The notes beneath the pieces were generated by a model. The model did not search any database and was not told where the DNA came from. It worked only from the letters and a program-made list of their open reading frames with translations. From contig NZ_CP146614.1 of the NCBI RefSeq assembly GCF_037094685.1, forward strand, positions 5,518,001-5,582,000: a stretch of DNA of 64,000 bases, written 5' to 3'. Positions 1-64,000 of the stretch are shown one piece after another. The position numbers and the translations under genes were made by a program. Source of the stretch: Massilia sp. METH4 (GTDB lineage Bacteria > Pseudomonadota > Gammaproteobacteria > Burkholderiales > Burkholderiaceae_D). The stretch's first letter is position 1. Every line of letters begins with the position of its first letter.

Positions 1-747
1 GCCCGCGCTCATCGGATAGGAGTCGAGCAATGCGGCCACCATCCGCTGCGCACTGCCGCCGGCCACCCGCGCCGCCGGCGCCAGCGACGCGCGCTTGACC
101 GATGCGACGAAGGAATCGAGTACCGACTGGCAATAGCGGGCATTGTCGTTCATGTGGGCCACCGCGTTGCCGATCTGCGCCTTCAGCGGCAGCGCCGCCG
201 GGTCGCCGGCCGGGTCGTCGTCGCGCACCCGCCGCGCCAGCGCGCGCGCGAAGTCGGCGATCGATGCCAGCGGCGTGCCCAGTTCATGCGCCAGGAAGGC
301 CACCGTTTCCTCCACCGCCAGCAGGCCATGGTCGCGCGCGGCGCGGTCGCGGGCGCGGCGCATGGCTTCCGCGCTGGCCTGGCGCAGCACCTCGCGCAGT
401 GTCTCCTGCCGGATCGGCTTTTCCAGCACGCGGAACACGTCGCCGCCGTTAACCGTTTCCAGCAGCACGTCCTTGTCCGCATAGGCGGTGACGAGGATGC
501 GCACCAGGCCGGGCCAGGCCCGCTCCACCTCGCGCAGCAGCTCGCTGCCGACGCGGCCCGGCATGCGGTAGTCCGTGATCAGCACATCCACTTCGTGGTC
601 GCCGAGAAGCGCCAGCGCCGCATCGACGCCGGGCGCCGTCAGCACCCGGTATTCATTGCCGAAGGCACGGCCAAAGTACTTGCGCGCCATGTCCTCGTCG
701 TCCACGTACAGCACGGTCGGCGTGGCCCGCTCCGCGATATTCTCCAT
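1..747 (-). CDS. Receiver-histidine kinase hybrid, PhcR/PhcQ-like (3' end outside window)
   Basis: About 249 residues are visible; the C-terminus lies beyond the left edge. The N-terminal receiver domain shows an acidic pair (YVDDED), the phospho-acceptor Asp in LITDYRMPG and the conserved Lys in VLEKPI. A kinase-type dimerisation helix follows, with a histidine box AFLAHELGTPLAS. A receiver joined to a kinase output instead of a DNA-binding domain is the layout known for Ralstonia PhcR and PhcQ. The start ATG overlaps the stop of the upstream kinase by one base (TGATG), so translation is probably coupled. It likely passes the phosphate signal of the quorum-sensing kinase. Assignment to PhcR or PhcQ rests on layout and context, and a generic hybrid regulator cannot be excluded. 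Confidence 0.75.
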   Translation of the reverse strand, partial: MENIAERATPTVLYVDDEDMARKYFGRAFGNEYRVLTAPGVDAALALLGDHEVDVLITDYRMPGRVGSELLREVERAWPGLVRILVTAYADKDVLLETVNGGDVFRVLEKPIRQETLREVLRQASAEAMRRARDRAARDHGLLAVEETVAFLAHELGTPLASIADFARALARRVRDDDPAGDPAALPLKAQIGNAVAHMNDNARYCQSVLDSFVASVKRASLAPAARVAGGSAQRMVAALLDSYPMSAG

Positions 748-2087
748 CAATGCTCCTCGCCCGCCCGCGGCAGGTCGAATGTGAATCTGGTCCATTCTCC
801 AGGCTTGCTCTCGGCCGTCAGGTGGCCGCCGTGGCGCTCGATCACGCTGTAGCAGATCGACAGTCCGAGCCCCAGGCCCTGCCCCACCTCGCGCGTGGTG
901 AAGAACGGGTCGAAGACGCGCCGCAGGTTCTCCGGCGCGATGCCGGGGCCGTTGTCGCACACGCTGATGCGCAGGCGGCCACCGTCGTCGCGCGCGCCGA
1001 TCACGATTTCGGGCGACGGGGTCGGGCCCTTGCGCAGCGCCAGCGCCGCATTGCTGAGCAGGTTGATCAGCACGCCGACGATGGCCGCCTCGTCGCCCCG
1101 CACCAGCGTTTCGCCGCCGATCTCGCGCCGGATCGCGATGCCCTTCGTTTCATGGCCGACCAGCCGCACCGCCGCGTCCACCGCCCGTTCCAGCAGGAAG
1201 GCGCCGCCCTCCACGTCTTCCTTGCGGTACGCGAAGGTCTTCAGGTCCGACACGATGTACTGCACGCGCTGCATGCCCTGCTTGGCGTCATCGAGGCATT
1301 CGCGCAGCATCGGGCTGTTCTGCGCGACCGGGTCTTCGAGCGCCACGTCGATCGCCATCATGCAAAAGTTGACCGGGTTGTTTACCTCGTGCAGCAGGCC
1401 GGCCGACAGGGTGCCCAGCGCCGCCATTTTTTCCTGTTGCAGCATCTGGCCCTTGATCTCGGCAAGGCTGCGGTTGGTGCGTTCGAGTTCCTCGTTTTTC
1501 TGGGCCAGTTCTTCCTTCAGTTCGAACAGCTGCCGGCGCCCGCGCTCGTTATAGAACGTGTACACCGTGCTGGCCGCCACCGAGAACAGGATGATCGTGG
1601 TGTGGAACAGGAATTGCGCATGGTCGATCACGCCTTCCGGCCGCGTCACGCAGGCGACCCAGTAGGCGAATATCGTCAGCACGCCGAAGCCCAGCGTGTA
1701 CATGTAGCCGACCGGGAACAGCGTGCCGACCGCGAAGATCGTGAGGATGATGCCGGCATAGAACAGCGACGCCTCGCCCTGGGTCACGTGGATCATCCAG
1801 GCGATCATCACCTGCGGGAAGGTCAGCCACACGAAGGTGACGGCGTGCACGTGGCGCTTGCCGAACGCCGTGTACAGCACGCCCAGCCCAGCCAGCACGC
1901 CGACGCTGGTGACGAGCCGCACCACGGCGAAGCGCGCCATCTGCTCCGGGTACACGGCGAAGTCGAGCACGAAGCCCAGCAGCACCAGCACGATCACCGT
2001 GATGGCGCACGCCCGGCTTTGCATCAGGTGGAATCCGGCGAGCTCCCTGGCGTAGCTGCCGCGCACCGGCGTGGCGGCCGCTTCCAT
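747..2087 (-). CDS. Membrane sensor histidine kinase, PhcS-like
   Basis: A 446-residue inner-membrane kinase. Roughly residues 25-180 form a run of about six hydrophobic segments, followed by a short coiled coil (about 183-220). The phospho-accepting His is near residue 233 (LLHEVNNPVNF), then come an N box (LINLLSNAA) and G boxes (DNGPGI and GLGLGLSI). It lacks a large periplasmic domain, so the ligand is probably sensed within the membrane, as expected for a hydrophobic signal. The ATG sits in TGATG with the end of the upstream methyltransferase gene. In Ralstonia the membrane kinase PhcS senses a fatty acid methyl ester made by PhcB. The same gene order here suggests the same role, which is inference. 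Confidence 0.8.
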   Translation of the reverse strand: MEAAATPVRGSYARELAGFHLMQSRACAITVIVLVLLGFVLDFAVYPEQMARFAVVRLVTSVGVLAGLGVLYTAFGKRHVHAVTFVWLTFPQVMIAWMIHVTQGEASLFYAGIILTIFAVGTLFPVGYMYTLGFGVLTIFAYWVACVTRPEGVIDHAQFLFHTTIILFSVAASTVYTFYNERGRRQLFELKEELAQKNEELERTNRSLAEIKGQMLQQEKMAALGTLSAGLLHEVNNPVNFCMMAIDVALEDPVAQNSPMLRECLDDAKQGMQRVQYIVSDLKTFAYRKEDVEGGAFLLERAVDAAVRLVGHETKGIAIRREIGGETLVRGDEAAIVGVLINLLSNAALALRKGPTPSPEIVIGARDDGGRLRISVCDNGPGIAPENLRRVFDPFFTTREVGQGLGLGLSICYSVIERHGGHLTAESKPGEWTRFTFDLPRAGEEH

Positions 2088-3484
2088 CAGGGCGCGACCG
2101 TGGTTTCGGCGAACACGTTGACCCCGGTGGGGTCGGTGTACACGTGGGCCTCGCCGCGCCGGGCCGGGAGGATCGCCTGCATTTTCGCCTCGTCGCGATA
2201 GATCAGGTACCACTCGAGGATGTGCTCCATGCTGAACCGCTCGGGATTGGCGCTGTGCACATTGGTGACCAGCAGCCGGCCGCCGGGCCGGGTGCGCGAG
2301 GCGAAGTAATTGTTCAGCCGCGCGCACACCTTGTCCGACAGGTAGTCGAACAGGCCGGCGCAGTACACGGCGTCGAACTCGCCCCGGCCGGCATCGTCGG
2401 CCTCGCGCCGTTTGAGCAGCTGGTGCACCGAGTCTTGCACGTACTCGATCGACGTGCGGCGACCGGTGGCGCGCTGCACCGCCTCGAGGCGCTCGCGGGT
2501 CCAGGTCAGCGTTTCGCCGGAAAAGTCCATCAGTTCGAATGACAGCAGCTCGGGCTGGTCGAACTTGAGCAGGAACCGCGCGATTTCCTCGGCCGGGCCG
2601 CAGCCCACGTTCAGCACCCGGAACGGCCGGCCCGCCGCGCGCGCCTGCTGCGCCAGGCCGATGAGGTACTTCACCAGCATGTCGATGCGGTGCCGGTGCG
2701 CGGCGGCGACCGCCGTCTGCAGGAAGGCGGTATTGACCACCTGGAAGTAGGTGCTCGGCCCTTCGCGCGGATCGCCCACGATCTGGTTCACCATCTGGTA
2801 GTCGCCGGCATAGCCCAGCGGCTTGGTATAGGTGCGGAACACGAACGGCGCGCGCAGGATCAGCGGGTGCAGCGCGGCCTGGGCAAAGGCGCGGTGGGCC
2901 GGCGCCAGCTCCTCGTCCACCAGCGAAGCCTCGTGGTTGAACTGGTCGAAGCACAGCTTCATCTTGGCCATCAGCGGCAGTGCCAGCTCATGGAAATACT
3001 CGTCCGGCAGCCGCGACGCGGCGTGCCCGCCCGTGGCCGTGTCCGCCAGGTCCACCTGTTCCAGCCAGCGCGACGCGTCGGCCAGGAAGGCGCGGGTTTC
3101 GTTGACGACGATCTGGTAGTCGCGGCGGATGCGGAAACGTTCGCTCCACTCGGCCACGAAGGCTTGCGCCTTGCGGCCGATCACCCCCGGTTCCAGCGCC
3201 ACTTCGGTGAGCTCGCGCCATTCGTCGGTGAGGCTGACGGAAACCATGGCCGTCAGGCCCGTGTTGACCATGCTGATCACGACCGCCTTGCCCACGTAGA
3301 CATTGCGCGCGCCCATGCGCACCGTCAGCTCGCTCAGCACCTCGCTGACCTGGACGATCGACCAGGGGTTATACACCTCCATCACGAGCGAGCGGCGCTG
3401 CAGGTTGACGATCGTGGCGCGAACCGCTTCGCCCTGGGTATTGTAGAAACTGACGACGGGATCGATGTGCGTTGGTGAGTACAC
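2087..3484 (-). CDS. SAM-dependent methyltransferase with N-terminal PilZ-like region, PhcB-like signal synthase
   Basis: About 465 residues from a GTG start. The first ~100 residues resemble a PilZ-type beta barrel (VVSFYNTQGE, then YNPWSIVQVSEVL). The second half is a class I methyltransferase with SAM motif I RVLNVGCGPAEE and a following acidic strand (LSFELMDFSG). Gene order methyltransferase, membrane kinase, receiver-kinase hybrid matches phcB-phcS-phcR of Ralstonia, where PhcB makes 3-hydroxy fatty acid methyl esters. The start is uncertain: the frame is open upstream to a TTG near 3589 and no strong ribosome site precedes either codon. The GTG was chosen because the residues before it look non-coding. 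The fold is certain; the substrate is inferred. Confidence 0.72.
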   Translation of the reverse strand: MYSPTHIDPVVSFYNTQGEAVRATIVNLQRRSLVMEVYNPWSIVQVSEVLSELTVRMGARNVYVGKAVVISMVNTGLTAMVSVSLTDEWRELTEVALEPGVIGRKAQAFVAEWSERFRIRRDYQIVVNETRAFLADASRWLEQVDLADTATGGHAASRLPDEYFHELALPLMAKMKLCFDQFNHEASLVDEELAPAHRAFAQAALHPLILRAPFVFRTYTKPLGYAGDYQMVNQIVGDPREGPSTYFQVVNTAFLQTAVAAAHRHRIDMLVKYLIGLAQQARAAGRPFRVLNVGCGPAEEIARFLLKFDQPELLSFELMDFSGETLTWTRERLEAVQRATGRRTSIEYVQDSVHQLLKRREADDAGRGEFDAVYCAGLFDYLSDKVCARLNNYFASRTRPGGRLLVTNVHSANPERFSMEHILEWYLIYRDEAKMQAILPARRGEAHVYTDPTGVNVFAETTVAP

Positions 3485-3709
3485 GGGTGGGCTTTTGCTT
3501 GCAATATTAATGCCGAGTGTACATGGATGAGCATTGCGCTGCAATGAACGCCCCGTGGCTATCAAAATGCAAGAATTGTGCTTGCGCAAAAAACGATTTG
3601 CGGTTTATCAAAAAACATGACAGCCACGGCTGGCTGTCCTGGACGTTCGGCACCGTACAGACCGGTTTCCCCCGTGCCGGCAAGCTTGCCCCGACCAATG
3701 GAGGAGACG
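3485..3709. other. Divergent intergenic region between quorum-sensing operon and FMN reductase
   Basis: This 225-bp gap holds the promoters of two divergent units. It is richer in A/T than its surroundings around 3490-3620, as expected for regulatory DNA. No palindromic operator or convincing -35/-10 pair could be fixed by eye. The ribosome site of the right-hand gene (GGAGGAG) starts at 3700. Confidence 0.4.
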
Positions 3710-4777
3710 ATGACGGAAGTACCCAAGGGCCAGGCGCCGGGCAAGCTGGACCGGGACCAGTTCCACCGCAAGTTCACCCAGTCGTTTTACGACCCGCGCT
3801 TCGACCCGCTGCGTGGCGAAATCGCCAAGCTGGAGGAAGTGGCGTGGCGCAATTACTGCGACAGCCGCAAGGCGCCTGTCACCGTCAAGGCCGGGCCGGG
3901 CCATGCGGACCCGGAGTACGATCTCGCGGTGGAATGGAAGGAAGCCCACGACAAACTGCAGGCCGCCGAGCGGCGCCAGAAGGACCCGGCAACGCCGTCG
4001 CGCGTGCTGGTGATCTGCGGCGCCTCGCGCAACGACGGCACCTGCCCGGGCGAGATGTCGAAGACCTTCCGCATGGTGGAGTGGGCTTGCAGGGCGCTGG
4101 AGACGGAAGGCATCGAGGCCGACCTGCTCGACCTGTCGCTCGTCACGTCGACCTACAGCCACCACATCCATCCATGCAAGGGCTGCGTGTCGACCGCCAT
4201 GCCGCTGTGCCACTGGCCGTGCAGCTGCTACCCGAACCACAGCCTGAACCAGGTGAACGACTGGATGAACGAAATCTACGAGCGCTGGGTGCTCGCGCAC
4301 GGCGTGCTGATCGTGGCCCCTACCTACTGGTACCAGTCGCCCTCGCCGCTGAAACTGATGATCGACCGGCTCGTGTGCGCCGACGGGGGCAACCCCGACC
4401 CGTCGAGCACGCATGGCAAGGAAGCGGAGGAAGCGAAGGCGCTGGAAAGGGACTGGCAGTATCCGAAACACCTCGCGGGCCGCGCCTATGGCGTGTTCGT
4501 GCACGGCGACGTGGCCGGTGTGGAAAGCCAGCGGCGCAACCTCGCCGACTGGCTGGACTGGATGGGCCTGATCGGCGCCGGCCACCAGGCCGTGATGGAC
4601 CGCTATATCGGCTACTACGAGTCGTATGCGGACAGCCACGCAACGCTCGACCGCGACGAAGCCTTGCAGGAAGAAGTGCGCAACAGCGCCCGCGCCGTGG
4701 CCGAGGCGGTGCGGCAGATCCGCGCTGGGAAGCTGGTGCCGCCGGATGCCCGGTTGCGGCGGCCACGACCGAAGTGA
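3710..4777 (+). CDS. NADPH-dependent FMN reductase / flavodoxin-fold oxidoreductase
   Basis: A 355-residue cytoplasmic protein. After a ~100-residue N-terminal extension comes a flavodoxin-like fold starting with VLVICGASRNDGTCPGEMSK, which contains the phosphate-binding loop for FMN. It continues with the APTYWYQSPSPLKLMIDR segment typical of NADPH-dependent FMN reductases. An unusual Cys-rich loop (CKGCVSTAMPLCHWPCSC) lies near the middle and could bind metal or form disulfides. The start was set at the ATG preceded by GGAGGAG; an ATG twelve bases upstream is also possible but would bury that site. It is transcribed away from the quorum-sensing operon, with no evidence of functional linkage. 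The substrate is unknown. Confidence 0.8.
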   Translation: MTEVPKGQAPGKLDRDQFHRKFTQSFYDPRFDPLRGEIAKLEEVAWRNYCDSRKAPVTVKAGPGHADPEYDLAVEWKEAHDKLQAAERRQKDPATPSRVLVICGASRNDGTCPGEMSKTFRMVEWACRALETEGIEADLLDLSLVTSTYSHHIHPCKGCVSTAMPLCHWPCSCYPNHSLNQVNDWMNEIYERWVLAHGVLIVAPTYWYQSPSPLKLMIDRLVCADGGNPDPSSTHGKEAEEAKALERDWQYPKHLAGRAYGVFVHGDVAGVESQRRNLADWLDWMGLIGAGHQAVMDRYIGYYESYADSHATLDRDEALQEEVRNSARAVAEAVRQIRAGKLVPPDARLRRPRPK

Positions 4778-4815
4778 CCGCGCCAGGGCAGCCTGGTTGA
4801 TCGATGCGGCAGCCG

Positions 4816-4860
4816 AAGTTGCCCGGAAAATGGGGTCTGTCCCCATTTTCCGGGCAACTT
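4816..4860. repeat. Perfect 20-bp palindrome, likely bidirectional terminator
   Basis: Two perfectly complementary 20-base arms (4816-4835 and 4841-4860) are separated by TCTGT. The centre reads GGGGTCTGTCCCC. It lies between two convergent genes, so it can end transcription from both sides. It belongs to the group of palindromes with related centres seen elsewhere in the window. Confidence 0.85.
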
Positions 4861-4864
4861 GGGG

Positions 4865-6067
4865 TTACGCCTGGCGCATCTGGTCCTCGAACGCGTCCAC
4901 GACGCGCTCGGCTCGCTCCAGCGCCGTGCGGTCGCCGCGCCGGTGGGCGAATGCGGCGGCGGCGCTGCGAAAGCGCTCGTCGTCGAGCAGCAGCCGCACG
5001 AGGCCGCGCCAGTCGCCATCCGGCTTCACGCGGGCGCCATTGATGCCGCCGCCCCAGCTCTCGACCCGCCGGGCGACGAGGAAGTGTTCGAGCCGCATCG
5101 GCAACATCAGTACTGGCACCCCGCACAACAGCGCCTGCACCGTGGTCGCCTCGCTGGCATGGCAGACGCACAGCACGGCGCCGTGCAGGGCGGCTTCCAG
5201 CGCCACCGGCTGGGACGAATAGGCGATCCGCGCGGAGCTCACGGGCGCCGGCCGCCCCGCCGCCACCTCCGGCAGGTAGCACAGCACGCGGCAACCTTCG
5301 TCCGCGAGAGCCTCCAGCACGGCCCGATGCTGTGGATAATCATGCTTCAGGTAGGCAAATACGCGGGGCCCGCTGCCCGGCGGCCAGGCCGGCGCGCCTC
5401 CGCCGAGAGGCATGCCGACGGGGCCCAGCCATTCCGCCTCGCCCGCGGCGCGGCCGTAATGGTCGAATTCGGGCCACGTGCACAGCAGCGGCGCGTCGCC
5501 CAGCAGCAGGCGGGCCGCATGCAGCAGTTCCGGCGCACCGTGCATCTCCAGCACTGCATTGACGACATTGAGCACATGCGCTTCCGCCCGGGCCAGGCGC
5601 TGGTGCCCCACCTCTTCCCAGTCGCGCAGGCAGGGCAGCGCGCGGTCGGCCGGCGGGCTGGTAAACCCGGTACCGACGGAACTGGTGGGCAGGTGTAAGG
5701 TGCGCGCCGCCAGCAGCGCGGTGGGTGCGTAGTCGGCCACCACGAGGTCGGGCTCCAGGGCGTCAAACAGGGCGCGCCAGCCCGCGACCAGGCCCGCCAG
5801 GCCGGGTACCTCCAGGTAGCCCTTCGCCAGCAGGATTTCGGCAAGGCTGGCCTCGTTGGCTGGCATCCCTTCCGTGCGATGCAGCCAGACGGGCGCCTGC
5901 AGGCGCGGCACGGGCAGGTCCGCCAGCACGCGCTGCGTATGGCCCAGGTCGCGCAGCGACAGGCTCACGCGATGGCCCCGCGCCAGCAGCACGCGCGCCA
6001 GTGCCTTCAGCCGGCCGGCGTGCCCCATCCCGCCCCCCATTTCCCATGCCAGGTGTATGTGTGCCAT
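4865..6067 (-). CDS. Glycosyltransferase of the UDP-glycosyltransferase (GT1/MGT) type
   Basis: A 400-residue cytoplasmic enzyme with the two-Rossmann GT-B layout. The N-terminal half begins HIHLAWEMGGGMGHAGR, the glycine-rich acceptor-side loop typical of this group. The C-terminal half contains the donor-binding region CHASEATTVQALLCGVPVLMLPM and then EHFLVARRVE, corresponding to the signature where the His, Ser and Glu contact the nucleotide sugar. It ends next to the 20-bp palindrome at 4816-4860. No neighbouring biosynthetic genes indicate the acceptor, so the product is unknown. Confidence 0.8.
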   Translation of the reverse strand: MAHIHLAWEMGGGMGHAGRLKALARVLLARGHRVSLSLRDLGHTQRVLADLPVPRLQAPVWLHRTEGMPANEASLAEILLAKGYLEVPGLAGLVAGWRALFDALEPDLVVADYAPTALLAARTLHLPTSSVGTGFTSPPADRALPCLRDWEEVGHQRLARAEAHVLNVVNAVLEMHGAPELLHAARLLLGDAPLLCTWPEFDHYGRAAGEAEWLGPVGMPLGGGAPAWPPGSGPRVFAYLKHDYPQHRAVLEALADEGCRVLCYLPEVAAGRPAPVSSARIAYSSQPVALEAALHGAVLCVCHASEATTVQALLCGVPVLMLPMRLEHFLVARRVESWGGGINGARVKPDGDWRGLVRLLLDDERFRSAAAAFAHRRGDRTALERAERVVDAFEDQMRQA

Positions 6068-6120
6068 GTGTAGGAGTCCAAGCGCCCGCGCGGGGCGGCG
6101 TTGTCATTATATCGACTTAA

Positions 6121-6210
6121 GAACGGCTGACAAAACCTTGTGCTTGTCCTACTGGCAACAACCACGTACACTTTGGCAATACCAACAGCTGCTTTCGGCC
6201 AAGAGTGGTC
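6121..6210 (+). repeat. Degenerate transposon end plus conserved subterminal sequence
   Basis: The first 17 bases, GAACGGCTGACAAAACC, match the inverted end of the IS5-type element at 8730-11151 in 14 of 17 positions and are preceded by TTA(A). The next 70 bases match, with about 12 differences, the sequence just inside that element's right end (11062-11134 read on the minus strand). Both copies lie about 120-130 bp upstream of an inward-reading small gene. This looks like the end of a second, decayed element of the same family. Confidence 0.7.
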
Positions 6211-6253
6211 ATACAAGTTGTATCCAAAAAGTGCGGCCTTGCAAGGAAGTCAA

Positions 6254-6949
6254 TTGAATTTTGCAGAACTTGCTTGTAAGCGAATTGATGCGTCGTGGAT
6301 TAAAACCCACGACTATATTGATTGGGCAAATGATTTGCTTGAAGGCGGTTGCGACGCACCGAGCGTTTGGGAACTTGCTTCATGCCGTTGGGACGTCGAC
6401 GCCGATCCAGACCAAGTGGAACGGCTATTCCAGTCCTGCATATGCGAACTGGGGCTCGAACTACCGAGTGACTGGTACAGCGCTCTGTGTGCTTATTCTG
6501 GTAGCATCTGCGCAAAAATGCTTAAAGGTGAAATGTTGCCGTGGGAGTGCGTGCAAGAAATGCTAACCATTTCCGACGATCACAACGAACCATACATTCA
6601 TTCGATCTGGATCGATCTTGTAGACGACCTTGAAGCATGGAGAACTAATCCCGAGCGTATTCAATTTAACAGGATACTTGCTCTGGGAGATCCGGAAGAA
6701 TGCATTCGGATAGTCGCTCAGCAATTTATTGCCCTCTGCTCCGCATCTCTACCTGAAAAATTTCCGTGGATTTGGCGTTTCGATTTGTGCGAGGCAGTTA
6801 GTGAGGAAAACACCTTCACTAAAGCAAAAACGTGCACATGTACCAGATGTGGCGGTGTCTGTGGGATGAAGAACATGCGGTTTTTCGAACATCGAGACGT
6901 ATTAGTAAAAATGTTCCTCAGCGGCAGGAAGGGCAACCCGCTGCGCTGA
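6254..6949 (+). CDS. Hypothetical protein in accessory island
   Basis: A 231-residue soluble protein without a recognised family. It is Asp/Glu/Trp-rich in its first 150 residues (IDWANDLLEGG, WDVDADPDQVERLF) and has a Cys cluster near the C-terminus (CTCTRCGGVC) that could bind metal. The TTG start was chosen because AGGAAG lies four bases upstream; the frame is open further upstream, but that part translates the 6121-6210 repeat. Codon use is clearly more A/T-rich than in neighbouring genes, a sign of transfer. Small acidic orphan proteins like this are often immunity proteins or parts of toxin systems, but nothing here shows that. Confidence 0.55.
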   Translation: MNFAELACKRIDASWIKTHDYIDWANDLLEGGCDAPSVWELASCRWDVDADPDQVERLFQSCICELGLELPSDWYSALCAYSGSICAKMLKGEMLPWECVQEMLTISDDHNEPYIHSIWIDLVDDLEAWRTNPERIQFNRILALGDPEECIRIVAQQFIALCSASLPEKFPWIWRFDLCEAVSEENTFTKAKTCTCTRCGGVCGMKNMRFFEHRDVLVKMFLSGRKGNPLR

Positions 6950-6952
6950 GCT

Positions 6953-7060
6953 AAGTCCGCTTTGGGGCGGGAGCCGCCTATCGTATCAGCTCCAAAGTTT
7001 TTCAGTTTGGCAACATGGTATGCTAGCTCGACCGGCCGGAATCGGCCAAATCCGGTCTTC
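6953..7060 (+). repeat. Cassette-boundary repeat, copy 1
   Basis: It begins GTCCGCTTTGGGGCGG and continues through GCAACATG and CGGCCGGAATCGGCCAAA. It aligns over about 110 bases with the minus strand of 10575-10690. It follows the gene ending at 6949 by a few bases, just as the other copy follows the gene ending at 10716. See the separate finding on conserved flanks around unrelated genes. Confidence 0.65.
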
Positions 7061-7228
7061 TCGTAACGCTCTGCAGGCTTACCTCGACATCCTTCGGAGG
7101 TGCTGGGGCGTGGGCAAACAATTGAATAAGGACTTCTTTACACAGCCCCGGGCCAAGCGCACCCGACCAAGCTTCTTTCGTGCTGTTCCAGTGGCAACAT
7201 CGTAAGGTCCGCATATCATCATTATAAT
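7061..7228. other. Intergenic stretch without a supported gene
   Basis: No frame here looks like a real protein. A minus-strand frame across 7023-7214 lacks a ribosome site and recognisable motifs. A TATAAT lies directly before the ATG at 7229, too close to serve as a normal -10 for that start codon. Confidence 0.4.
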
Positions 7229-7753
7229 ATGAATGTCATCACAACCACCCGCCGCTTCGTCCTGCGCGAATTCGAACCGCCCGATGCCGACCTATTCGTG
7301 GCCTACCAAACCGCGCCCGACTTTGCGATGTTTCACCTCGCCAGCGAGCGAGGAGAAGACCATGCCCGCCGCGTCTTTCGCCTGTTCCTCGACTGGCAGC
7401 TCGAGCGGCCGCGCGACAATTACCAGCTGGCGATCGCAGCTCTTGAGCGTCCTGCCAACCTGATTGGAAGCTGCGGCATCCGCCAGGAGCGCTGCGCCGA
7501 GGGGGAAGCGGTGTTCGGCATCGAATTGGCACGGTCTTATTGGGGCCGCTTTCGCTATGCGCAAGAGGTTTCGGAGGCGCTTATCAACTGGGCATTCGAT
7601 ACCTTGCAGCTGTCGGCGCTCGTGGCCGACACGGCATTCGAGAATGACGCCGTCGCCCGGCTGGCCGAAGCCTGCGGATTCGTGCGTACCCATGCCGACG
7701 AAAAGCAGTGGTGGCGCCTCGAACGCTCGGCCTGGCACGGTAACATCACCTAG
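7229..7753 (+). CDS. GNAT family N-acetyltransferase (RimJ/RimL-like)
   Basis: A 174-residue cytoplasmic acetyltransferase. The N-terminus TTRRFVLREFEPPDADLF is the typical first strand and helix of RimJ/RimL-type enzymes. The acetyl-CoA region corresponds to FGIELARSYWGRFRYAQEVSEALINW, with the expected IEL and YWG features, followed by LVADTAFENDAVARLAEACGF near the end. The family transfers acetyl groups to protein N-termini or small amines; the substrate is not evident. GC content is near the genome norm, unlike the gene before it. There is no clear ribosome site. It lies inside the accessory island. Confidence 0.82.
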   Translation: MNVITTTRRFVLREFEPPDADLFVAYQTAPDFAMFHLASERGEDHARRVFRLFLDWQLERPRDNYQLAIAALERPANLIGSCGIRQERCAEGEAVFGIELARSYWGRFRYAQEVSEALINWAFDTLQLSALVADTAFENDAVARLAEACGFVRTHADEKQWWRLERSAWHGNIT

Positions 7754-8154
7754 CGCCAAAGCGCCGCCTGGCGTGAAGTCGTGCAATCGCGGGCAAAACG
7801 GTCTGGAGTCTCATGGCTCATTTATCGAAGAAAGAATAGAGGCTTTCTCCAGCAACTGAACGTCCGCAATGAGGCGATAGGGGACATTCACGTGAGCAAC
7901 CGACCATCCATCTAGCGGCGGTCTACCCAATCATGATGAGGAAAGCTCGCGTACCGAAGCACACCGTCCAGAACCTACTAGAATGAGCAAAAGCGTGCTA
8001 TTTCAATCCAAATAGAAGGACCACTTCCCCAATATGCTCTAGCGATATCGCGACGTGATCTCGTTTGCTCTATTTCAAATGAATGGAAGTCTAAAACAAC
8101 CTTATCTCCACTCCACGGCCCAACCTTTTAGATACCTTTAGAGGAGGAGCCGAC
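7754..8154. other. Intergenic stretch without a supported gene
   Basis: About 400 bases with low coding character and stops in all frames. A short segment beginning GAACGTCCGC near 7858 and one near 7915 (TAGCGGCGG) resemble the boundary repeats of the island, suggesting decayed copies. A GAGGAGG ribosome-site-like sequence at the end belongs to the broken gene that follows. Confidence 0.4.
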
Positions 8155-8622
8155 CATGCACTAGGAAGCAATCCAGCCGGTGAATCTGCCCGTCACCGAT
8201 TTTCTGGAACTAGAATTTTATTTGACGGATACACGCCCCGGTGTCAATCCCGAGGTTTTCGTCGCAGAACTGGTAAGCGTTGGCTTACGATAGAGAGCGA
8301 GCGGCTTGCCTTGCGGAAGAGCGGCCCCGCCTTGCGGGCTTTTCAGTGGAAAAACCTGTTTATACCGGACGGTACCAATCTGCAGACCCGATATCGGGAC
8401 ACCGTCGAGCTTGCCAAGGTGTGCGGCGACCGAATCGTTTCGCACGATGGCCTCGTCTTGACACCGTCGCAGTTTGCCAATCGCCACGGCGACGGGCGTA
8501 ACGCCTGGCGCTTCGTGTGGCTGCGATTTCACGGCAAGGAGCAGTGGGTACGCGCCTGTGACTGCCGCGCCCGTATCGATGAGCACCGCAACGGCAGATC
8601 TGCGCAGACTGATCCCGTCTAA
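8155..8622 (+). pseudogene. Broken hypothetical gene (in-frame stop plus frameshift)
   Basis: A ribosome site (GAGGAGG) and ATG are followed at the third codon by TAG. The frame then continues with coherent protein (EAIQPVNLPVTDFLELEFY) to VFVAELV near 8275. There the frame shifts by one base and the coding sense resumes (KRWLTIESERLALRKSG, then FQWKNLFIPDGTNLQTRY) to a stop at 8622. The second part ends with a pattern of PSQFAN and RNAWRFVWLR. The family is not recognised. One stop and one frameshift indicate a decaying gene. It lies just left of the IS5-type element but is not cut by it. Confidence 0.6.
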
Positions 8623-8729
8623 CGCGATCCATAAGCAAATTGCCGGGTGACCGGCATTAGACCAGTCCATGACTTTTGCGGGCAAAATGACCGAATCAGT
8701 TTCTAGACGGGCGATTTTGGCCAGGCTTA

Positions 8730-8746
8730 GAGCGCCTAACAAAACC
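8730..8746 (+). repeat. Left terminal inverted repeat of the IS5-type element
   Basis: GAGCGCCTAACAAAACC, preceded by TTA. It overlaps the stop codon of the transposase, which lies at 8736-8738. It is identical in reverse to 11135-11151. Confidence 0.8.
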
Positions 8747-9539
8747 TCTCAACGTATCTCCAACAGATGAGTGAGCACGCGAGCGAAAGAAAGGCCTGGT
8801 GAATGTCGGCCCTCCGTTCATAACGGATGCGCAGTCTGCGAAAACGGTGCAGCCATCCAAGTGTGCGTTCAACGACCCAACGCCATCGGCCTAGCCTTTC
8901 GCGTGACTCGACGCCGTAACGTGCAATCCGAGCTGAGATTCCTCGCCGGCGCAGCCAGGCCCGATGCGCCCTCGAAGCGTACGCTCGATCAGCATGTAGC
9001 TTACCTGGCCGTTTCCTCGCCCGGCCGGACAGCCCTTTAACAGCTGGGATCGATTCTACGAGAGGGATGAGTAGGCGCGAGTCATGGACCTGAGCGCCAG
9101 TGATTTGAGCTACCAGAGGCAGGCCACGCTGATCGACTAGTAAATGGTGTTTGCAGCCGAGCTTGCCGCGATCGGTCGGATTCCGGCCGGTATGCACGCC
9201 ACCAGCCGGTGCCGGTACGCTCGCTGCATCAATGCAAGCTCGATCCCACATGATCTGGTCATACCCTCGAAGGCGCCGCAGGACTGCCTCATGGACGCGC
9301 TGCCAAACACCGGCTTGCATCCATTGGTGAAGGCGACGCCAGCACGTCATGCCGCTGCCGCACCCAAGCTCACGCGGCAGGTATTCCCAAGGTATTCCAG
9401 TTTTGAGAACAAACAGAATGCCCGTCAGGGCTGCACGATCGTTGATCCGCGGTCGTCCACCTTTCGGCGAGCGACTGTAAGCAGGAAGATGAGCTTCTAT
9501 AAGCGACCAAAGGTCGTCGGGGAGAAGTGCTTGGGCCAT
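8736..9539 (-). CDS. IS5-family transposase
   Basis: A 267-residue DDE transposase in one uninterrupted frame. The N-terminal DNA-binding part (LLPDDLWSLIEAHLP, then GGRPRINDRAALTGILFVL and GIPWEYLPRELGCGSGMTCW) is characteristic of the IS427-type branch. The catalytic residues appear as Asp in CIDAASVPA, Asp in LHADRAYAS and Glu in RWVVERTLGWL. Full length and intact motifs suggest it can still be active. Its stop codon lies in the left inverted repeat. No inverted repeat is found near its start, which is what makes this copy unusual. Confidence 0.93.
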   Translation of the reverse strand: MAQALLPDDLWSLIEAHLPAYSRSPKGGRPRINDRAALTGILFVLKTGIPWEYLPRELGCGSGMTCWRRLHQWMQAGVWQRVHEAVLRRLRGYDQIMWDRACIDAASVPAPAGGVHTGRNPTDRGKLGCKHHLLVDQRGLPLVAQITGAQVHDSRLLIPLVESIPAVKGLSGRARKRPGKLHADRAYASRAHRAWLRRRGISARIARYGVESRERLGRWRWVVERTLGWLHRFRRLRIRYERRADIHQAFLSLACSLICWRYVERFC

Positions 9540-9589
9540 GGCAGCAGTCCGCCGGTGAAAACGGCCGTCATCTTATGCTCAGAACTGCG

Positions 9590-9650
9590 GCCATGTGCGT
9601 CCGCTTCCGCCCCAAAGCTGCCGTTGGCATGCGGACTAAATTACACCCCA
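9590..9650 (-). repeat. Boundary repeat between transposase and first passenger gene
   Basis: Read on the minus strand it contains GTCCGC, then CTTTGGGGCGGAAGCGGAC, so GTCCGC and GCGGAC form short inverted ends. It shares the TTTGGGGCGG core with copies at 6953 and 10575. Confidence 0.5.
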
Positions 9651-10175
9651 CCACATCTGCCGGGTCGCGACGGCTGGCACGAGATCGTCCGCCACCGACG
9701 AAACTGTGTCGAATGAGGCGTTTGCCTCGGCAGGCTTTTTGTCCTGCATTGCGGAATAGCCGGCGGTGCCGCAAACCGATCGCTTGAAGGACTCGAACTC
9801 TCGAAAATCCCAGCAGGCGAACGACCAAGTCCCAGCGGGCAGCACATGCGTAATAACGTCCATGTCCCACCTATAGCAGAGACGCAGCCGTAGTCTATGA
9901 ACTGGGGAGGGCAAGTCACTGTCGCCAGATGGAAGCCGGAGAAGTCTGACCAAGCCAATTTCCAGGCGAGTTCCGCGCCCGTAGTCAGTCACGTCCTCAT
10001 AGCATGCGATCCCATCGCCATTCTCAGCAAGGACGTCAGAAAACCGGATGGTGGTCCAAAACTCTTCCATGGCGTCGAACGCGATTGGCAGAGTTAGGGC
10101 TGAAAGCTTCAGCGACCGAGAGCGGAGGAAAGCTCGAAACTCTTTTTCCACTTGGGAGGAATCTTTTAGAAGCAT
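9636..10175 (-). CDS. Hypothetical protein, passenger gene of IS5-type element
   Basis: A 179-residue frame starting MLLKDSSQVEKEFRAFL with ATG. It has no recognised domain. The first 120 residues have reasonable protein character (FWTTIRFSDVLAENGD, LRLRLCYRWDMDVITHVL, TWSFACWDFREFESF). The last 40 residues run into a boundary repeat and may not belong to the original gene. A copy of its first ~12 codons plus upstream DNA occurs in inverted orientation at 11318-11430, outside the element. Orientation matches the transposase and the other passengers. It may be partly decayed. Confidence 0.45.
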   Translation of the reverse strand: MLLKDSSQVEKEFRAFLRSRSLKLSALTLPIAFDAMEEFWTTIRFSDVLAENGDGIACYEDVTDYGRGTRLEIGLVRLLRLPSGDSDLPSPVHRLRLRLCYRWDMDVITHVLPAGTWSFACWDFREFESFKRSVCGTAGYSAMQDKKPAEANASFDTVSSVADDLVPAVATRQMWWGVI

Positions 10176-10275
10176 CGACTATTTGAAAAAACGAGGCTAA
10201 CTGGCAGTCCACGACCGTCCGCTACTGCCCATCTCGGCCGTTCATTGTACGGCGGCAACCGACCATTGTGTACGA

Positions 10276-10551
10276 TCACACCTCAGCGTCGTAGACTTCT
10301 TTCTCGAGCGCTGCAGTGAGCTTGGCACACAATTTGGTGATCCATCCCCTAAAAAGCAGAGGATCGGTATTTCCAGCGACCAGCAACCCGCTTGGCTCGA
10401 CGGAAGCCCCAATGAAAAACTCGCTGCCCCACGGCCCGAACCAGGTCGAATGCTCTTCAAGCCACCCATCCATTGAACGATATACGGTCGTGACCTTGGC
10501 CCAGTCGGACTCAGAAAGGCCATAAGGCAAATTTAGAGTGATTGACTGCAT
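10276..10551 (-). CDS. Small conserved-looking hypothetical protein, passenger gene
   Basis: A 91-residue soluble protein. It opens with ITLNLPYGLSESDWAKV, has a Trp/Gly-rich centre (DGWLEEHSTWFGPWGSEFF) and ends GWITKLCAKLTAALEKEVYDAE. The composition and even use of codon positions support a real gene. I have a vague impression of similar short proteins in other proteobacteria but cannot name a family. It is separated from the next passenger upstream by a 116-bp imperfect palindrome. Function unknown; single-gene spacing is cassette-like. Confidence 0.65.
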   Translation of the reverse strand: MQSITLNLPYGLSESDWAKVTTVYRSMDGWLEEHSTWFGPWGSEFFIGASVEPSGLLVAGNTDPLLFRGWITKLCAKLTAALEKEVYDAEV

Positions 10552-10574
10552 TCTTGGATGTTCTGGTGTGCGCT

Positions 10575-10690
10575 AGGTCCGCTGTTGGCAGTTCTTGGCC
10601 GAACTCGGCCGTTCGCGACAGGATAGCATGTCGCCGAAGCAGAAAGTCACGGCCTGTCGCGACAGGCAGCTACCGCCCCAAAGCGGACCT
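10575..10690 (-). repeat. Cassette-boundary repeat, copy 2 (imperfect palindrome)
   Basis: The outer nine bases are perfectly inverted: AGGTCCGCT at 10575-10583 and AGCGGACCT at 10682-10690. Inside lies a further inverted motif CTGTCGCGACAG. Read on the minus strand it aligns with 6953-7060. It recalls a recombination site or a REP-like unit, but the GTTRRRY core of integron attC sites is absent. Confidence 0.7.
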
Positions 10691-10715
10691 TCACAATGAT
10701 GGCATGAGAGAGCAG

Positions 10716-11030
10716 CTAGACAATGCGTCCCTCGTTCCGGATAGCTTCATACATGCGCTCTACGTACTTGCGATCCTTCGTATCGGGAAGTAAAACGTCT
10801 ACTTGATGCAGAATAGTCTTCGCATGAGCGCATGAGATTTGAATCGGGTTAACAGCGTAGGGACGTTCGACAATAACAGGCTTTTCGTAGGCAATGGCGT
10901 TGCTTCCCTCTAGGACAACTGGAAGGAGAAGCCAGTAGTACGAACCGTTTGCTCCCTGAAACGAGGCACATAGTGACCCACCGTCTCGAAGCATTTCAAT
11001 GCCATGCGCAAGGGCGATTGATGGAAGCAT
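10716..11030 (-). CDS. Hypothetical protein, passenger gene next to right end
   Basis: A 104-residue protein starting MLPSIALAHGIEMLRDGG. It shows alternating hydrophobic strands (GSYYWLLLPVVLEG), a central segment PVIVERPYAVNPIQIS and a charged C-terminus (DRKYVERMYEAIRNEG). The ATG was chosen with AGGAT just upstream; the frame is open for 30 more codons, but these translate the transposon end repeat. It lies about 120 bp from the right inverted repeat, the same distance as the unrelated gene at 6254 from its own end repeat. No family recognised. Confidence 0.6.
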   Translation of the reverse strand: MLPSIALAHGIEMLRDGGSLCASFQGANGSYYWLLLPVVLEGSNAIAYEKPVIVERPYAVNPIQISCAHAKTILHQVDVLLPDTKDRKYVERMYEAIRNEGRIV

Positions 11031-11061
11031 ATCCTGAATAGACCCTAGAGTTGAAACGAAC

Positions 11062-11151
11062 GTCCGCTTCTGGCCGAAAGCGGCCGGTCGCATTGCCAAA
11101 GTGTACGTGCTTGTTGCCACCAGGACAAGCAGCGGGTTTTGTTAGGCGCTC
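11062..11151 (-). repeat. Right terminal inverted repeat and subterminal sequence
   Basis: The inverted repeat GGTTTTGTTAGGCGCTC (11135-11151) is followed by TTA. The inner 70 bases are repeated with about 83% identity at 6138-6210. The shared inner segment contains CACGTACACTTTGGCAAT in both copies. Confidence 0.8.
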
Positions 11152-11154
11152 TTA

Positions 11155-11761
11155 GAGAACGGCAGTCTATTTTGGACTGGTTTAGTCCGCCCCCACGAAG
11201 GGGACTCCTGTCCCACCTACGGTTCTCCTGCCCCATACATGCCGAGGATCAAACATTGGCTTTGGGCAAAGCGGCCGGTTGTGCCAGTCTGTGTTTTTTG
11301 CGGTTCGGCAGATTACTATGCTCTGGCCAACGGCCGAGATCTCGCAAATCCGTACTATCGTGGACTGCCGGGGCAGCCTCGTTTCTCACTAATAGCTTAT
11401 GCTTTTAAAAGATCCCTCCCAGGTTGAGGGCACCCCGAACTGCGGCGGCACCGCATTGTCACCGAGAAACGATCCCTACCTGGGACTTATGACCAGCGGG
11501 CCGGCATTCACCTCGCCCTCCCTTTGCTTGCCTGCCCTCTCATCTGCCACAGCTGGCCGGACAGGCTTCGTCAACCGCCGCGCGCAAACGATGACGAGGG
11601 GCGTCGCCCCGTTCCTGTAATCCCTCTCTTACACGGGCACGGGATGCCTGCTGCTACTCAGCCCGGCTATGGCACAGCATACTCGTTATACAGATGACAA
11701 CGCTCTTAATAAGAGTCAACGCCTAAGAGACCTTCACAGCCGCCTGGATAAAGAGACAAGA
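11155..11761. other. Region with duplicated fragment but no supported gene
   Basis: Between the transposon end and the cyanophycin operon no frame is convincing. A segment at about 11318-11430 is an inverted, diverged copy of 10145-10250. It includes CGGCCGAGAT, then TCGTGGACTGCC, then GCCTCGTTT, and finally the first codons MLLKDPSQVE of the passenger gene, after which similarity stops. A 62-codon frame at 11239-11427 mostly covers this copy. The remainder probably contains the promoter of the operon starting at 11762. Confidence 0.45.
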
Positions 11762-13198
11762 ATGCCCACTACCGCCCTCGCCCAACTTCCCCAGTCCACC
11801 GTCGATACCGGCAGCGCCAAGGCCGTGTACGACGCCTTGCATGATGGCGCCGATCCCGGCGTCGCCGCCGCGTACCTCGAAGCCCGGCTGGCCGAAGCGG
11901 CGGCCCTGCCGTGCGACCTGCCCGGCACGATCGACGAGATGGCCGCGTGGATCACGCGGCATACGGACGCGGTCGGTGCCGAGTACCGCGCCTATCTTGC
12001 CGCGCGCAAGGGCGGCGCACCGCGCCGCTTCTTCAAGACCCGTTCGCAGGCGCTGTATTTCCTGAAGGCCGTGGCCCCCACCAAGCTCGTGGATGGCGCC
12101 TGGCTGTATGGCGTGCTTGATCGCTGGCAAGATCCCGATTACCTCCCGCTCATCCGCATCTACCTGGAAGAGCTGGGTAACGGCGTGCCGGACAAGAACC
12201 ACGTAACGATCTACCGGAAGCTGCTGGAACAGCACGGCTGCGAGAACTGGCAGGGCCTGCCGGACCGGCACTATGTGCAGGGCGCGATTCAGCTGGCCCT
12301 GGCCGCGGGTGCTGATGATTTCCTGCCGGAACTGATCGGGTACAACCTCGGCTACGAACAGCTGCCCCTGCACCTGCTGATCACCTCGTACGAGTTGAAC
12401 GAGCTGGGCATCGATCCCTATTACTTCACGCTGCACGTCACCGTCGACAATGCCGACACCGGCCACGCGCATACCGCCCTGGAGGCCGTGAAGCGCCTGC
12501 TGCCGCGCGTGGGCGACCGCGCGGCATTCCTGCGCCGCGTCGCGGCCGGCTTCCGGCTCAACGACCTGGGCATCGGCACCGTCGAGGCCATCGCCTCGTT
12601 CGACCTGGAACGGGAAACCGTGGCCATGCTGGCCTCGAAGGCCGTGGTCGGCAAGAACATGCACTCGGATTACTGCCGCGTTGCCGGCCGCACCGTGAAC
12701 GATTGGCTGGCCGAGCCGGGCCAGATCCCGACTTTTCTCGAAAAGCTCGAGCAGCAGGGCTGGATCCGTCGCGGCGAGCCGGCCGAAAACAGCCGCTTCT
12801 GGAAACTGATCAACGGCGAGCGGGCCGAGATGTTCGGCGTGTTCAGCCCCTACGAACAGCAACTGCTGCAGGACTGGATCGTGACCCCGCGCGACGGCTC
12901 CGAGCCGGCCATTGCACGCGTGCCGAGCCACCGCGCCTTGCGCCGCAGCCTCGACACGCTCGACCAGGCGCCGGCGCGCAACACGGCCCCGCGCGGCGTC
13001 ATCCGCCATACCTTCCCCGCCGACGAGCACGCCTGGCAGACGATCGGCTGCGAACTGCGCCTGCTCGAAGCCCAGCTGGCCGCCACGTCGAGCAAGGACG
13101 AGGCGATGACCATGTTGATCGGGCTGATGGCGCCGAGCCAGCACCACACCTCCGCCGGCCTGATGGCCACGCGCGTGTTCAACCGTTTGTACCAGTGA
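11762..13198 (+). CDS. Iron-containing redox enzyme, heme-oxygenase-like fold
   Basis: A 478-residue mostly helical protein, first gene of the cyanophycin operon. Segments such as DKNHVTIYRKLLEQHGCENW, YNLGYEQLPLHLLITSYELNELG and the later TGHAHTALEAVKRLL carry spaced His and Glu residues. This is the pattern of heme-oxygenase-like diiron proteins (the iron-containing redox enzyme family). The C-terminal ~140 residues include a winged-helix-like stretch (FLEKLEQQGWIRRGEPAENSRFW) and are less clear. An upstream ATG at 11669 is in frame; the internal ATG was preferred because the preceding codons look non-coding. A link to cyanophycin is inferred only from the operon. Confidence 0.7.
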   Translation: MPTTALAQLPQSTVDTGSAKAVYDALHDGADPGVAAAYLEARLAEAAALPCDLPGTIDEMAAWITRHTDAVGAEYRAYLAARKGGAPRRFFKTRSQALYFLKAVAPTKLVDGAWLYGVLDRWQDPDYLPLIRIYLEELGNGVPDKNHVTIYRKLLEQHGCENWQGLPDRHYVQGAIQLALAAGADDFLPELIGYNLGYEQLPLHLLITSYELNELGIDPYYFTLHVTVDNADTGHAHTALEAVKRLLPRVGDRAAFLRRVAAGFRLNDLGIGTVEAIASFDLERETVAMLASKAVVGKNMHSDYCRVAGRTVNDWLAEPGQIPTFLEKLEQQGWIRRGEPAENSRFWKLINGERAEMFGVFSPYEQQLLQDWIVTPRDGSEPAIARVPSHRALRRSLDTLDQAPARNTAPRGVIRHTFPADEHAWQTIGCELRLLEAQLAATSSKDEAMTMLIGLMAPSQHHTSAGLMATRVFNRLYQ

Positions 13199-13280
13199 AG
13201 CACCGCCGTGCCGCCGGCACGGTAGCGCGACCACTGGCGGCGCGGCAAACCACTACACCATAACGACTCGAGGGGATACG

Positions 13281-14336
13281 ATGATGAATGTCACCGCAAG
13301 CGGCGGCCCGGCCGACCTGGGGGCCGCTGCGGCGGCTCCTGCCGATCTTTCCGCACCTGCCACCGCCTCCACCACGCCACGCACGCTGCCGCTGCCCGAC
13401 GCGGCGGCGCTGGTGGAGCTGGGCCGCGCCCTGCGCAAGGCCCGCTACCGCTTCACCACCGTCACGCCGGCCACGCACAGCCGCGTCAAGGGACGCAGCG
13501 ACCACGTGTGGGCACGCGACCTGGCCGACGTCTTCGGCTGGAGCCGCCCGTTCCGCGCCGACGCCCTTGCCCCCGAGCTGCTCGCGCTGATGATCCGCGC
13601 GGGCATCGCCCAGCCGCATCGCGACGGCTGGCGCTCCACACTGCGTGTCTCTTCGCTGGGCGACGCGCTGTACTTCCACTCGGCCTACCCCACCAGCGAG
13701 AGCGATGCCGTGTTCTTCGGCCCGGACACCTACCGTTTCGCCCGCGCGCTACGGGCCGAGCTGGCCGTGATCGAGGCCGGCGGCCGGCCGGTGAAACGGG
13801 CCGCCGACGTGGGAGCCGGTGCCGGCCCCGGCGCGCTGACGATCGCGCGCAGCCAGCCGGGCGCGGAAGTGCTGGCCCTGGACATCAACGGCCGCGCCAT
13901 GCACCTGTGCCGCGTGAACGCACAATTGGCCGAGTTGCCGAACGTGGCCGTGCGCCACAGCAACCTGCTGCAGGACGTGCCGGGCGACTTCGACCTGATC
14001 GTATCGAACCCGCCCTACCTGCTGGACAAGTCCGAACGCGCCTACCGGCACGGCGGCGGCGAGCTCGGCGCCGGCCTGTCGATCGCGCTCACGAAACAGG
14101 CCATCGGCCGCCTGGCGCCGGGCGGCAGCCTGCTGCTGTACACGGGCGTGGCGATGGTGCGCAACGAAGACCCGTTCCTGCGCCGCGTCGAGCCGATGCT
14201 CACGCAGGCGGGCATGAACTGGCACTACGAGGAGCTCGATCCGGACGTGTTCGGCGAAGAACTCGATACCCCGGCGTACGCCGAGGCGGACCGCATCGCG
14301 GCCGTGTGGCTGAAAGCATCGAAACCCCTGCATTGA
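13281..14336 (+). CDS. Class I methyltransferase, PrmC/HemK-like
   Basis: A 351-residue cytoplasmic protein. Residues ~1-40 are Ala-rich and probably disordered. The middle contains SAM motif I (AADVGAGAGPGALTIARS), an acidic motif II (VLALDINGRAMHLC) and the catalytic-type IVSNPPYLL. NPPY is the hallmark of enzymes that methylate amide or amino nitrogens, such as PrmC. It is more divergent and longer than PrmC, so a small-molecule or polymer substrate is likely. AGGGG lies five bases before the ATG. It sits 82 bp after the redox enzyme and 8 bp before the isoaspartyl peptidase, which places it in the cyanophycin operon. Confidence 0.8.
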   Translation: MMNVTASGGPADLGAAAAAPADLSAPATASTTPRTLPLPDAAALVELGRALRKARYRFTTVTPATHSRVKGRSDHVWARDLADVFGWSRPFRADALAPELLALMIRAGIAQPHRDGWRSTLRVSSLGDALYFHSAYPTSESDAVFFGPDTYRFARALRAELAVIEAGGRPVKRAADVGAGAGPGALTIARSQPGAEVLALDINGRAMHLCRVNAQLAELPNVAVRHSNLLQDVPGDFDLIVSNPPYLLDKSERAYRHGGGELGAGLSIALTKQAIGRLAPGGSLLLYTGVAMVRNEDPFLRRVEPMLTQAGMNWHYEELDPDVFGEELDTPAYAEADRIAAVWLKASKPLH

Positions 14337-14344
14337 AAGACACC

Positions 14345-15244
14345 ATGACCCAAGAAATGAAAGCCACCGTCGTCACGCACGGCGGTGCCGGCGGCAGCCG
14401 CGACCAGGACGACGGCTGCCAGTTCGCGGCCCGCACGGGCCTGGACCGCGTGGCCGGCGGCGGCAGTGCGCTGGACGGCGCCGTGGCCGCCTGCGTGGCG
14501 CTGGAAGACGATGGCCGCTACAACGCCGGCAGCGGCTCGGTGCTGTGCCTGGACGGTCGCACTGTCGAGATGGATGCCGCCGTGATGGATTCCCAGGGCA
14601 CGCTGGGCGCCGTTGCCTGCATCCAGCGGGTGAAGAATCCCGTGCTGGTCGCGCAGGCCGTCTCGCGCACGCCGCACTGGCTGCTGGCGGGCGAAGGCGC
14701 GGAACGCTTCGCCCGCACGGCCGGCTTCCCGCTGTACCACGAGATCAGCGAACGCCAGCGCGCCAAGCACCTGAAGCTGATGGCCACGCTGGGCGGCAAG
14801 GAGCCCGCCACGCCGGGCGTGGCCAACCGCGCGTTCGCCGACTACTGGAACTACGACACGCCACGCGAGTTTACCCCCTGCGACACGGTGGGTGCGGTGG
14901 CGCGCGACGCCGCCGGCAATTTCGCGGTGGCCTGCTCCACCGGCGGCTCCGCCCCCTCCCTGCTGGGCCGCGTGGGCGACACGCCGATCATCGGCAGCGG
15001 CTTCTATGCCGGCGCCGAGGGGGCCGTGGCCGTTACCGGCATTGGCGAACACATCGTGCGCCACCTGCTGGCCTATACCGTCTACGGCTGGATCGCCGGC
15101 GGCATGCCGGTCGAGGAAGCCGTGCGCCGCGGCGTGGCATTGCTGCCGAAGGAAATCGACGTGGGCGTGATCGCCGTCAACCGCACGGAAGCGGCGATGG
15201 ACAGCAACCGGGAAATGCCTTGCGCGCAGGTGTTGCATGACTGA
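14345..15244 (+). CDS. iaaA: Isoaspartyl peptidase / plant-type L-asparaginase
   Basis: A 299-residue Ntn hydrolase precursor. The N-terminal GGAGG and GDGRYNAGSGS-type segments are present (VVTHGGAGG; DDGRYNAGSGSVL). The autocleavage and catalytic Thr is about residue 181 in PCDTVGAVARD, followed by the beta-subunit motif ACSTGG. The family cleaves beta-Asp-X dipeptides; beta-Asp-Arg is the product of cyanophycinase, so this gene can complete cyanophycin breakdown to Asp and Arg. It overlaps the cyanophycinase gene by eight bases. Confidence 0.9.
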   Translation: MTQEMKATVVTHGGAGGSRDQDDGCQFAARTGLDRVAGGGSALDGAVAACVALEDDGRYNAGSGSVLCLDGRTVEMDAAVMDSQGTLGAVACIQRVKNPVLVAQAVSRTPHWLLAGEGAERFARTAGFPLYHEISERQRAKHLKLMATLGGKEPATPGVANRAFADYWNYDTPREFTPCDTVGAVARDAAGNFAVACSTGGSAPSLLGRVGDTPIIGSGFYAGAEGAVAVTGIGEHIVRHLLAYTVYGWIAGGMPVEEAVRRGVALLPKEIDVGVIAVNRTEAAMDSNREMPCAQVLHD

Positions 15245-16139
15245 ACACTTCGACCGCAGCCAGCATGGCCACCTCGTGATCGTCGGCGGCCATGAGGACC
15301 GCGAGAACAGCAAGGAAATCCTGTCGCGCTTCGTGCAGCTCTCGGGCGGAAAGTCGGCAACGATCGCCGTCATCACCGCGGCCAGCCGCGTGCCGGACGA
15401 GATGTGGCGGCGCTACGACACCGTGTTCCGCGAGATCGGCGTGCACGAAGTGATCCGCGTCGACCTGCCGGACCGCGCCACCGGCAACGATGCCGAGCTG
15501 GCCGCGCGCGTGCGCCGCTGCGACGGCATCTGGATGACGGGCGGCGACCAGAAGCGCCTGCTGGCCATGATCGGCGGCACGCTCCTCGACGAGGCAATGC
15601 ACGGCGCCCTGAAGGAGTCGGGCGCCTGCATCGGTGGCACCAGTGCCGGCGCCTCGGCCATGTGCGGCCACATGCTGGCCGACGGCAAGGCCGACCTGCT
15701 GCCCGAGAAGGGCTCGGTGAACCTGGGCGCGGGCCTGGGCTTCGTGCAGCGCGTGGTGATCGACCAGCACTTCTCGGAACGGCACCGGCTGGCGCGCCTG
15801 CTGACCGTGGTGGCGCAGAACCCCTACCTGCTGGGCATCGGCATCGACGAGGACACGGCGCTCGTGGTCGAGCGTGGCGTGGGCATCGAGGTGATCGGTG
15901 CCGGCAGCGTGACCGTCGTCGACGGCCGCACGATGATCTCGAACGTGGCCGACATCCCGTCCGGCGGCACGCCCCAGCTGATCGACGTACGCCTGCACCT
16001 GCTGCCGGCCGGCAGCAGCTTCGCCCTGCCGGAAGAGATCCACCATCCCCACCAGCTGCGGCCCGATGCAACCCGCGACACGCCGGCCGCGCTTACCGAT
16101 TTCGTCCGCAACGTCACCAAGAGGAATCCCCTGTCATGA
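15237..16139 (+). CDS. cphB: Cyanophycinase
   Basis: A 300-residue serine exopeptidase of the S51 family that degrades the arginine-aspartate polymer cyanophycin to beta-Asp-Arg. Visible motifs are HLVIVGGHEDR at the N-terminus, IWMTGGDQKRLL, and the nucleophile in CIGGTSAGASAM (Ser about 136), then VVIDQHFSERHRLARL. There is no signal peptide, so it acts on intracellular granules. Its ATG overlaps the end of the peptidase gene, and its stop overlaps the cphA start as ATGA. Length is normal for the family. Confidence 0.95.
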   Translation: MTEHFDRSQHGHLVIVGGHEDRENSKEILSRFVQLSGGKSATIAVITAASRVPDEMWRRYDTVFREIGVHEVIRVDLPDRATGNDAELAARVRRCDGIWMTGGDQKRLLAMIGGTLLDEAMHGALKESGACIGGTSAGASAMCGHMLADGKADLLPEKGSVNLGAGLGFVQRVVIDQHFSERHRLARLLTVVAQNPYLLGIGIDEDTALVVERGVGIEVIGAGSVTVVDGRTMISNVADIPSGGTPQLIDVRLHLLPAGSSFALPEEIHHPHQLRPDATRDTPAALTDFVRNVTKRNPLS

Positions 16140-18781
16140 AGATCCTGGATCAACGCGTGCTGCGCGGCCCCAACCTGTATGCCGCGCGCCCGTGCCTGCT
16201 GACGGTGCTGGACCTCGAAGAGCTGCACGAAGTCGGCTCCAGCGACGTGCCGGGCTTCACCGACGCGTTGCTGGCGCTGATGCCGAGCCTGATGGCACAC
16301 CGCTGCTCGCCGGGCCACTATGGCGGCTTCGCCGAACGCCTGCGCGACGGCACCTACATGGGCCACATCATCGAGCACCTCACGCTCGAACTGCAATGCC
16401 TGGCCGGCACCCCGGCCGGCTTCGGCCGCACGCGCCGCGTGCGCGGCCAGCCGGGCGCCTACCGCGTGGTGTGCGCCTACAAGGTCGAGGAAGTGGCCGT
16501 GGACGCCTTCGACCTGGCCTTGGCCATCGTGGCCGCGCTGGCCAAGGGCGAGCGCTTCGACCTGGAAGAGCCGCTCGCGGCGCTGCGCCGCACGGCCGAG
16601 CGCAATGCCGTGGGCACCAGCACCGCGGCGGTACTGAAGGCGGCGCGCCGCCGGCGCATCCCGTACTTCCGCGTGACGGAGAACACCAACCTGTTCCAGC
16701 TGGGCTGGGGCAGCAAGCAGAAGCGCCTGCAGGCCACGATGACCGGTGACGCCAGCAACATCGCCTGCCGCATCGCCAGCGACAAGCAACTGACCAAGGC
16801 GCTGCTGAAGGAGGCAGGCGTGCCGGTGCCCGGCGGCAGCGTCGTGGCGAGCGCCGACGAGGCGCTGCGCGCCGCCCGCAGGCTGCGCGGCACGGTCACC
16901 GTGAAGCCGCTGGACGCCAACCAGGGCAAGGGCGTGACCACACAGTGCAACACGCCCGAGGAAGTGGCGGCCGCCTTTGAAGCGGCACGTAAATTCTCGC
17001 GCAGCGTGATCGTGGAACGCTACATCGAGGGCCATGACTACCGCGTGCTCGTCACCGGCGACGTGGTGGCGGCGGCATCGCTGCGGCGCCCTCCCGCGGT
17101 GACTGGCGACGGCCGCCGCACGGTCCGCGAACTGGTCGAGATCGAGAACGGCAATCCGGCGCGCGGCAAGGGCCACACGAACATCCTCACCCAGATCCCG
17201 CTGGACGAGCATGCGCTGCAGGCCCTGCAAAAGCAGGGCTACGGCTTCGACAGCGTGCCGCCGGTGGGCGTCCCCGTCACGCTGCGCGGCAACGCCAACC
17301 TGTCCACGGGCGGCACGGCCGAGGACGTGACGGCGCTGCTGCCCGAGGAAACGCGCGCCACCTGCGTGCGCGCCGCGCAGAAGATCGGGCTCGACGTGGC
17401 GGGCATCGACCTGGTCTGCCGCGACATCGCCCGCCCGCTCGACGAACAGGGCGGCGCGATCATCGAGGTCAACGCGGCGCCGGGCATCCGCATGCACCAG
17501 TACCCTGCCGCCGGCACCCCGCGCGACGCGGGCGACGCCATCGTGCAGGCGATGTATGGCGACGATAATGGCCGCATCCCCGTCATCGCGATCACCGGAA
17601 CGAACGGCAAGACCACGACCACGCTGATGGCCGCGCACTGCGTGCGCATGGCCGGTTTCCGGACGGGCGTGACGACGACCGAGGGTGTGTACATCGACGG
17701 GCGCCGCATCGTCAGCGGCGATTGCAGCGGCTACTGGTCGGCGCGCACCGTGCTGACCGACCCCACCGTGGACTTCGCGGTGCTGGAAACGGCGCGCGGC
17801 GGCATTCTCAAGCGCGGGCTGGCGTTCGACCGTTGCGATGTCGCGGTGGTACTGAACATCAGCGCCGACCACCTGGGCCTGGACGGCGTTAACACCGTCG
17901 AGGACCTCGCCCGGGTGAAAGGCGTGGTGGCCAGCGCCGCGTCGCGCTGCGTGGTGCTCAATGCCGAGGACCGCCACTGCGTGCGCATGGGCGCCCGGCT
18001 GCGCGAGCAGGTCGAGGTGCTGTACTTCGCGCTGGACCCGGACAATCCCGTGCTGCTCAAGCACCTGGCCAACGGCGGCCGCGGCGCCTACCTGCAGGAT
18101 GGCGAACTGGTCATTGCCGACGGCACCCGGCACATGGTGCTGCTGCGCGCCGCCGAGATGCCGTCCGCGCTGGGCGGCCATGCGCGCTACAACATCGCCA
18201 ACGGCCTGGCCGCCGCCGCTGCCCTGCTCGCTTCAGGCCTGACGCCGGAGCGCATCGCCGCCGGCCTCGCGAGCTTCGTTTCCGACGGGCGCAGCAATCC
18301 GCTGCGCAGCAATGTGTTCGACGTGCGCGGCGTGACCGTCGTGGTCGACTACGCGCACAATCCGGCTGCCTACACGGCGCTCTCGGGCATGGCGCGCGGC
18401 CTGTCGAAGGGCAAGGTGGTCGGCGTGGTCACGGCGCCGGGCGACCGCCGCGACCAGGACCTGCAGGCCGTGGGCGCGACGTGCGCGAACGGCTTCGACG
18501 AGATCGTGGTCTACGAATCGAACAACCGGGGCCGCGCGCCCGGCGAGTGCGCGCGGCTGATGCTCGCCGGCGCCGCCACCAGCGGGCGGCCGGACGAGGC
18601 CATCCACAGCCGGCTGAACGGCCAGGAGGCGCTGCGGCATGGCCTGTCGCTGTGCCGACCGGGCGATGTGATGGTGTTTGCCTGCGGGTCGTCGCTGGGC
18701 GAGGTCGTGGAAGCGCTGCGGGAGAGCGATCCCGATAGTGCGCGCAGGATTGCGGAGCAGGCGGCGCTGGCGGGGGCGTGA
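16136..18781 (+). CDS. cphA: Cyanophycin synthetase
   Basis: An 881-residue cytoplasmic enzyme that builds cyanophycin from Asp and Arg with ATP. The N-terminal ~160 residues form the primer-binding domain. An ATP-grasp domain follows (about 200-480, with VTVKPLDANQGKGVTT and later IEVNAAPGIRMHQYP). The Mur-ligase-like half begins with the P-loop ITGTNGKTTTT near residue 490 and includes ETARGGILKRGL and VVVDYAHNPAAY. Both active domains appear intact. GAGGAAT precedes the ATG, which lies in ATGA with the cphB stop. This is the last gene of the operon; a single complete cphA is present in the window. Confidence 0.96.
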   Translation: MKILDQRVLRGPNLYAARPCLLTVLDLEELHEVGSSDVPGFTDALLALMPSLMAHRCSPGHYGGFAERLRDGTYMGHIIEHLTLELQCLAGTPAGFGRTRRVRGQPGAYRVVCAYKVEEVAVDAFDLALAIVAALAKGERFDLEEPLAALRRTAERNAVGTSTAAVLKAARRRRIPYFRVTENTNLFQLGWGSKQKRLQATMTGDASNIACRIASDKQLTKALLKEAGVPVPGGSVVASADEALRAARRLRGTVTVKPLDANQGKGVTTQCNTPEEVAAAFEAARKFSRSVIVERYIEGHDYRVLVTGDVVAAASLRRPPAVTGDGRRTVRELVEIENGNPARGKGHTNILTQIPLDEHALQALQKQGYGFDSVPPVGVPVTLRGNANLSTGGTAEDVTALLPEETRATCVRAAQKIGLDVAGIDLVCRDIARPLDEQGGAIIEVNAAPGIRMHQYPAAGTPRDAGDAIVQAMYGDDNGRIPVIAITGTNGKTTTTLMAAHCVRMAGFRTGVTTTEGVYIDGRRIVSGDCSGYWSARTVLTDPTVDFAVLETARGGILKRGLAFDRCDVAVVLNISADHLGLDGVNTVEDLARVKGVVASAASRCVVLNAEDRHCVRMGARLREQVEVLYFALDPDNPVLLKHLANGGRGAYLQDGELVIADGTRHMVLLRAAEMPSALGGHARYNIANGLAAAAALLASGLTPERIAAGLASFVSDGRSNPLRSNVFDVRGVTVVVDYAHNPAAYTALSGMARGLSKGKVVGVVTAPGDRRDQDLQAVGATCANGFDEIVVYESNNRGRAPGECARLMLAGAATSGRPDEAIHSRLNGQEALRHGLSLCRPGDVMVFACGSSLGEVVEALRESDPDSARRIAEQAALAGA

Positions 18782-18815
18782 GCCTCAGGTATCGAAGTGA
18801 TGGCGGCGCGAATTT

Positions 18816-18990
18816 CTCGTCCGCGGCGTAAGAACACCAGTGTCAGACACCATTTTCCTGCGGAAAATGGTGTCTGACACCGGTTTGCCTCCGAGGTCGC
18901 GTGATCTCAAACCGGTGGCAACGCTACCCGCTCGTCCGCGGCGGATGAGAACGGGTGTCTGACACCGGTTTGCTTCCGAGGTCGCGTGTA
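18816..18990. repeat. Tandemly duplicated intergenic repeat with 19-bp perfect palindrome
   Basis: A perfect palindrome has arms at 18840-18858 and 18862-18880, with centre TGC. The arms contain GTGTCAGACACC. The surrounding unit (CTCGTCCGCGGCG, AGAAC, TGTCTGACACCGG, TTTGC, CCGAGGTCGCGTG) occurs twice, near 18817-18903 and 18930-18988, the second with only half of the palindrome. It lies between convergent genes and probably terminates transcription from both. Confidence 0.8.
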
Positions 18991-18992
18991 AG

Positions 18993-20003
18993 TCAGCCGG
19001 CCAGGCCCATCTTTAACAACCACGGCGTCACCCCGGTCCACCTTTTGAACGACCGACGGAAATTGGCGGCATCGTGGAACCCGAGATACCCCGCCACGGC
19101 CTCGTTATCGGCCCCCTGCGCGTGGAACATCCACAGCGCGACATGGGTACGCACCTGGTCCAGCTCGGCCTGGTAGTGCGTGCCGTGCCGCGCCAGGTGG
19201 CGCTTGAACGTGGCCGGGCTGACGCCGAAGTCGGCGGCGGCCCGCTCCAGCGCGGGCGCCGTGCGCACCCGTTCCAGCAGATAGTCGTACAGCGCCGCCA
19301 GCAGGCCTGGCGAGCGCTCCGGCTCGCCCTCGGCGGCGCGCAGCGCCAGGGCGGCGGCCAGCGCGCTGCCGCGCGGCCAAGGGCGGTCCAGCCATCCGTC
19401 CTCGATCAGCATCGCGTCGAAATGGCAGTCGAAGCGCAGTGCGCTGCCCAGGTGCACGTGGTGCTGCTCGATGTGGCGGGGCGCGGCGCGGTTGAAGCAG
19501 AAGCGCCACGGCAGGCGTTCGCCGCCCAGCCAGCGGCACAGGGCGACGACGGCCGTCATGTGCATCTCTACCAGCGCCCCCTTCAGCGCCGGGGCGCCGT
19601 GGCTGTCGATCCAGTACAGTGCCGCCATGCCTTCCCAGGTTTCCAGGCGGGGGCGCAGCAGGGGCGTCAGCCGGGCGTGCCAGCGGCACAGGATCGCCAG
19701 CGCCTCGCGCAGGGTCGGTGCCTGCACCAGGGCGTTGCTGGGTGCGCCGTCGTGGCCCGGCAGCAGTTGCTGGCCCAGCATGAAGCTCGTGTCCGGACTG
19801 TCCAGCGTGCGCAGCGCATTGGCGAGCAGCTGGAGATACTGCGCCGGCGCCACCAGGCCGGGCGCGCCCGGCGCGGCATCGAGCCCGGTGCCCCGCAGCA
19901 GCGCGCCGGCGTCGGCATCGCGCGACCGGGCGAATGCCAGCACGAGCGCCGGCTGCTGGTGGGCCGGGATCGTCGCCTCGGCAGCGCCCCGCCAGGCGAT
20001 CAC
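18993..20003 (-). CDS. AraC-family transcriptional regulator
   Basis: A 336-residue cytoplasmic regulator. Residues ~15-200 match the arabinose-binding-like N-terminal domain found in OruR/ArgR-type AraC proteins. The C-terminal ~100 residues carry two helix-turn-helix motifs: ALERAAADFGVSPATFKRHL, and later GYLGFHDAANFRRSFKRW followed by GVTPWLLK. The GTG start overlaps the stop of the GGDEF gene (GTGA), so the two are coupled. No effector or target is evident. Confidence 0.85.
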   Translation of the reverse strand: MIAWRGAAEATIPAHQQPALVLAFARSRDADAGALLRGTGLDAAPGAPGLVAPAQYLQLLANALRTLDSPDTSFMLGQQLLPGHDGAPSNALVQAPTLREALAILCRWHARLTPLLRPRLETWEGMAALYWIDSHGAPALKGALVEMHMTAVVALCRWLGGERLPWRFCFNRAAPRHIEQHHVHLGSALRFDCHFDAMLIEDGWLDRPWPRGSALAAALALRAAEGEPERSPGLLAALYDYLLERVRTAPALERAAADFGVSPATFKRHLARHGTHYQAELDQVRTHVALWMFHAQGADNEAVAGYLGFHDAANFRRSFKRWTGVTPWLLKMGLAG

Positions 20004-20860
20004 GCCGCGTCCACCTGGCGGCACAGGTCCGCCAGCACGGTGTCCGGCGAACGGGCGGCCGCGCCGTCGGTCAGGGCCACGCTGTGGCGCAGCGTCAGCG
20101 GCACCGGCGTGCCGCCCGCATGGTGGCGCATCATCGCCACCATCACGCACAGGTGGCGGGCCGCGTCATGCGCGGCCGCGTCCGTGAGCCCCGGCATGAG
20201 CACGGCGAACCGGTCGCCCGCATAGCGGCACAGCAGGTCGTCGCAGCGCAGGTTAAGCAGCAGCATGTGGCTCACGGCCTGCAGCACCCGGTCGCCCTCG
20301 GCCTGGCCATGTTCCCGATTGATGCGGTGGAAGCCGTCGATGTCGAGCAGCACCAGCGCGCAGCCGCCCCGCTGGCGCGCCAGCTGGGCGCGCAGGTAGC
20401 CGGCGTCCGCCAGCTGCGTCACGCGGTCGAATGCGCGGTGGTCGCGGAACAGCCGCTCGCGCTTTTTCAGGTGTTCCGTCAACGTGGCCTGTTCCTGGCG
20501 CCAGTACACCATGCCGGCGGTCAGCACGACCATGCCGAGGGGGACCAGCGCTTCCAGCGCGTTGTCCCACAGCGCGGCCTTGTCGACGCTGAACATCTCG
20601 TCCAGGCAGTCGGCCCACGAGCCCGCGCCGATCGCGGCCAGGCCCAGGGACAGCAGGCGGGTCACGCGGCCGTCCGGCCGGCTGGCCAGCACGATCATGC
20701 ACCAGGCGAGCGCCACCAGGGCCGTGCCGCCCTCGCTGGCGATGTCGAACCATTTCCAGGTACCCGTCGGCTTGACGGCGCCGGCGGTGGCATACAGCAG
20801 GGCGAGGACCGCGCAGGCGAGGCAGGCGGCGGCAATGGCGTGGCGTTGGATCGTGTTCAT
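20000..20860 (-). CDS. Membrane GGDEF-domain protein with degenerate active site
   Basis: A 286-residue inner-membrane protein with about four hydrophobic segments in residues 8-120 and a C-terminal GGDEF fold (DIDGFHRINREHGQAEGDRVL). The signature reads RYAGDRF instead of RYGGDEF, which should impair diguanylate cyclase activity. The inhibitory-site motif RxxD is kept as RCDD at the usual spacing, so it may bind c-di-GMP as an effector. It is first in an operon with the AraC regulator and divergent from the TonB receptor. A weak Pho-box-like sequence precedes it. Confidence 0.82.
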   Translation of the reverse strand: MNTIQRHAIAAACLACAVLALLYATAGAVKPTGTWKWFDIASEGGTALVALAWCMIVLASRPDGRVTRLLSLGLAAIGAGSWADCLDEMFSVDKAALWDNALEALVPLGMVVLTAGMVYWRQEQATLTEHLKKRERLFRDHRAFDRVTQLADAGYLRAQLARQRGGCALVLLDIDGFHRINREHGQAEGDRVLQAVSHMLLLNLRCDDLLCRYAGDRFAVLMPGLTDAAAHDAARHLCVMVAMMRHHAGGTPVPLTLRHSVALTDGAAARSPDTVLADLCRQVDAA

Positions 20861-21065
20861 GACCGGCCAGCTTAGTGGCGGTTTGTGACAGGGCCGTGAC
20901 CTTGGGGAGCGCTTGTGGCGCCATCGCCAGGGGTGCGATCGGCTCACGGGCCGTGCCGATTCCGGCGCGATGCGGCCGCGTCGCCATGGCGTCCTGCGAG
21001 CGACACGGGGCGGCAAGGGGTCATTTCGGCTCATCGGGCATGCCGCCGCCGCCGGGGCGCGAAAG

Positions 21066-21099
21066 CTGTCACCGATCGGTCATATGGGCTGCCTAGAAT
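21066..21099 (+). promoter_or_regulatory. Pho box and -10 element upstream of TonB receptor-phytase operon
   Basis: CTGTCACCGATCGGTCAT at 21066-21083 matches the PhoB consensus of two CTGTCAT repeats separated by four bases at 12 of 14 defined positions. TAGAAT (21094-21099) lies ten bases downstream, the usual spacing for Pho-activated promoters that lack a good -35. This predicts induction under phosphate limitation. Confidence 0.72.
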
Positions 21100-21132
21100 C
21101 CGCCCCCATCGTCAACCAACCGAAGAACAAGC

Positions 21133-23625
21133 ATGCGACACCTTGCCATCCCCGCCCTCGGCCTGCTGGCCGCCACGGGAGTCCAGGCCGCTGGCGACCC
21201 CACGGTCGTCATCGCCGGCCAGCGCGTCAGCCTCGCCAACGCCATCGCGGCGCAGGAAAGGGCCGACAATATCGTCAGCGTCGTCTCCAGCGATGGCATC
21301 GGCGGCCTGCCCGACAAGAACGCGGCCGAAGCCCTGGCCCGCCTGCCCGGCGTGGCCGTGCAGCGCGACCAGGGCGAAGGCCGCTATGTGGCGGTGCGCG
21401 GCCTGGGCCCGGAATTGAATGCCGTGACGATCAACGGGGCGCAGGTGCCCTCGCCCGAGTCGGGCACGCGCGCCGTGGCGCTCGACGTGCTGCCGGCCGG
21501 GCTGATCCGCACGCTGGAAGTCTCGAAGACGCTGACGCCGGACCAGGACGCGAACTCGCTGGGCGGCACCGTAACGGTCAAGACGCTGTCCGCCTTCGAC
21601 CTGCCCGGGTCGATGCTCACGCTCGGCGTCGGCGCCAGCCACGATACGAACACCGGCCGCAACAGCCCGAACGGCAATCTGCTGTGGGCGCAGCGCATTG
21701 CCGGCGGCACGCTGGGCGTGGCGGCCGGCCTGTCCGGCGAAAAGCGCAAGTTCGGCTCCGACAATGTGGAAACGGGAGGTGCCTGGAGCGGCGACCGCCT
21801 GGAGGGGTTCGAGCTGCGCGATTACCTGCCGGTGCGCGAACGCCGTGCGGCCGCCCTCAACCTGGACTGGCGGCCCGATGCCTCTTCCAGCTACGCGCTG
21901 CGCGCTTTCGTGAGCCGCTTCTCCGATGACGAAGTGCGCGACCGCCTCACCGTCGGCAATATCGACGGCGACGACCTGGCAGAGGGCGAGACCGACAGGG
22001 CGCGGCTGGAACGGCGCCTGCGCCAGCGCAAATACACGCAGGAGATCCGCTCGCTGACGGCCAGCGCCGACCGGCGGCTGGGCGAGTGGCGCGTCCAGGC
22101 CGAGGCGACGGCCAGCCGCGCCACCGACGACGCGCCCGAGTCGATCAACGATGCGCGCTTTCGCGCCAGCTTCGCCGGCGTCGGTTTCACGAACACGATG
22201 GCGCCGCGGCTCGTCGCACCGGCAGCCGCATTCGACCCTGCCAGCTACAACCTGAACGCCATCACGCTGCAGCAAAGTCATGCGGAAGATCGCGCCAAGG
22301 CCCTGCGGCTGGACCTGACGCGCCAGTTCGACGATGGCTATGCCGTGAAATTCGGCGCCAAGGCGAGCCGCCGCGACAAGGACAACGACACCAACCAGTG
22401 GACCTACGACAGCAACCGTGCCACCAGCGCCAACTGGTGGGGTGCAGGGTCGCGGTCGATGAACGCCTTCGTCGGCGCTGGGCAGATCGATTACGCGTTC
22501 GGGTCGATCGGCGCGGCACTCGACCCGGCCCTGGTGCGCGCGCGGGTCGCGGGCCTGCCGCGGGCCGGCGCGCAACTGGCGGCGGAATCGGCGCTCGACG
22601 ATTTCGCGATGAGCGAGGATATCGACGCCGCCTACGTGCAGGGCACGCTCGCCCGGGGCGCCTGGTCGCTGCTGGCCGGCGTGCGCGCCGAGCGCACCCG
22701 CTTCGAGGCGGCCGGCCGGCAGATCGAAGTACTGGAAGACGACGGCGAATCGATCACCGCGCGCCGCGCCGGGCGTGCCTACACGAACTGGCTGCCGACG
22801 CTGCAGGCCCGCTACGACCTCGATCGCGCCACCAGCGTGCGGGCCGCGTGGACCAATTCGGTGGTGCGCGCCAACTTCAGCCAGCTGGCACCCGGCATCA
22901 GCCTGGACAGCGCCACCGAGGCCACCATCGGCAACCCGGAGCTGGCGCCGCTGAAATCGCATAACCTCGACCTGGGCATCGAGCGCGTGCTGGGCAGCGA
23001 CGGCACGATGTCGGCCTACCTGTTCTACAAGGACATCGCCAATTTCACGTACGCGACCAACCTGGCGGGCAGCGGCCGCTGGGCCGGCTATACGACCGCG
23101 ACCTCGTATGCCAACGGCGATTCGGCCAGGGTGCGGGGCATCGAGCTGGCCTGGCAGCAGCCCTTGCGCATGCTGCCCGCGCCGTTCAACGGCCTGCTGG
23201 TCGGCGTCAACGCGGCCTTCACGCACTCGCGCGCCGCGATCGACAGCTTCGACGAGGAGGCCGGCAGCCGCCGGGGCCGCTCGATCCGCCTGCCGGGCCA
23301 GTCGAGCCGCATGGCCAATGCGATGATCGGCTACGAGGTGGGGCCGGTCAGCACGCGCCTGGCCGTCAACCACAAGTCGCCCTACCTGCTCGAGCTGGGC
23401 GACGACGTGCTCGACGCACGCGGCGACCGCATCGTCGACAGCCAGACGCAGGTCGACTTCTCGCTGTCGTGGCAGATCGACCGCCGCTGGCAGCTGTCGT
23501 TCGAGGCCAGCAACCTGAATAACGAAAAATACTATGTGTACCAGGGCGTGAAGGCGCACAACGTCCAGTACGAACAATACGGCCGCACCTACAAGATCGG
23601 CCTGAAAGCGAGCCTGTTCCGATGA
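21133..23625 (+). CDS. TonB-dependent outer-membrane receptor, phytase-linked
   Basis: An 830-residue outer-membrane receptor. A short signal peptide (about residues 1-19, ending VQAAG) is followed by the plug domain (SDGIGGLPDKNAAEALARLPGV broken over the N-terminal 75 residues; RYVAVRGLGPELNAVTING), a large beta-barrel and a terminal aromatic residue (KASLF-Arg). The plug features place it in the TonB-receptor branch with the LPDKNAAEAL motif, often linked to complex organic substrates. The phytase gene starts inside its stop codon (ATGA). Together with the Pho box this suggests uptake of phytate or phytate-derived inositol phosphates. The substrate is inferred. Confidence 0.88.
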   Translation: MRHLAIPALGLLAATGVQAAGDPTVVIAGQRVSLANAIAAQERADNIVSVVSSDGIGGLPDKNAAEALARLPGVAVQRDQGEGRYVAVRGLGPELNAVTINGAQVPSPESGTRAVALDVLPAGLIRTLEVSKTLTPDQDANSLGGTVTVKTLSAFDLPGSMLTLGVGASHDTNTGRNSPNGNLLWAQRIAGGTLGVAAGLSGEKRKFGSDNVETGGAWSGDRLEGFELRDYLPVRERRAAALNLDWRPDASSSYALRAFVSRFSDDEVRDRLTVGNIDGDDLAEGETDRARLERRLRQRKYTQEIRSLTASADRRLGEWRVQAEATASRATDDAPESINDARFRASFAGVGFTNTMAPRLVAPAAAFDPASYNLNAITLQQSHAEDRAKALRLDLTRQFDDGYAVKFGAKASRRDKDNDTNQWTYDSNRATSANWWGAGSRSMNAFVGAGQIDYAFGSIGAALDPALVRARVAGLPRAGAQLAAESALDDFAMSEDIDAAYVQGTLARGAWSLLAGVRAERTRFEAAGRQIEVLEDDGESITARRAGRAYTNWLPTLQARYDLDRATSVRAAWTNSVVRANFSQLAPGISLDSATEATIGNPELAPLKSHNLDLGIERVLGSDGTMSAYLFYKDIANFTYATNLAGSGRWAGYTTATSYANGDSARVRGIELAWQQPLRMLPAPFNGLLVGVNAAFTHSRAAIDSFDEEAGSRRGRSIRLPGQSSRMANAMIGYEVGPVSTRLAVNHKSPYLLELGDDVLDARGDRIVDSQTQVDFSLSWQIDRRWQLSFEASNLNNEKYYVYQGVKAHNVQYEQYGRTYKIGLKASLFR

Positions 23626-25430
23626 AGACCCTGATGTCGATTCCGCTGCTGGCCGCCGTGCTGGCGGCGCATGCCCAGCCCCTCCCGCCGGCGCTGGCGC
23701 AGGCCCGCGGCCTGGCCGCCCTGCCGGACGGCTGGCTGGCAATGGACAAGGACGCCGTGCGCCTCGTCGACGCCGCCGGTACCGAACGGGCGCGGCTGGC
23801 CGTGCGGGGCCGCCAGCTCGACGCGCGCGCCGGTGCGGAAGCGGGCGCGCTCGCCATCGTCACCGACGCCAATGCCGAGCGGGTGATCCCGCTGCGCGTG
23901 GATGCCCGCGCCGGCACCCTCGCCGCCCTGCCCCCGCTGCCGGACACGGGCTACGGCATCGAGGCCGCCTGCCTGTATCGCGATGCACAGCGGCTGACCT
24001 ACGCTTTCCTGGTCGGCAAGGACGGCCAGGCCGAGCAATGGCTGCTCGACGGCGAGGCGCCGCGCCGCGTACGCCGGCTGGCCTTGCCGCCGCATGTGGA
24101 AGCCTGCCGCGTCGACGATGCCGCCGGCACCTTGTACGTGGCCGAGGAAGGCATGGGTGTGTGGGCCTACCGGGCCGATGCCGAAGGCGCGCCGGCACGC
24201 CGGGCGGTCGCGCTGGCGCCGCCGTTCGGCAAGTTGTCCGGCGGCGCCGGCGCGCTGGCTGTCGTGCCGGGCGGCGTCGCGGCTGCCGATGGCAAGGACA
24301 CGCTGCACGCGTGGCGCCTGTCGGGCGACACGTGGCGCGCCGTCGCGGTCGCCGCGGAGGGGGTCGGGCAGCTGGCCACCGACGGCAGCGGCCGGTTGCT
24401 GGCGCGCGGCGGCAAGGACTGGCGCGTCGTCTCCCTCGCCCTCAAGGCGCCGGCGCGCGCCGCGCCGCTGCCCATCGTGGTGCCGCGTGCCCAGACCGAA
24501 CCGGTGGCGCGCGCCGGGGATGCCGCCGATGACCCGGCCATCTGGCTGCACCCGACCGATCCGACGGCCTCCCGGGTACTGGGCACGAACAAGAAGCAGG
24601 GCTTGCTGGTGTACGACCTGCGGGGACGGCAGCAGCAATTGCTGGAGGCTGGCCGCCTGAATAACGTCGATGTGCGCCAGGATGTGGCGTTCGGTGCGGA
24701 ACGGTTCGACCTGGCGCTGGCCACGCAGCGCGACGAGAACGCGATGGTACTGTTCACCATCGCCCCCGACGGCACGGTGGCCGAGGCCGCGCGCCTGCCG
24801 ACCGAACTGGCCGAGATCTACGGCGCGTGTGTCCACCGGCCGGCGGGCGGCGGCCTCGATGCCTTCGTCAACGACAAGGATGGCCGCTACCTGCACTACC
24901 GCATCGGCCGTGCCGGCGGCAAGTTCACGGCGCAGGTCGTGCGCCGCTTCCGCACCGCCAGCCAGCCGGAAGGCTGCGTGGCGGACGAAGCCAGCGGCCA
25001 ACTGTTCGTCGGCGAGGAAAAGCGCGGCCTGTGGGTGACGAGCACCGACGCGGCCGCCGAACCGCGCCTGGCCATGGCGCTGCCCGTCGGCGGCGTGCTG
25101 AAGGCCGATGTCGAGGGTGTCGCCGTGTACCGTGGCGCAGCACGCAGCTATGTGGTCGTCTCCAGCCAGGGTGACGACAGCTACGTGGTGCTCGACGCCG
25201 CCCCGCCCCACCGCGTGCGCGGCGCGTTCCGGATCGGTGTCGACACGGCGGCCGGCATCGATGGCGCGTCCGAGACCGACGGCCTGGAAGTGACGTCGGC
25301 CGACCTGGGCGGGCCCTATGCGCGCGGCATGCTGGTCGTGCAGGATGGCTACAAGCGCATGCCCGATGGCCCGCAGAACTTCAAGCTCGTGGCGTGGGAG
25401 GACATTGCCCGCGCGCTCGGGCTCGACTAG
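23622..25430 (+). CDS. Beta-propeller phytase with an incomplete N-terminal repeat domain
   Basis: A 602-residue secreted phytase (signal peptide about residues 1-18, ending AAHAQ). Residues ~290-600 form a complete beta-propeller phytase domain, with the opening motif DDPAIWLHPTDPTASRVLG, then GLLVYDLRG, NNVDVR, and the closing VEGVAVY and FKLVAWEDI. The first ~270 residues look like a weaker, incomplete propeller lacking the DDPAIW motif, as known for dual-domain phytases. The enzyme releases phosphate from phytate, calcium-dependently in this family. It is translationally coupled to the TonB receptor and shares its Pho box. Confidence 0.9.
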   Translation: MKTLMSIPLLAAVLAAHAQPLPPALAQARGLAALPDGWLAMDKDAVRLVDAAGTERARLAVRGRQLDARAGAEAGALAIVTDANAERVIPLRVDARAGTLAALPPLPDTGYGIEAACLYRDAQRLTYAFLVGKDGQAEQWLLDGEAPRRVRRLALPPHVEACRVDDAAGTLYVAEEGMGVWAYRADAEGAPARRAVALAPPFGKLSGGAGALAVVPGGVAAADGKDTLHAWRLSGDTWRAVAVAAEGVGQLATDGSGRLLARGGKDWRVVSLALKAPARAAPLPIVVPRAQTEPVARAGDAADDPAIWLHPTDPTASRVLGTNKKQGLLVYDLRGRQQQLLEAGRLNNVDVRQDVAFGAERFDLALATQRDENAMVLFTIAPDGTVAEAARLPTELAEIYGACVHRPAGGGLDAFVNDKDGRYLHYRIGRAGGKFTAQVVRRFRTASQPEGCVADEASGQLFVGEEKRGLWVTSTDAAAEPRLAMALPVGGVLKADVEGVAVYRGAARSYVVVSSQGDDSYVVLDAAPPHRVRGAFRIGVDTAAGIDGASETDGLEVTSADLGGPYARGMLVVQDGYKRMPDGPQNFKLVAWEDIARALGLD

Positions 25431-25438
25431 AGCGGGTA

Positions 25439-25469
25439 CACGCCGGGCTCGCCAGAACGGCCCGGCGTG
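25439..25469 (+). terminator. Hairpin after the phytase gene
   Basis: Ten-base perfect arms (CACGCCGGGC and complement) are separated by 11 bases, nine bases after the phytase stop codon. No T-tract follows, so it may be a weak terminator or mRNA-stabilising hairpin. Confidence 0.5.
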
Positions 25470-25656
25470 CTACGCTCAACCCGCGCCAGCGCCGCCGGGT
25501 GCGTGAAGTTGAAATAGATCACCAAAAACGCGATCGATTATACTCCCGCAACACTTATTGCTATAACGTTTCGTAAATGACTTCACGATTGGAAGCGAAT
25601 GGTATGCTTCCTGCGGATAGCACAACAATGAACACAACACCTGGGGAGGGACGGCC

Positions 25657-26955
25657 GTGTCGATTGCCGAGAAACTATTCAAACTGAGGGAAGCCGGCAC
25701 GGACGTGCGCACCGAGGTCGTCGCCGGGGTGACGACCTTCCTGACGATGGCCTACATCATCTTCGTCAACCCGGCGATCCTGGGCGATGCCGGCGTGCCG
25801 AAGGATGCCGTGTTCGTCGCCACCTGCCTGGCGGCCGCGCTCGGCACGCTCATCATGGGCCTGTACGCCAACTACCCGATCGGCATGGCCCCCGGCATGG
25901 GCTTGAATGCGTATTTCGCCTACGCCGTCGTGCTCGGCATGGGCGTGCCCTGGCAGACCGCGCTGGGCGCCGTGTTCATTTCGGGCTGCCTGTTCCTGCT
26001 CATTTCGATCTTCGGCCTGCGCGAATTGATCGTGAAAGGCATTCCGGCCTCGCTGCGCACGGCGATCACGGTGGGCCTCGGCCTGTTCCTGGGCCTGATC
26101 GCGCTCAAGAGCGCGGGCATCGTGACCGGCAACAAGGACACCATGGTCAGCGTGGGCGACCTGCACAAGGCGCCGGCGCTGATGGCCATCGTCGGCTTCC
26201 TGCTGATCGTGGCGCTGGACCGGCTGCGCGTGAAGGGCGCGATCCTGATCGGCATCGTGGTCGTCACCGTGCTGTCGTTCTTCTTCGGCGGCAACACCTT
26301 CCAGGGCATCTTCTCGGCTCCGCCGTCGCTGGCGCCCACCTTCGGCCAGCTCGATATCGGCGGCGCGCTCGGCACCGGCATCCTCAACGTGGTGCTGGTG
26401 TTCTTCCTCGTCGAGCTGTTCGACGCCACCGGCACGCTGATGGGCGTGGCGGCGCGCGCCGGCCTCCTGGTCGAAGGGAAGATGGAGCGCCTGAACAAGG
26501 CCCTGATGGCCGACAGCACGGCCATCGTGGTCGGCTCCGTGATGGGCACCTCGAGCACCACGGCCTATGTCGAGAGCGCGGCGGGCGTGCAGGCCGGCGG
26601 CCGCACAGGCCTGACCGCCGTCGTGGTGGCGCTGCTGTTCCTGGCCGCCCTGTTCATTTCGCCGCTGGCCGGCGTGGTGCCGGCGTATGCCACGGCGCCC
26701 GCGCTGCTGTTCGTGTCCTGCCTGATGCTGCGCGACCTTGCCGACGTGGAATGGGGCGAGACGACGGAGAGCATCCCCGCCGCCGTCACGGCGCTGATGA
26801 TCCCGTTCACCTATTCGATCGCCCACGGTATCGCCTTCGGCTTCATCACCTATGCCGCACTGAAACTGCTCACGGGCCGCGTGCGCGAAGTCAAGCTGGT
26901 CGTGTGGATCATCGCCCTCGTCTTCCTCTTCAAGTACACCTGGCTGGGCGCCTGA
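25657..26955 (+). CDS. NCS2-family purine (hypoxanthine/adenine/guanine) permease, AzgA-like
   Basis: A 432-residue inner-membrane protein with about 12-13 hydrophobic segments. Family features include TEVVAGVTTFLTMAYIIFVN at the first segment, APGMGLNAYFAY and FDATGTLMGVA. These are the marks of the AzgA branch that imports purine bases with protons. A GTG start is supported by GGGGAGG eight bases upstream. The 5' region has no recognisable purine riboswitch. No purine genes are adjacent, so it appears to be a single-gene unit. Confidence 0.9.
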   Translation: MSIAEKLFKLREAGTDVRTEVVAGVTTFLTMAYIIFVNPAILGDAGVPKDAVFVATCLAAALGTLIMGLYANYPIGMAPGMGLNAYFAYAVVLGMGVPWQTALGAVFISGCLFLLISIFGLRELIVKGIPASLRTAITVGLGLFLGLIALKSAGIVTGNKDTMVSVGDLHKAPALMAIVGFLLIVALDRLRVKGAILIGIVVVTVLSFFFGGNTFQGIFSAPPSLAPTFGQLDIGGALGTGILNVVLVFFLVELFDATGTLMGVAARAGLLVEGKMERLNKALMADSTAIVVGSVMGTSSTTAYVESAAGVQAGGRTGLTAVVVALLFLAALFISPLAGVVPAYATAPALLFVSCLMLRDLADVEWGETTESIPAAVTALMIPFTYSIAHGIAFGFITYAALKLLTGRVREVKLVVWIIALVFLFKYTWLGA

Positions 26956-27310
26956 CCCTGCCGACACATGGGGCTGGCATTGCGAAAAATTGCTTTCGTA
27001 ATGTCAGCTACTCACTAGGCCATGTGCCGGACTACTCCTACACGAATGTAACCGCTGGTCGGTGTCGCCTCATAGCGGCGCGGGCTTGCCCCGGAGAGTG
27101 ACCAGAAGTTACGAACTGCTGAGTCGGAAATTTCGTTTATTGCCGCGCGGAATTGCGTTATAACGAGGTCAATACTTGATAGGATTACCACTCGAGATCC
27201 ACGAGAACGAAGACCTGTCACATGACCACACCGGACGATCGCCGCCAAGAAACTTGCCGCTGGAACGCCGTTCCCGTGGGCGGTGCGTCCACCGCCTTGC
27301 GGGAGGCAGC
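26956..27310. other. Intergenic region upstream of galactokinase remnant and GH2 gene
   Basis: This 355-bp gap contains the promoter of the following genes. The most A/T-rich part (27125-27185, including GTTATAAC) is the best promoter candidate, but no -35/-10 pair with good spacing can be fixed. No RNA gene or strong hairpin is seen. The missing first two thirds of galK are not found here. Confidence 0.35.
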
Positions 27311-27769
27311 ATGAGCCTGCCGGCGTCGTCCCACTACCCCACCGATCCACGCCCGCCCGAGGCATTCTTCCGTGCCGCCGAGGCCCTGCCCGTGCCCCTG
27401 CGGGAGCGCGCGTGCCACGTGATCACCGAAAACAACCGCGTACTGGAAGCCTGCGGCGACATCGACGCCGCCCGCTTCGGCGCGCCCATGAACGATTCCC
27501 ACGCCAGCCTGCGCGACGACCACGAAGTGTCGATCCCGGCGCTGGATGAATTGACCGAACTGCTGCGCAAGGACCCCGCCGAAGCCGGCGCCCGCCTGAC
27601 GGGCGCCGGCTTCGGCGGGGCCTGCGTGGCGCTGTGCCGCACCGGCACGGCCGCTGCCGCGGGACGGCGCGCTGTCACCAGGGTCAACGCGGCCGGCGCC
27701 GCCGCGACGCTGCTCATTCCCGCATCCACCCCGCCACAAGACCATAAGAAAAGAGGATCCGATGAGTGA
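27311..27769 (+). pseudogene. C-terminal fragment of galactokinase (galK remnant), possibly still translated
   Basis: The 152 codons match only the last third of galactokinase, a GHMP kinase. Visible are [19 protein letters not shown], the glycine/serine motif [15 protein letters not shown] and the C-terminal [16 protein letters not shown]. The sugar- and ATP-binding N-terminal ~230 residues are absent. A complete ribosome site (GGGAGG) and ATG lie directly before the fragment, so a short protein may still be produced. Its stop overlaps the start of the GH2 gene, which keeps the two coupled. Catalysis is not expected. Confidence 0.75.
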
Positions 27770-29549
27770 CTTCGAATATCCGCGACCCCAGCTCGTACGG
27801 GACAACTGGCAGAACCTGAACGGTACCTGGCAGTTCGCGTACGACGACGAGCGGCGTTACTGCCGCCCCGACCAGGGCATCGAGTGGACGCACCAGATCC
27901 AGGTGCCGTACGCTCCCGAGACGAAACTGTCCGGCATCCACGACACCGGCTTCCATACCGTGGTCTGGTACCGCCTGGAATTCGACATGAAGAACCGCGG
28001 CGAGCGCACGATCCTGCATTTCGGCGCGGTCGACTACGAAGCCAGGGTATGGGTCAACGACCGCCTGGTGTGCACGCACCAGGGTGGCCACACATCGTTC
28101 TACGCGGACATCACCGACGCCCTCGTCGAAGGCGAGCGCCAGGTGATCGTGCTGCGCGCCGAGGACGATCCGCATGACCTGGCCAAGCCGCGCGGCAAGC
28201 AGGACTGGCAGCTGGAGCCGCACTCGATCTGGTATCCGCGCACCACCGGTATCTGGCAGACCGTCTGGCTCGAGCAGGTGCCCGCCACCTACCTCAAGCA
28301 GGTGAAATGGACGCCGCACTTCGACGGTTTCGAGATCGGCTGCGACATCCAGGCCGCCGGCGACCGCCGCGAGAAGCTGACGGTGGAAGTGAAGCTGTGG
28401 CACGGCGACGTGCTGCTGGCCGACGACGAATACAAGCTGATGGGTCAGGAAGCGCATCGCAAGATCGCCATTTCCGACCCCGGCATCGACGATTCGCGCA
28501 ACGAATTGCTGTGGAGCCCGGAACGGCCCACGCTGCTGGACGTGGAACTCACCCTGCGGTGCGACGGGATCGAGCTGGAAACGGTACGATCATACACAGC
28601 ACTGCGTTCGGTGGCGATCAACCGGGACCGGTTCATGCTGAATGGCCGCCCCTACCCGCTGCGCCTGGTGCTCGACCAGGGCTACTGGCCCGACAGCGGC
28701 ATTACCGCTCCCAACGACGAGGCTTTGAAGCGCGACGTGGAGCTGGCCAAGCTGATGGGCTTCAACGGCGTGCGCAAGCACCAGAAGATCGAGGATCCGC
28801 GCTATCTTTACTGGGCGGACAAGCTCGGGCTGATGGTGTGGGAAGAAATGCCGTCCGCGTACTCGTTCAGCCCGAAGTCGATGACGCGCCTGATCAAGGA
28901 ATGGCAGGAAGCGATCGAGCGCGATTACAGCCACCCATGCGTGATCGTCTGGGTGCCGTTCAACGAGTCGTGGGGTGTGCCGAATCTGACGTCGATGCAG
29001 GCGCACCGGAACGCCGTGGAAGCGCTGTATCACATGACGCGGATGATGGACTCGACGCGGCCCGTGATCGGCAACGATGGATGGGAAGCCTCCGCAACCG
29101 ACATCCTCGGCATCCACGATTACGACAGTGACCCGCAGCGCCTGAAGGCGCGCTACGAGGTCAGCGACCCGGCCCGCACGCTGTTCGATCAGCGGCGCCC
29201 CGGCGGCCGCATCCTGACGCTGGATGGGTTCCCGCACCGCGGGCAGCCGATCGTGTTGACGGAGTTCGGCGGCATCGCCTTCGACACGTCCGCGCCGGAG
29301 ATCGACACGTGGGGTTACTCACGGGCCACGACGGCCGAGTCCTTCTACGAGCACTACACGGCTCTGCTGAAGGTCGTGAACGAGACTCAAATGTTTTCCG
29401 GCTTCTGCTACACGCAGTTCGCCGACACGTACCAGGAAGCGAACGGCCTGCTGAACGCGGACCGCACGCCGAAGATTCCGTTCGAGAAGATCAGCGCGGC
29501 GACGCGCAGTGTCCAACTCGTTGCGCAGGATCCGCCTGAACCAGTTTGA
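27762..29549 (+). CDS. Glycoside hydrolase family 2 protein (beta-galactosidase/glucuronidase type)
   Basis: A 595-residue protein without signal peptide, so cytoplasmic. Domains in order are a sugar-binding jelly roll ([19 protein letters not shown] to about 180), an immunoglobulin-like domain (about 185-285) and a TIM barrel with the acid/base Glu in VPFNESWG (about residue 401) and the nucleophile Glu in VLTEFGG (about residue 501). It hydrolyses beta-linked hexosides; whether galactoside, glucuronide or mannoside cannot be read. AGAGGAT precedes the ATG. The galK remnant in front suggests a former galactose pathway. Confidence 0.88.
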
Positions 29550-29559
29550 ATTATGCGGC

Positions 29560-29579
29560 CCCGTCCCCGCCGGGACGGG
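29560..29579 (+). terminator. Short hairpin after the GH2 gene
   Basis: CCCGTCCC and GGGACGGG form an eight-base stem with a four-base loop, ten bases after the stop. It has no T-tract, so at best a weak terminator. Confidence 0.4.
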
Positions 29580-29655
29580 CGAGCAGCAAGCGCCGCATTG
29601 AAGCTTTGTACTTACGACTCACAATTAACGACCCGTTACGGGCAAGGGAGAAACC

Positions 29656-30951
29656 ATGTCGACCATTATCGTGTTCTGCCATCTGCGTTGGGACTTCGTG
29701 TTTCAGCGTCCCCAGCACCTGCTGACCCGCCTGGCCAAACATTACAAGATCGTGCTGGTGGAAGAGCCGATTCACCACCAGGGTGAGAGTTTCATGAAGA
29801 CCTGGCAGCCCGCCCCCAACATCACCGTGTGCCAGCCGCACACGCCGGTGCAGCAGCATGGCTTCCACGACGACCAGATTCCCCTGGTGCAGCCGATGGT
29901 CGCCAAGCTGGTGCCGGAAGGCGAGGATCCGATCGTGTGGTTCTACACGCCGATGGCCCTGCCGCTGCTGCCGCAGCTGCACGCCAGCCTCGTCGTGTAC
30001 GACTGCATGGATGAACTGTCGGCGTTCAAGAACCCGCCGCGCCAGCTGCTGCAGCGCGAAACCGCCCTGCTCAATATCGCCGACCTCGTGTTCACCGGCG
30101 GCCCGAGCCTGTACGAGGCGAAGAAGAACCGTCATTCGAACGCTCACTGCTTCTCCAGCTCGGTCGACGCGCAGCACTTCGCGCACGCCTTGCAGCGCGA
30201 GGACAGCCACCCGGACCAGGCCCATATCCCGCATCCGCGCCTGGGCTTCTACGGCGTGATCGACGAGCGCTTCGATACCGAACTGACGGCCAAGATCGCC
30301 GATGCCAATCCCGACTGGCAGATCGTGCTCGTGGGCCCGGTGGTCAAGATCGACCCGGCACACCTGCCGCAGCGCCCGAACATCCATTACATGGGCCAGC
30401 GCGGCTACGACGACCTGCCGAAATTCCTGGCCGGCTGGGATGTCTGCCTGATGCCGTTCGCCATCAACGAGGCCACGAAGTTCATCAGCCCGACCAAGGT
30501 GCTCGAATACATGGCCGCCGAACTGCCGATCGTCTCGACGCCGATCCGCGACGTGGAACAGCCCTACTCGCACGTGGTGGCGATCGGCCACACGGCCGAG
30601 GAATTCGTCGCCCACGTGGAAGCAGCGCTGGCCCAGGACGAGGCGCAGACCGCCGAGATGGTGCGCAAGATGCGCGACGTGGTCGCCAAGACCTCGTGGG
30701 AAAACACGGCCGCTCGCATGCGCGACCTGATCGAGTCCACCACGCCGGCCCGCAAGTTCGAACGGCTGACGGCTTCGCAGATGTCATACGACGCGACGCC
30801 ACCGACCGCGCCCAACGTGAACCCGCTGCGCACGACCGCCATCACGGCGAGCGCGCCGAAGGTGGGAAGCGTGATTGGCGGCGCCGCCGCCTACCAGGTG
30901 GCGCCCGCGGTCGCCGCGGCAGCGGCCCAGCCGGCTGCGAAGGCAGAGTAA
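29656..30951 (+). CDS. GT4-type glycosyltransferase with Ala/Pro-rich tail
   Basis: A 431-residue cytoplasmic protein. It opens with IVFCHLRWDFVFQRPQHLL, typical of the 'F.RPQHL' group of glycosyltransferases. A donor-side domain follows with LGFYGVIDERFD, WQIVLVGPVVKID, YMGQRGYDDLPKFLAGWDVC and FISPTKVLEYMAAELPIVSTP, where the conserved Glu contacts the nucleotide sugar. The last ~60 residues are Ala/Pro/Thr-rich and outside the fold. GGGAG precedes the ATG. A strong terminator follows. The sugar and acceptor are unknown; family members act in exopolysaccharide synthesis. Confidence 0.82.
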   Translation: MSTIIVFCHLRWDFVFQRPQHLLTRLAKHYKIVLVEEPIHHQGESFMKTWQPAPNITVCQPHTPVQQHGFHDDQIPLVQPMVAKLVPEGEDPIVWFYTPMALPLLPQLHASLVVYDCMDELSAFKNPPRQLLQRETALLNIADLVFTGGPSLYEAKKNRHSNAHCFSSSVDAQHFAHALQREDSHPDQAHIPHPRLGFYGVIDERFDTELTAKIADANPDWQIVLVGPVVKIDPAHLPQRPNIHYMGQRGYDDLPKFLAGWDVCLMPFAINEATKFISPTKVLEYMAAELPIVSTPIRDVEQPYSHVVAIGHTAEEFVAHVEAALAQDEAQTAEMVRKMRDVVAKTSWENTAARMRDLIESTTPARKFERLTASQMSYDATPPTAPNVNPLRTTAITASAPKVGSVIGGAAAYQVAPAVAAAAAQPAAKAE

Positions 30952-30986
30952 GTGGGAGCGGGAACCGTTCGCGGTTCCGTGCGGTG

Positions 30987-31015
30987 AAACGGCGGCCGAG
31001 GCCGCCGTTTTTTTT
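30987..31015 (+). terminator. Intrinsic terminator of the glycosyltransferase gene
   Basis: AAACGGCGGC and GCCGCCGTTT pair around CGAG and are followed by an uninterrupted run of T to 31015. This is the best classical terminator in the window. Confidence 0.9.
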
Positions 31016-31035
31016 CAGGCTCGCATGAGAGAACC

Positions 31036-31080
31036 GGTGTCGCACACCTTTTTTTCCCTGAAAAAAAGGTGTGCGACACC
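31036..31080. repeat. Perfect 20-bp palindrome with T/A tracts
   Basis: Arms at 31036-31055 and 31061-31080 (GGTGTCGCACACC plus seven T, and complement) surround CCCTG. It lies between convergent genes and, with T-tracts on both strands, can act as a terminator for the minus-strand flavoprotein gene ending at 31119. Its centre belongs to the same palindrome group as 18840 and 42619. Confidence 0.85.
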
Positions 31081-31118
31081 AATGTTCACATGCCAACTAC
31101 CGGGTTTGTCCGCTCAGA

Positions 31119-32039
31119 TCACGAGCGCTTCCTGAACTGCCACGGCAACGCATTATGAATCGCGGTCGCCGCCACGGCCGCCTGCCCGATCGCCACGCTG
31201 ATCTGGTTCAGGCCCAGCACCACGTCGCCGATCGCATACAGGCCGGGCACCGTCGTGCGCTGGTGGTCGTCCACGATCAGCTTGTCGCACTCTCCGCATT
31301 TGGCGCCCAGCCCCTGCGCCAGGCCCGAGCGCGCCTTTTCTCCCAGCATCGGGTAGAACACGTCGAAGCAGTGGTCTTCGCCGTCCTCGGTGTGCAGCAC
31401 CGGTTCCATGGCGTTCGTCAGCGTGACCCCTTTCAATGGCGAGCCCACGTAGCGCACGCCGGCAATGCGCAGCTTTTCCGCTTCCTCGTCCGTCAGCGGA
31501 TTGTCCGCTTCGCGCTCGAACAGGGTGACGTCGCAGGAAAACGTGCGCATGAACAGCGCATGGCCGGTGCGGTTGTGCGGCTGCGAGGCGACGGCGACCC
31601 GTTTGTCGAGGATGTCGTAGCCATCGCACACCGGGCACAGGCGCACCGCCCCGGCGGCCACGGCATCGACCCATCCCTCCACGGGCAGGCCGGCATCGGC
31701 GACTCCGGTGGCGAGCAGCACGACGGGCGTACGAATTTCCCCGCCCTCGTGGCGGGCAACGAAGACGTCGTCCTCCTTGTCCAGCGCCGTGATCTCGAGG
31801 TCGTCCACCGCGCCGCCATAGCACTCGAGCTGCGCGCGCAGGCGTCCGAGCAGTTCCCGGCCGGGCACCCCGCCGGGGAAGCCCGGGTAGTTGTGGCTGA
31901 TCGGAATCAGCGACAGCCGGCTGTGACCCTTGTCGGCCACCATGACGTCGCGCCGGAAGCGGCGCAGGTAGACGGCGGCCGTCAGCCCGCCGGGCCCGCC
32001 GCCGATCACCAGGACTTCGCAGGCGCGTGAACCGCTCAC
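31119..32039 (-). CDS. NAD(P)/FAD-dependent oxidoreductase, thioredoxin-reductase-like
   Basis: A 306-residue cytoplasmic flavoprotein. The FAD-binding start VLVIGGGPGGLTAAVYL and the second FAD motif GLYAIGDVV are present, as is a CxxC pair (CPVCDG) in the place of the thioredoxin-reductase disulfide. The NADPH-binding GxGxxA motif is weak (RVAVASQPHN), so the electron donor may be another reductase or a different cofactor. It starts with GTG overlapping the stop of the upstream repeat protein (GTGA), an odd coupling. Classical thioredoxin reductase is unlikely. Confidence 0.8.
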   Translation of the reverse strand: MSGSRACEVLVIGGGPGGLTAAVYLRRFRRDVMVADKGHSRLSLIPISHNYPGFPGGVPGRELLGRLRAQLECYGGAVDDLEITALDKEDDVFVARHEGGEIRTPVVLLATGVADAGLPVEGWVDAVAAGAVRLCPVCDGYDILDKRVAVASQPHNRTGHALFMRTFSCDVTLFEREADNPLTDEEAEKLRIAGVRYVGSPLKGVTLTNAMEPVLHTEDGEDHCFDVFYPMLGEKARSGLAQGLGAKCGECDKLIVDDHQRTTVPGLYAIGDVVLGLNQISVAIGQAAVAATAIHNALPWQFRKRS

Positions 32040-32839
32040 CGGGTCGTGCCGCTGGTGGTCGCGGTACCCGACGTGCCGGTACCGCTGGCGCCGGAAGTGC
32101 CGGAAGTGCCGGAAGTGCCGGTCGCGGTGCCGCTCGTGCCGGTGGTCGTGCCGCTCGTGCCGCTCGTGCCGGTGGTCGTGCCGCTGGTGCCGGTCGCGGT
32201 ACCGCTCGTGCCGCTCGTCGTGCCGCTGCGGCCGGTGCCAGTCGCGCTCGTGCCCAGGCCCGTGCCGGACGTCATGCCGCTGCCCGTGGCACCGCTGGCG
32301 GACGCGCCTGACGTGGTCCCGCCGGCCTGCGAGCCCGCGGCGCCGCGCGTGGTGGCGGAACGGTTCGTGCCGGCCGGCGCGGCGCTGTTATAGGTGCCGG
32401 TCGTGCCGGTGGCGGAGCCCGTTGCGCCCACGCCGGTACCGAGGGTGCCGGGCGCGCCGGTCGTCGCCGCCGACGAGCCGTTGGTCCCCTGCGATTGCGT
32501 GGCACCGCTGGTCGCGTTGTTCATCGTACCCAGCGGCGTGGTGACGCCGGGCGTGCCGACCGTACCGGTCGCGGGCGCCACCGTCCCGTTGACAGGCGCG
32601 GGGGCCATCGCCCGGTTCGCGCCCGTTGTGGCGCCCGTTGTGGCGCCCGCGGTACCGCGATTCGCGCCCGGGTTGATACCCGTATTCACGCCGGTATTGA
32701 CGCCCGTGTTAACGCCCGTGTTCACCTGCCCGCCCGCAGCCGGGGCGGCCGGCGTGGTGACGGTCTGCGCGGTCGCGGCCGTGGCTGCCAGCATTGCCGC
32801 TGCCACGAGGGCGCCGTGCATCATCCGATTCCTCTTCAT
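32036..32839 (-). CDS. Secreted Thr/Ser/Gly-rich low-complexity repeat protein
   Basis: A 267-residue protein with a signal peptide (about residues 1-24, ending TAATAQ). It continues with four VNTG repeats and then a long region of GTSGT, GTTTGTSGT and GTATGTSGT units. No Cys, few charged residues, no folded domain. Such sequences are flexible and could be surface-exposed or heavily O-glycosylated. The DNA repeats are in the gene, so length should vary between strains. The downstream flavoprotein starts within its stop codon. Function unknown. Confidence 0.75.
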   Translation of the reverse strand: MKRNRMMHGALVAAAMLAATAATAQTVTTPAAPAAGGQVNTGVNTGVNTGVNTGINPGANRGTAGATTGATTGANRAMAPAPVNGTVAPATGTVGTPGVTTPLGTMNNATSGATQSQGTNGSSAATTGAPGTLGTGVGATGSATGTTGTYNSAAPAGTNRSATTRGAAGSQAGGTTSGASASGATGSGMTSGTGLGTSATGTGRSGTTSGTSGTATGTSGTTTGTSGTSGTTTGTSGTATGTSGTSGTSGASGTGTSGTATTSGTTR

Positions 32840-32968
32840 GCTGTTCTCCTTTCATGACTGGTCCGCCGATTGTGTCACGCGAGCGCGTGCGGGACCGTAG
32901 GAGTACGCCGCACGGGCGGGTCGGAACCGTCCTTGCCCATTCGCGGCACGCAGCTTGGCGGGGTCACC

Positions 32969-32998
32969 TTACGAAGCGGCACCACAGGATGAGTTCAT
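32969..32998 (-). other. Nine-codon open frame with strong ribosome site
   Basis: On the minus strand AAAGGAGAAGACC is followed by ATG and nine codons (MNSSCGAAS) before TAA, about 130 bp upstream of the repeat-protein gene. The ribosome site is among the best in this area. It might be a leader peptide or a remnant of a gene start. It is too short for similarity to mean anything. Confidence 0.3.
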
Positions 32999-33135
32999 GG
33001 TCTTCTCCTTTGTGAGATACCGAACGCACAATGTTACGCGCCCCGGCCGGCCGCGCCGCCACGGTGAGGTGCCGCACGCACCGCTCGTGGCGGCATGTGC
33101 GAACCTCGGGCCAACACAACAACGGGGGGATACCG

Positions 33136-34170
33136 ATGAAGTTGCACAGTGTGTCACTGGCCTGCGCCAGCCTGATCGCCACCACCGCCGCCCTGGCCAT
33201 CGACAGTGCCGAACCGCCGAAAGCCGAGCCGCGCATGCAGCGGGTGCTCGATGCCCTGGCGGCGCTGGACGGCAAGCCGATCGAGACGCTCGGCGTCGCC
33301 GAGGCCCGCAGGCAACCCACGGCGGCCGACGCGGTCGCGCGGCTGGCCAAGGATGAGGAAATTGCCGTGCCGAAGGACGGCGTGACGGTGAAGGAAGTGA
33401 AGGTGCCCGGCGCCCAGGGCGCCATCCCCGCCTTCGTCTATACGCCACCCGGCAAGGGACCGTTCCCCGTTGTCGTGTACTTCCATGGCGGCGGCTTCGT
33501 GCTTGCCGATACGAAGACCTATGAAGCGTCGATCCGGGCGCTCGCCGCCGGCGCGGGCGCGGTGGTCGTCTCGCCGGACTACCGCCGGGCGCCCGAGCAC
33601 CGGTTCCCGGCGGCGCCGGAGGATGCGTTCGCCACCTACCGCTGGGTGCTGGAACATGCCGGCGAACTGCAAGGCGACGCGGAGCGCGTGGCCGTGGCCG
33701 GCGAAAGCGCCGGCGGCAACCTGGCCGCGGTGGTCGCCCTGATGGCGCGCGACAAGGACGTGCCGGCGCCCGTGCACCAGCTGTTGCTCTACCCGGTCGT
33801 CAACAATGACACGAACACGCCTTCGTACCAGCGCAATGCCAACGCAAAGCCGCTGAACAAGGCGATGATGCAGTGGTTCTTCCAGCACTACGGCGGCGCC
33901 GCGCAGAACCCGTACGCCCTGCCTGCAAAGGCGCAAACCTTGCAGGGCTTGCCGTCAGCCACGGTGATCACGGCCGAGATCGATCCGCTGGCCAGCGAGG
34001 GCGAGGCCTATGCCGAGCGCCTGAAGAAGGATGGCGTGAAGGTCGACTACCGGCAGTTCGACGGCGTGACGCACGAATTCTTCGGCATGGGCGCCGTGGT
34101 GCCGAAAGCCGTCGATGCCCGCAAGTTCGCCGTCGAAGGCTTGAAACGCGCGTTCGCCGCGGCCGAGTGA
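33136..34170 (+). CDS. Alpha/beta hydrolase of the hormone-sensitive lipase family, exported
   Basis: A 344-residue esterase with a signal peptide (about residues 1-21, ending ALA). The oxyanion motif VVVYFHGGGFVL, the nucleophile motif AGESAGGNLA, the acid region ITAEIDPLASEGEAYAERL and the catalytic His in VTHEFFGMG are all present, so the triad is intact. Family members hydrolyse short-chain esters. The ATG follows GGGGGGATACC. It stands alone and converges with topoisomerase IB; the 18-bp gap leaves no room for a separate terminator. Confidence 0.9.
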   Translation: MKLHSVSLACASLIATTAALAIDSAEPPKAEPRMQRVLDALAALDGKPIETLGVAEARRQPTAADAVARLAKDEEIAVPKDGVTVKEVKVPGAQGAIPAFVYTPPGKGPFPVVVYFHGGGFVLADTKTYEASIRALAAGAGAVVVSPDYRRAPEHRFPAAPEDAFATYRWVLEHAGELQGDAERVAVAGESAGGNLAAVVALMARDKDVPAPVHQLLLYPVVNNDTNTPSYQRNANAKPLNKAMMQWFFQHYGGAAQNPYALPAKAQTLQGLPSATVITAEIDPLASEGEAYAERLKKDGVKVDYRQFDGVTHEFFGMGAVVPKAVDARKFAVEGLKRAFAAAE

Positions 34171-34188
34171 TGCCGACGCGGGCGCCGC

Positions 34189-35337
34189 TCAGGCCGCGGC
34201 CGCCAGCACCCGCGCACCCTTGCCCGCGGGCCCGCGCCGCCCCTTGCCCTTCGGCGCCCGCACCGCCTGCTCGGCCTTGGCCAGCCGTTCCTGCAGCAGG
34301 GCCAGCACGGCCGCCTCTTCGGGCTGCAGCGCATGCAGGTCCTTCGTGAACTCTTCCTCGGCACGGGCGCGCAGCGCGGCCAGCTCGGCGCCGTCCATGT
34401 ACGCGTCCAGCACTGCCGGGTGCACGTAGCACTTGCGGCACACCGATGGTGTATTGCCCAGCTTCTTGGCGACCGACTCGATCGCCCGTACCACGTTTTT
34501 CTTGGCCTGCGTCTCGGAATCGAATTTCTCGAACTCCTGCAGCGCCAGCGCCGCGAGCACGGTGCCCGACCAGGTACGGAAATCCTTCGCCGTGTAATCC
34601 TCGCCCGTGATCGTGCGCAGGTACTCGTTCACGTCGGCCGAGCCGATCGCATGGGTGGTGCCGTCGTCGTCCACGTACTGGAACAGTTCCTGGCCCGGCA
34701 GGTCGCGCATGCGCTCGATGATGCGCGCCAGCCGGCGGTCTTCCACCTTCACGTCGTGAAATACGCCGCTCTTGCCCCGGAAGCGGAATTCCACCTCGCG
34801 GCCATCCACGCGCACGTGGCGGTTGCGCAATGTCGTCAAACCGAACGACTTGTTTTCCTTGGCATATTCCTCGTTCCCGATGCGCATCATCGTATGCTCG
34901 AGCAGGAAGACGATCGTGGCCAGCACCTTCTCGCGCGGCAACCCGGGCAGTTTCAGGGCCGCCTCCACCGCCGCGCGGATGCCGGGCAGGGCCTGGCCGA
35001 AGGCGATCATGCGCTCGTACTTCACCTCGTCGCGCACGCTGCGCCAGCGCGCGTGGTAGCGGTATTGCTTGCGCCCGCGCGCATCGCGACCGGTGGCCTG
35101 CAGGTGTCCATTCGGCTGCGGGCAGATCCACACATCGGTCCATGCCGGCGGAATCGCCAGCGCCTTGATGCGGGCCAGCGTTGCCTCGTCGTCGACCGGA
35201 GCGCCGGCCGCGTCGACATAGCGGAAACCGCCGTCGGCAGCGATGCGGGCCAGGCCGGGCTTGCTGTCGCTGACATAGCGCAGCCCCGCCGCGCGCGCCG
35301 CCTGCGGGGGATCGGTAACGAGTTCTTCGGGTTTCAT
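34189..35337 (-). CDS. DNA topoisomerase IB (poxvirus-like)
   Basis: A 382-residue cytoplasmic type IB topoisomerase that relaxes supercoils through a 3'-phosphotyrosine link. The N-terminal domain ends near GRKQYRYHARWR. The catalytic domain shows the Arg in MRIGNEEYA, the Lys region KSFGLTTLRNRH, the second Arg in AKDFRTWSGT and the active Tyr in VCRKCYVHP. A Lys/Ala-rich tail of ~50 residues follows. GAGGAG lies seven bases before the chosen ATG; a GTG directly before it is less likely. Confidence 0.93.
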   Translation of the reverse strand: MKPEELVTDPPQAARAAGLRYVSDSKPGLARIAADGGFRYVDAAGAPVDDEATLARIKALAIPPAWTDVWICPQPNGHLQATGRDARGRKQYRYHARWRSVRDEVKYERMIAFGQALPGIRAAVEAALKLPGLPREKVLATIVFLLEHTMMRIGNEEYAKENKSFGLTTLRNRHVRVDGREVEFRFRGKSGVFHDVKVEDRRLARIIERMRDLPGQELFQYVDDDGTTHAIGSADVNEYLRTITGEDYTAKDFRTWSGTVLAALALQEFEKFDSETQAKKNVVRAIESVAKKLGNTPSVCRKCYVHPAVLDAYMDGAELAALRARAEEEFTKDLHALQPEEAAVLALLQERLAKAEQAVRAPKGKGRRGPAGKGARVLAAAA

Positions 35338-35505
35338 CACGGCTCCTCAAGGAGTGGCCAGTGTCGCAGCCTCGCCTGGCGCGTTCCGTACGGTGGGCAA
35401 CATCCATGGCATTAATACAATTGCACATGTCGAGCCCCGCCGCGATGTGGGGTACAATGCGGGTCCACCGCTTATCGACCCACCCTATCGAGCCACAGAC
35501 AGCCA

Positions 35506-36252
35506 ATGACATTACGCTCTGTACTCATCCTTGCGATGGCCTTCGGGCATGGCGCAGCGTTCGGCGCCGATACGATTGAAGAACGCACCTGGAACACATC
35601 CGCCGAACTGGGCGCGATCACCACCTCCGGCAATACCAACGGTACCTCCGTCACCGGCAAGATCGACGCCCGGCAGGAGCTGGAAGACTGGAGCAACCAG
35701 TACGTCCTGTCCGGCTTCTTCAAGGAAGACCAGGCCCAGACGAACGACGGCAACAAGAAATACGTGCGCTCGGCCGAGCGCTTCGCCCTGTCCGCCCGCG
35801 CCGCCTACAAGCTGATGGATGAAGGCGAACGCCTGTTCGTGCTGGGCTCGCACGTGGATGACCGCTTCGGCGCCTACTCGCGCTACTCGTCATTATCGGT
35901 GGGCCGCGCCAAGCGCGTGCTCCAGGCGCCGGACAAGATCGTCGAGGTCGAGCTGGGCCCGGGCTACTTCTCCGGCGTGCGCGCGACCGGCGAGGAAGAG
36001 AACGGCCCGACGCTGCGCGGCGCCGCCAACATGCGCTGGCAGATCAGCGACGGCGCCCTGTTCACGCAGACGCTGGCCGTGGAGCGCGGCACCTCGAATA
36101 CGCACTCCGTGGCCGAAACGGCACTGTCGACCAAGATCAACGGCACGATGCAGATGAAGGCGGCGTTCAGCGCGCGCAACGATTCGAATGTGCCGGTCGA
36201 GAAGAAGAATACGGATACGCAGACGTCGCTGACGCTGGTGTATTCGTTCTAA
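35506..36252 (+). CDS. DUF481 outer-membrane beta-barrel protein
   Basis: A 248-residue protein with a signal peptide (about residues 1-21, ending AFGAD) and alternating strands ending VYSF, an outer-membrane insertion signal. The start WNTSAELGAITTSGNTNGTS and the later ARAAYKLMDEGERL match DUF481 proteins such as YdiY, which are salt-induced putative porins. A possible -10 (TACAAT) lies near 35452. A 28-bp palindrome follows and probably ends transcription. Confidence 0.87.
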   Translation: MTLRSVLILAMAFGHGAAFGADTIEERTWNTSAELGAITTSGNTNGTSVTGKIDARQELEDWSNQYVLSGFFKEDQAQTNDGNKKYVRSAERFALSARAAYKLMDEGERLFVLGSHVDDRFGAYSRYSSLSVGRAKRVLQAPDKIVEVELGPGYFSGVRATGEEENGPTLRGAANMRWQISDGALFTQTLAVERGTSNTHSVAETALSTKINGTMQMKAAFSARNDSNVPVEKKNTDTQTSLTLVYSF

Positions 36253-36272
36253 AGCGCCGGCTCGTCGAGCGA

Positions 36273-36335
36273 AACCCAAGTGCAAAGGCCGGGGTCGGAC
36301 ACAACGGGTCCGACCCCGGCCTTTGCACTTGGGTT
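36273..36335. repeat. Perfect 28-bp palindrome between convergent genes
   Basis: Arms at 36273-36300 and 36308-36335 are perfectly complementary, with a seven-base centre ACAACGG. The inner arm ends contain GGGGTCGGAC. It is the longest perfect hairpin in the window and separates the DUF481 gene from the oxidase cluster. Likely a bidirectional terminator. Confidence 0.9.
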
Positions 36336-36378
36336 AGTGCATCCGCCGCCGACGCGCGACAAAACGAAGGCTGGTCTG

Positions 36379-36687
36379 CTACGCGCACGCCCCGAACACC
36401 ACCAGCGGCAAGCCACCCCAGACGATGGCGATGAACGCCAGCACCGCTCCCCACCGCCGCGCCACGCCGAGCAGGCCACCCTGGGCCCCATTGCCGTGGC
36501 ATGCCGTCCACGCAAGCCAGCCGGCCAACACCGACGCCACGACCGTCGCGCCCAGCAGCACGGCCCACGTCCACGGGCGGCAGCCGGCCGCCGCGACCAG
36601 GTAGCAAAAGAAGAAATGCGCCGCCCACAGCACCAGTGGCGCGCTGCCCTGCCACGATCTGCTCCAGAAGCGGTCGCCCATGTTCAC
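36379..36687 (-). CDS. Small membrane protein of the cytochrome oxidase cluster
   Basis: A 102-residue protein with three hydrophobic segments (about residues 17-35, 40-62 and 78-98) and few charges. The GTG start overlaps the stop of the fused oxidase subunit (GTGA), so it is the last gene of that operon. Small membrane proteins at this position often act as assembly or subunit IV-like factors, but no motif (for example a copper site) proves this. Confidence 0.65.
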   Translation of the reverse strand: MNMGDRFWSRSWQGSAPLVLWAAHFFFCYLVAAAGCRPWTWAVLLGATVVASVLAGWLAWTACHGNGAQGGLLGVARRWGAVLAFIAIVWGGLPLVVFGACA

Positions 36688-39203
36688 CCCATCATCCGCG
36701 GCCAGACATGCACCGCCAGCGCCATGACGGCGCCTTGCGCCACCGTGTAGTACCAGATCAACGCCGTGTTATCGAGCGTGCCGCGGCTGCGCGGCGTCAG
36801 GTGCCGGCACCATGAGCGGGCGATCACGTAGAGGCCGCTGGCCAGGCACAGCAGCACGTGCATCCCCTGGTAAGCCACCATGGCGGCCACCGCCGCGCTC
36901 CACGCGTGCGCCCTGGGATTCAGGCCGCTGGCCAGCTGGCCCGCCAGCTCCATGCCGAAGCCGCCCGCCGCCAGCACCATGGCCGCGCCGAACAGCCAGC
37001 GCAGGGGGCGCTGGGCACGCTCCAACGGCAGGCGTCGGGCCAGGGCCACCAGCCCGCCGCCGGCGGCAGGCAGGATGACGGCGAGCAGCGGCAGCCATCC
37101 GTCGGGCAGCCGCGCGCCGGGCGGCGGGCAAACGTCCAGCCGCATCGACACGTGCACGTAGGTGAACAGGAAGGACAGGAACACGCCCGCGTCGACGACC
37201 AGCATGATGATGGTGGCCCACCACGAGTGGCTGGCCGTGCCGGTCGCGCCCACCGGCAGCGCCACCGCATCGCCCACCGCCGCCGTGCGGCATGGCGCCG
37301 GGCGATCCTGCTCCCACAGCCACGCAAGCAGCGTGACGATGGCCAGCACGCCGCAGGCCCATGCGATCATCGTCTGCTTGGCGGTCAGCAGCAGGAAGAA
37401 GCCCGCCGTGCCCGCCGCCGACAGGAACGGCATCCAGCCGTCCGTCGGCAGCACGAGCAGATAGCGCAGCCGCGCGCTGACCGGCGTGGTGACGATCGTT
37501 TCGCGCTTGCCCGTCGCGCTGCCCGGCAACCAGTGGCCGCCCTCCTCCACCTCGCGCATCAGCGCCGGGTTGGTCCACAGCGGGTCGGCCGAATCGACCT
37601 GCGGGATACTGCGGGTGGCATAGCATTCGGACGGCAGCCATTCCAGCGTGCCGGCGTTCCAGGGGTTGCCGGGGTCCTTCTCCGGCTTCGTCAGCGCGCG
37701 CGCCATGGCGGCGAAGAACAGCACGACGCCGGCGGCGAACACGAAGGCGCCCAGCGTCGACACGAGGTTCAGCGTTTCCCAGCCCAGGCCGGAAGGATAC
37801 GTGTACACGCGGCGCGGCATGCCGAGCAGGCCGCTGACATGCATGGGGAAGAACGCGACGTTGAAGCCGCCGAACATCAGGCCGAACGACCAGCGCGCCA
37901 CCCGCGCCGACACGGCGTGGCCGTTGACGAGCGGCTGCCAGTAGCACAGGGCGGCGAACAGCGGGAACACCATGCCGCCGATCAGCACGTAATGGAAATG
38001 CGCCACGATGAAATAGCTGTCGTGGACCTGCCAGTCGTACGGCACCACGGCGACCATGACGCCCGTCAGCCCGCCCAGCACGAAGATGAACAGGAACCCC
38101 AGGATGAACAGGGCGGGCGGCGTGATCTTCAGCCTCCCCCTTTCCGATGTGCCTTTCCACAGTGTGCCGATCCAGGCGAATACCTGGATCGCCGTCGGCA
38201 CGGCCACGGCCATGCTGGCGGCCGACGCGAAGCCCGCTTCCAGGTGCCCCAGGCCGGTGGTGAACATATGGTGCGCCCACAGCCCGAAGCTGAAGAAACC
38301 CACCGCCACCATCGCCGCGATGACGGCGCGGCGGCCCACCAGCGCCGTGCCGGCGATCGTGGGGATCATGGTCGACACCATGCCGGCCGCCGGCAGGAAG
38401 ATGATGTAGACCTCCGGGTGGCCGAAGAACCAGAACAGGTGCTGCCACAGGATCGGGTCGCCGCCCCGCTCGGCGATGAAGAACGGCCAGTCCCAGGCAC
38501 GCTCCAGCTCGAGCAGCGCGGTGCCGGCAATGACGGCCGGGAAGGCGAACACGATCATCATACCCACCACCAGCATCGCCCAGGCGTAGACCGGCATGCG
38601 CGCCAGCGTCATGCCCGGCGCCCGCGTGAACAGGATGCCGACGATCAGCTCGATCGCGCCGGCGATGGCGGAAATCTCGATGAAGCCGATCCCCAGCAGC
38701 CAGAAATCGGCATTCAGGCCCGGCGAATACGCCTTGCCGGTCAGCGGCGGGTACATGAACCAGCCGCCATCGGGCGCCAGGCCCACGAACAGCGTGCAGA
38801 AGAATCCCAGCCCGCCGAACGCATAGGCCCAGTAGGCATAGGCGGACAACCGCGGGAATGGCAGGTCGCGCGCGCCCAGCATGCCCGGCAGCAGGTACAC
38901 GGCCACCGCTTCGACCACGGGAATCGCGAACAGGAACATCATCACCGTGCCATGCATCGTGAAGACCTGGTTATACGTGCCCGGCCCCAGCAGGTCGTTT
39001 TCCGGCACCGCCAGCTGCATGCGGATCAACAGCCCCAGCACGCCCGCCAGCACGAAGAACAGCAGCGACGTGCCGATGTACAGCAAGCCGATGGTCGTGT
39101 TGTTGACGGAGCTGAGGAGGCGCCAGCCGCGCGGCGTGCGCCACACGTCTTCCAGCCGCTGCAATTCGTCCGGCGGGCGCGGCAGGGAATTGGGCAGCGT
39201 CAT
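36684..39203 (-). CDS. Cytochrome c oxidase subunit I fused to subunit III
   Basis: An 839-residue inner-membrane protein. Residues ~1-560 form subunit I with the heme a and heme-copper ligands in FTMHGTVMMF, FFGHPEVYII (His and the cross-linked Tyr), LWAHHMFTTG and VAHFHYVLIGG. From about residue 590 a subunit III-like part follows (SWWATIIMLVVDAGVFLSF, then AMVAYQGMHVLLCLASG). Fusion of the two is known for caa3-type oxidases. Its ATG lies in ATGA with the coxB stop. The complex reduces oxygen using cytochrome c electrons and pumps protons. Confidence 0.9.
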   Translation of the reverse strand: MTLPNSLPRPPDELQRLEDVWRTPRGWRLLSSVNNTTIGLLYIGTSLLFFVLAGVLGLLIRMQLAVPENDLLGPGTYNQVFTMHGTVMMFLFAIPVVEAVAVYLLPGMLGARDLPFPRLSAYAYWAYAFGGLGFFCTLFVGLAPDGGWFMYPPLTGKAYSPGLNADFWLLGIGFIEISAIAGAIELIVGILFTRAPGMTLARMPVYAWAMLVVGMMIVFAFPAVIAGTALLELERAWDWPFFIAERGGDPILWQHLFWFFGHPEVYIIFLPAAGMVSTMIPTIAGTALVGRRAVIAAMVAVGFFSFGLWAHHMFTTGLGHLEAGFASAASMAVAVPTAIQVFAWIGTLWKGTSERGRLKITPPALFILGFLFIFVLGGLTGVMVAVVPYDWQVHDSYFIVAHFHYVLIGGMVFPLFAALCYWQPLVNGHAVSARVARWSFGLMFGGFNVAFFPMHVSGLLGMPRRVYTYPSGLGWETLNLVSTLGAFVFAAGVVLFFAAMARALTKPEKDPGNPWNAGTLEWLPSECYATRSIPQVDSADPLWTNPALMREVEEGGHWLPGSATGKRETIVTTPVSARLRYLLVLPTDGWMPFLSAAGTAGFFLLLTAKQTMIAWACGVLAIVTLLAWLWEQDRPAPCRTAAVGDAVALPVGATGTASHSWWATIIMLVVDAGVFLSFLFTYVHVSMRLDVCPPPGARLPDGWLPLLAVILPAAGGGLVALARRLPLERAQRPLRWLFGAAMVLAAGGFGMELAGQLASGLNPRAHAWSAAVAAMVAYQGMHVLLCLASGLYVIARSWCRHLTPRSRGTLDNTALIWYYTVAQGAVMALAVHVWPRMMG

Positions 39204-40171
39204 TTCAGCGACTCCAGCCAGGCGGCCAGCGCGCGCAGCTCGGCGCCTTCCAGTCCCGTCGCGGCCGGCATGCGCACGCCCGGCTTGATCGCGTGCGGGT
39301 CGGCGATCCAGCCCGCGAGCGTGCCCTGCCGGGTCGGCAGGGTGCCGGCCGCGAGGTACAGGCGGCTGCCCACGTGCGTGAGGTCCGGGCCGTCCGTTGC
39401 CGCTTCGCTGCCCGCTTCGGCCACGCCGCGCACCGTGTGGCAGGCGGCGCACTTGCGGTCCAGGAAAGCCTGGCGGCCGCGCGCGAGCTCGGCGGTGGCC
39501 GGCGCGGCGGCCTGGCGCGCCTGCGCGGCCAGCCATGCATCGAACTCGGCCTGCGGCTGGGCCACCACGTGCAGCGCCATCTTCGCGTGCTGCGTGCCGC
39601 AGAATTCGGCGCACTGGCCGCGCCAGGTACCGGCGCGATCGGCCAGCAGCGTCAGCCCATGCACCCGCCCCGGCACCATGTCGACCTTGCCGGCCAGCGC
39701 GGGCACCCAGAAGGAATGGATCACGTCGCTCGTGGTGAGCGCCAGGTAGACGGGCCGGCCGACCGGCAAGCGGATCTCGTTGGCGAGCACCACGTCGCGC
39801 CCGGTGGCCGGATCGGTGTAGCGCACTTCCCACCACCACATCTTCGCCGTGACGGCCACGCGCAGCTCCGTCAGCGACGAGGGGCGCGACAGTGCCCGCG
39901 TGCTGGCCAGGCTCCAGGCCAGCAGCGCGGTCAGCACGGCGAGCGGGAACAGCAGGCCGCCGCCGACGATCCAGGCGCGCGTGGGGAGAGTGCGGCGGGC
40001 ACTCAGCGCGCGCGCCACGAGCACCATCACGCCGGCGAGGATGACGAGGGAGCCGATGGTCATCGTCCAGCCCAGCTGGTCGATGATGGCCGCGTCGGGA
40101 CCGGCCGGCGCGAGCGCGGATTGCCGCGGCAACGGCGCCGCGCCCATCGCGGTCGTCGCCACCGCGGTCAT
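39200..40171 (-). CDS. coxB: Cytochrome c oxidase subunit II with C-terminal heme c domain (caa3 type)
   Basis: A 323-residue membrane-anchored subunit. After a leader there are two hydrophobic segments (about 35-60 and 73-95), then the copper domain with the CuA motif CAEFCGTQHAKM, in which two Cys, Glu, His and Met are intact. The last ~90 residues are a cytochrome c domain with CAACH and a distal MPA. It takes electrons from the cytochromes encoded next to it. The ATG overlaps the upstream cytochrome stop (ATGA). Confidence 0.9.
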   Translation of the reverse strand: MTAVATTAMGAAPLPRQSALAPAGPDAAIIDQLGWTMTIGSLVILAGVMVLVARALSARRTLPTRAWIVGGGLLFPLAVLTALLAWSLASTRALSRPSSLTELRVAVTAKMWWWEVRYTDPATGRDVVLANEIRLPVGRPVYLALTTSDVIHSFWVPALAGKVDMVPGRVHGLTLLADRAGTWRGQCAEFCGTQHAKMALHVVAQPQAEFDAWLAAQARQAAAPATAELARGRQAFLDRKCAACHTVRGVAEAGSEAATDGPDLTHVGSRLYLAAGTLPTRQGTLAGWIADPHAIKPGVRMPAATGLEGAELRALAAWLESLK

Positions 40172-40557
40172 CGCAAGGTGTACAGGTAAGCCGCCATGTG
40201 GCGCGCATCCTCGGGCGATACGCCCAGGTTCGGCATCAGGGTGCCGGGCTTGACGGCGGGCGGATCGACGATCCAGCGCACCAGCGGCTCGGGCAGGTTC
40301 GGCAACCGGCCGGCCACGTAGCTTTGCCGGCCGAACGTGTCGAGCGGCGGGCCGGCCGTGCTGCGCGCCGCTTCCACACCGGGAATCGAATGACAGGCGC
40401 CGCACTGGAACTGCATCAGCAACTGCTTGCCGCGCGCCGGGTCGCCGGCGGCCACGCGCTGCGCGCGCATCGTTTCGCCATCGCAGCCCGCCATCGGGCC
40501 GGCCGCAAAGAGGAGTATCGCCGCCATGGAGAGGTGGGATCGGTTCGATTCGCGCAC
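40168..40557 (-). CDS. Lipoprotein-like monoheme cytochrome c
   Basis: A 129-residue exported cytochrome. A hydrophobic leader (MAAILLFAAGPMAG) precedes Cys25, which fits a lipobox, so it may be membrane-anchored. The heme site is CGACH (residues 52-56) with the distal Met in GTLMPNLGV. GTG was chosen as start because AGGAA lies six bases upstream; an ATG ten codons later would shorten the charged leader. First gene of the oxidase operon and likely electron donor or subunit. Its heme domain resembles those of CoxB and the divergent diheme protein. Confidence 0.8.
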   Translation of the reverse strand: MRESNRSHLSMAAILLFAAGPMAGCDGETMRAQRVAAGDPARGKQLLMQFQCGACHSIPGVEAARSTAGPPLDTFGRQSYVAGRLPNLPEPLVRWIVDPPAVKPGTLMPNLGVSPEDARHMAAYLYTLR

Positions 40558-40652
40558 GCACTGTTCCTGCAGAAACCGGGGGAATCCATATAATAAAGCA
40601 AACACATCATGGATTTTTTTCAACGGTGCGCACCCCGCGCCGCGCCCTGACC

Positions 40653-41504
40653 ATGCCATCCAACCGGCTCCGCCTGATCGTCAAGACCGCGCTCGCCACG
40701 ACCCTGTCGCTGGCGGCCGCCGGCGCGCTGGGCGGCTGGATCGTGCTGGAAGCCGGCTGGTACAACGTGGCCGCCACGCAGCAGCACTTCCAGCCGGTGC
40801 ACACGCTGCTCGAGCGGGGCATGCGCGAATCGGTGCGCTTCCACGCGCGCGATATCGTGCCGCCGCCATTGGATGACGATGCGCGGATACTGCGCGGCGC
40901 CCGCTTGTACGACCAGTTCTGCGTGCAGTGCCACGGCGGGCCCGGCGTGGCGCAGGGGCCGGTCGGCAAGAGCATGCAGCCGGTGCCCGGCCCGTTGGTG
41001 GATGCGGCACGCCGCTGGCACCCGCGCGAACTGTACTGGATCACGAAGCACGGCATTCGCATGGCCGGCATGCCGGCCTGGGACTTCCACCTGCGCGAGG
41101 ACGAGCTGTGGGACCTGGTGGCCTTCCTCGGGCAGTTCCCGACGCAGACGCGCGGCAGCTACCAGGCCTTGCTGCGGACCCCGGCTCCCGCCGCGCCGCC
41201 CGCCCCGCCCGACGCTCCCGCGCACGCGGACCCCGAGCGTGGCCGCATGGCGCTGTCCCAGTATGCCTGCCAGTCGTGCCACCGCATTCCGGGCGTGACG
41301 GGACCGGACACCTACGTCGGCCCGCCCCTCGCCGGGCTGGCGCAACGCAAGTACGTGGCCGGCATGCTGCCCAACACGGCCGAGAACCTGGCGCGCTGGA
41401 TCCGCGTGCCGCACGAGATCGACCCGCAGACCACCATGCCCACGCTCGGCGTCACGCCGGCCGATGCGCGCGACATGGCGGCCTACTTATTGACGGAGGA
41501 GTAG
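40653..41504 (+). CDS. Diheme cytochrome c, membrane-anchored
   Basis: A 283-residue protein with one N-terminal hydrophobic anchor (about residues 10-32) and two heme c domains: CVQCH in the first (near residue 90) and CQSCH in the second (near residue 208), separated by a Pro/Ala linker. The second domain aligns closely with the lipoprotein cytochrome on the other strand (RIPGV, GPPL, YVAGMLPN, ARDMAAYL), pointing to duplication. No clear ribosome site; a GTG at 40626 is an alternative start. It is divergent from the oxidase operon and probably carries electrons to it. Confidence 0.85.
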   Translation: MPSNRLRLIVKTALATTLSLAAAGALGGWIVLEAGWYNVAATQQHFQPVHTLLERGMRESVRFHARDIVPPPLDDDARILRGARLYDQFCVQCHGGPGVAQGPVGKSMQPVPGPLVDAARRWHPRELYWITKHGIRMAGMPAWDFHLREDELWDLVAFLGQFPTQTRGSYQALLRTPAPAAPPAPPDAPAHADPERGRMALSQYACQSCHRIPGVTGPDTYVGPPLAGLAQRKYVAGMLPNTAENLARWIRVPHEIDPQTTMPTLGVTPADARDMAAYLLTEE

Positions 41505-41507
41505 CGA

Positions 41508-42605
41508 TTGGAACAATACAGGGACCAGCCGGCGACCGATGCCGGGCCATCGAGGGAACGGCGCTTCACGCGCCGCGTGGCGCTCGTCAACGGCATCGGC
41601 ATCCTCACCGTGCTGGCGCTGGCGGCGATCTGGTATGCCTACGATGCCCTGCTGCTGGTGTTCGCCTGCATCCTGTTCGCGATCCTGCTGTACGAACTGG
41701 CAGGCATCGTGCACCGGCGCCTGCACGTCGGCCGCAACGCCGCGCTGGCCCTGGTGGTAACGGCCCTGCTGCTCGTGCTGGGCACCGGCGGCTGGCTGAT
41801 GGCTCCGCAGATCGGCGAACAGGCCGACAAGCTGGGCGCCGCCGTGCCCGAGGCGCTGCAGCGCCTGCGCGAGGCAATGGAGCAGCAACCGCTCCTCAAG
41901 CGCCTGATGGGCAGCGTGCCGTCACCCGAGGAGATGCAGAAGCAGCTCGCGAAACTGGTGCCGAACGCCGGGCTGTTCTTCTCCGGGCTGCTGGGCGCGC
42001 TCGGCAACGTCGTCATCATCCTGTTCGTCGGCGTGTATTTCGCCGCCCAGCCGCATGTCTATATCAACGGCCTGATCACGCTCGTCCCGCCCGCCCGGCG
42101 CCAGCGCGCCCGCGAGGTGATGGATGAACTGGGCCGCACGCTGTCGCGCTGGCTGCTGGGCAAGGCGGCCTCGATGCTGCTGGTGACGATCCTGTCGGCC
42201 GGCGGCCTGGCGCTGCTCGGCGTGCCGCTGGCCCTGATCCTCGGCCTGATCGCGGGCCTGCTCGATTTCATCCCCTACCTCGGCCCGCTGCTGGCCGGCG
42301 TGCCGGCCATGTTGATCGCCTTCTCCGACAGCCCCCAGCAAGCGCTGTACGTGGTGCTGCTGTTCGGCGCGATCCAGCTCGCCGAAGGCTACCTGCTGTC
42401 GCCGCTCATCGAAAAACGCACGGTGTCGCTGCCGCCCGCGCTGACCATCGTGATGCAGCTGCTGTTCGGCGCCCTGTTCGGCATGGCCGGCGTGGCGCTG
42501 GCCACGCCGCTGACCGCCGTGCTGGCGGTGCTGGTGTCGATGCTGTACGTGCAGGATGTGCTGAAGGACCCGGTGCGCACGCCGTCGGAAAAGCACGACG
42601 ATTGA
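41508..42605 (+). CDS. AI-2E family transporter (PerM/TqsA-like permease)
   Basis: A 365-residue inner-membrane protein with about seven to eight hydrophobic segments. A pair at the N-terminus is followed by a soluble amphipathic region (about 100-155) and the conserved block GLLDFIPYLGPLLAGVPA, then SPLIEKRTVSLPPALTIV, the signature of this family. The TTG start is supported by GGAGGAG eight bases upstream, inside the end of the diheme gene. Family members export small molecules or exchange ions; the name does not prove autoinducer transport. It may be cotranscribed with the cytochrome. Confidence 0.88.
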   Translation: MEQYRDQPATDAGPSRERRFTRRVALVNGIGILTVLALAAIWYAYDALLLVFACILFAILLYELAGIVHRRLHVGRNAALALVVTALLLVLGTGGWLMAPQIGEQADKLGAAVPEALQRLREAMEQQPLLKRLMGSVPSPEEMQKQLAKLVPNAGLFFSGLLGALGNVVIILFVGVYFAAQPHVYINGLITLVPPARRQRAREVMDELGRTLSRWLLGKAASMLLVTILSAGGLALLGVPLALILGLIAGLLDFIPYLGPLLAGVPAMLIAFSDSPQQALYVVLLFGAIQLAEGYLLSPLIEKRTVSLPPALTIVMQLLFGALFGMAGVALATPLTAVLAVLVSMLYVQDVLKDPVRTPSEKHDD

Positions 42606-42618
42606 GGCTTTCGCCCCT

Positions 42619-42813
42619 GGTGTCGGACATCTTTTCCCGCCAGGGAAAAGGTGTGCGACACCGGTTGTCGCACGAGGCATTCGCGACCTCGAGGGAAAAC
42701 CGGTGTCGCACACTTTTTCCGGAAAGGCGACCGGAAAAAATGTCCGACACCGAGCCCTTCATCTGCGCTGGTGTCCGACACCGGGCCCTTCACCGGCGCT
42801 GGTGTCCGTCACC
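42619..42813. repeat. Cluster of hairpins and 31-bp tandem repeats
   Basis: Two near-perfect hairpins (42619-42662 and 42702-42751) have arms beginning GGTGTCGGACAT or GGTGTCGCACAC. They are followed by two tandem 31-bp units (42741-42771 and 42772-42802: TGTCCGACACCG, then GCCCTTCA, then GCGCTGG) and a partial third unit ending TGTCCGTCACC at 42813. They fill the gap between convergent genes and likely stop transcription from both. Confidence 0.85.
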
Positions 42814-42827
42814 AGGCCGGTCGTGTA

Positions 42828-44651
42828 CTAATGCGCCAGCTGCTTCTGCGTCTGGTACAGCCGCGCGTACAGGCCGCCCCTGGCCAGCAGCGCGTCGTGC
42901 GTGCCTGCCTCGGCGATCGTGCCCGCATTCATGACGACGATCCGGTCGGCGTTCTCGATGGTTGAGAGCCGGTGCGCGATGACGACCGTGGTACGGCCTT
43001 CCATCAGGCGTTCCAGCGCAGCCTGCACCTGGCGCTCGGATTCGGTGTCCAGCGCGCTCGTCGCTTCGTCGAGGATCAGGATCGGCGCATCCTTGTACAG
43101 CGCGCGGGCGATCGCCAGGCGCTGGCGCTGGCCGCCGGACAGGCGCAGGCCGTTCTCCCCCACCTCGGTGGCATAGCCCTGCGGCTGGCGCACGATGAAT
43201 TCATGGGCATACGCCGCCTTCGCCGCGGCTTCGATGCGCGCCGGGTCCGGCGCCGGGTCGCCATAGGCGATATTGGCGGCCAGCGTGTCGTTGAACAGCA
43301 CGACGTCCTGGCTCACCAGCGCGATCTGCCGGCGCAGGTCGGCCAGCCGGTAGTCGCGCAGGTCGACGCCGTCGAGCAGGATCCGCCCGCCCGTCACGTC
43401 GTAGAAGCGCGGCAGCAGGCTGGCCAGCGTCGTCTTGCCGCTGCCCGACCCGCCCACCAGCGCGACCGTCTCGCCGGCCGGGATATCGAGCGACACATCG
43501 GCCAGCGCCGGCGCCGCCTCGGCGTCGCCAGCGTGGTACTTGAAGCTCACGGCGGCCAGTTCGATGTGGCCGGCGGCCCGCGCCAGCGGCCGGGTGCCGT
43601 CGTCCATCTCGGCCGGCGCGTCGATCAGGCCGAACACGGACTTCGCCGCGGCCAGGCCGCGCTGCAGCGGTTCGTTGATCTTGGTGAGATTCTTGATCGG
43701 CGACTGCATTGCCAGCAGCGCCCCCATGAACGACACGAAGTCGCCCGCCGTGAGCGCATTGGCCTGCGCACGCAGCATGGCGAAATAGATGACGGACGAC
43801 AACGTGGCGCCGATCAGCATCATGATGATGCCCGAGTTCATGGCCGCGGTGGCGGCGTGCTTGACGGCCAGCTGGCGGTTCAGTTTCACGACCTCGTCGA
43901 AGCGGCGCTGTTCATAGCGCTGGCCGCCGAAGATCTTCACGACGCGCTGGCCGCCGATGCTCTCGTCGAGCACGCGGGTCAGTTCGCCCATCGCCTGCTG
44001 CGCGCTTTCCGACAGCCGCCGCATGCGCCGGCCGGCGAAGGTGACGACGGCCGCCACCAGCGGCAGCAGGCCAAGGCAGAAGATCGCCAGCTGCCAGTCG
44101 TGGATGAACAGCGAGATCAGGTATCCGACGGTGGCGACGGAATCGCGCACGGCCACGTTCACGACATTCAGGCCGGCCTGCGATACCTGGTTGGCGTCGT
44201 ACGTCACGCGCGACAGCGTGGTACCCGTCGAGGACTGGTCGAAGTAACCGTTCGGCAGGCGCAGGATGCGGGCGAACATCTTCTCGCGCAGGTCGGCCTG
44301 CACCCGGTTGCTGAGCCACGCCGAGCCGTAGTCGCCGGCGAAACTGCTCACCATGCGCAGGAAGGCCAGCGCCAGGATGATCGCGGGAATGGCCCACAAC
44401 CCGGCCTGCTCGGTCGTCAGCGGCAGCAGGTGGTTGATCCAGCCCCGCACGGTCGCCAGCACGCCGCTGCCCGCTGCCGCCGCCTGCGACGTGCCTTGTG
44501 CGCCCAGCGCGTCGACCACGTTCTGTAACTGGGCAATGAGCAGCACGTCGGTCAGCGATGCCACGCCGACCGCCAGCAGGGTCGCGATCAGGGCGCCGGT
44601 GTAGGGAGTGAACTGCGACAGCAGGCGGGAATACAGTTGGCGGCTCGACAC
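42828..44651 (-). CDS. MsbA-like ABC exporter (lipid A/lipid flippase type)
   Basis: About 607 residues. Six membrane segments in residues ~20-330 are followed by the ATPase domain with Walker A GGSGSGKTT, Q-loop VSQDVVLFND, signature LSGGQRQRLAIARAL, Walker B ILILDEATSALD and switch His in IAHRLST. Size and the ATPase details fit MsbA, which flips lipid A-core across the inner membrane, though other exporters of this fold are possible. The GTG start is uncertain: no clear ribosome site, and the frame is open upstream for 33 codons. Confidence 0.87.
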   Translation of the reverse strand: MSSRQLYSRLLSQFTPYTGALIATLLAVGVASLTDVLLIAQLQNVVDALGAQGTSQAAAAGSGVLATVRGWINHLLPLTTEQAGLWAIPAIILALAFLRMVSSFAGDYGSAWLSNRVQADLREKMFARILRLPNGYFDQSSTGTTLSRVTYDANQVSQAGLNVVNVAVRDSVATVGYLISLFIHDWQLAIFCLGLLPLVAAVVTFAGRRMRRLSESAQQAMGELTRVLDESIGGQRVVKIFGGQRYEQRRFDEVVKLNRQLAVKHAATAAMNSGIIMMLIGATLSSVIYFAMLRAQANALTAGDFVSFMGALLAMQSPIKNLTKINEPLQRGLAAAKSVFGLIDAPAEMDDGTRPLARAAGHIELAAVSFKYHAGDAEAAPALADVSLDIPAGETVALVGGSGSGKTTLASLLPRFYDVTGGRILLDGVDLRDYRLADLRRQIALVSQDVVLFNDTLAANIAYGDPAPDPARIEAAAKAAYAHEFIVRQPQGYATEVGENGLRLSGGQRQRLAIARALYKDAPILILDEATSALDTESERQVQAALERLMEGRTTVVIAHRLSTIENADRIVVMNAGTIAEAGTHDALLARGGLYARLYQTQKQLAH

Positions 44652-45015
44652 GTGACGGCAGGGCGAAGGATAAAGGCAGCATTGTACCCGCGATCGATGC
44701 CCCTGCGAAATGCAGCCGGCCGCTGCCGGTGCAGCGACTTTATTCGGCACCCGCCGCCACGCACATCATGGCCGCGCGGTCAAGCGAGCATCGCCGGCCG
44801 TTCGGGCGCGGTTCACGGCACTGCCCGCAAACCCGCATGAATGCTCGGGGTTGCGCTCTTTCAATACTGACACCGTTGCGATTTCGATACGAATCAAGAA
44901 AACGTCTCAAATTGTAATCGCCCACTGCGCAACTCGACAGTTGTTAGTCCTATACTCAGGTTGCAATTTGCAAAACATTTTGCACCTTCTTCCACAAGTC
45001 AATGAAAGTGAATCA
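44652..45015. other. Divergent intergenic region upstream of the PEP-CTERM gene
   Basis: A 364-bp gap whose right part (44900-45015) is markedly A/T-rich, with TATACT near 44951 as a possible -10. The left part is GC-rich without coding sense. No repeat or RNA gene is evident. It should contain the promoters of both the ABC exporter and the PEP-CTERM protein. Confidence 0.4.
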
Positions 45016-46047
45016 ATGAAAACCTTCCTCACTCTCTTTGCATCAGCGGCGCTGACACTATCGGCGGCCGCCCATGCGGAAACCCCGCCGACGTCCCTGA
45101 CCGAAGGGTTCGACGACATCTCGTCGCTGAGCGGCTGGGAACTGTCGCCCGGCACGGGCTGGTTCCAGGGCAATCCCGGCATCTTCGGCGCCCAGTCCGG
45201 CGCCGCATCGTCGTACATCGCCTCCAACTTCGATGTGGCGGGCGGCTACACGGTCGACAGCTGGCTGATCACGCCAGAATTCACGCTGACGGGGCAAACC
45301 CGCCTGTCGTTCTACACGCGCGACAGCGGCGAGGAAGGTTTCACCGATACGCTGCACGTACTGTTCGGCTCCGGCGCCGGCACCGACACGTCGGAATTCA
45401 CGGACCAGCTGGTCACCGTTACCGGCGTGTCGTATCCGGACGGCTGGACCCGCTATACGGCGGACTTCACGGCCACCGGCACCGGCCGCATCGCCTTCCA
45501 CTATCTGGGCGGGTATGCAACGGCAAGCTATATCGGCATCGACAGCGTGGCGATCTCCGCCGTTCCTGAACCGTCGACGTGGCTGATGCTGGGCCTGGGC
45601 CTGGGCGCCGTCGGCTACATGGCCCGCCGCAGCCGGCGCGCCGCCGCGGGTGCCGGCCTGGCACTGGCCGCCATGGGCATGTCGCAGGGCGCGATGGCCC
45701 ACGAGACCGCCCAGCCGGTGCAGAAAGACCAGGGCCTGGTCGTCGTGCGCGATGCCGAGACCGGCGTGCTGCGCGCTCCCACCGCCGAGGAATACCGCAA
45801 GCTCGTGCCGGCCGCCGTGAAGCAGAAGAGCTTCGCCCGCGGCGTGACCGCGGCACCGCAAGTGAAGGTGGCCAAGAACGGCGCCAAGTCCATGAGCGTG
45901 GCGGACAAGGCCGTGTATTCGGTCGTGACCCGCAATGCCGACGGCACCGTCACCGAAGCCTGCGTCACCGGCGAGGATGCCGCGAACGCCCTGGTCAACA
46001 ACACGCGCGTCGCGCAAGCAAAGGAACCACGTTATGAAGCGCAATGA
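45016..46047 (+). CDS. PEP-CTERM protein with an additional domain after the sorting signal
   Basis: A 343-residue exported protein. A signal peptide (about 1-21, ending AHAE) is followed by a jelly-roll domain of the 'choice-of-anchor J' kind (GFDDISSLSGWELSPGTGW, then SYIASNFDV and DSWLITPEF), ending near residue 178. The sorting signal VPEPSTWLMLGLGLGAVGYM and a basic cluster (ARRSRRA) follow. Normally the protein ends there; here ~135 further residues follow, starting with a second hydrophobic, signal-like stretch (AGLALAAMGMSQGAMA) and then a hydrophilic domain. The stop overlaps the next gene by 14 bases. I believe such post-PEP-CTERM domains have been noted in this group but cannot verify it. 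Confidence 0.82.
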   Translation: MKTFLTLFASAALTLSAAAHAETPPTSLTEGFDDISSLSGWELSPGTGWFQGNPGIFGAQSGAASSYIASNFDVAGGYTVDSWLITPEFTLTGQTRLSFYTRDSGEEGFTDTLHVLFGSGAGTDTSEFTDQLVTVTGVSYPDGWTRYTADFTATGTGRIAFHYLGGYATASYIGIDSVAISAVPEPSTWLMLGLGLGAVGYMARRSRRAAAGAGLALAAMGMSQGAMAHETAQPVQKDQGLVVVRDAETGVLRAPTAEEYRKLVPAAVKQKSFARGVTAAPQVKVAKNGAKSMSVADKAVYSVVTRNADGTVTEACVTGEDAANALVNNTRVAQAKEPRYEAQ

Positions 46048-47482
46048 GATGAAGCACAGCGTGAAACGGATCGCCGCCGTCCTGGCCGTTGCATTCGGCA
46101 CCGGGTTTGGCACGGCCGGCGCCGCGCAGGCGGCCGAAATCGTCATCGTCAATGGCAACGCGCCGGGCGTGGGCTTCAACGACCCGACGCCGGCCGAACC
46201 GGTCGGCGGCAACACCGGCAAGACGCTGGGCGAACAACGCCTGATCGCGTTTACGTACGCCGCCAACCTGTGGGGCGCGAAGCTGGAGAGCCCCCAGCCG
46301 ATCCGCATCCAGGCCAGTTTCGAACCGCTGAACTGCACGGCGAACAGCGCCACGCTGGGCTCGGCCGGCACTCTGGAAGTGTTCTCCGACTTCCCGGGCG
46401 CGCCGAAGGCCGACACGTGGTACCCGACCGCGCTGGCCAACAAGCTGTCCGGCGTCGACCAGAGCCCCGACGTGCCCGATATCCGCGCGCGCTTCAACTC
46501 GCGCCTCGGCCTGGCCGACGACTGCCTGCCCGGCTCCCCGTTCTACCTGGGCCTGGACGGCAACCACGGCAGCGCCACCGACTTCGTCGCCGTGCTCCTG
46601 CACGAGATGGGCCACGGCCTGGGCTTCCAGAGCTTCACGGACGAGGAAACCGGCGAATACCTGGCCGGTGTGCCGGCGATCTGGGACCATTTCATGACGG
46701 ATAACCGTACCGAGCGGAAGTGGACCCAGCTGTCCGAGGAAGAGCGCGTGGCGAATGCCGTCAGCGGCGACGGGCTGTCGTGGGATGGCCCGCACGTGAA
46801 CGCCGCCGTGCCCGACGTGCTGGGCCCGCGCGGCGTGGTCACGATCAGCGGCCCGGCCGCCGGCGGCGCGGCAGGCGAACTGGCGTTCGGCGAAGCGAGC
46901 TTCGGTCCGCGCATCACCGAGGCCGGCGTGACCGGCCAGGTCTTGCCGGTCGTCGAGAACCGCGCCACGAACACCGGCCTGGCCTGCGCGCCGCTGACGG
47001 GCGCCAACGCCAAGGCCGTGCGGGGCAATATCGCCCTGGTCGACCGCGGTACCTGCAGCTTCGTCATCAAGGCCGCGAACGTGCAGGCGGCGGGCGCGAT
47101 CGCGATGATCGTGGCCGACAACCAGCCGGGCGACCCGGCCGGCATGAGCGGCGACAATCCGGATATCACGATCCCGTCGGTACGCATCAGCCAGGCCGCG
47201 GGCGACGCGCTGAAGGCCGCGCTGGCGCGCCGCAGCCGCACCAGCTCCGGCGTGATCGCCAAGCTGGGCGCCGACCCGAGCCGGCTGGCTGGCACCGACG
47301 ACCGCAACCGCATCCTGATGTACACGCCGACCACGTTCCAGCCGGGCTCCTCGGTCTCGCACTACACGACCGCCGCCTCGCCGAACCAGCTGATGGAACC
47401 GTCGATCAACGGCGACCTGACGCACGAACTGGAACCGCCGAAGGACCTGACGCTGCCGCTGCTGAAGGATCTCGGCTGGTAA
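46034..47482 (+). CDS. Exported PA-domain putative zinc metallopeptidase
   Basis: A 482-residue protein with a signal peptide (about 1-34, ending AAQAAE). A zinc site HEMGHGLGF near residue 195 has the HExxHxxGF form of metzincin-like peptidases. It interrupts a region that otherwise resembles no common peptidase. A protease-associated domain follows (about residues 310-415, with GNIALVDRGTCSFVIKAANV and the later VRISQAAGDAL). It has no PEP-CTERM signal of its own. AAGGAA precedes the ATG, which lies inside the PEP-CTERM gene, so the two proteins are probably made together. A processing or partner role is inferred. Confidence 0.82.
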   Translation: MKRNEMKHSVKRIAAVLAVAFGTGFGTAGAAQAAEIVIVNGNAPGVGFNDPTPAEPVGGNTGKTLGEQRLIAFTYAANLWGAKLESPQPIRIQASFEPLNCTANSATLGSAGTLEVFSDFPGAPKADTWYPTALANKLSGVDQSPDVPDIRARFNSRLGLADDCLPGSPFYLGLDGNHGSATDFVAVLLHEMGHGLGFQSFTDEETGEYLAGVPAIWDHFMTDNRTERKWTQLSEEERVANAVSGDGLSWDGPHVNAAVPDVLGPRGVVTISGPAAGGAAGELAFGEASFGPRITEAGVTGQVLPVVENRATNTGLACAPLTGANAKAVRGNIALVDRGTCSFVIKAANVQAAGAIAMIVADNQPGDPAGMSGDNPDITIPSVRISQAAGDALKAALARRSRTSSGVIAKLGADPSRLAGTDDRNRILMYTPTTFQPGSSVSHYTTAASPNQLMEPSINGDLTHELEPPKDLTLPLLKDLGW

Positions 47483-47505
47483 GCCGCTCCACATCGCAGC
47501 ACCTG

Positions 47506-47530
47506 AAGGCCGGGCTTGCCCGGCCTTTTT
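47506..47530 (+). terminator. Intrinsic terminator of the PEP-CTERM/metallopeptidase operon
   Basis: AAGGCCGGGC and GCCCGGCCTT pair almost without loop (effective loop CTTG) and are followed by five T. It lies 24 bases after the stop codon. Confidence 0.85.
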
Positions 47531-47561
47531 CATGGGGTCCTGTCCTTTGCTCCCAGCCGGC

Positions 47562-47960
47562 TTACCGTGCCTGCGGCACCTTGCCCAATGCCTGCCGCAG
47601 CACGCCGTGCGCCATGGCCACCTCGGGCGCGTCGTGCAGCAGCGCCAGATAGCGCTTGCGGAACTCCTCGTCGATCGGCGGGCGTGGGCCGACGAGTTCC
47701 TCGAACGCGGTGCGAAATTGCGTCGCCTCGAAGGCCTCGAGCGCCTCCTCGCCGTCGAGGCGCTCGTCGAGTTCGGCCATCAATCCGGAGAGCTTCAAAA
47801 GCCAGGCGAAATGCGGATGGTTCGTCACCAGTTGCAAGTGTTCGAGCACGCCGCCGACGGCGCCGAAGTACTGGGTTTCCACGTCCAGCATGGCCTTGTG
47901 CAGGTGGCGGGCACTGCGTGCCAGGTCGCGCAGGTCGGCGCGCAGCGATTGATCGGTCAT
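47562..47960 (-). CDS. Hypothetical helical protein
   Basis: A 132-residue soluble, apparently all-helical protein ([52 protein letters not shown]). GGAG lies five bases before the ATG. The pattern [18 protein letters not shown] recalls small proteobacterial proteins of unknown function. The ORF is open upstream into the ldhA remnant, but the good ribosome site marks the true start. No function assigned. Confidence 0.7.
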
Positions 47961-48038
47961 CTCTACTCCAGGGTTCGTTCGAAGCCCCATCATAGTCGCT
48001 CCCGCTGTTCCTTGCAGAAAACCAAGGTCCGCTGCTTT

Positions 48039-48393
48039 CATGGCCAGCGCATGCTCGGCAACCGCTTCCGGCGAATACGCTGGAACACGCGCGGCGAACA
48101 TGCCCAGGCGATGCAGCGCCGCCAGGTCCACGTTGTTGAAGCCGGCGCAGCGCAGCAGGATGGCACGCACGCCCGCCGTGCAGCCGCTCCAGCACGGCGG
48201 CATCGAGCACGTCGTTGACGAACACGCACACGCCAGCACAGTCCTGGGCCAGTACCGCCGTGCCGATGTCGAGCGCCGTGTCGTGGTAGTCGATCAGCAC
48301 CTCGGCCGAGCGTGCCGCCCTGGCTTCCTCGAAGAAGCGGCGGTCGTAGGGCTGGGCGGAAAACATGGCCAGCCGCAGCGGCGCGGCGCTCAT
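48039..48393 (-). pseudogene. N-terminal remnant of D-lactate dehydrogenase (ldhA) with frameshift
   Basis: The first ~75 codons (LRLAMFSAQPYDRRFFEEA, then [19 protein letters not shown]) match fermentative D-lactate dehydrogenase. At about 48175 the frame shifts by one base and continues as [19 protein letters not shown] and [16 protein letters not shown]. Similarity ends near 48039, before the NAD-binding domain. About one third of the gene remains. The ATG overlaps the stop of the upstream gene (ATGA), so the start is still coupled to a live gene. Confidence 0.8.
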
Positions 48394-48818
48394 CGGACGT
48401 TCGCCTGGTCCGTCGGCGCCCAGTGGAACGTCACCTCGCGTGCGCCACCGGCGCCGACGGTCACGCTGCGGCTCTGCTCCTGGCCGTCCGCCGTGGCGTT
48501 GACCCAATAGGTGCCGGGCGGCAGTTTCACGTAGACGAGCGGGCCCACGCCGTCGGCCGCGAGCACCGGGTTGCGCTTGCGGTCGGTGATCGACAGGCTG
48601 ACGCCGGCCATCAATTCCCCGCCGCCTGACCGGGCGAACGTCACGTAAAGATTGAATTCGCCGCGCCGCGCGGCCAGCGCGTCGCGCGCCTCGGTGCCGA
48701 CACCGCCGCTGACATAGGTCACGGAACCGCTGCCGCCGGTCTTGAGCTCTTCCTGGGCCCACCCCTGCTGCAATGCGCAAGCCAGGACCAGGGCCGCCAT
48801 CGTCCTGATCGTCTTCAT
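48390..48818 (-). CDS. Exported carboxypeptidase-regulatory-like domain protein
   Basis: A 142-residue exported protein with a signal peptide (about 1-21, ending GWAQE). The remainder is a single beta-sandwich (ELMAGVSLSITDRKRNPVL, YVKLPPGTYWVNATADG, SRSVTVGAGGAREVTFHW) like the CarboxypepD_reg or similar transthyretin-type folds. No membrane anchor. Role unknown; it is coupled to the broken ldhA and follows the EAL protein on the same strand. Confidence 0.7.
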   Translation of the reverse strand: MKTIRTMAALVLACALQQGWAQEELKTGGSGSVTYVSGGVGTEARDALAARRGEFNLYVTFARSGGGELMAGVSLSITDRKRNPVLAADGVGPLVYVKLPPGTYWVNATADGQEQSRSVTVGAGGAREVTFHWAPTDQANVR

Positions 48819-48878
48819 GCGATAGTCCCTCCGGTGTGCGGCTGCCGCCGCGTTGGCGCCAGTATCGTCCAGAAGATG

Positions 48879-50654
48879 CTACAGCGCCAGCGCCGCCAGC
48901 CCTGCCGTGCGCGCCGCATGCCAGCCGGCGAAATCGGCCGGCTCCAGCGCCCGGGCGTACAGCCAGCCCTGCGCCTCGTCGCAGCCGGCGGCGCGCACGG
49001 CAGCTGCCGCCGCTTCCGTTTCCACGCCCTCGGCGACGACGCGGTAGCCGAGGTCGTGCGACAGCGAGACCATGGCGCCCACCAGTGCGCGCTTGCGCTC
49101 GTCCGCCTCGATGCCGCGCACGAAGCTCTGGTCGATCTTGACGACGTGGGCGGGAATGCTCTGCAGGTAGGACAGGCTGCTGTAGCCGGTGCCGAAGTCG
49201 TCGATCGCGATGCGCACGCCCACCGCATGCAGCGCGGCCAGCGTGCCGTCCGCCGCGGCCTGGTTGCCCATGGCCGCGCTTTCCGTGATTTCCAGCTCCA
49301 GCCGGTGCGGCGCCACGCCGTGCGCGCACAGGCGCTCGCCCAGCGTGGCGGCAAAGTCGGCCTCCAGCAGGTTCGGGGCAGCCACGTTGACGGACAGCGT
49401 CATGTCGATACCCGCATCGAGCCAGGCGCGCAGCTGGCGCAGGGCGGCATCGATCACCCATGCGGTGGCCGGGCGCGCCATCGACGTCTGCTCGACGATC
49501 GGCATGAACTCCCCGGGCGGGACGGCGCCCAGTCCGGGGTGGCACCAGCGCAGCAGCGCCTCGGCGCCCACGCAGTCACCGGTCGCCAGGTCGATGCGCG
49601 GCTGGTACACCAGGCGCAGCTGGTTGCTGGCCTCGAGCGCATTGCCGAATTCGGCCAGCAGCGTGAAGCGGCGCCGGTAGGCGGCATCCTGCACCGACGA
49701 GTGCACGGCCACCAGGGCGCCACTTGCGTAGGCATCCTGCGCCGCGCCCTGGGCGATGCGCAGTACGTCCAGCGCATCGCTCGCGCCGACCGCGAACGGC
49801 GCGATGCCGGCCGCAGGCGTCGTCACGAAGCGCGACGTGGACCAGGCGTGATGTCCCTGCAGCCACCCGCGCAGCCGCCCGCGCCATTCGTCCTGGGTGA
49901 TGCCGGGCGCCGCCAGCACCACGAACTGGGTGGCCGCCACATGGTACATCTTGTTTGCGGACCCGAACTCGGCGCGAAACGATCGCACGGCTTCGGCGAC
50001 CAGAGCGTCGACATAGGATGAATTCATCACCCGCGCGGCGCTGGCCAGCTGCTCGGGGCCGGCCAATTGCACGAACAGGGCCAGGCCGGTCTCGCCGCGC
50101 GGGCGATCCTTGGCGAGGTCGCTGAAATCGTCGATGTATTGATTACGGTTCGGCAAACCGCTGATCGGGTCGAGCCGACCCATCGCATGCTGCAGCTCGA
50201 TCTGCGCCATCACCATGGCGGCCAGGTCCGCGAGCAGGCTGCGCTCCGCGTCCGTGATCTGCCGCGGCGCCGTGCCCAGCACGCACATCGCGCCCAACGC
50301 GTGGCCTTCGCGCGTCGTCAGCGGCGCGCCGGCATAGAAGCGTATCCCGCAACGGGCCAGGTGGCTGTCGCGAAATTCGGGATCCTCGGCCAGGTCGGGG
50401 ATCACCAGGAACGATGCCGATTCGGCCACCGTCGCGCACGGCGCGCGCTCGCGCGGGATCGACCAGTGCTCCACGCCGACACGCGACTTGAACCACTGCC
50501 GGTCCGTATCCGTCAGCGAGACGGCAGCAATGGGCAGGCCGAATACCTGCGCGGCCATGCGGGTGATGCGGTCGAAGGCTTCCGAAGGCGGGGTATCGAG
50601 AAGGTCGAGCTTGCGCAGCGCGTCCAGGCGCGCCGCTTCGGGGTGGCAAATCAT
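48879..50654 (-). CDS. GAF - degenerate GGDEF - EAL protein (putative c-di-GMP phosphodiesterase)
   Basis: A 591-residue cytoplasmic protein. GAF domain about residues 20-160 (LDTPPSEAFDRITRMAAQVFG), GGDEF-like domain about 170-330 whose signature is lost (VAATQFVVL in place of GGDEF), and EAL domain about 345-590 with EALLRW, LEITESAAM, DDFGTGYSSL, KIDQSFVRG and AEGVET, so the phosphodiesterase residues look intact. It should hydrolyse c-di-GMP in response to a GAF ligand. The ATG start is uncertain; the frame is open for 27 more codons. Confidence 0.85.
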   Translation of the reverse strand: MICHPEAARLDALRKLDLLDTPPSEAFDRITRMAAQVFGLPIAAVSLTDTDRQWFKSRVGVEHWSIPRERAPCATVAESASFLVIPDLAEDPEFRDSHLARCGIRFYAGAPLTTREGHALGAMCVLGTAPRQITDAERSLLADLAAMVMAQIELQHAMGRLDPISGLPNRNQYIDDFSDLAKDRPRGETGLALFVQLAGPEQLASAARVMNSSYVDALVAEAVRSFRAEFGSANKMYHVAATQFVVLAAPGITQDEWRGRLRGWLQGHHAWSTSRFVTTPAAGIAPFAVGASDALDVLRIAQGAAQDAYASGALVAVHSSVQDAAYRRRFTLLAEFGNALEASNQLRLVYQPRIDLATGDCVGAEALLRWCHPGLGAVPPGEFMPIVEQTSMARPATAWVIDAALRQLRAWLDAGIDMTLSVNVAAPNLLEADFAATLGERLCAHGVAPHRLELEITESAAMGNQAAADGTLAALHAVGVRIAIDDFGTGYSSLSYLQSIPAHVVKIDQSFVRGIEADERKRALVGAMVSLSHDLGYRVVAEGVETEAAAAAVRAAGCDEAQGWLYARALEPADFAGWHAARTAGLAALAL

Positions 50655-50853
50655 CGGTCGGTGAACGGTCAAGTCGGCATTGCGCGCCAGAAGGCGCTTG
50701 ATCGGCGATGCGTGGCTTGGGCACCGTACAGGCATGTGTGCAATTCATTAACACACGGCAATACCTATTGTACAGGGGTTGCCGATATCCTGCCGCGCCC
50801 GCATGGCGTGCGCGGTACTTCTGTCGCGCTCGCGCATCAGTGCGCGCCGCGCA

Positions 50854-51393
50854 TCACTTCACCCGTTGCTTTTCCAGCTTCCTGGCCAGCGTGCGGCGGT
50901 GCATGCCCAGCCGGCGCGCCGCTTCCGAGATGTTGAACTCGGTTTCGGCCAGCACGGCATGGATATGTTCCCATTCCAGCGTCTTCACCGACGTGGCGCG
51001 ACCCGTCAGTTCCACTTCCCCGCTGCCCGCCACATGGGCGAACGCCGCCTCGATATCGTCCGTGTTGGACGGCTTGGCGAGGTACTGGCAGGCGCCCAGC
51101 TTTACTGCCTCGACGGCCGTGTTGATGCTCGCATAACCGGTCAGCACCACGATCAGCATCCCGGGGTCGTGCTGGTGCAGCATCTGCACGCATGCCAGGC
51201 CCGAGGAATTGCCCTTCAGCTTCAGGTCCACCACGGCATAGCCGGGCGCATGGTCGGCCAGCAGGCCGGATGCTTCGTCCACGTTGGCGGCGTGCAGCAC
51301 GCGGTAGCCGCGCCGTTCGAAGGAGCGGCCCAGCGTGCGGGCGAAGGCTTCGTCGTCTTCGACGATCAGCAGGCAGCGTTGTTCTTCCGTCAT
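50854..51393 (-). CDS. regA: Redox response regulator of the RegA/PrrA/ActR family
   Basis: A 179-residue DNA-binding regulator. The receiver domain has LLIVEDDEAFARTL, the phospho-Asp in AVVDLKLKG and the Lys in YLAKPSN. The Fis-type helix-turn-helix HIHAVLAETEFNISEAARRL then GMHRRTLARKL is nearly invariant in this family. The kinase gene regB lies 38 bp upstream. In photosynthetic and nitrogen-fixing bacteria RegA controls oxidases and redox metabolism; here it is the last gene of a bo3 oxidase operon. Confidence 0.92.
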   Translation of the reverse strand: MTEEQRCLLIVEDDEAFARTLGRSFERRGYRVLHAANVDEASGLLADHAPGYAVVDLKLKGNSSGLACVQMLHQHDPGMLIVVLTGYASINTAVEAVKLGACQYLAKPSNTDDIEAAFAHVAGSGEVELTGRATSVKTLEWEHIHAVLAETEFNISEAARRLGMHRRTLARKLEKQRVK

Positions 51394-51431
51394 TGTTCCA
51401 GCTCGTTGTTCCGGCTTGATTGGTCGGGCTT

Positions 51432-52796
51432 CTATTTCAGGGGCGCGGCGGCTTCGGCTTCCAGGGCGATCGAGGACAGCGGCAGCCGGATCACCACCTC
51501 GGCCCCGCCCCCGTCGCGGTTGCGCGCGCCCACGGTACCGCCCAGCTTGCGCGCCACGTTCACCACGAGGAACAGGCCCAGGCCGGAGCCGGGCTTGCCC
51601 TTCGTCGAATTATACGGTTTGCCGATCTGCGCCAGCACCGCCGGGTCGAAACCGGGCCCCGCGTCCGTCACGCACAGGATCAGGTGGCCATCCTCGCGCG
51701 TGGCGGCCAGTTCCACCCGGGCCGGGGACGCTTCCACGGCATTGTCGAGGACATTGCAGATCATTTGCTTCAACGCCTCGTCGAATACCACGGGCAGGTC
51801 TTCGCCGATGCGGTTGAAATAGAAGAAGTGCTGCACGGGCCGCGTGGCGCGCCATTCCTGGGCCAGCTCGTCCAGGAAAGTCGCCAGTGTGGTCTTGACC
51901 GAGGATTCGCCGCGCGCCTCGCCAGCCGACAGCAGGATGCCGGATACGATGGCCTTGCAGCGTTTCAGCTGGGTTTCCATTTCGCCGATCTCTTCGAGCA
52001 AGTCGGGATTGCGGGAGAACTCGGGCATGCGCTTCCAGTCGCCGAGGATGACGGACAGCGTGGCCAGCGGCGTGCCCAGCTCGTGCGCGGCCCCGCTCGC
52101 CAGCAAGCCCATGCGTACCACGTGTTCTTCCTCGGCCGCACGCTGGCGCAGATGCGCCAGCTGGGCATCCCCGGCGCGCAGGTTGGCGGTAATGCGGGTG
52201 ATGAAGAAGACCAGCAGCGCGGCGTTGAGCATGAAGCAGATCAGCATGCCCTGCACGTACAGCGAGAGCACGCCGCCCGCATGCTCCACGTCCAGCGGCA
52301 GCGGCAGGTAGTTGCGCGACAGCCCGGCCAGGCAGGCGGCCGTGACCAGCACGAAGGTCCACGCATACGGCGGCGCGAGCAGCACGGCCGACAGGATCAC
52401 CTGCAGCAGGTAGAGGAAGGCGAAGGGGTTGGTGGCGCCGCCGGACAGGTACAGTTGCGACGTGAGGATGGCTACGTCCACCAGCAGCGCCATGAACAGC
52501 TCGGTGTTGCGCACGTAGCGCACCTCGTGCCAGCGCAGGTGGCTGGCCACGTTGAAGGCGATCAGGCAGGCCAGCACCTGCAGCATGGGCACCAGCGGCA
52601 GCACGATGCCGTAGATGTAGGTGGCGGCCGTGATGGTCGCCACCTGGCCGAACACGGCGATCCAGCGCAGCTGGATCAGTTGCATCATGTTCTTGTGGCC
52701 GGCCGCGTACTCCACGCCGGCGGCCGCCACGCTCTCGCGCCGGCCGTCGGGCTTGCGCCATTCGCCGGCGCGGCGCTCTTCAGTCGCTGTCTTCAT
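51432..52796 (-). CDS. regB: Redox sensor histidine kinase of the RegB/PrrB family
   Basis: A 454-residue membrane kinase. About six hydrophobic segments occur in residues ~30-195, including the quinone-sensing signature GGATNPFAFLYLLQ (the family's GGxxNPF). The histidine box is AHELGTPLATLSV, followed by DNAVEASPARV and GLGLFLVVNVARKLGG. It detects the state of the respiratory quinone pool and phosphorylates RegA. It overlaps the SURF1 gene by 17 bases. The redox Cys of RegB between the H box and catalytic domain corresponds to a Cys in LKRCKAIV. Confidence 0.93.
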   Translation of the reverse strand: MKTATEERRAGEWRKPDGRRESVAAAGVEYAAGHKNMMQLIQLRWIAVFGQVATITAATYIYGIVLPLVPMLQVLACLIAFNVASHLRWHEVRYVRNTELFMALLVDVAILTSQLYLSGGATNPFAFLYLLQVILSAVLLAPPYAWTFVLVTAACLAGLSRNYLPLPLDVEHAGGVLSLYVQGMLICFMLNAALLVFFITRITANLRAGDAQLAHLRQRAAEEEHVVRMGLLASGAAHELGTPLATLSVILGDWKRMPEFSRNPDLLEEIGEMETQLKRCKAIVSGILLSAGEARGESSVKTTLATFLDELAQEWRATRPVQHFFYFNRIGEDLPVVFDEALKQMICNVLDNAVEASPARVELAATREDGHLILCVTDAGPGFDPAVLAQIGKPYNSTKGKPGSGLGLFLVVNVARKLGGTVGARNRDGGGAEVVIRLPLSSIALEAEAAAPLK

Positions 52797-53643
52797 CCGT
52801 TTCTCTCGTGGCGCGCCGCTTATCGTAGCGCAGCACGAGATAATAGCCGCCCGCGACCATCGCGGCCAGCCCGAACCACGTCAGCGCATACACGAGGTGG
52901 TTGTTGGGGAAGGAAATCACGGTCAGGCCGCCGGTCGGCTTTTCGCTGGCGTCGCGCGGATACTCCTGCCCTGCCGGGGCATCGACGAAGAACGGTGCCG
53001 CCTGCGGCATGCCGCGGGCGATCGCGATCGGCGCCACGTCGCGCGTGTACCAGCGGTCGTTGACCGGGTCGTTTTCGCGCAGCACGCGGCCTTTTGGCTC
53101 GGGCAGGCGCAGCAAGCCCGCGATCTCGACCGGATCAGCCGCCACGGCGCATGGGTTGGCCCCGGCCCGCGGCGGCGGCGGCAACTTCAGGTCACCCGAC
53201 TGCATGGGCACGAAGCCCCGGTTCACGAGCAAGATGCCCTCCTCCGTGCACATCGGTGTCATCAGCCAGAAGCCGATGCCCAGCGCCGTGGTGGTCTGCA
53301 CGCGGGTCGTGTAATCGTAAAGGAAGGTGCCGCGCACCTTCACGCGCAGGTATTCGTGCGTGTCGGCCGTGATGCGCGGCCACTCGCCGGCGCGCGGCAG
53401 CGGTACGGGCGCGGCGTGCACGCGGGCATCCACGCGGGCGATCAGGTCCTGTTTCCATTGCAGGCGCTTGACCTGCCAGATACCGAGGGAAGCGAAGGCG
53501 CAAAAGAAAAACGCCGCAGCGGCGGCGAGGGCAATGCGCTTCCCCGTGGAGGGAAGCCGTGCCCGCGCTGTCGGCTGCGGCGTGGAGACGTCACCGGCCG
53601 GTGACGCTTCCGTTCCTGCGCCACGATGTGGCGCGTCGGTCAT
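52780..53643 (-). CDS. SURF1-family oxidase assembly protein
   Basis: A 287-residue membrane protein with two anchors (about residues 35-57 and 255-275). It shows the SURF1 motifs LGIWQVKRLQWKQDLIARVD, GIGFWLMTPM, ILLVNRGFVP and NNHLVYALTWFGLA. SURF1 proteins help insert heme into the oxidase subunit I. Position directly after cyoD (ATGA overlap) suggests service to the bo3 oxidase, though the caa3-type oxidase in this window could also be a client. Confidence 0.9.
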   Translation of the reverse strand: MTDAPHRGAGTEASPAGDVSTPQPTARARLPSTGKRIALAAAAAFFFCAFASLGIWQVKRLQWKQDLIARVDARVHAAPVPLPRAGEWPRITADTHEYLRVKVRGTFLYDYTTRVQTTTALGIGFWLMTPMCTEEGILLVNRGFVPMQSGDLKLPPPPRAGANPCAVAADPVEIAGLLRLPEPKGRVLRENDPVNDRWYTRDVAPIAIARGMPQAAPFFVDAPAGQEYPRDASEKPTGGLTVISFPNNHLVYALTWFGLAAMVAGGYYLVLRYDKRRATRETDEDSD

Positions 53644-54074
53644 GGCATGTCGTGCGCCTGCTGCGGCGTCATGACATGAGGCATGTTCGGCATCATGTTC
53701 TTGTTCATGTGGTACATGACCCACAGCGAACCGGCCAGCGTGATGACAACGATGATGACGGTGAAGATCAGCGCCAGCATGTTCCAGCCGCCTTCCGACT
53801 TGGCGTTCATGTGCAGGAAGTAGACCATGTGCACGATCATCTGCACGGCGCCGATGCCCAGGATCACGAAGCCGGTGGTGGCCGAATCCGTGATCACCTT
53901 GTTCATCACCAGCCAGAACGGAATGGCGGTGAGGATCACGGACAGCACGAAGCCGATCACGTAGTCGCGCATCGAGCCGTGGACCGCGGAGCCATCGTGA
54001 TGCGCGTCATGGTGATCGTCGTGGTGATCGCCGTGGCCATGATCATCATGACCGTGATGTTTATGGTCGCTCAT
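53640..54074 (-). CDS. cyoD: Cytochrome bo3 ubiquinol oxidase subunit IV
   Basis: A 144-residue inner-membrane protein with three hydrophobic segments (about 37-57, 67-88 and 98-120). The first ~33 residues are unusually rich in His and Asp ([15 protein letters not shown]), a probable metal-binding tail absent from the E. coli protein, and the C-terminus is Met/His-rich ([12 protein letters not shown]). Both features suggest copper handling. The start overlaps the cyoC stop (ATGA region). Confidence 0.93.
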
Positions 54075-54706
54075 GGCAGGACTCCCATCAGGTAGACAAA
54101 GGTGAACACGCCGATCCAGATCACGTCCAGGAAGTGCCAGAACAGCGACAGGCAGTTCAGGCGGCGCAGGTTTTCCGGAATCAGGCCGTGCTTGCTGATC
54201 TGGACCATCAGGGTCACGAGCCAGATCGCGCCGAACGTCACGTGCAGGCCGTGGGTACCGACCAGCGCGAAGAACGCCGTCAGGAAACCGCTGCGCTGCG
54301 GGCCCGCGCCCAGGTGGATCAGGTGGTGGAATTCATAGATTTCCACCGCCAGGAACGCCAGGCCAAAGATGCCGGTGATGCCCAGCCAGAGCAGCGTGCC
54401 GCCCTTGTTCTTCACCTTGGCCTGCAGCATCGCGAAGCCGTAGGTGATCGACGAGAACAGCAGGAACGCCGTGTTCAGGGCGATCAGCTTCAGGTCGAAC
54501 AGCTCGGCGCCGCCCGGGCCGCCGGCGTAGTTGCGACCCAGTACGGCATAGGTCGCGAACAGGCAGGCGAAGATCAGGCAGTCGCTCATCAGGTAGATCC
54601 AGAAACCGAGCATGGTGCCGTTTTCCGAGTGGTGCTCGCGCACCAGGTAGCGCGAGCTATTGTCGGCGCCCACGGCGCCGGCGGAGGTTACGTAAGTATC
54701 AGCCAT
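54071..54706 (-). CDS. cyoC: Cytochrome bo3 ubiquinol oxidase subunit III
   Basis: A 211-residue inner-membrane protein with five hydrophobic segments. Family motifs include [27 protein letters not shown] and [13 protein letters not shown]. It overlaps cyoB by eight bases. Full length, no anomalies. Confidence 0.95.
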
Positions 54707-56702
54707 GGCTTCCCAGCAATGCGGTGTGGCGCTCTTCGGTACGGGCCACTTCTTCCGCCGAAATGTAGAAATCGCGCTTGTAGTTGAACGTGTGGACGAT
54801 GATCGCGACCATCATGGCGATGAAGGCGGCGATGACCAGCGGCCACATGTGCCAGATGATGCCGAAGCCCACCACGGCCGACAGTGCCGCGATGATGAAG
54901 CCCGCGCCGGTGTTGGCCGGCATGTGGATCTTCACGAAATCCTTCAGCGGACGCTGGTAGCCGTTCTTCTTCATGTCGGCCCAGCTGTCGTTGTCGTGCA
55001 CGACCGGGGTGAACGCGAAGTTGTAGTCAGGCGGCGGCGACGACGTCGACCACTCCAGCGTACGGCCATCCCACGGGTCGCCCGTCACGTCCTTCAGCTG
55101 CTTGCGGCGCATGAACGACACGAAGAACTGCATCAGCATCGCGCCGATACCGCCGGCGATCATGAGCACGCCGATGAAGGCGGCCACGAAGTACGGCTGC
55201 AGGGCCGGGTCTTCGATCATGTTCAGGCGACGCGTCACGCCCATGAAGCCCAGCGCGTACACCGGCATCCAGGCGACATAGAAGCCGATCACCCACAGCC
55301 AGAACGATACCTTGCCCCAGAACACGTCGAGCTTGAAGCCGAACGCCTTCGGGAACCAGTAGTTGATGCCCGCGAACAGGCCGAACAGCACGCCGCCGAT
55401 GATCACGTTGTGGAAGTGGGCGATCAGGAACAGCGAGTTGTGCAGCACGAAGTCGGCCGGCGGGATCGCCAGCATCACGCCGGTCATGCCGCCGATCGTG
55501 AACGTGACCATGAAGGCAACGGTCCACATCATCGGCAGTTCATAGCGGATACGGCCGCGGTACATCGTGAACAGCCAGTTGAACAGCTTCGCGCCGGTCG
55601 GGATCGAGATGATCATCGTGGTGATGCCGAAGAAGGCGTTCACCGAGGCGCCCGAACCCATCGTGAAGAAGTGGTGCAGCCACACGAGGTAGGACAGGAT
55701 CATGATCACGCAGGTCGCGTACACCATCGAGGTATAGCCGAACAGGCGCTTGGAGCAGAACGTCGACACGACTTCCGAGAAGATGCCGAAGCAAGGCAGG
55801 ATCAGGATGTACACCTCCGGGTGGCCCCAGATCCAGATCAGGTTCACGTACATCATGGCGTTGCCGCCCAGTTCGTTCGTGAAGAAGTGCGTGCCCAGCA
55901 GGCGGTCCATGCCCAGCATCGCCAGCACGGCGGTCAGCACCGGGAAGGCGGCCACGATCAGGATGTTGGTGCACAGCGCGGTCCACGTGAACACCGGCAT
56001 CTTCATCAGGTCCATGCCCGGGGCGCGCATCTTGACGATGGTGACGATCAGGTTCACGCCGGACAGCAATGTACCGACGCCCGCTATCTGCAATGACCAG
56101 ATGTAGTAATCCACCCCGACGTCAGGCGAGGCGAGGATGCCGGACAGCGGCGGATAGGCCAGCCAGCCGGTACGGGCGAACTCGCCGACGAACAGCGAAG
56201 CCATCACCAGGGCGGCGCCCATCGCGGTCATCCAGAACGAGAAGTTGTTCAGGAACGGGAAGGCCACGTCGCGCGCGCCGATCTGCAGCGGCACCACGTA
56301 GTTCATCAGGCCTGTCACCAGCGGCATCGCCACGAAGAAGATCATGATCACGCCGTGGGCGGTGAAGACCTGGTCGTAGTGGTGCGGCGGCAGGAAGCCG
56401 GCGTTGTCGCCCAGCGCGATGGCTTGCTGGGCGCGCATCATCAGCGCGTCGGCGAAGCCGCGCAGCAGCATGATCAGACCGAGGATCATGTACATGATGC
56501 CGATCTTCTTGTGGTCGATACTGGTGATCCAGTTCTTCCACAGGTAACCCCAGACGCGGAAATACGTCAGGGCAGCCAGCAGGGCGATACCGCCCAGCGC
56601 GACACCGGCGAAGGTGGCGATCAGGATCGGCTCATGGAAGGGAATCGCTTCCCAGCTCAGCCTGCCGAAGAACGGATCGTTTTCAGTTGGATACGCTTGC
56701 AT
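54699..56702 (-). CDS. cyoB: Cytochrome bo3 ubiquinol oxidase subunit I
   Basis: A 667-residue inner-membrane catalytic subunit with about 15 hydrophobic segments. Heme and copper ligands are intact: [22 protein letters not shown] (His and cross-linked Tyr), WLHHFFTMG and [11 protein letters not shown]. It oxidises ubiquinol and reduces oxygen while pumping protons. Length equals that of the E. coli protein within a few residues. It starts 20 bases inside the end of cyoA. Confidence 0.97.
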
Positions 56703-57738
56703 TGTTGCTCTTCATGGAAAGGGTGGTCTTGTCCGCGGGCGCCGTGCAGATTTCCGCGTCGGCCCGCGCCAGGCGCGCGACCTCGTTGGCGCCGCGGCGG
56801 CGCGCCTCCTGGTGGGCGGCGTGCTTGGCGTTGCGGTTCGCGTCTTCATGCATCTGCTGCGCCATGCAGGGCTTGCCCGGCTCGACGCACATATTGAGGA
56901 TCGCGTTGTACAGCGTGCCATCGACGGAGGCCCAGCGGCGCACCGGATCCTTTTCGCTCGGCTTGGCCAGCTGCAGGTAGTCCGCGCGCTGCAGGGCACC
57001 GCCTTCGGCCTTCACCTTCGCCACGTAGGCGTCGAAGTCGGCATTGTTCATGGCGTGGTACTTGAAGCGCATGTGGGTGAAGCCGGAGCCGCTGTAGTTC
57101 GACGAGAAGCCGTCGTACGTGCCCACCTTGTTCATCACCGCGTTCAGCTGGGTTTCCATGGCCGGCATCGTGTAGATCATGCCTGCCATCGCCGGGATGT
57201 AGAACGCGTTCATGACGGTCGATGCGGTCATGCGGAACTTGATCGGGCGGTCGATCGGGGTCGCCAGTTCATTGACGGTGGCGATGCCCTGCTCCGGGTA
57301 GATGAACAGCCATTTCCAGTCCAGCGCCACGACCTGCACTTCCAGCGGACGCACGTCGGCCGGCAGCGGACGCTTCTCGTCCAGGCGCTGCAGCGGACGG
57401 TAAGGATCGAGCAGGTGGGTGCTGATCCAGGTGATCAAGCCCAGCACGATGATCAGCAGCAGGGGCACGCCCCAGATCACCAGTTCCAGCTTGGTCGAGT
57501 GATCCCAGTCGGGATCGTATTTGGCGGAGGTATTGCTCTTCCGGTAACGGAAGGCGAACCACAGGGTGAGGACAATGACGGGAACGACGATCAGACACAT
57601 CAGGAGGAACGATACGATCACCAGATGAGCCTGCTGCGCCGCGATATCACCGGACGGATTCAACACTACCGTATTGCAGCCGGTGAGCCACAACAGGGAG
57701 AGAAGACCCAGTCCACTGCGAACAATTGAGGATTTCAT
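56683..57738 (-). CDS. cyoA: Cytochrome bo3 ubiquinol oxidase subunit II
   Basis: A 351-residue lipoprotein subunit. The lipobox LLWLTGC gives Cys21 or close to it, two membrane segments follow (about 40-65 and 85-105), then a cupredoxin domain with [20 protein letters not shown]. The CuA ligands are absent, as expected for quinol oxidases. The C-terminal extension (about 285-351) is charged and ends in SNNASVSN. It is the first gene of the cyoABCD-SURF1-regB-regA operon; an alternative start 11 codons upstream is less likely. Confidence 0.95.
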
Positions 57739-57975
57739 TAAGTTATGTGCGCTACAGAGGATTGAGAACATGCTACTGTACCGTCACAGGCGTGCGAAAT
57801 GGAATTGGACACTTTGTCTCACCCCGCTGGCAGGTTCTGTTTTAATGGATTTGTTTTTTTATCCATTGCGGCGTTTTGTACTTGACCGCACAGTCGGCGC
57901 CAAACAGTCGAGGTAAGGTTTCATCGTGTGTGATTCGGTTCGCAAGAACTTGTGTACAAACCATGAGAGACGAAT

Positions 57976-59325
57976 ATGGCAACGACTACCTATGACGGAA
58001 GTAACATCCCGGCGGATTATCAGCCAAGTCCCACCAGCAGCGGCGCACGCAACATTAATGCTCGCGATGGCGAAATACACCCCGGCGAAATCGCCGTGGG
58101 CGTGGTGATCGGCCGAGCGTCCGAATATTTCGACTTTTTCGTCTATGCGATCGCCTCGGTGCTCGTATTCCCTTCCCTGTTCTTCCCGTTCGACGACCGG
58201 CTGACCGCCACGCTGTATTCCTTTGTCATCTTCTCGTTCGCCTTCATCGCGCGGCCGTTCGGCACGGTGATCTTCATGTGGATCCAGCGGCGCTTCTCGC
58301 GCGAAGCCAAGCTGACCGGCGCCCTCTTCCTGCTCGGCACTTCCACGGTCGGCATTGCCTTCCTGCCCTCGTTCGCCAGCGCCGGCACCACGGCCATCGT
58401 GCTGCTGGCCCTGTTCCGCATCGCCCAGGGCGTCGGCCAGGGCGGCTCGTGGGACGGCCTGCCGTCCCTGCTGGCCCTGAACGCGCCCCAGAACAAGCGC
58501 GGCTGGTATGCGATGCTGGGCCAGCTGGGCGCGCCGGCCGGCTTCATGATCGCCGCCGGCATGTTCGCCTACATGGTCGCCAACCTGTCGGCGCTCGACT
58601 TCCTCGACTGGGGCTGGCGCTTCCCGTTCTTCGTGGCCTTCGCCATCAACGTGGTGGCCCTGTTCGCCCGCCTGCGCCTCGTCTCCACGCCGGAATACAC
58701 CCGCCTGCTCGACGAACGCGAACTGGAACCCGTGAGCCTGTCCGAGCTGTCGCACACGCAGGGCCGCAACGTGATCATCGGCGCCCTCGCTGCACTGGCT
58801 AGCTATGCGCTGTTCCACCTGGTGACCGTATTCCCGCTGTCGTGGGTGCAGCTGTACTCGACCCGCCCGCTGGACTCGTTCCTGTGGCTGCAGTTCTGGG
58901 GCGCCGGCCTCGGCCTGCTGGCCACCATTGCCTCGGGCCTGATCGCCGACCGCTTCGGCCGCCGCACCACGCTCGGCACGCTGGCAGCGCTGATCGCCGT
59001 GTTCTCCGGCTTCGTGCCCACCCTGTTGCAGGGCGGCGAAACGGGGCAGAACATCTTCATCCTCGTCGGCTTCGCCCTGCTGGGCCTGTCGTACGGCCAG
59101 GCCGCCGGCGCCGTGACGGCGAACTTCGCGCCGCGCCACCGCTACACGGGCGCCGCGCTCACGTCCGACATGGCCTGGCTGGTCGGCGCCGCCTTCGCGC
59201 CGGTCGTGGCACTGGGCCTGTCCGCCCATTTCGGCCTCGGCTACGTTAGCCTTTACCTGCTGTCCGGTGCCGTGGGCTCGCTCGCCGCGCTGTCGGTCAA
59301 CCGGGCGCTCGAGATCAGGAGTTGA
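57976..59325 (+). CDS. MFS transporter, metabolite:proton symporter type
   Basis: A 449-residue inner-membrane protein with 12 hydrophobic segments after a 40-residue hydrophilic leader. The block VVIGRASEYFDFFVYAIASVLVFP and ARPFGTVIFMWIQRRFSREAKL match the sugar/metabolite:H+ symporter branch; RIAQGVGQGGSWDGLPSLLAL and GLIADRFGRRTTLG are the second and third signature loops. GAGAGACG precedes the ATG. The substrate is unknown. It has its own terminator. Confidence 0.87.
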   Translation: MATTTYDGSNIPADYQPSPTSSGARNINARDGEIHPGEIAVGVVIGRASEYFDFFVYAIASVLVFPSLFFPFDDRLTATLYSFVIFSFAFIARPFGTVIFMWIQRRFSREAKLTGALFLLGTSTVGIAFLPSFASAGTTAIVLLALFRIAQGVGQGGSWDGLPSLLALNAPQNKRGWYAMLGQLGAPAGFMIAAGMFAYMVANLSALDFLDWGWRFPFFVAFAINVVALFARLRLVSTPEYTRLLDERELEPVSLSELSHTQGRNVIIGALAALASYALFHLVTVFPLSWVQLYSTRPLDSFLWLQFWGAGLGLLATIASGLIADRFGRRTTLGTLAALIAVFSGFVPTLLQGGETGQNIFILVGFALLGLSYGQAAGAVTANFAPRHRYTGAALTSDMAWLVGAAFAPVVALGLSAHFGLGYVSLYLLSGAVGSLAALSVNRALEIRS

Positions 59326-59347
59326 TCGTTCGATAATGCAGTGATCG

Positions 59348-59378
59348 AAGCGGCGGGCCTGGCCCGCCGCTTTGTTTT
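59348..59378 (+). terminator. Intrinsic terminator of the MFS gene
   Basis: AAGCGGCGGGC and GCCCGCCGCTT form an 11-base perfect stem with a CTG loop, followed by TGTTTTG. It lies 22 bases after the stop codon. Confidence 0.82.
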
Positions 59379-59598
59379 GTCCCGGCGAGTTTTGTCCCGG
59401 CGCTATGGAGCGATGTGTCCCGCCAGCCTCGCCTGAAAAAAACCATTGCAAATAAGATTCTTTTGGGAAATATCCGTTTGCATTTGGGTTAGAATCTCCG
59501 GCACTCGGCGGACGACGCCGATAACGAAACCTGTCGGGATGCCTCCGCCATGGCCGCAAGGCCCGGACGCGCGATCCCGCCCCTGCCGGAAACCTATC

Positions 59599-60888
59599 GT
59601 GTCCCCGTCCGACTCCTCTATCTCGTTCGCCATCGACCGCCGCCGCGCGGAATTCGCCGATCCGGCATTCGAAGACCGTTTCATTCGCCATTTCCTGCCG
59701 CTGCGCAACGCCCAGCTCAAGGGAAGCCTGCTGTTCGCAGCCGGCTTCTATATTGTTTTCGGCGTAACCGATATCACCACGCTGGGGTTCACGGCCATCG
59801 CCTGGGTCCTCATCGCACTGCGCGTGCTGGTGGCGCTGGTTGCCCTCGGCGGCTATTGCGCCGTCGACCGCCATCCCGACTCCGTCCCCGTCTCGATCCT
59901 CGCCTCGTCCGGCCTGCTCGTCGTGGCGATGGGCGTGTTCATGGTGGTGTGCTGGTTCCAGCCGGGCACGCTGGCATGGAATGTCATGTCGCTGGCCCTC
60001 ATCGTCATGGCCGTTTACGTGACCTTCCCGAACCGCTTCCTGTACGCAGTGGCGATCGGCATCGGATCGAGCGCGGCGTTCAGCGCCATGCTTTGGGTGC
60101 AGGGCCTGCTGAAGCCGGACGACCTGCTGACCCTGGCCCTGCTGCTCGTGATGGGCAACGCCCTCGGCTGCATCGCCGCCAGCCGCTGCCAGGTTGCGCA
60201 GCGCGAGCAGTTCCGTTCCTCGTATCTGCTGCACCAGCTGGCCGATCGCGACCCCCTGACGGGCTGCTACAACCGCCGCGTGCTGCAGAAAGGCTTGCTG
60301 GAAGCGGAGCTGGCACGCAGCCGCCGCCATGGCACCGCCGTGGCCGTGATCCTGTGCGACATCGATCACTTCAAGCGCATCAACGACGAACACGGCCATG
60401 CCGCCGGCGACAGGATATTGGCCGACTTTGCCGGCCTGCTGCGCGCGATGACGCGCGACGGCGCCGACAGCGTGGTCCGCTACGGCGGCGAGGAATTCCT
60501 GGTGGTGCTGCCCGGCACGGAGCTGGACGGGGCCCGGGCCCTCGCCGAACGCATCCGCCGCGCCTTCGCCGGCCAGGCAGCGAGCATGGATGACGGTACG
60601 AAGGTATTCGCCACCGCCAGCTTCGGCATCGCGGCGGTGCCGGCGCGCCACGCCGACGTGCCTGCCACGTGCGAAGCCTTGATCGCGATCGCCGATGCGC
60701 AGCTGTACGCCGTCAAGCGCGGTGGCCGCAACGGCGTGCAGGGATCGATCGCGAGCGGCACGTCCATACGGGCAGCGGCGGCCGTGCCGCCGTCACCGGC
60801 AAGCCGCACCGGTCTCCATGGAGCCTGCCGCGGCCGGCGCGCATCAGCCGGCCCGGCCGGCGCCGCGTTTCGACGTGCCCGGCGATGA
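59599..60888 (+). CDS. Membrane diguanylate cyclase
   Basis: About 429 residues from a GTG start (an in-frame ATG at 59539 is possible). Six hydrophobic segments lie in residues ~48-195, then a GGDEF domain (DPLTGCYNRRVLQKGL, ILCDIDHFKRINDEHGH) with an intact RYGGEEF active site. The inhibitory RxxD is missing (DGAD instead), so product inhibition may be weak. A Pro/Ala/Arg-rich tail of ~55 residues follows the domain and has little structure. It makes c-di-GMP; the membrane part senses an unknown signal. Confidence 0.88.
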   Translation: MSPSDSSISFAIDRRRAEFADPAFEDRFIRHFLPLRNAQLKGSLLFAAGFYIVFGVTDITTLGFTAIAWVLIALRVLVALVALGGYCAVDRHPDSVPVSILASSGLLVVAMGVFMVVCWFQPGTLAWNVMSLALIVMAVYVTFPNRFLYAVAIGIGSSAAFSAMLWVQGLLKPDDLLTLALLLVMGNALGCIAASRCQVAQREQFRSSYLLHQLADRDPLTGCYNRRVLQKGLLEAELARSRRHGTAVAVILCDIDHFKRINDEHGHAAGDRILADFAGLLRAMTRDGADSVVRYGGEEFLVVLPGTELDGARALAERIRRAFAGQAASMDDGTKVFATASFGIAAVPARHADVPATCEALIAIADAQLYAVKRGGRNGVQGSIASGTSIRAAAAVPPSPASRTGLHGACRGRRASAGPAGAAFRRARR

Positions 60889-60957
60889 TCCGTCACGCGG
60901 GCGCCAGGGCGCCTTTCCAGCCAAGCGCACGGGTCGGCTGGCGCCGCGCACGGGGCC

Positions 60958-63474
60958 TCACGCTTCGGCGTGCAGCAACTCCGCCGCCAGCTCCACCGGC
61001 ACCGGCCGGCTGCACAGGTAGCCCTGGATCTCGTCGCAGCCTTCCTGCGTCAGGTAGCCCAGCTGATCCCGCGTTTCGACGCCTTCGGCGATGATGCGGC
61101 AACCCAGGCTGTGGCCCAGCGTGATCATCGAGCGCACGATCGCCGAACCAGGCGCGTCGTTCAGCATGTCGCGCACGAAGCTGCGGTCGATCTTCAGGTA
61201 ATCGAGCGGGAAGCGGCGCAGGTACGAGAGGCTCGAGTAGCCGGTGCCGAAATCGTCGATCGACAACCGCACCCCCAGCTCCTTCAGCTGGCGCATCGCC
61301 ACGATCACGCTCTCGATGTTCTGCATCATCAGCGACTCCGTCAGTTCGAGCTCCAGGTATTCCGGCGCCAGACCCGCCGCCTCGAGCGCGCCCAGCACCT
61401 CCTGCACGAAGCCGGCCTGCCGGAACTGGCGGACCGACACGTTGACGGCCACGGGCACCTTCGGCAGCCCGGCCACCTGCCAGACCCTGGCCTGCCGGCA
61501 CGCTTCGTACAGCACCCACCCGCCGATCTCCAGGATGCGCCCGGTCTCCTCGGCAACGCCGATGAAGCGGTCCGGCGGGACCAGGCCCAGTTCCGGTTGC
61601 CGCCAGCGCAGCAGCGCTTCCAGGCCGGCCACGCGGCCGGTGGCGCAATCCACGCGCGGCTGGAAGTACAGCAGGAATTCGTGGCGCGTCAGCGCATTGC
61701 GCAGGTGCCCTTCGATCAGCGTGCGCTCCGTCACGCGGGCATTCATCTCGCTCGTGTAGAACTGCAGCTGGTTGCGCCCGCCATCCTTGGCGCGGTACAG
61801 CGCGATATCGGCGTGCTTGAAAAGGGAAGGAGCGGTATCGCCGTCCCGCGGATACACCGAAACGCCCATGCTGCAGGTGAGCGCCAGGTCGTGCGCGCCC
61901 AGGCGCATCGGCGCGCTGACGGCATCGAGCACCGCCTGCACGGTGCGCGGCGACAGCGTGCCGTCGGTCTGTCCCGGCTGATCGGGCAGCAGCAGGATGA
62001 ACTCGTCGCCGCCAAGCCGCGCCACGGTGTCCGAATCGCGCAGCGCGCTGCGCAGCCGCCCGGCCACCGTCTGCAGCAGGCTGTCGCCCACCGCGTGGCC
62101 CAGCGTATCGTTGATCAGCTTGAAGTTGTCGAGGTCCAGCACCACCACCCACAGCTGGTGCCCGTAGCGCGCCGCGTAGGCGATGGCCTGCTCCAGCCGG
62201 TCCTGGAACAGGTTGCGGTTCGGCAGGCCGGTGAGCGCATCGTGCGTGGACTGGTGTTCCAGTTCCTGCTGGTAGCGCATGGCCGCCGTGATGTCGTTGA
62301 TGACGCCGACCCAGTGCGTGGTGGCGCCGTGCTGGTCCAGCACGGGCGCCACGTGCAGCTGGTTCCAGAACAGCGTGCCATCCTTGCGGTAATTGCGCAG
62401 CACCACCGTCACCTCGCGGAAGGCGCCCAGCGCGTCGCGCAGCGCATAGATGCCTTCCTGTTCGCGGTCGCTGCCCTGCAGGAAACGGCAATCCCGCCCG
62501 ATCACCTCGGCCAGCTCGTAGCCGGAGATGCGCGCGAAGGCGGGGTTGGCGTATTCGATCACGTCGTCGTTGCCGGCGCGCCGCGTGATCAAGATCGCGT
62601 TCACGCTGGCATCGAGGGCGCGGCTTTGCAGGCGCAGCTTCTCGCCGGCTTCGCGGCTGGCCGTGATGTCCTCGATGGTGCACAGGAGGCCGGCGATCTC
62701 GCCGTTCTGGCCGTGCAGCGGCAGCTTGTTGACGAGGTGGCGGCGCGGCCGTCCGTCGGGCCCCGTCAGCGTCTGTTCGCGGCCGCGCACGGGCCGGCCG
62801 GTCTCGATCACGCCGCGATCCTCGATCTCCTCGGCCTGGCGCTCGGCGGGGCTGAGCTGCCAGGGAAAATCGCGGTCGCGCTTGCCGATCACACCGGCCG
62901 GATCGCCCAGGCCGGAAGCGCGCGCGAACAGCAGATTGCAACCCACGTAGCGCAGCTCGAGGTCCTTCCAGAACACCTGCAGCGGCATCGTGTCGATCAG
63001 CCGGCGGTACAGCTGCTCGGACTTGTACAGGGCTCGCTCCGCGGCCACCTGCTGCGTGACGTCGAACGCGAACACGAGGCGGGCGCGGCGCCCTTCGTAG
63101 ATCAGCGCATGCGACGAAATGCGCACGGAGATCGGGCGGCCGTCGCGCTTCATGTGCGTCCACACTCCCGAGGACTGCGGCAGCGCGTGCAGGTGCGCGG
63201 TGGCGGCAAGGTCCGCGGCCAGCCGGGCATGTTCCGACGGCGGCCGGATGTCGCGGATCGTCATGCGCAAAAATTCCGCCTCGGAATAGCCGTAGTGGCG
63301 GCACGCGGCGGCATTCACGCGCAGGAAGCGCAGCGACACGAGGTCGTAGATCCACATCGGCTGCGGATGGTCCTGGAACAGGTCGTCGAAGCGCGTCAGC
63401 GGGCGCCGGCTGCGCCACCCCCGCCCCTGCATGGGGAGCGTGCTGCGCGTCGGGGCTCGGTGCTGGAATCTCAT
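60958..63474 (-). CDS. PAS-PAS-PAS-GGDEF-EAL protein
   Basis: An 838-residue cytoplasmic c-di-GMP enzyme without membrane segments. Three PAS domains occupy about residues 28-145, 155-275 and 285-400 (the third with DCRFLQGSDREQEGI, a LOV/PAS-like flavin-site pattern lacking Cys in the NCRFLQ position only by substitution of N to D). GGDEF (about 410-570) has LGGDEF and the inhibitory RDSD. EAL (about 585-830) has LEALLRW, ELTESLMMQN, DDFGTGYSS and KIDRSFVRD. Both catalytic sites look intact. AGGAG lies six bases before the chosen ATG. It converges with the diguanylate cyclase gene. Confidence 0.88.
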   Translation of the reverse strand: MRFQHRAPTRSTLPMQGRGWRSRRPLTRFDDLFQDHPQPMWIYDLVSLRFLRVNAAACRHYGYSEAEFLRMTIRDIRPPSEHARLAADLAATAHLHALPQSSGVWTHMKRDGRPISVRISSHALIYEGRRARLVFAFDVTQQVAAERALYKSEQLYRRLIDTMPLQVFWKDLELRYVGCNLLFARASGLGDPAGVIGKRDRDFPWQLSPAERQAEEIEDRGVIETGRPVRGREQTLTGPDGRPRRHLVNKLPLHGQNGEIAGLLCTIEDITASREAGEKLRLQSRALDASVNAILITRRAGNDDVIEYANPAFARISGYELAEVIGRDCRFLQGSDREQEGIYALRDALGAFREVTVVLRNYRKDGTLFWNQLHVAPVLDQHGATTHWVGVINDITAAMRYQQELEHQSTHDALTGLPNRNLFQDRLEQAIAYAARYGHQLWVVVLDLDNFKLINDTLGHAVGDSLLQTVAGRLRSALRDSDTVARLGGDEFILLLPDQPGQTDGTLSPRTVQAVLDAVSAPMRLGAHDLALTCSMGVSVYPRDGDTAPSLFKHADIALYRAKDGGRNQLQFYTSEMNARVTERTLIEGHLRNALTRHEFLLYFQPRVDCATGRVAGLEALLRWRQPELGLVPPDRFIGVAEETGRILEIGGWVLYEACRQARVWQVAGLPKVPVAVNVSVRQFRQAGFVQEVLGALEAAGLAPEYLELELTESLMMQNIESVIVAMRQLKELGVRLSIDDFGTGYSSLSYLRRFPLDYLKIDRSFVRDMLNDAPGSAIVRSMITLGHSLGCRIIAEGVETRDQLGYLTQEGCDEIQGYLCSRPVPVELAAELLHAEA

Positions 63475-63627
63475 CATCGGCTCCTGGCGGCGATATTGCA
63501 GTGAACTATAACCCGCCGCGTCCGCTTTGTGCGCAGTACGCCGACACGCGCTTGAGGGCTATTCCTACGCAAGGCGCCGGCGCCGTCGCCTAAGATGAGG
63601 TGTTGCCGGAACTTCAAGGAGAAGAAG

Positions 63628-64000
63628 ATGTTTTCACTGAACAAGCTTAGCCCGACGATTACCGACATGATCCGCTTCGACCACTCGCACACCCTGGTGA
63701 CGTTCCACCAGTACACGACGACGCAGAAGCCGAAAGTGAAGAAGGCGCTCGCGGAGACCATCTGCACCGCCCTGGAAATCCACGCCACGCTGGAAGAAGA
63801 GATCTTCTATCCGGTGATGCGCCAGCTCGAGGGCGCCGACCCCACGATGCTGAAGGCGGAACCGGAGCACAACGAGATGCGCCGGCTGATTGCGCAACTG
63901 CGTGCCACCCGGCCGACGGATGCGAAGCACGACGAGCTCGTGCACGAACTGATGCGCGACGTGATGCACCACGTGGCCGACGAGGAAACCGTGCTGCTGC
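63628..64000 (+). CDS. Hemerythrin-domain protein (3' end outside window)
   Basis: About 124 residues are visible before the right edge. A four-helix hemerythrin-like domain is indicated by FDHSHTLVTFHQY, ALEIHATLEEEIFYPVM, EPEHNEMRRLI and DVMHHVADEE, in which the His and Glu residues expected to bind a diiron centre appear in order. AAGGAGAAGAAG precedes the ATG. Such proteins bind oxygen or nitric oxide or take part in stress defence. Cytoplasmic, no signal peptide. Confidence 0.88.
   Translation, partial: MFSLNKLSPTITDMIRFDHSHTLVTFHQYTTTQKPKVKKALAETICTALEIHATLEEEIFYPVMRQLEGADPTMLKAEPEHNEMRRLIAQLRATRPTDAKHDELVHELMRDVMHHVADEETVLL

What the first reader, a model, noticed from the sequence alone, without database searches (positions are those of the whole stretch)
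6121..11151. Conserved flanks around unrelated genes: an exchange-like gene cassette system
Two places share the same order: transposon end plus 70 conserved bases, a gene starting ~120-130 bp inside, then a ~110-bp boundary repeat starting GTCCGCTTTGGGGCGG. The genes between them (6254-6949 and 10716-11030) are unrelated. Further boundary repeats occur at 9590, 10180 and 11318. This resembles gene cassettes swapped between fixed flanks, yet no integrase gene or canonical attC core is visible.
Basis: partly seen in the sequence, partly recalled or inferred. Interest (0 to 1): 0.78.

Follow-up and report, generated by a model that had tools for sequence, protein, structure and literature searches.

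The report
Transposon with swappable hairpin-bounded gene cassettes
A small bacterial jumping gene carries other, unrelated genes in a slot with fixed hairpin-like ends, and single genes appear to be swapped or copied between such slots, which resembles an integron's gene collecting but without an integron's enzyme.

Summary
At 8730-11151 lies a complete IS5-family transposon: perfect terminal inverted repeats, TTA on both sides, a transposase at one end, and before it a conserved 5' module and three passenger genes with boundary repeats. The architecture recurs across Oxalobacteraceae: of 26 passenger-bearing units tabulated, 19 have identical 3-bp flanks. Passengers are mostly unrelated (metal efflux, sulfate permease, NhaA, DapF, EAL/GGDEF, many unknowns). 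Identity between units falls to chance (0.25) at two hairpin motifs, GTCCGCTTTCGGCCAGAAGCGGAC before and GTCCGCTTTGGGTCGATAGCGGAC after the passengers. One unit holds a 482-bp cassette twice (99.4% identical) with both ends inside hairpins, and one gene occurs in four settings that differ upstream of its leader hairpin. No integron integrase passes its cut-off in 12 such genomes, and the repeats show no attC core and no covariation. It is a new variant of the transporter-IS kind, comparable to modular IS231/MIC elements. How genes enter the slot is not shown; general recombination at the hairpins is my best guess, an unknown recombinase is not excluded.

The parts
8730..11151 (-). Whole young unit: IS5-family transposon with passengers, 2422 bp; TTA at 8727-8729 and 11152-11154
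8730..8746 (+). Terminal inverted repeat GAGCGCCTAACAAAACC, transposase end
   Evidence: 0 mismatches
11135..11151 (-). Terminal inverted repeat, 5'-module end
   Evidence: 0 mismatches
8736..9539 (-). IS5-family transposase, 267 aa
   Evidence: Pfam DUF4096 and DDE_Tnp_1; NCBIfam NF033580, 243.6 bits against cut-off 110
9540..9629 (-). Conserved pre-transposase region; trailer hairpin motif at its upstream end
   Evidence: the window's own copy (9590-9630) does not fold better than shuffles (z 0.16)
9636..10175 (-). Passenger gene X, 179 aa, unknown function
   Evidence: 44 relatives in the protein search; no Pfam, NCBIfam or PADLOC family
10216..10241 (-). Leader hairpin motif of gene X (half boundary)
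   Evidence: position read by eye
10276..10551 (-). Passenger ORF, 91 aa, unknown function (an overlapping frame 10242-10523 is also open)
10585..10692 (-). Boundary repeat
   Evidence: E 2e-26 (the sequence is among those the model was built from)
10716..11030 (-). Passenger gene, 104 aa, unknown function
11059..11155 (-). 5' module: inverted repeat, promoter-like TTGTCC (11128-11123), 17 nt, TACACT (11105-11100), leader hairpin
   Evidence: promoter role inferred, not listed by the consensus scan
6118..6212 (+). Decayed 5' module of the older unit
6218..6949 (+). Passenger gene of the older unit (start uncertain: 6140, 6218 or 6254), unknown function
6952..7059 (+). Boundary repeat of the older unit
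   Evidence: E 1e-23 (among the model's own sequences)
7229..7753 (+). GNAT acetyltransferase gene of the older unit
   Evidence: Pfam Acetyltransf_3, 2.2e-24
11252..11357 (+). Boundary repeat of the older unit, beyond the nested young unit
   Evidence: E 2e-18 (among the model's own sequences)
11399..11430 (+). Truncated start of a gene X relative (MLLKDPSQVE)
   Evidence: alignment

Best explanation
This is a family of IS5-type transposons with a modular passenger slot. The transposase moves the whole unit by its inverted repeats into TAA or TTA targets (inferred from identical 3-bp flanks). A conserved 5' module (inverted repeat, promoter-like stretch, leader hairpin) and a conserved 3' end (trailer hairpin, transposase) frame one or several passenger genes; between passengers there is often a boundary repeat of about 108 bp (trailer-like start, probable promoter, leader-like end). 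The hairpin-to-hairpin stretch is the unit of turnover: genes are gained, lost, duplicated and reshuffled there, most likely by general recombination or template switching at shared hairpin motifs of co-resident units. Shown: anatomy, recurrence, sharp slot edges, a duplicated cassette, one gene in several settings. Inferred: transposition, promoter role, mechanism of exchange.
For: Perfect IRs and TTA flanks in the window; IS5 transposase; same architecture in other genomes; identical 3-bp flanks in 19 of 26 passenger-bearing units; 101-bp MITEs with the same IR, 13 of 15 read with identical 3-bp flanks; unrelated passengers; identity drops to 0.25 at the hairpins in 36 units (5' side) and 15 units (3' side); 482-bp cassette duplicated inside L273 with ends in hairpins; gene X in four settings; L139/L132 and L131/L168; modular and plain transposases separate with support 98/96.
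Against: No exchange event was observed directly and no enzyme for it was found. 7 of 26 units lack identical 3-bp flanks. The single empty-site test was negative. Ends of boundaries, and leader with trailer, do not covary; full boundaries fold only slightly better than shuffles (z -1.4 to -2.0) and the window's own trailer not at all (z 0.16). The consensus promoter scan is at chance level. Some slots (L111) hold several genes without a boundary between them. Sharp edges could also reflect selection on control signals.
Confidence: 0.68

Rival explanations
1. A dedicated recombinase, encoded outside the unit, recognises the hairpins as sites and inserts or excises single cassettes, an integron-like system working in trans.
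For: Slot edges to within a few bases at a short conserved site; duplicated cassette with both ends inside hairpins; gene X upstream junctions at the hairpin; similar hairpins in 26 of 398 Pseudomonadota genomes, reversed control in 2.
Against: No recombinase domain among the 30 passengers scanned. Integron integrase model: matches in 12 of 12 genomes, 0 of 12 over its cut-off, and the same below-cut-off signal in 14 of 14 control genomes. No covariation.
Confidence: 0.2
2. The hairpins and boundaries are only conserved control signals (leader, terminator, promoter). Genes are captured by chance breaks and the signals are kept by selection; no exchange takes place at the hairpins.
For: Leader next to a promoter-like stretch; 22 of 24 aligned 5' modules contain TACAC (counted by eye); boundaries carry a TATGCT stretch.
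Against: The L273 duplication and the gene X contexts have their ends in the hairpin, not at random places.
Confidence: 0.2
3. Whole slots are exchanged by homologous recombination in the conserved ends (5' module and transposase), not single cassettes.
For: Some pairs with close transposases have much more distant 5' modules: L129/L271 0.03 against 0.20, L123/L125 0.04 against 0.20.
Against: Does not explain single shared or duplicated cassettes; module and transposase distances correlate overall, r 0.49, 0 of 5000 permutations as high. It may act in addition.
Confidence: 0.25
4. It is an integron array whose integrase is far away or lost.
For: Gene-repeat-gene arrays of unrelated genes; repeat ends GTCCGCTT and AAGCGGAC are inverted.
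Against: 0 of 12 genomes over the integrase cut-off; no attC core visible in the boundary alignment; no covariation; the arrays studied begin at an IS5-type end where the 5' end is seen.
Confidence: 0.02

Closest known systems
Transporter IS (tIS), as defined in passages of PMC3129680 and PMC9330008
   Same: One IS with its two inverted repeats and transposase carries passenger genes unrelated to transposition
   Different: Passenger slot has fixed hairpin edges, boundary repeats between genes, and single-cassette turnover; IS5 family
IS231/MIC231 modular elements (IS4 family; passage of PMC2266710)
   Same: Extra DNA with varied passenger genes between the left inverted repeat and the transposase; modular
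   Different: Other IS family; hairpin motifs and boundary repeats, multi-gene arrays. That 2008 passage says this modularity had not yet been seen in other IS families
Integron gene cassettes
   Same: Arrays of unrelated genes separated by a repeat whose ends are inverted
   Different: No integrase over cut-off, no attC core or fold signal, probable promoter in each boundary, carrier is an IS5-type transposon
Plain IS of Janthinobacterium type (L241, L278, L283)
   Same: Same inverted repeat and related transposase (77-91% in the matched pieces)
   Different: About 0.9 kb, no slot, 5' module or hairpins

Membership tests
IS5 family | Transposase of the family | tested here: met
   NF033580 243.6 bits, cut-off 110
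IS5 family | Terminal inverted repeats and short target duplication | tested here: met
   Window unit 0-mismatch IRs, TTA/TTA; 19 of 26 units with identical 3-bp flanks. Subgroup not assigned
Transporter IS | Passenger genes unrelated to transposition between the IRs of one IS | tested here: met
Mobile insertion cassette (MIC) | IS ends around passengers without a transposase | tested here: inconclusive
   The genome has eight long 5'-module matches and three near-complete transposases; the far IR of the five transposase-less units was not found in the DNA read
Integron | IntI integrase | tested here: not met
   TIGR02249: 0 of 12 genomes over cut-off
Integron | attC site with R'' and R' core (motif recalled) and conserved fold | tested here: not met
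   No such core seen in 21 aligned boundaries, by eye; covariation not above shuffles
REP/RAYT | Hairpins dispersed over the genome, with a RAYT transposase | tested here: not met
   Y1_Tnp in 11 of 12 genomes but none in G386, which has arrays; in the own genome all 7 zero-mismatch hairpin-pattern hits lie in units (24 further hits with 1 mismatch, control 22 in all)
pdif modules (XerC/XerD) | 28-bp dif-like sites around modules (recalled) | not tested
   Named as an analogy only

The most novel reading that the evidence does not exclude
The hairpins are true exchange sites of an integrase-independent gene-cassette system: a host or trans-acting recombinase moves hairpin-to-hairpin cassettes, many with their own promoter, between IS5-type carriers, which then transpose the collected genes.
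Probability: 0.22. Interest if true: 0.88.

Novelty: new variant of a known kind. Interest (0 to 1): 0.62.

Why it matters
If right, bacteria have another way, besides integrons and IS231-type modular elements, to collect unrelated genes in a defined slot and move them, here on a common IS type, on chromosomes and on a plasmid. The slot gives a natural list of genes worth carrying in these bacteria, many of unknown function. Because the sites and the carrier are short and well defined, the exchange question can be tested directly.

Tried and rejected
Integron. Long attC-like fold of the boundary: its ends pair in 73.7% of cells against 73.0% with letters dealt anew among sequences. Pairing of leader and trailer across the gene: 267 of 441 positions against a shuffled mean of 263.6; across the boundary 98 of 162 against 100.3. 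REP/RAYT: not required. Empty site of L111: 12 of 74 genomes match, the own genome with both pieces apart and the 11 others with the left flank only. Rfam at gathering scores and ARAGORN: nothing in the window. Defence families: none in 10 passengers at E 0.05. Phage records: no relative of the transposase at E 1e-40. Consensus promoter and terminator scan: 3 against 2.8 and 7 against 5.8 in shuffles. A script count over '61 distinct' 5' modules, and of longest-ORF orientation over 36 units, holds the same unit more than once and is not used.

Literature: seven searches listed no paper that by title or abstract start describes this arrangement; the library lacks most subscription journals, and ISfinder was not available. 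From PMC3129680, PMC7371123, PMC2266710 and PMC9330008 only passages were seen.
Full report
1. What is there. The window is G000:C1:5518001-5582000 of a 6.88-Mb single-contig genome. G027, called 'same genus' by the tool, and the named locus L134 (Pseudoduganella lurida) share contig length and transposase position, so the window very likely comes from that genus. The centre is an IS5-family transposon at 8730-11151 with perfect 17-bp inverted repeats, TTA on both sides and a 267-aa transposase at one end. On the minus strand the order is: 5' module 11155-11059, gene 11030-10716, boundary 10692-10585, ORF 10551-10276, leader hairpin about 10241-10216, gene X 10175-9636, pre-transposase region 9629-9540, transposase 9539-8736.

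2. An older unit around it. A decayed 5' module at 6118-6212 (+) is followed by a gene ending at 6949, a boundary at 6952-7059 and a GNAT gene at 7229-7753. Beyond the young unit follows another plus-strand boundary at 11252-11357 with the truncated start of a gene X relative. I read this as a young unit inserted into an old one; the far end of the old one was not found.

3. The family elsewhere. The genome has three near-complete transposase matches (267, 247 and 249 residues; the third 86% identical), all in passenger-bearing units, plus decayed pieces near 2391697. The 5' module is found at E 1e-9 in 5 of 74 genomes of the genus and in 21 of 392 of a family sample; the transposase at E 1e-70 in 32 of 392. 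A scan of named genomes gave 48 transposase loci, the closest ones in Massilia, Telluria, Pseudoduganella and Herbaspirillum; weaker matches lie in Actinomycetota and others. A plasmid of Massilia putida carries a unit with a sodium:calcium antiporter, a metal/formaldehyde-sensitive repressor, a DUF1289 protein and the CDF transporter DmeF; our 5'-module model did not match there, the pre-transposase model did. Of 69 transposase rows with at least 200 residues (some are one place in two collections, two are other transposases), 9 have an IR 85-86 bp upstream (plain IS), 29 have an IR-like match farther off (388-4778 bp; three with 4 mismatches, in L089, L124 and L272, may be chance), and in 31 none was found in the DNA held.

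4. Transposition signature. Of 30 tabulated rows I set aside 3 plain units and one double entry. Of the remaining 26, 19 have identical 3-bp flanks: 18 TAA or TTA, one CAA; 7 do not. The genome also holds 28 pairs of the IR 60-110 bp apart (coordinates). Of 15 such MITEs read (14 of 101 bp, one of 96), 13 have identical 3-bp flanks.

5. Passengers. ORF lists show different genes in nearly every unit. Of 30 proteins given to Pfam have no family at E 0.01 and one only a match below the family's cut-off; the others include SpoIIAA-like, beta-lactamase family (PF00144), methyltransferase, DapF, sulfate permease, NhaA, hydrolase, EAL/GGDEF, Amj, histidine kinases, aldo-keto reductase, DUF3859, DUF3885 and glyoxalase. 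The passengers of the young unit have no family. Among 185 ORFs from 57 arrays (some units twice, crude ORF calling), only a few pairs are shared between different units, above all SulP 93%, L148/L288 87%, L139/L132 83% and L152/L281 69%.

6. The slot edges. Aligned without gaps on the leader hairpin, 36 units have mean pairwise identity 0.48-0.82 per 10 nt up to about 13 nt after TCGGCC, then 0.29 and 0.25; composition predicts 0.25. Before the transposase, 15 units are at 0.23-0.28 until about -85, then 0.43-0.80. Left out as rearranged or cut: L132, L124b, L123b, L156, L117r on both sides, and L145, L146, L152, L168 on the 3' side. The edges coincide with GTCCGCTTTCGGCCAGAAGCGGAC and GTCCGCTTTGGGTCGATAGCGGAC. 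As 26-nt consensus DNA these fold with z -3.5 and -3.4; the window's own leader has z -1.5, its own trailer 0.16, and four full boundaries -1.4 to -2.0. Boundaries (21 aligned) join a trailer-like start, a middle with TATGCT and a leader-like end.

7. Evidence for turnover between hairpins. (a) L273 holds the same 482 bp twice, 99.4% identical; identity begins at GTCCGC of one hairpin and ends inside the next. (b) The only passenger of L139 recurs inside an array in L132, 83% in protein; nucleotide homology lies between the hairpins, from 10 bp before the start codon to just before the stop. (c) SulP alone in L168, whose transposase is deleted inside; SulP, boundary, NhaA in L131; homology resumes at about the pre-transposase hairpin. 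(d) Gene X stands before the transposase here, after a boundary in the older unit (truncated), after 5' module and boundary in G010, and after a bare leader hairpin in G032. In G010 and G032 homology to the window starts inside that hairpin, 46-55 bp before the start codon, and the DNA before it differs. Gene X matches in 8 of 392 family genomes; of the 7 others I read 5. Distant relatives (35-43%) in G337 and G349 show no hairpin-model hits in the DNA read; a partial match in G091 has boundary-like pieces near it.

8. What is not shown. Boundary ends, and leader with trailer of the same gene, do not covary, so I do not claim an attC-like fold. The promoter reading rests on alignment: 22 of 24 aligned 5' modules contain TACAC (counted by eye); the consensus scan does not list it and is at chance level. 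No recombinase domain was found in the passengers scanned. The one empty-site test was negative. In 21 units, 5'-module and transposase distances correlate (r 0.49, 0 of 5000 permutations as high), but some close pairs differ much more in the module, so whole ends may also be exchanged.

9. Place among known things. Passages of PMC3129680 and PMC9330008 define transporter ISs; PMC2266710 describes passengers between left inverted repeat and transposase and says that this modularity had not been seen in other IS families at that date. The present family meets the transporter-IS definition and works like a modular IS231/MIC element, with hairpin edges and boundary repeats added. In a tree of 32 transposase DNAs (one outgroup), the 24 modular and 7 plain copies lie on two sides of one branch, 98/96, so one origin of the slot is possible. 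Seven paper searches listed nothing on this arrangement.

10. Hairpins elsewhere. The hairpin with up to 2 mismatches occurs in 26 of 398 Pseudomonadota genomes, own included; the reversed control pattern has hits in 2 of 398. In 20 stretches read from 18 of these genomes, only L233 (G091) has full boundary repeats, four of them, and no transposase relative was found in any of the 20. The motif is thus more general than these transposons, which leaves room for the bolder reading.

Noticed in passing
G000:C1, 28 places (loci L009-L030 among them): A family of about 101-bp MITEs shares the inverted repeat and TAA/TTA targets of the transposon; 13 of 15 read have identical 3-bp flanks.
   Followed up: partly
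L220:4022-16443 (G587:C13): Four same-strand hairpins of a similar sequence delimit blocks with a chemoreceptor-like gene and an RND-efflux-like operon in another family; no IS5-type relative there. Gene names by eye.
   Followed up: partly
L233:3021-5247 (G091:C2): Four full boundary repeats in a row on one strand, 0.6-0.8 kb apart, without a full 5' module or transposase in the 9 kb read.
   Followed up: no
L116, L134, L137, L139 and others: Several transposase copies are matched in two overlapping or adjoining frames, either decay or a programmed frameshift.
   Followed up: no
L241 (Janthinobacterium lividum plasmid): A plain copy of the related IS lies beside a HipA-type gene pair; an Imm26 immunity gene is about 7 kb upstream.
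   Followed up: no
L126:7859-9832: The passenger next to the transposase is a 657-aa protein with a beta-lactamase-family (PF00144) domain; its function is not known.
   Followed up: no
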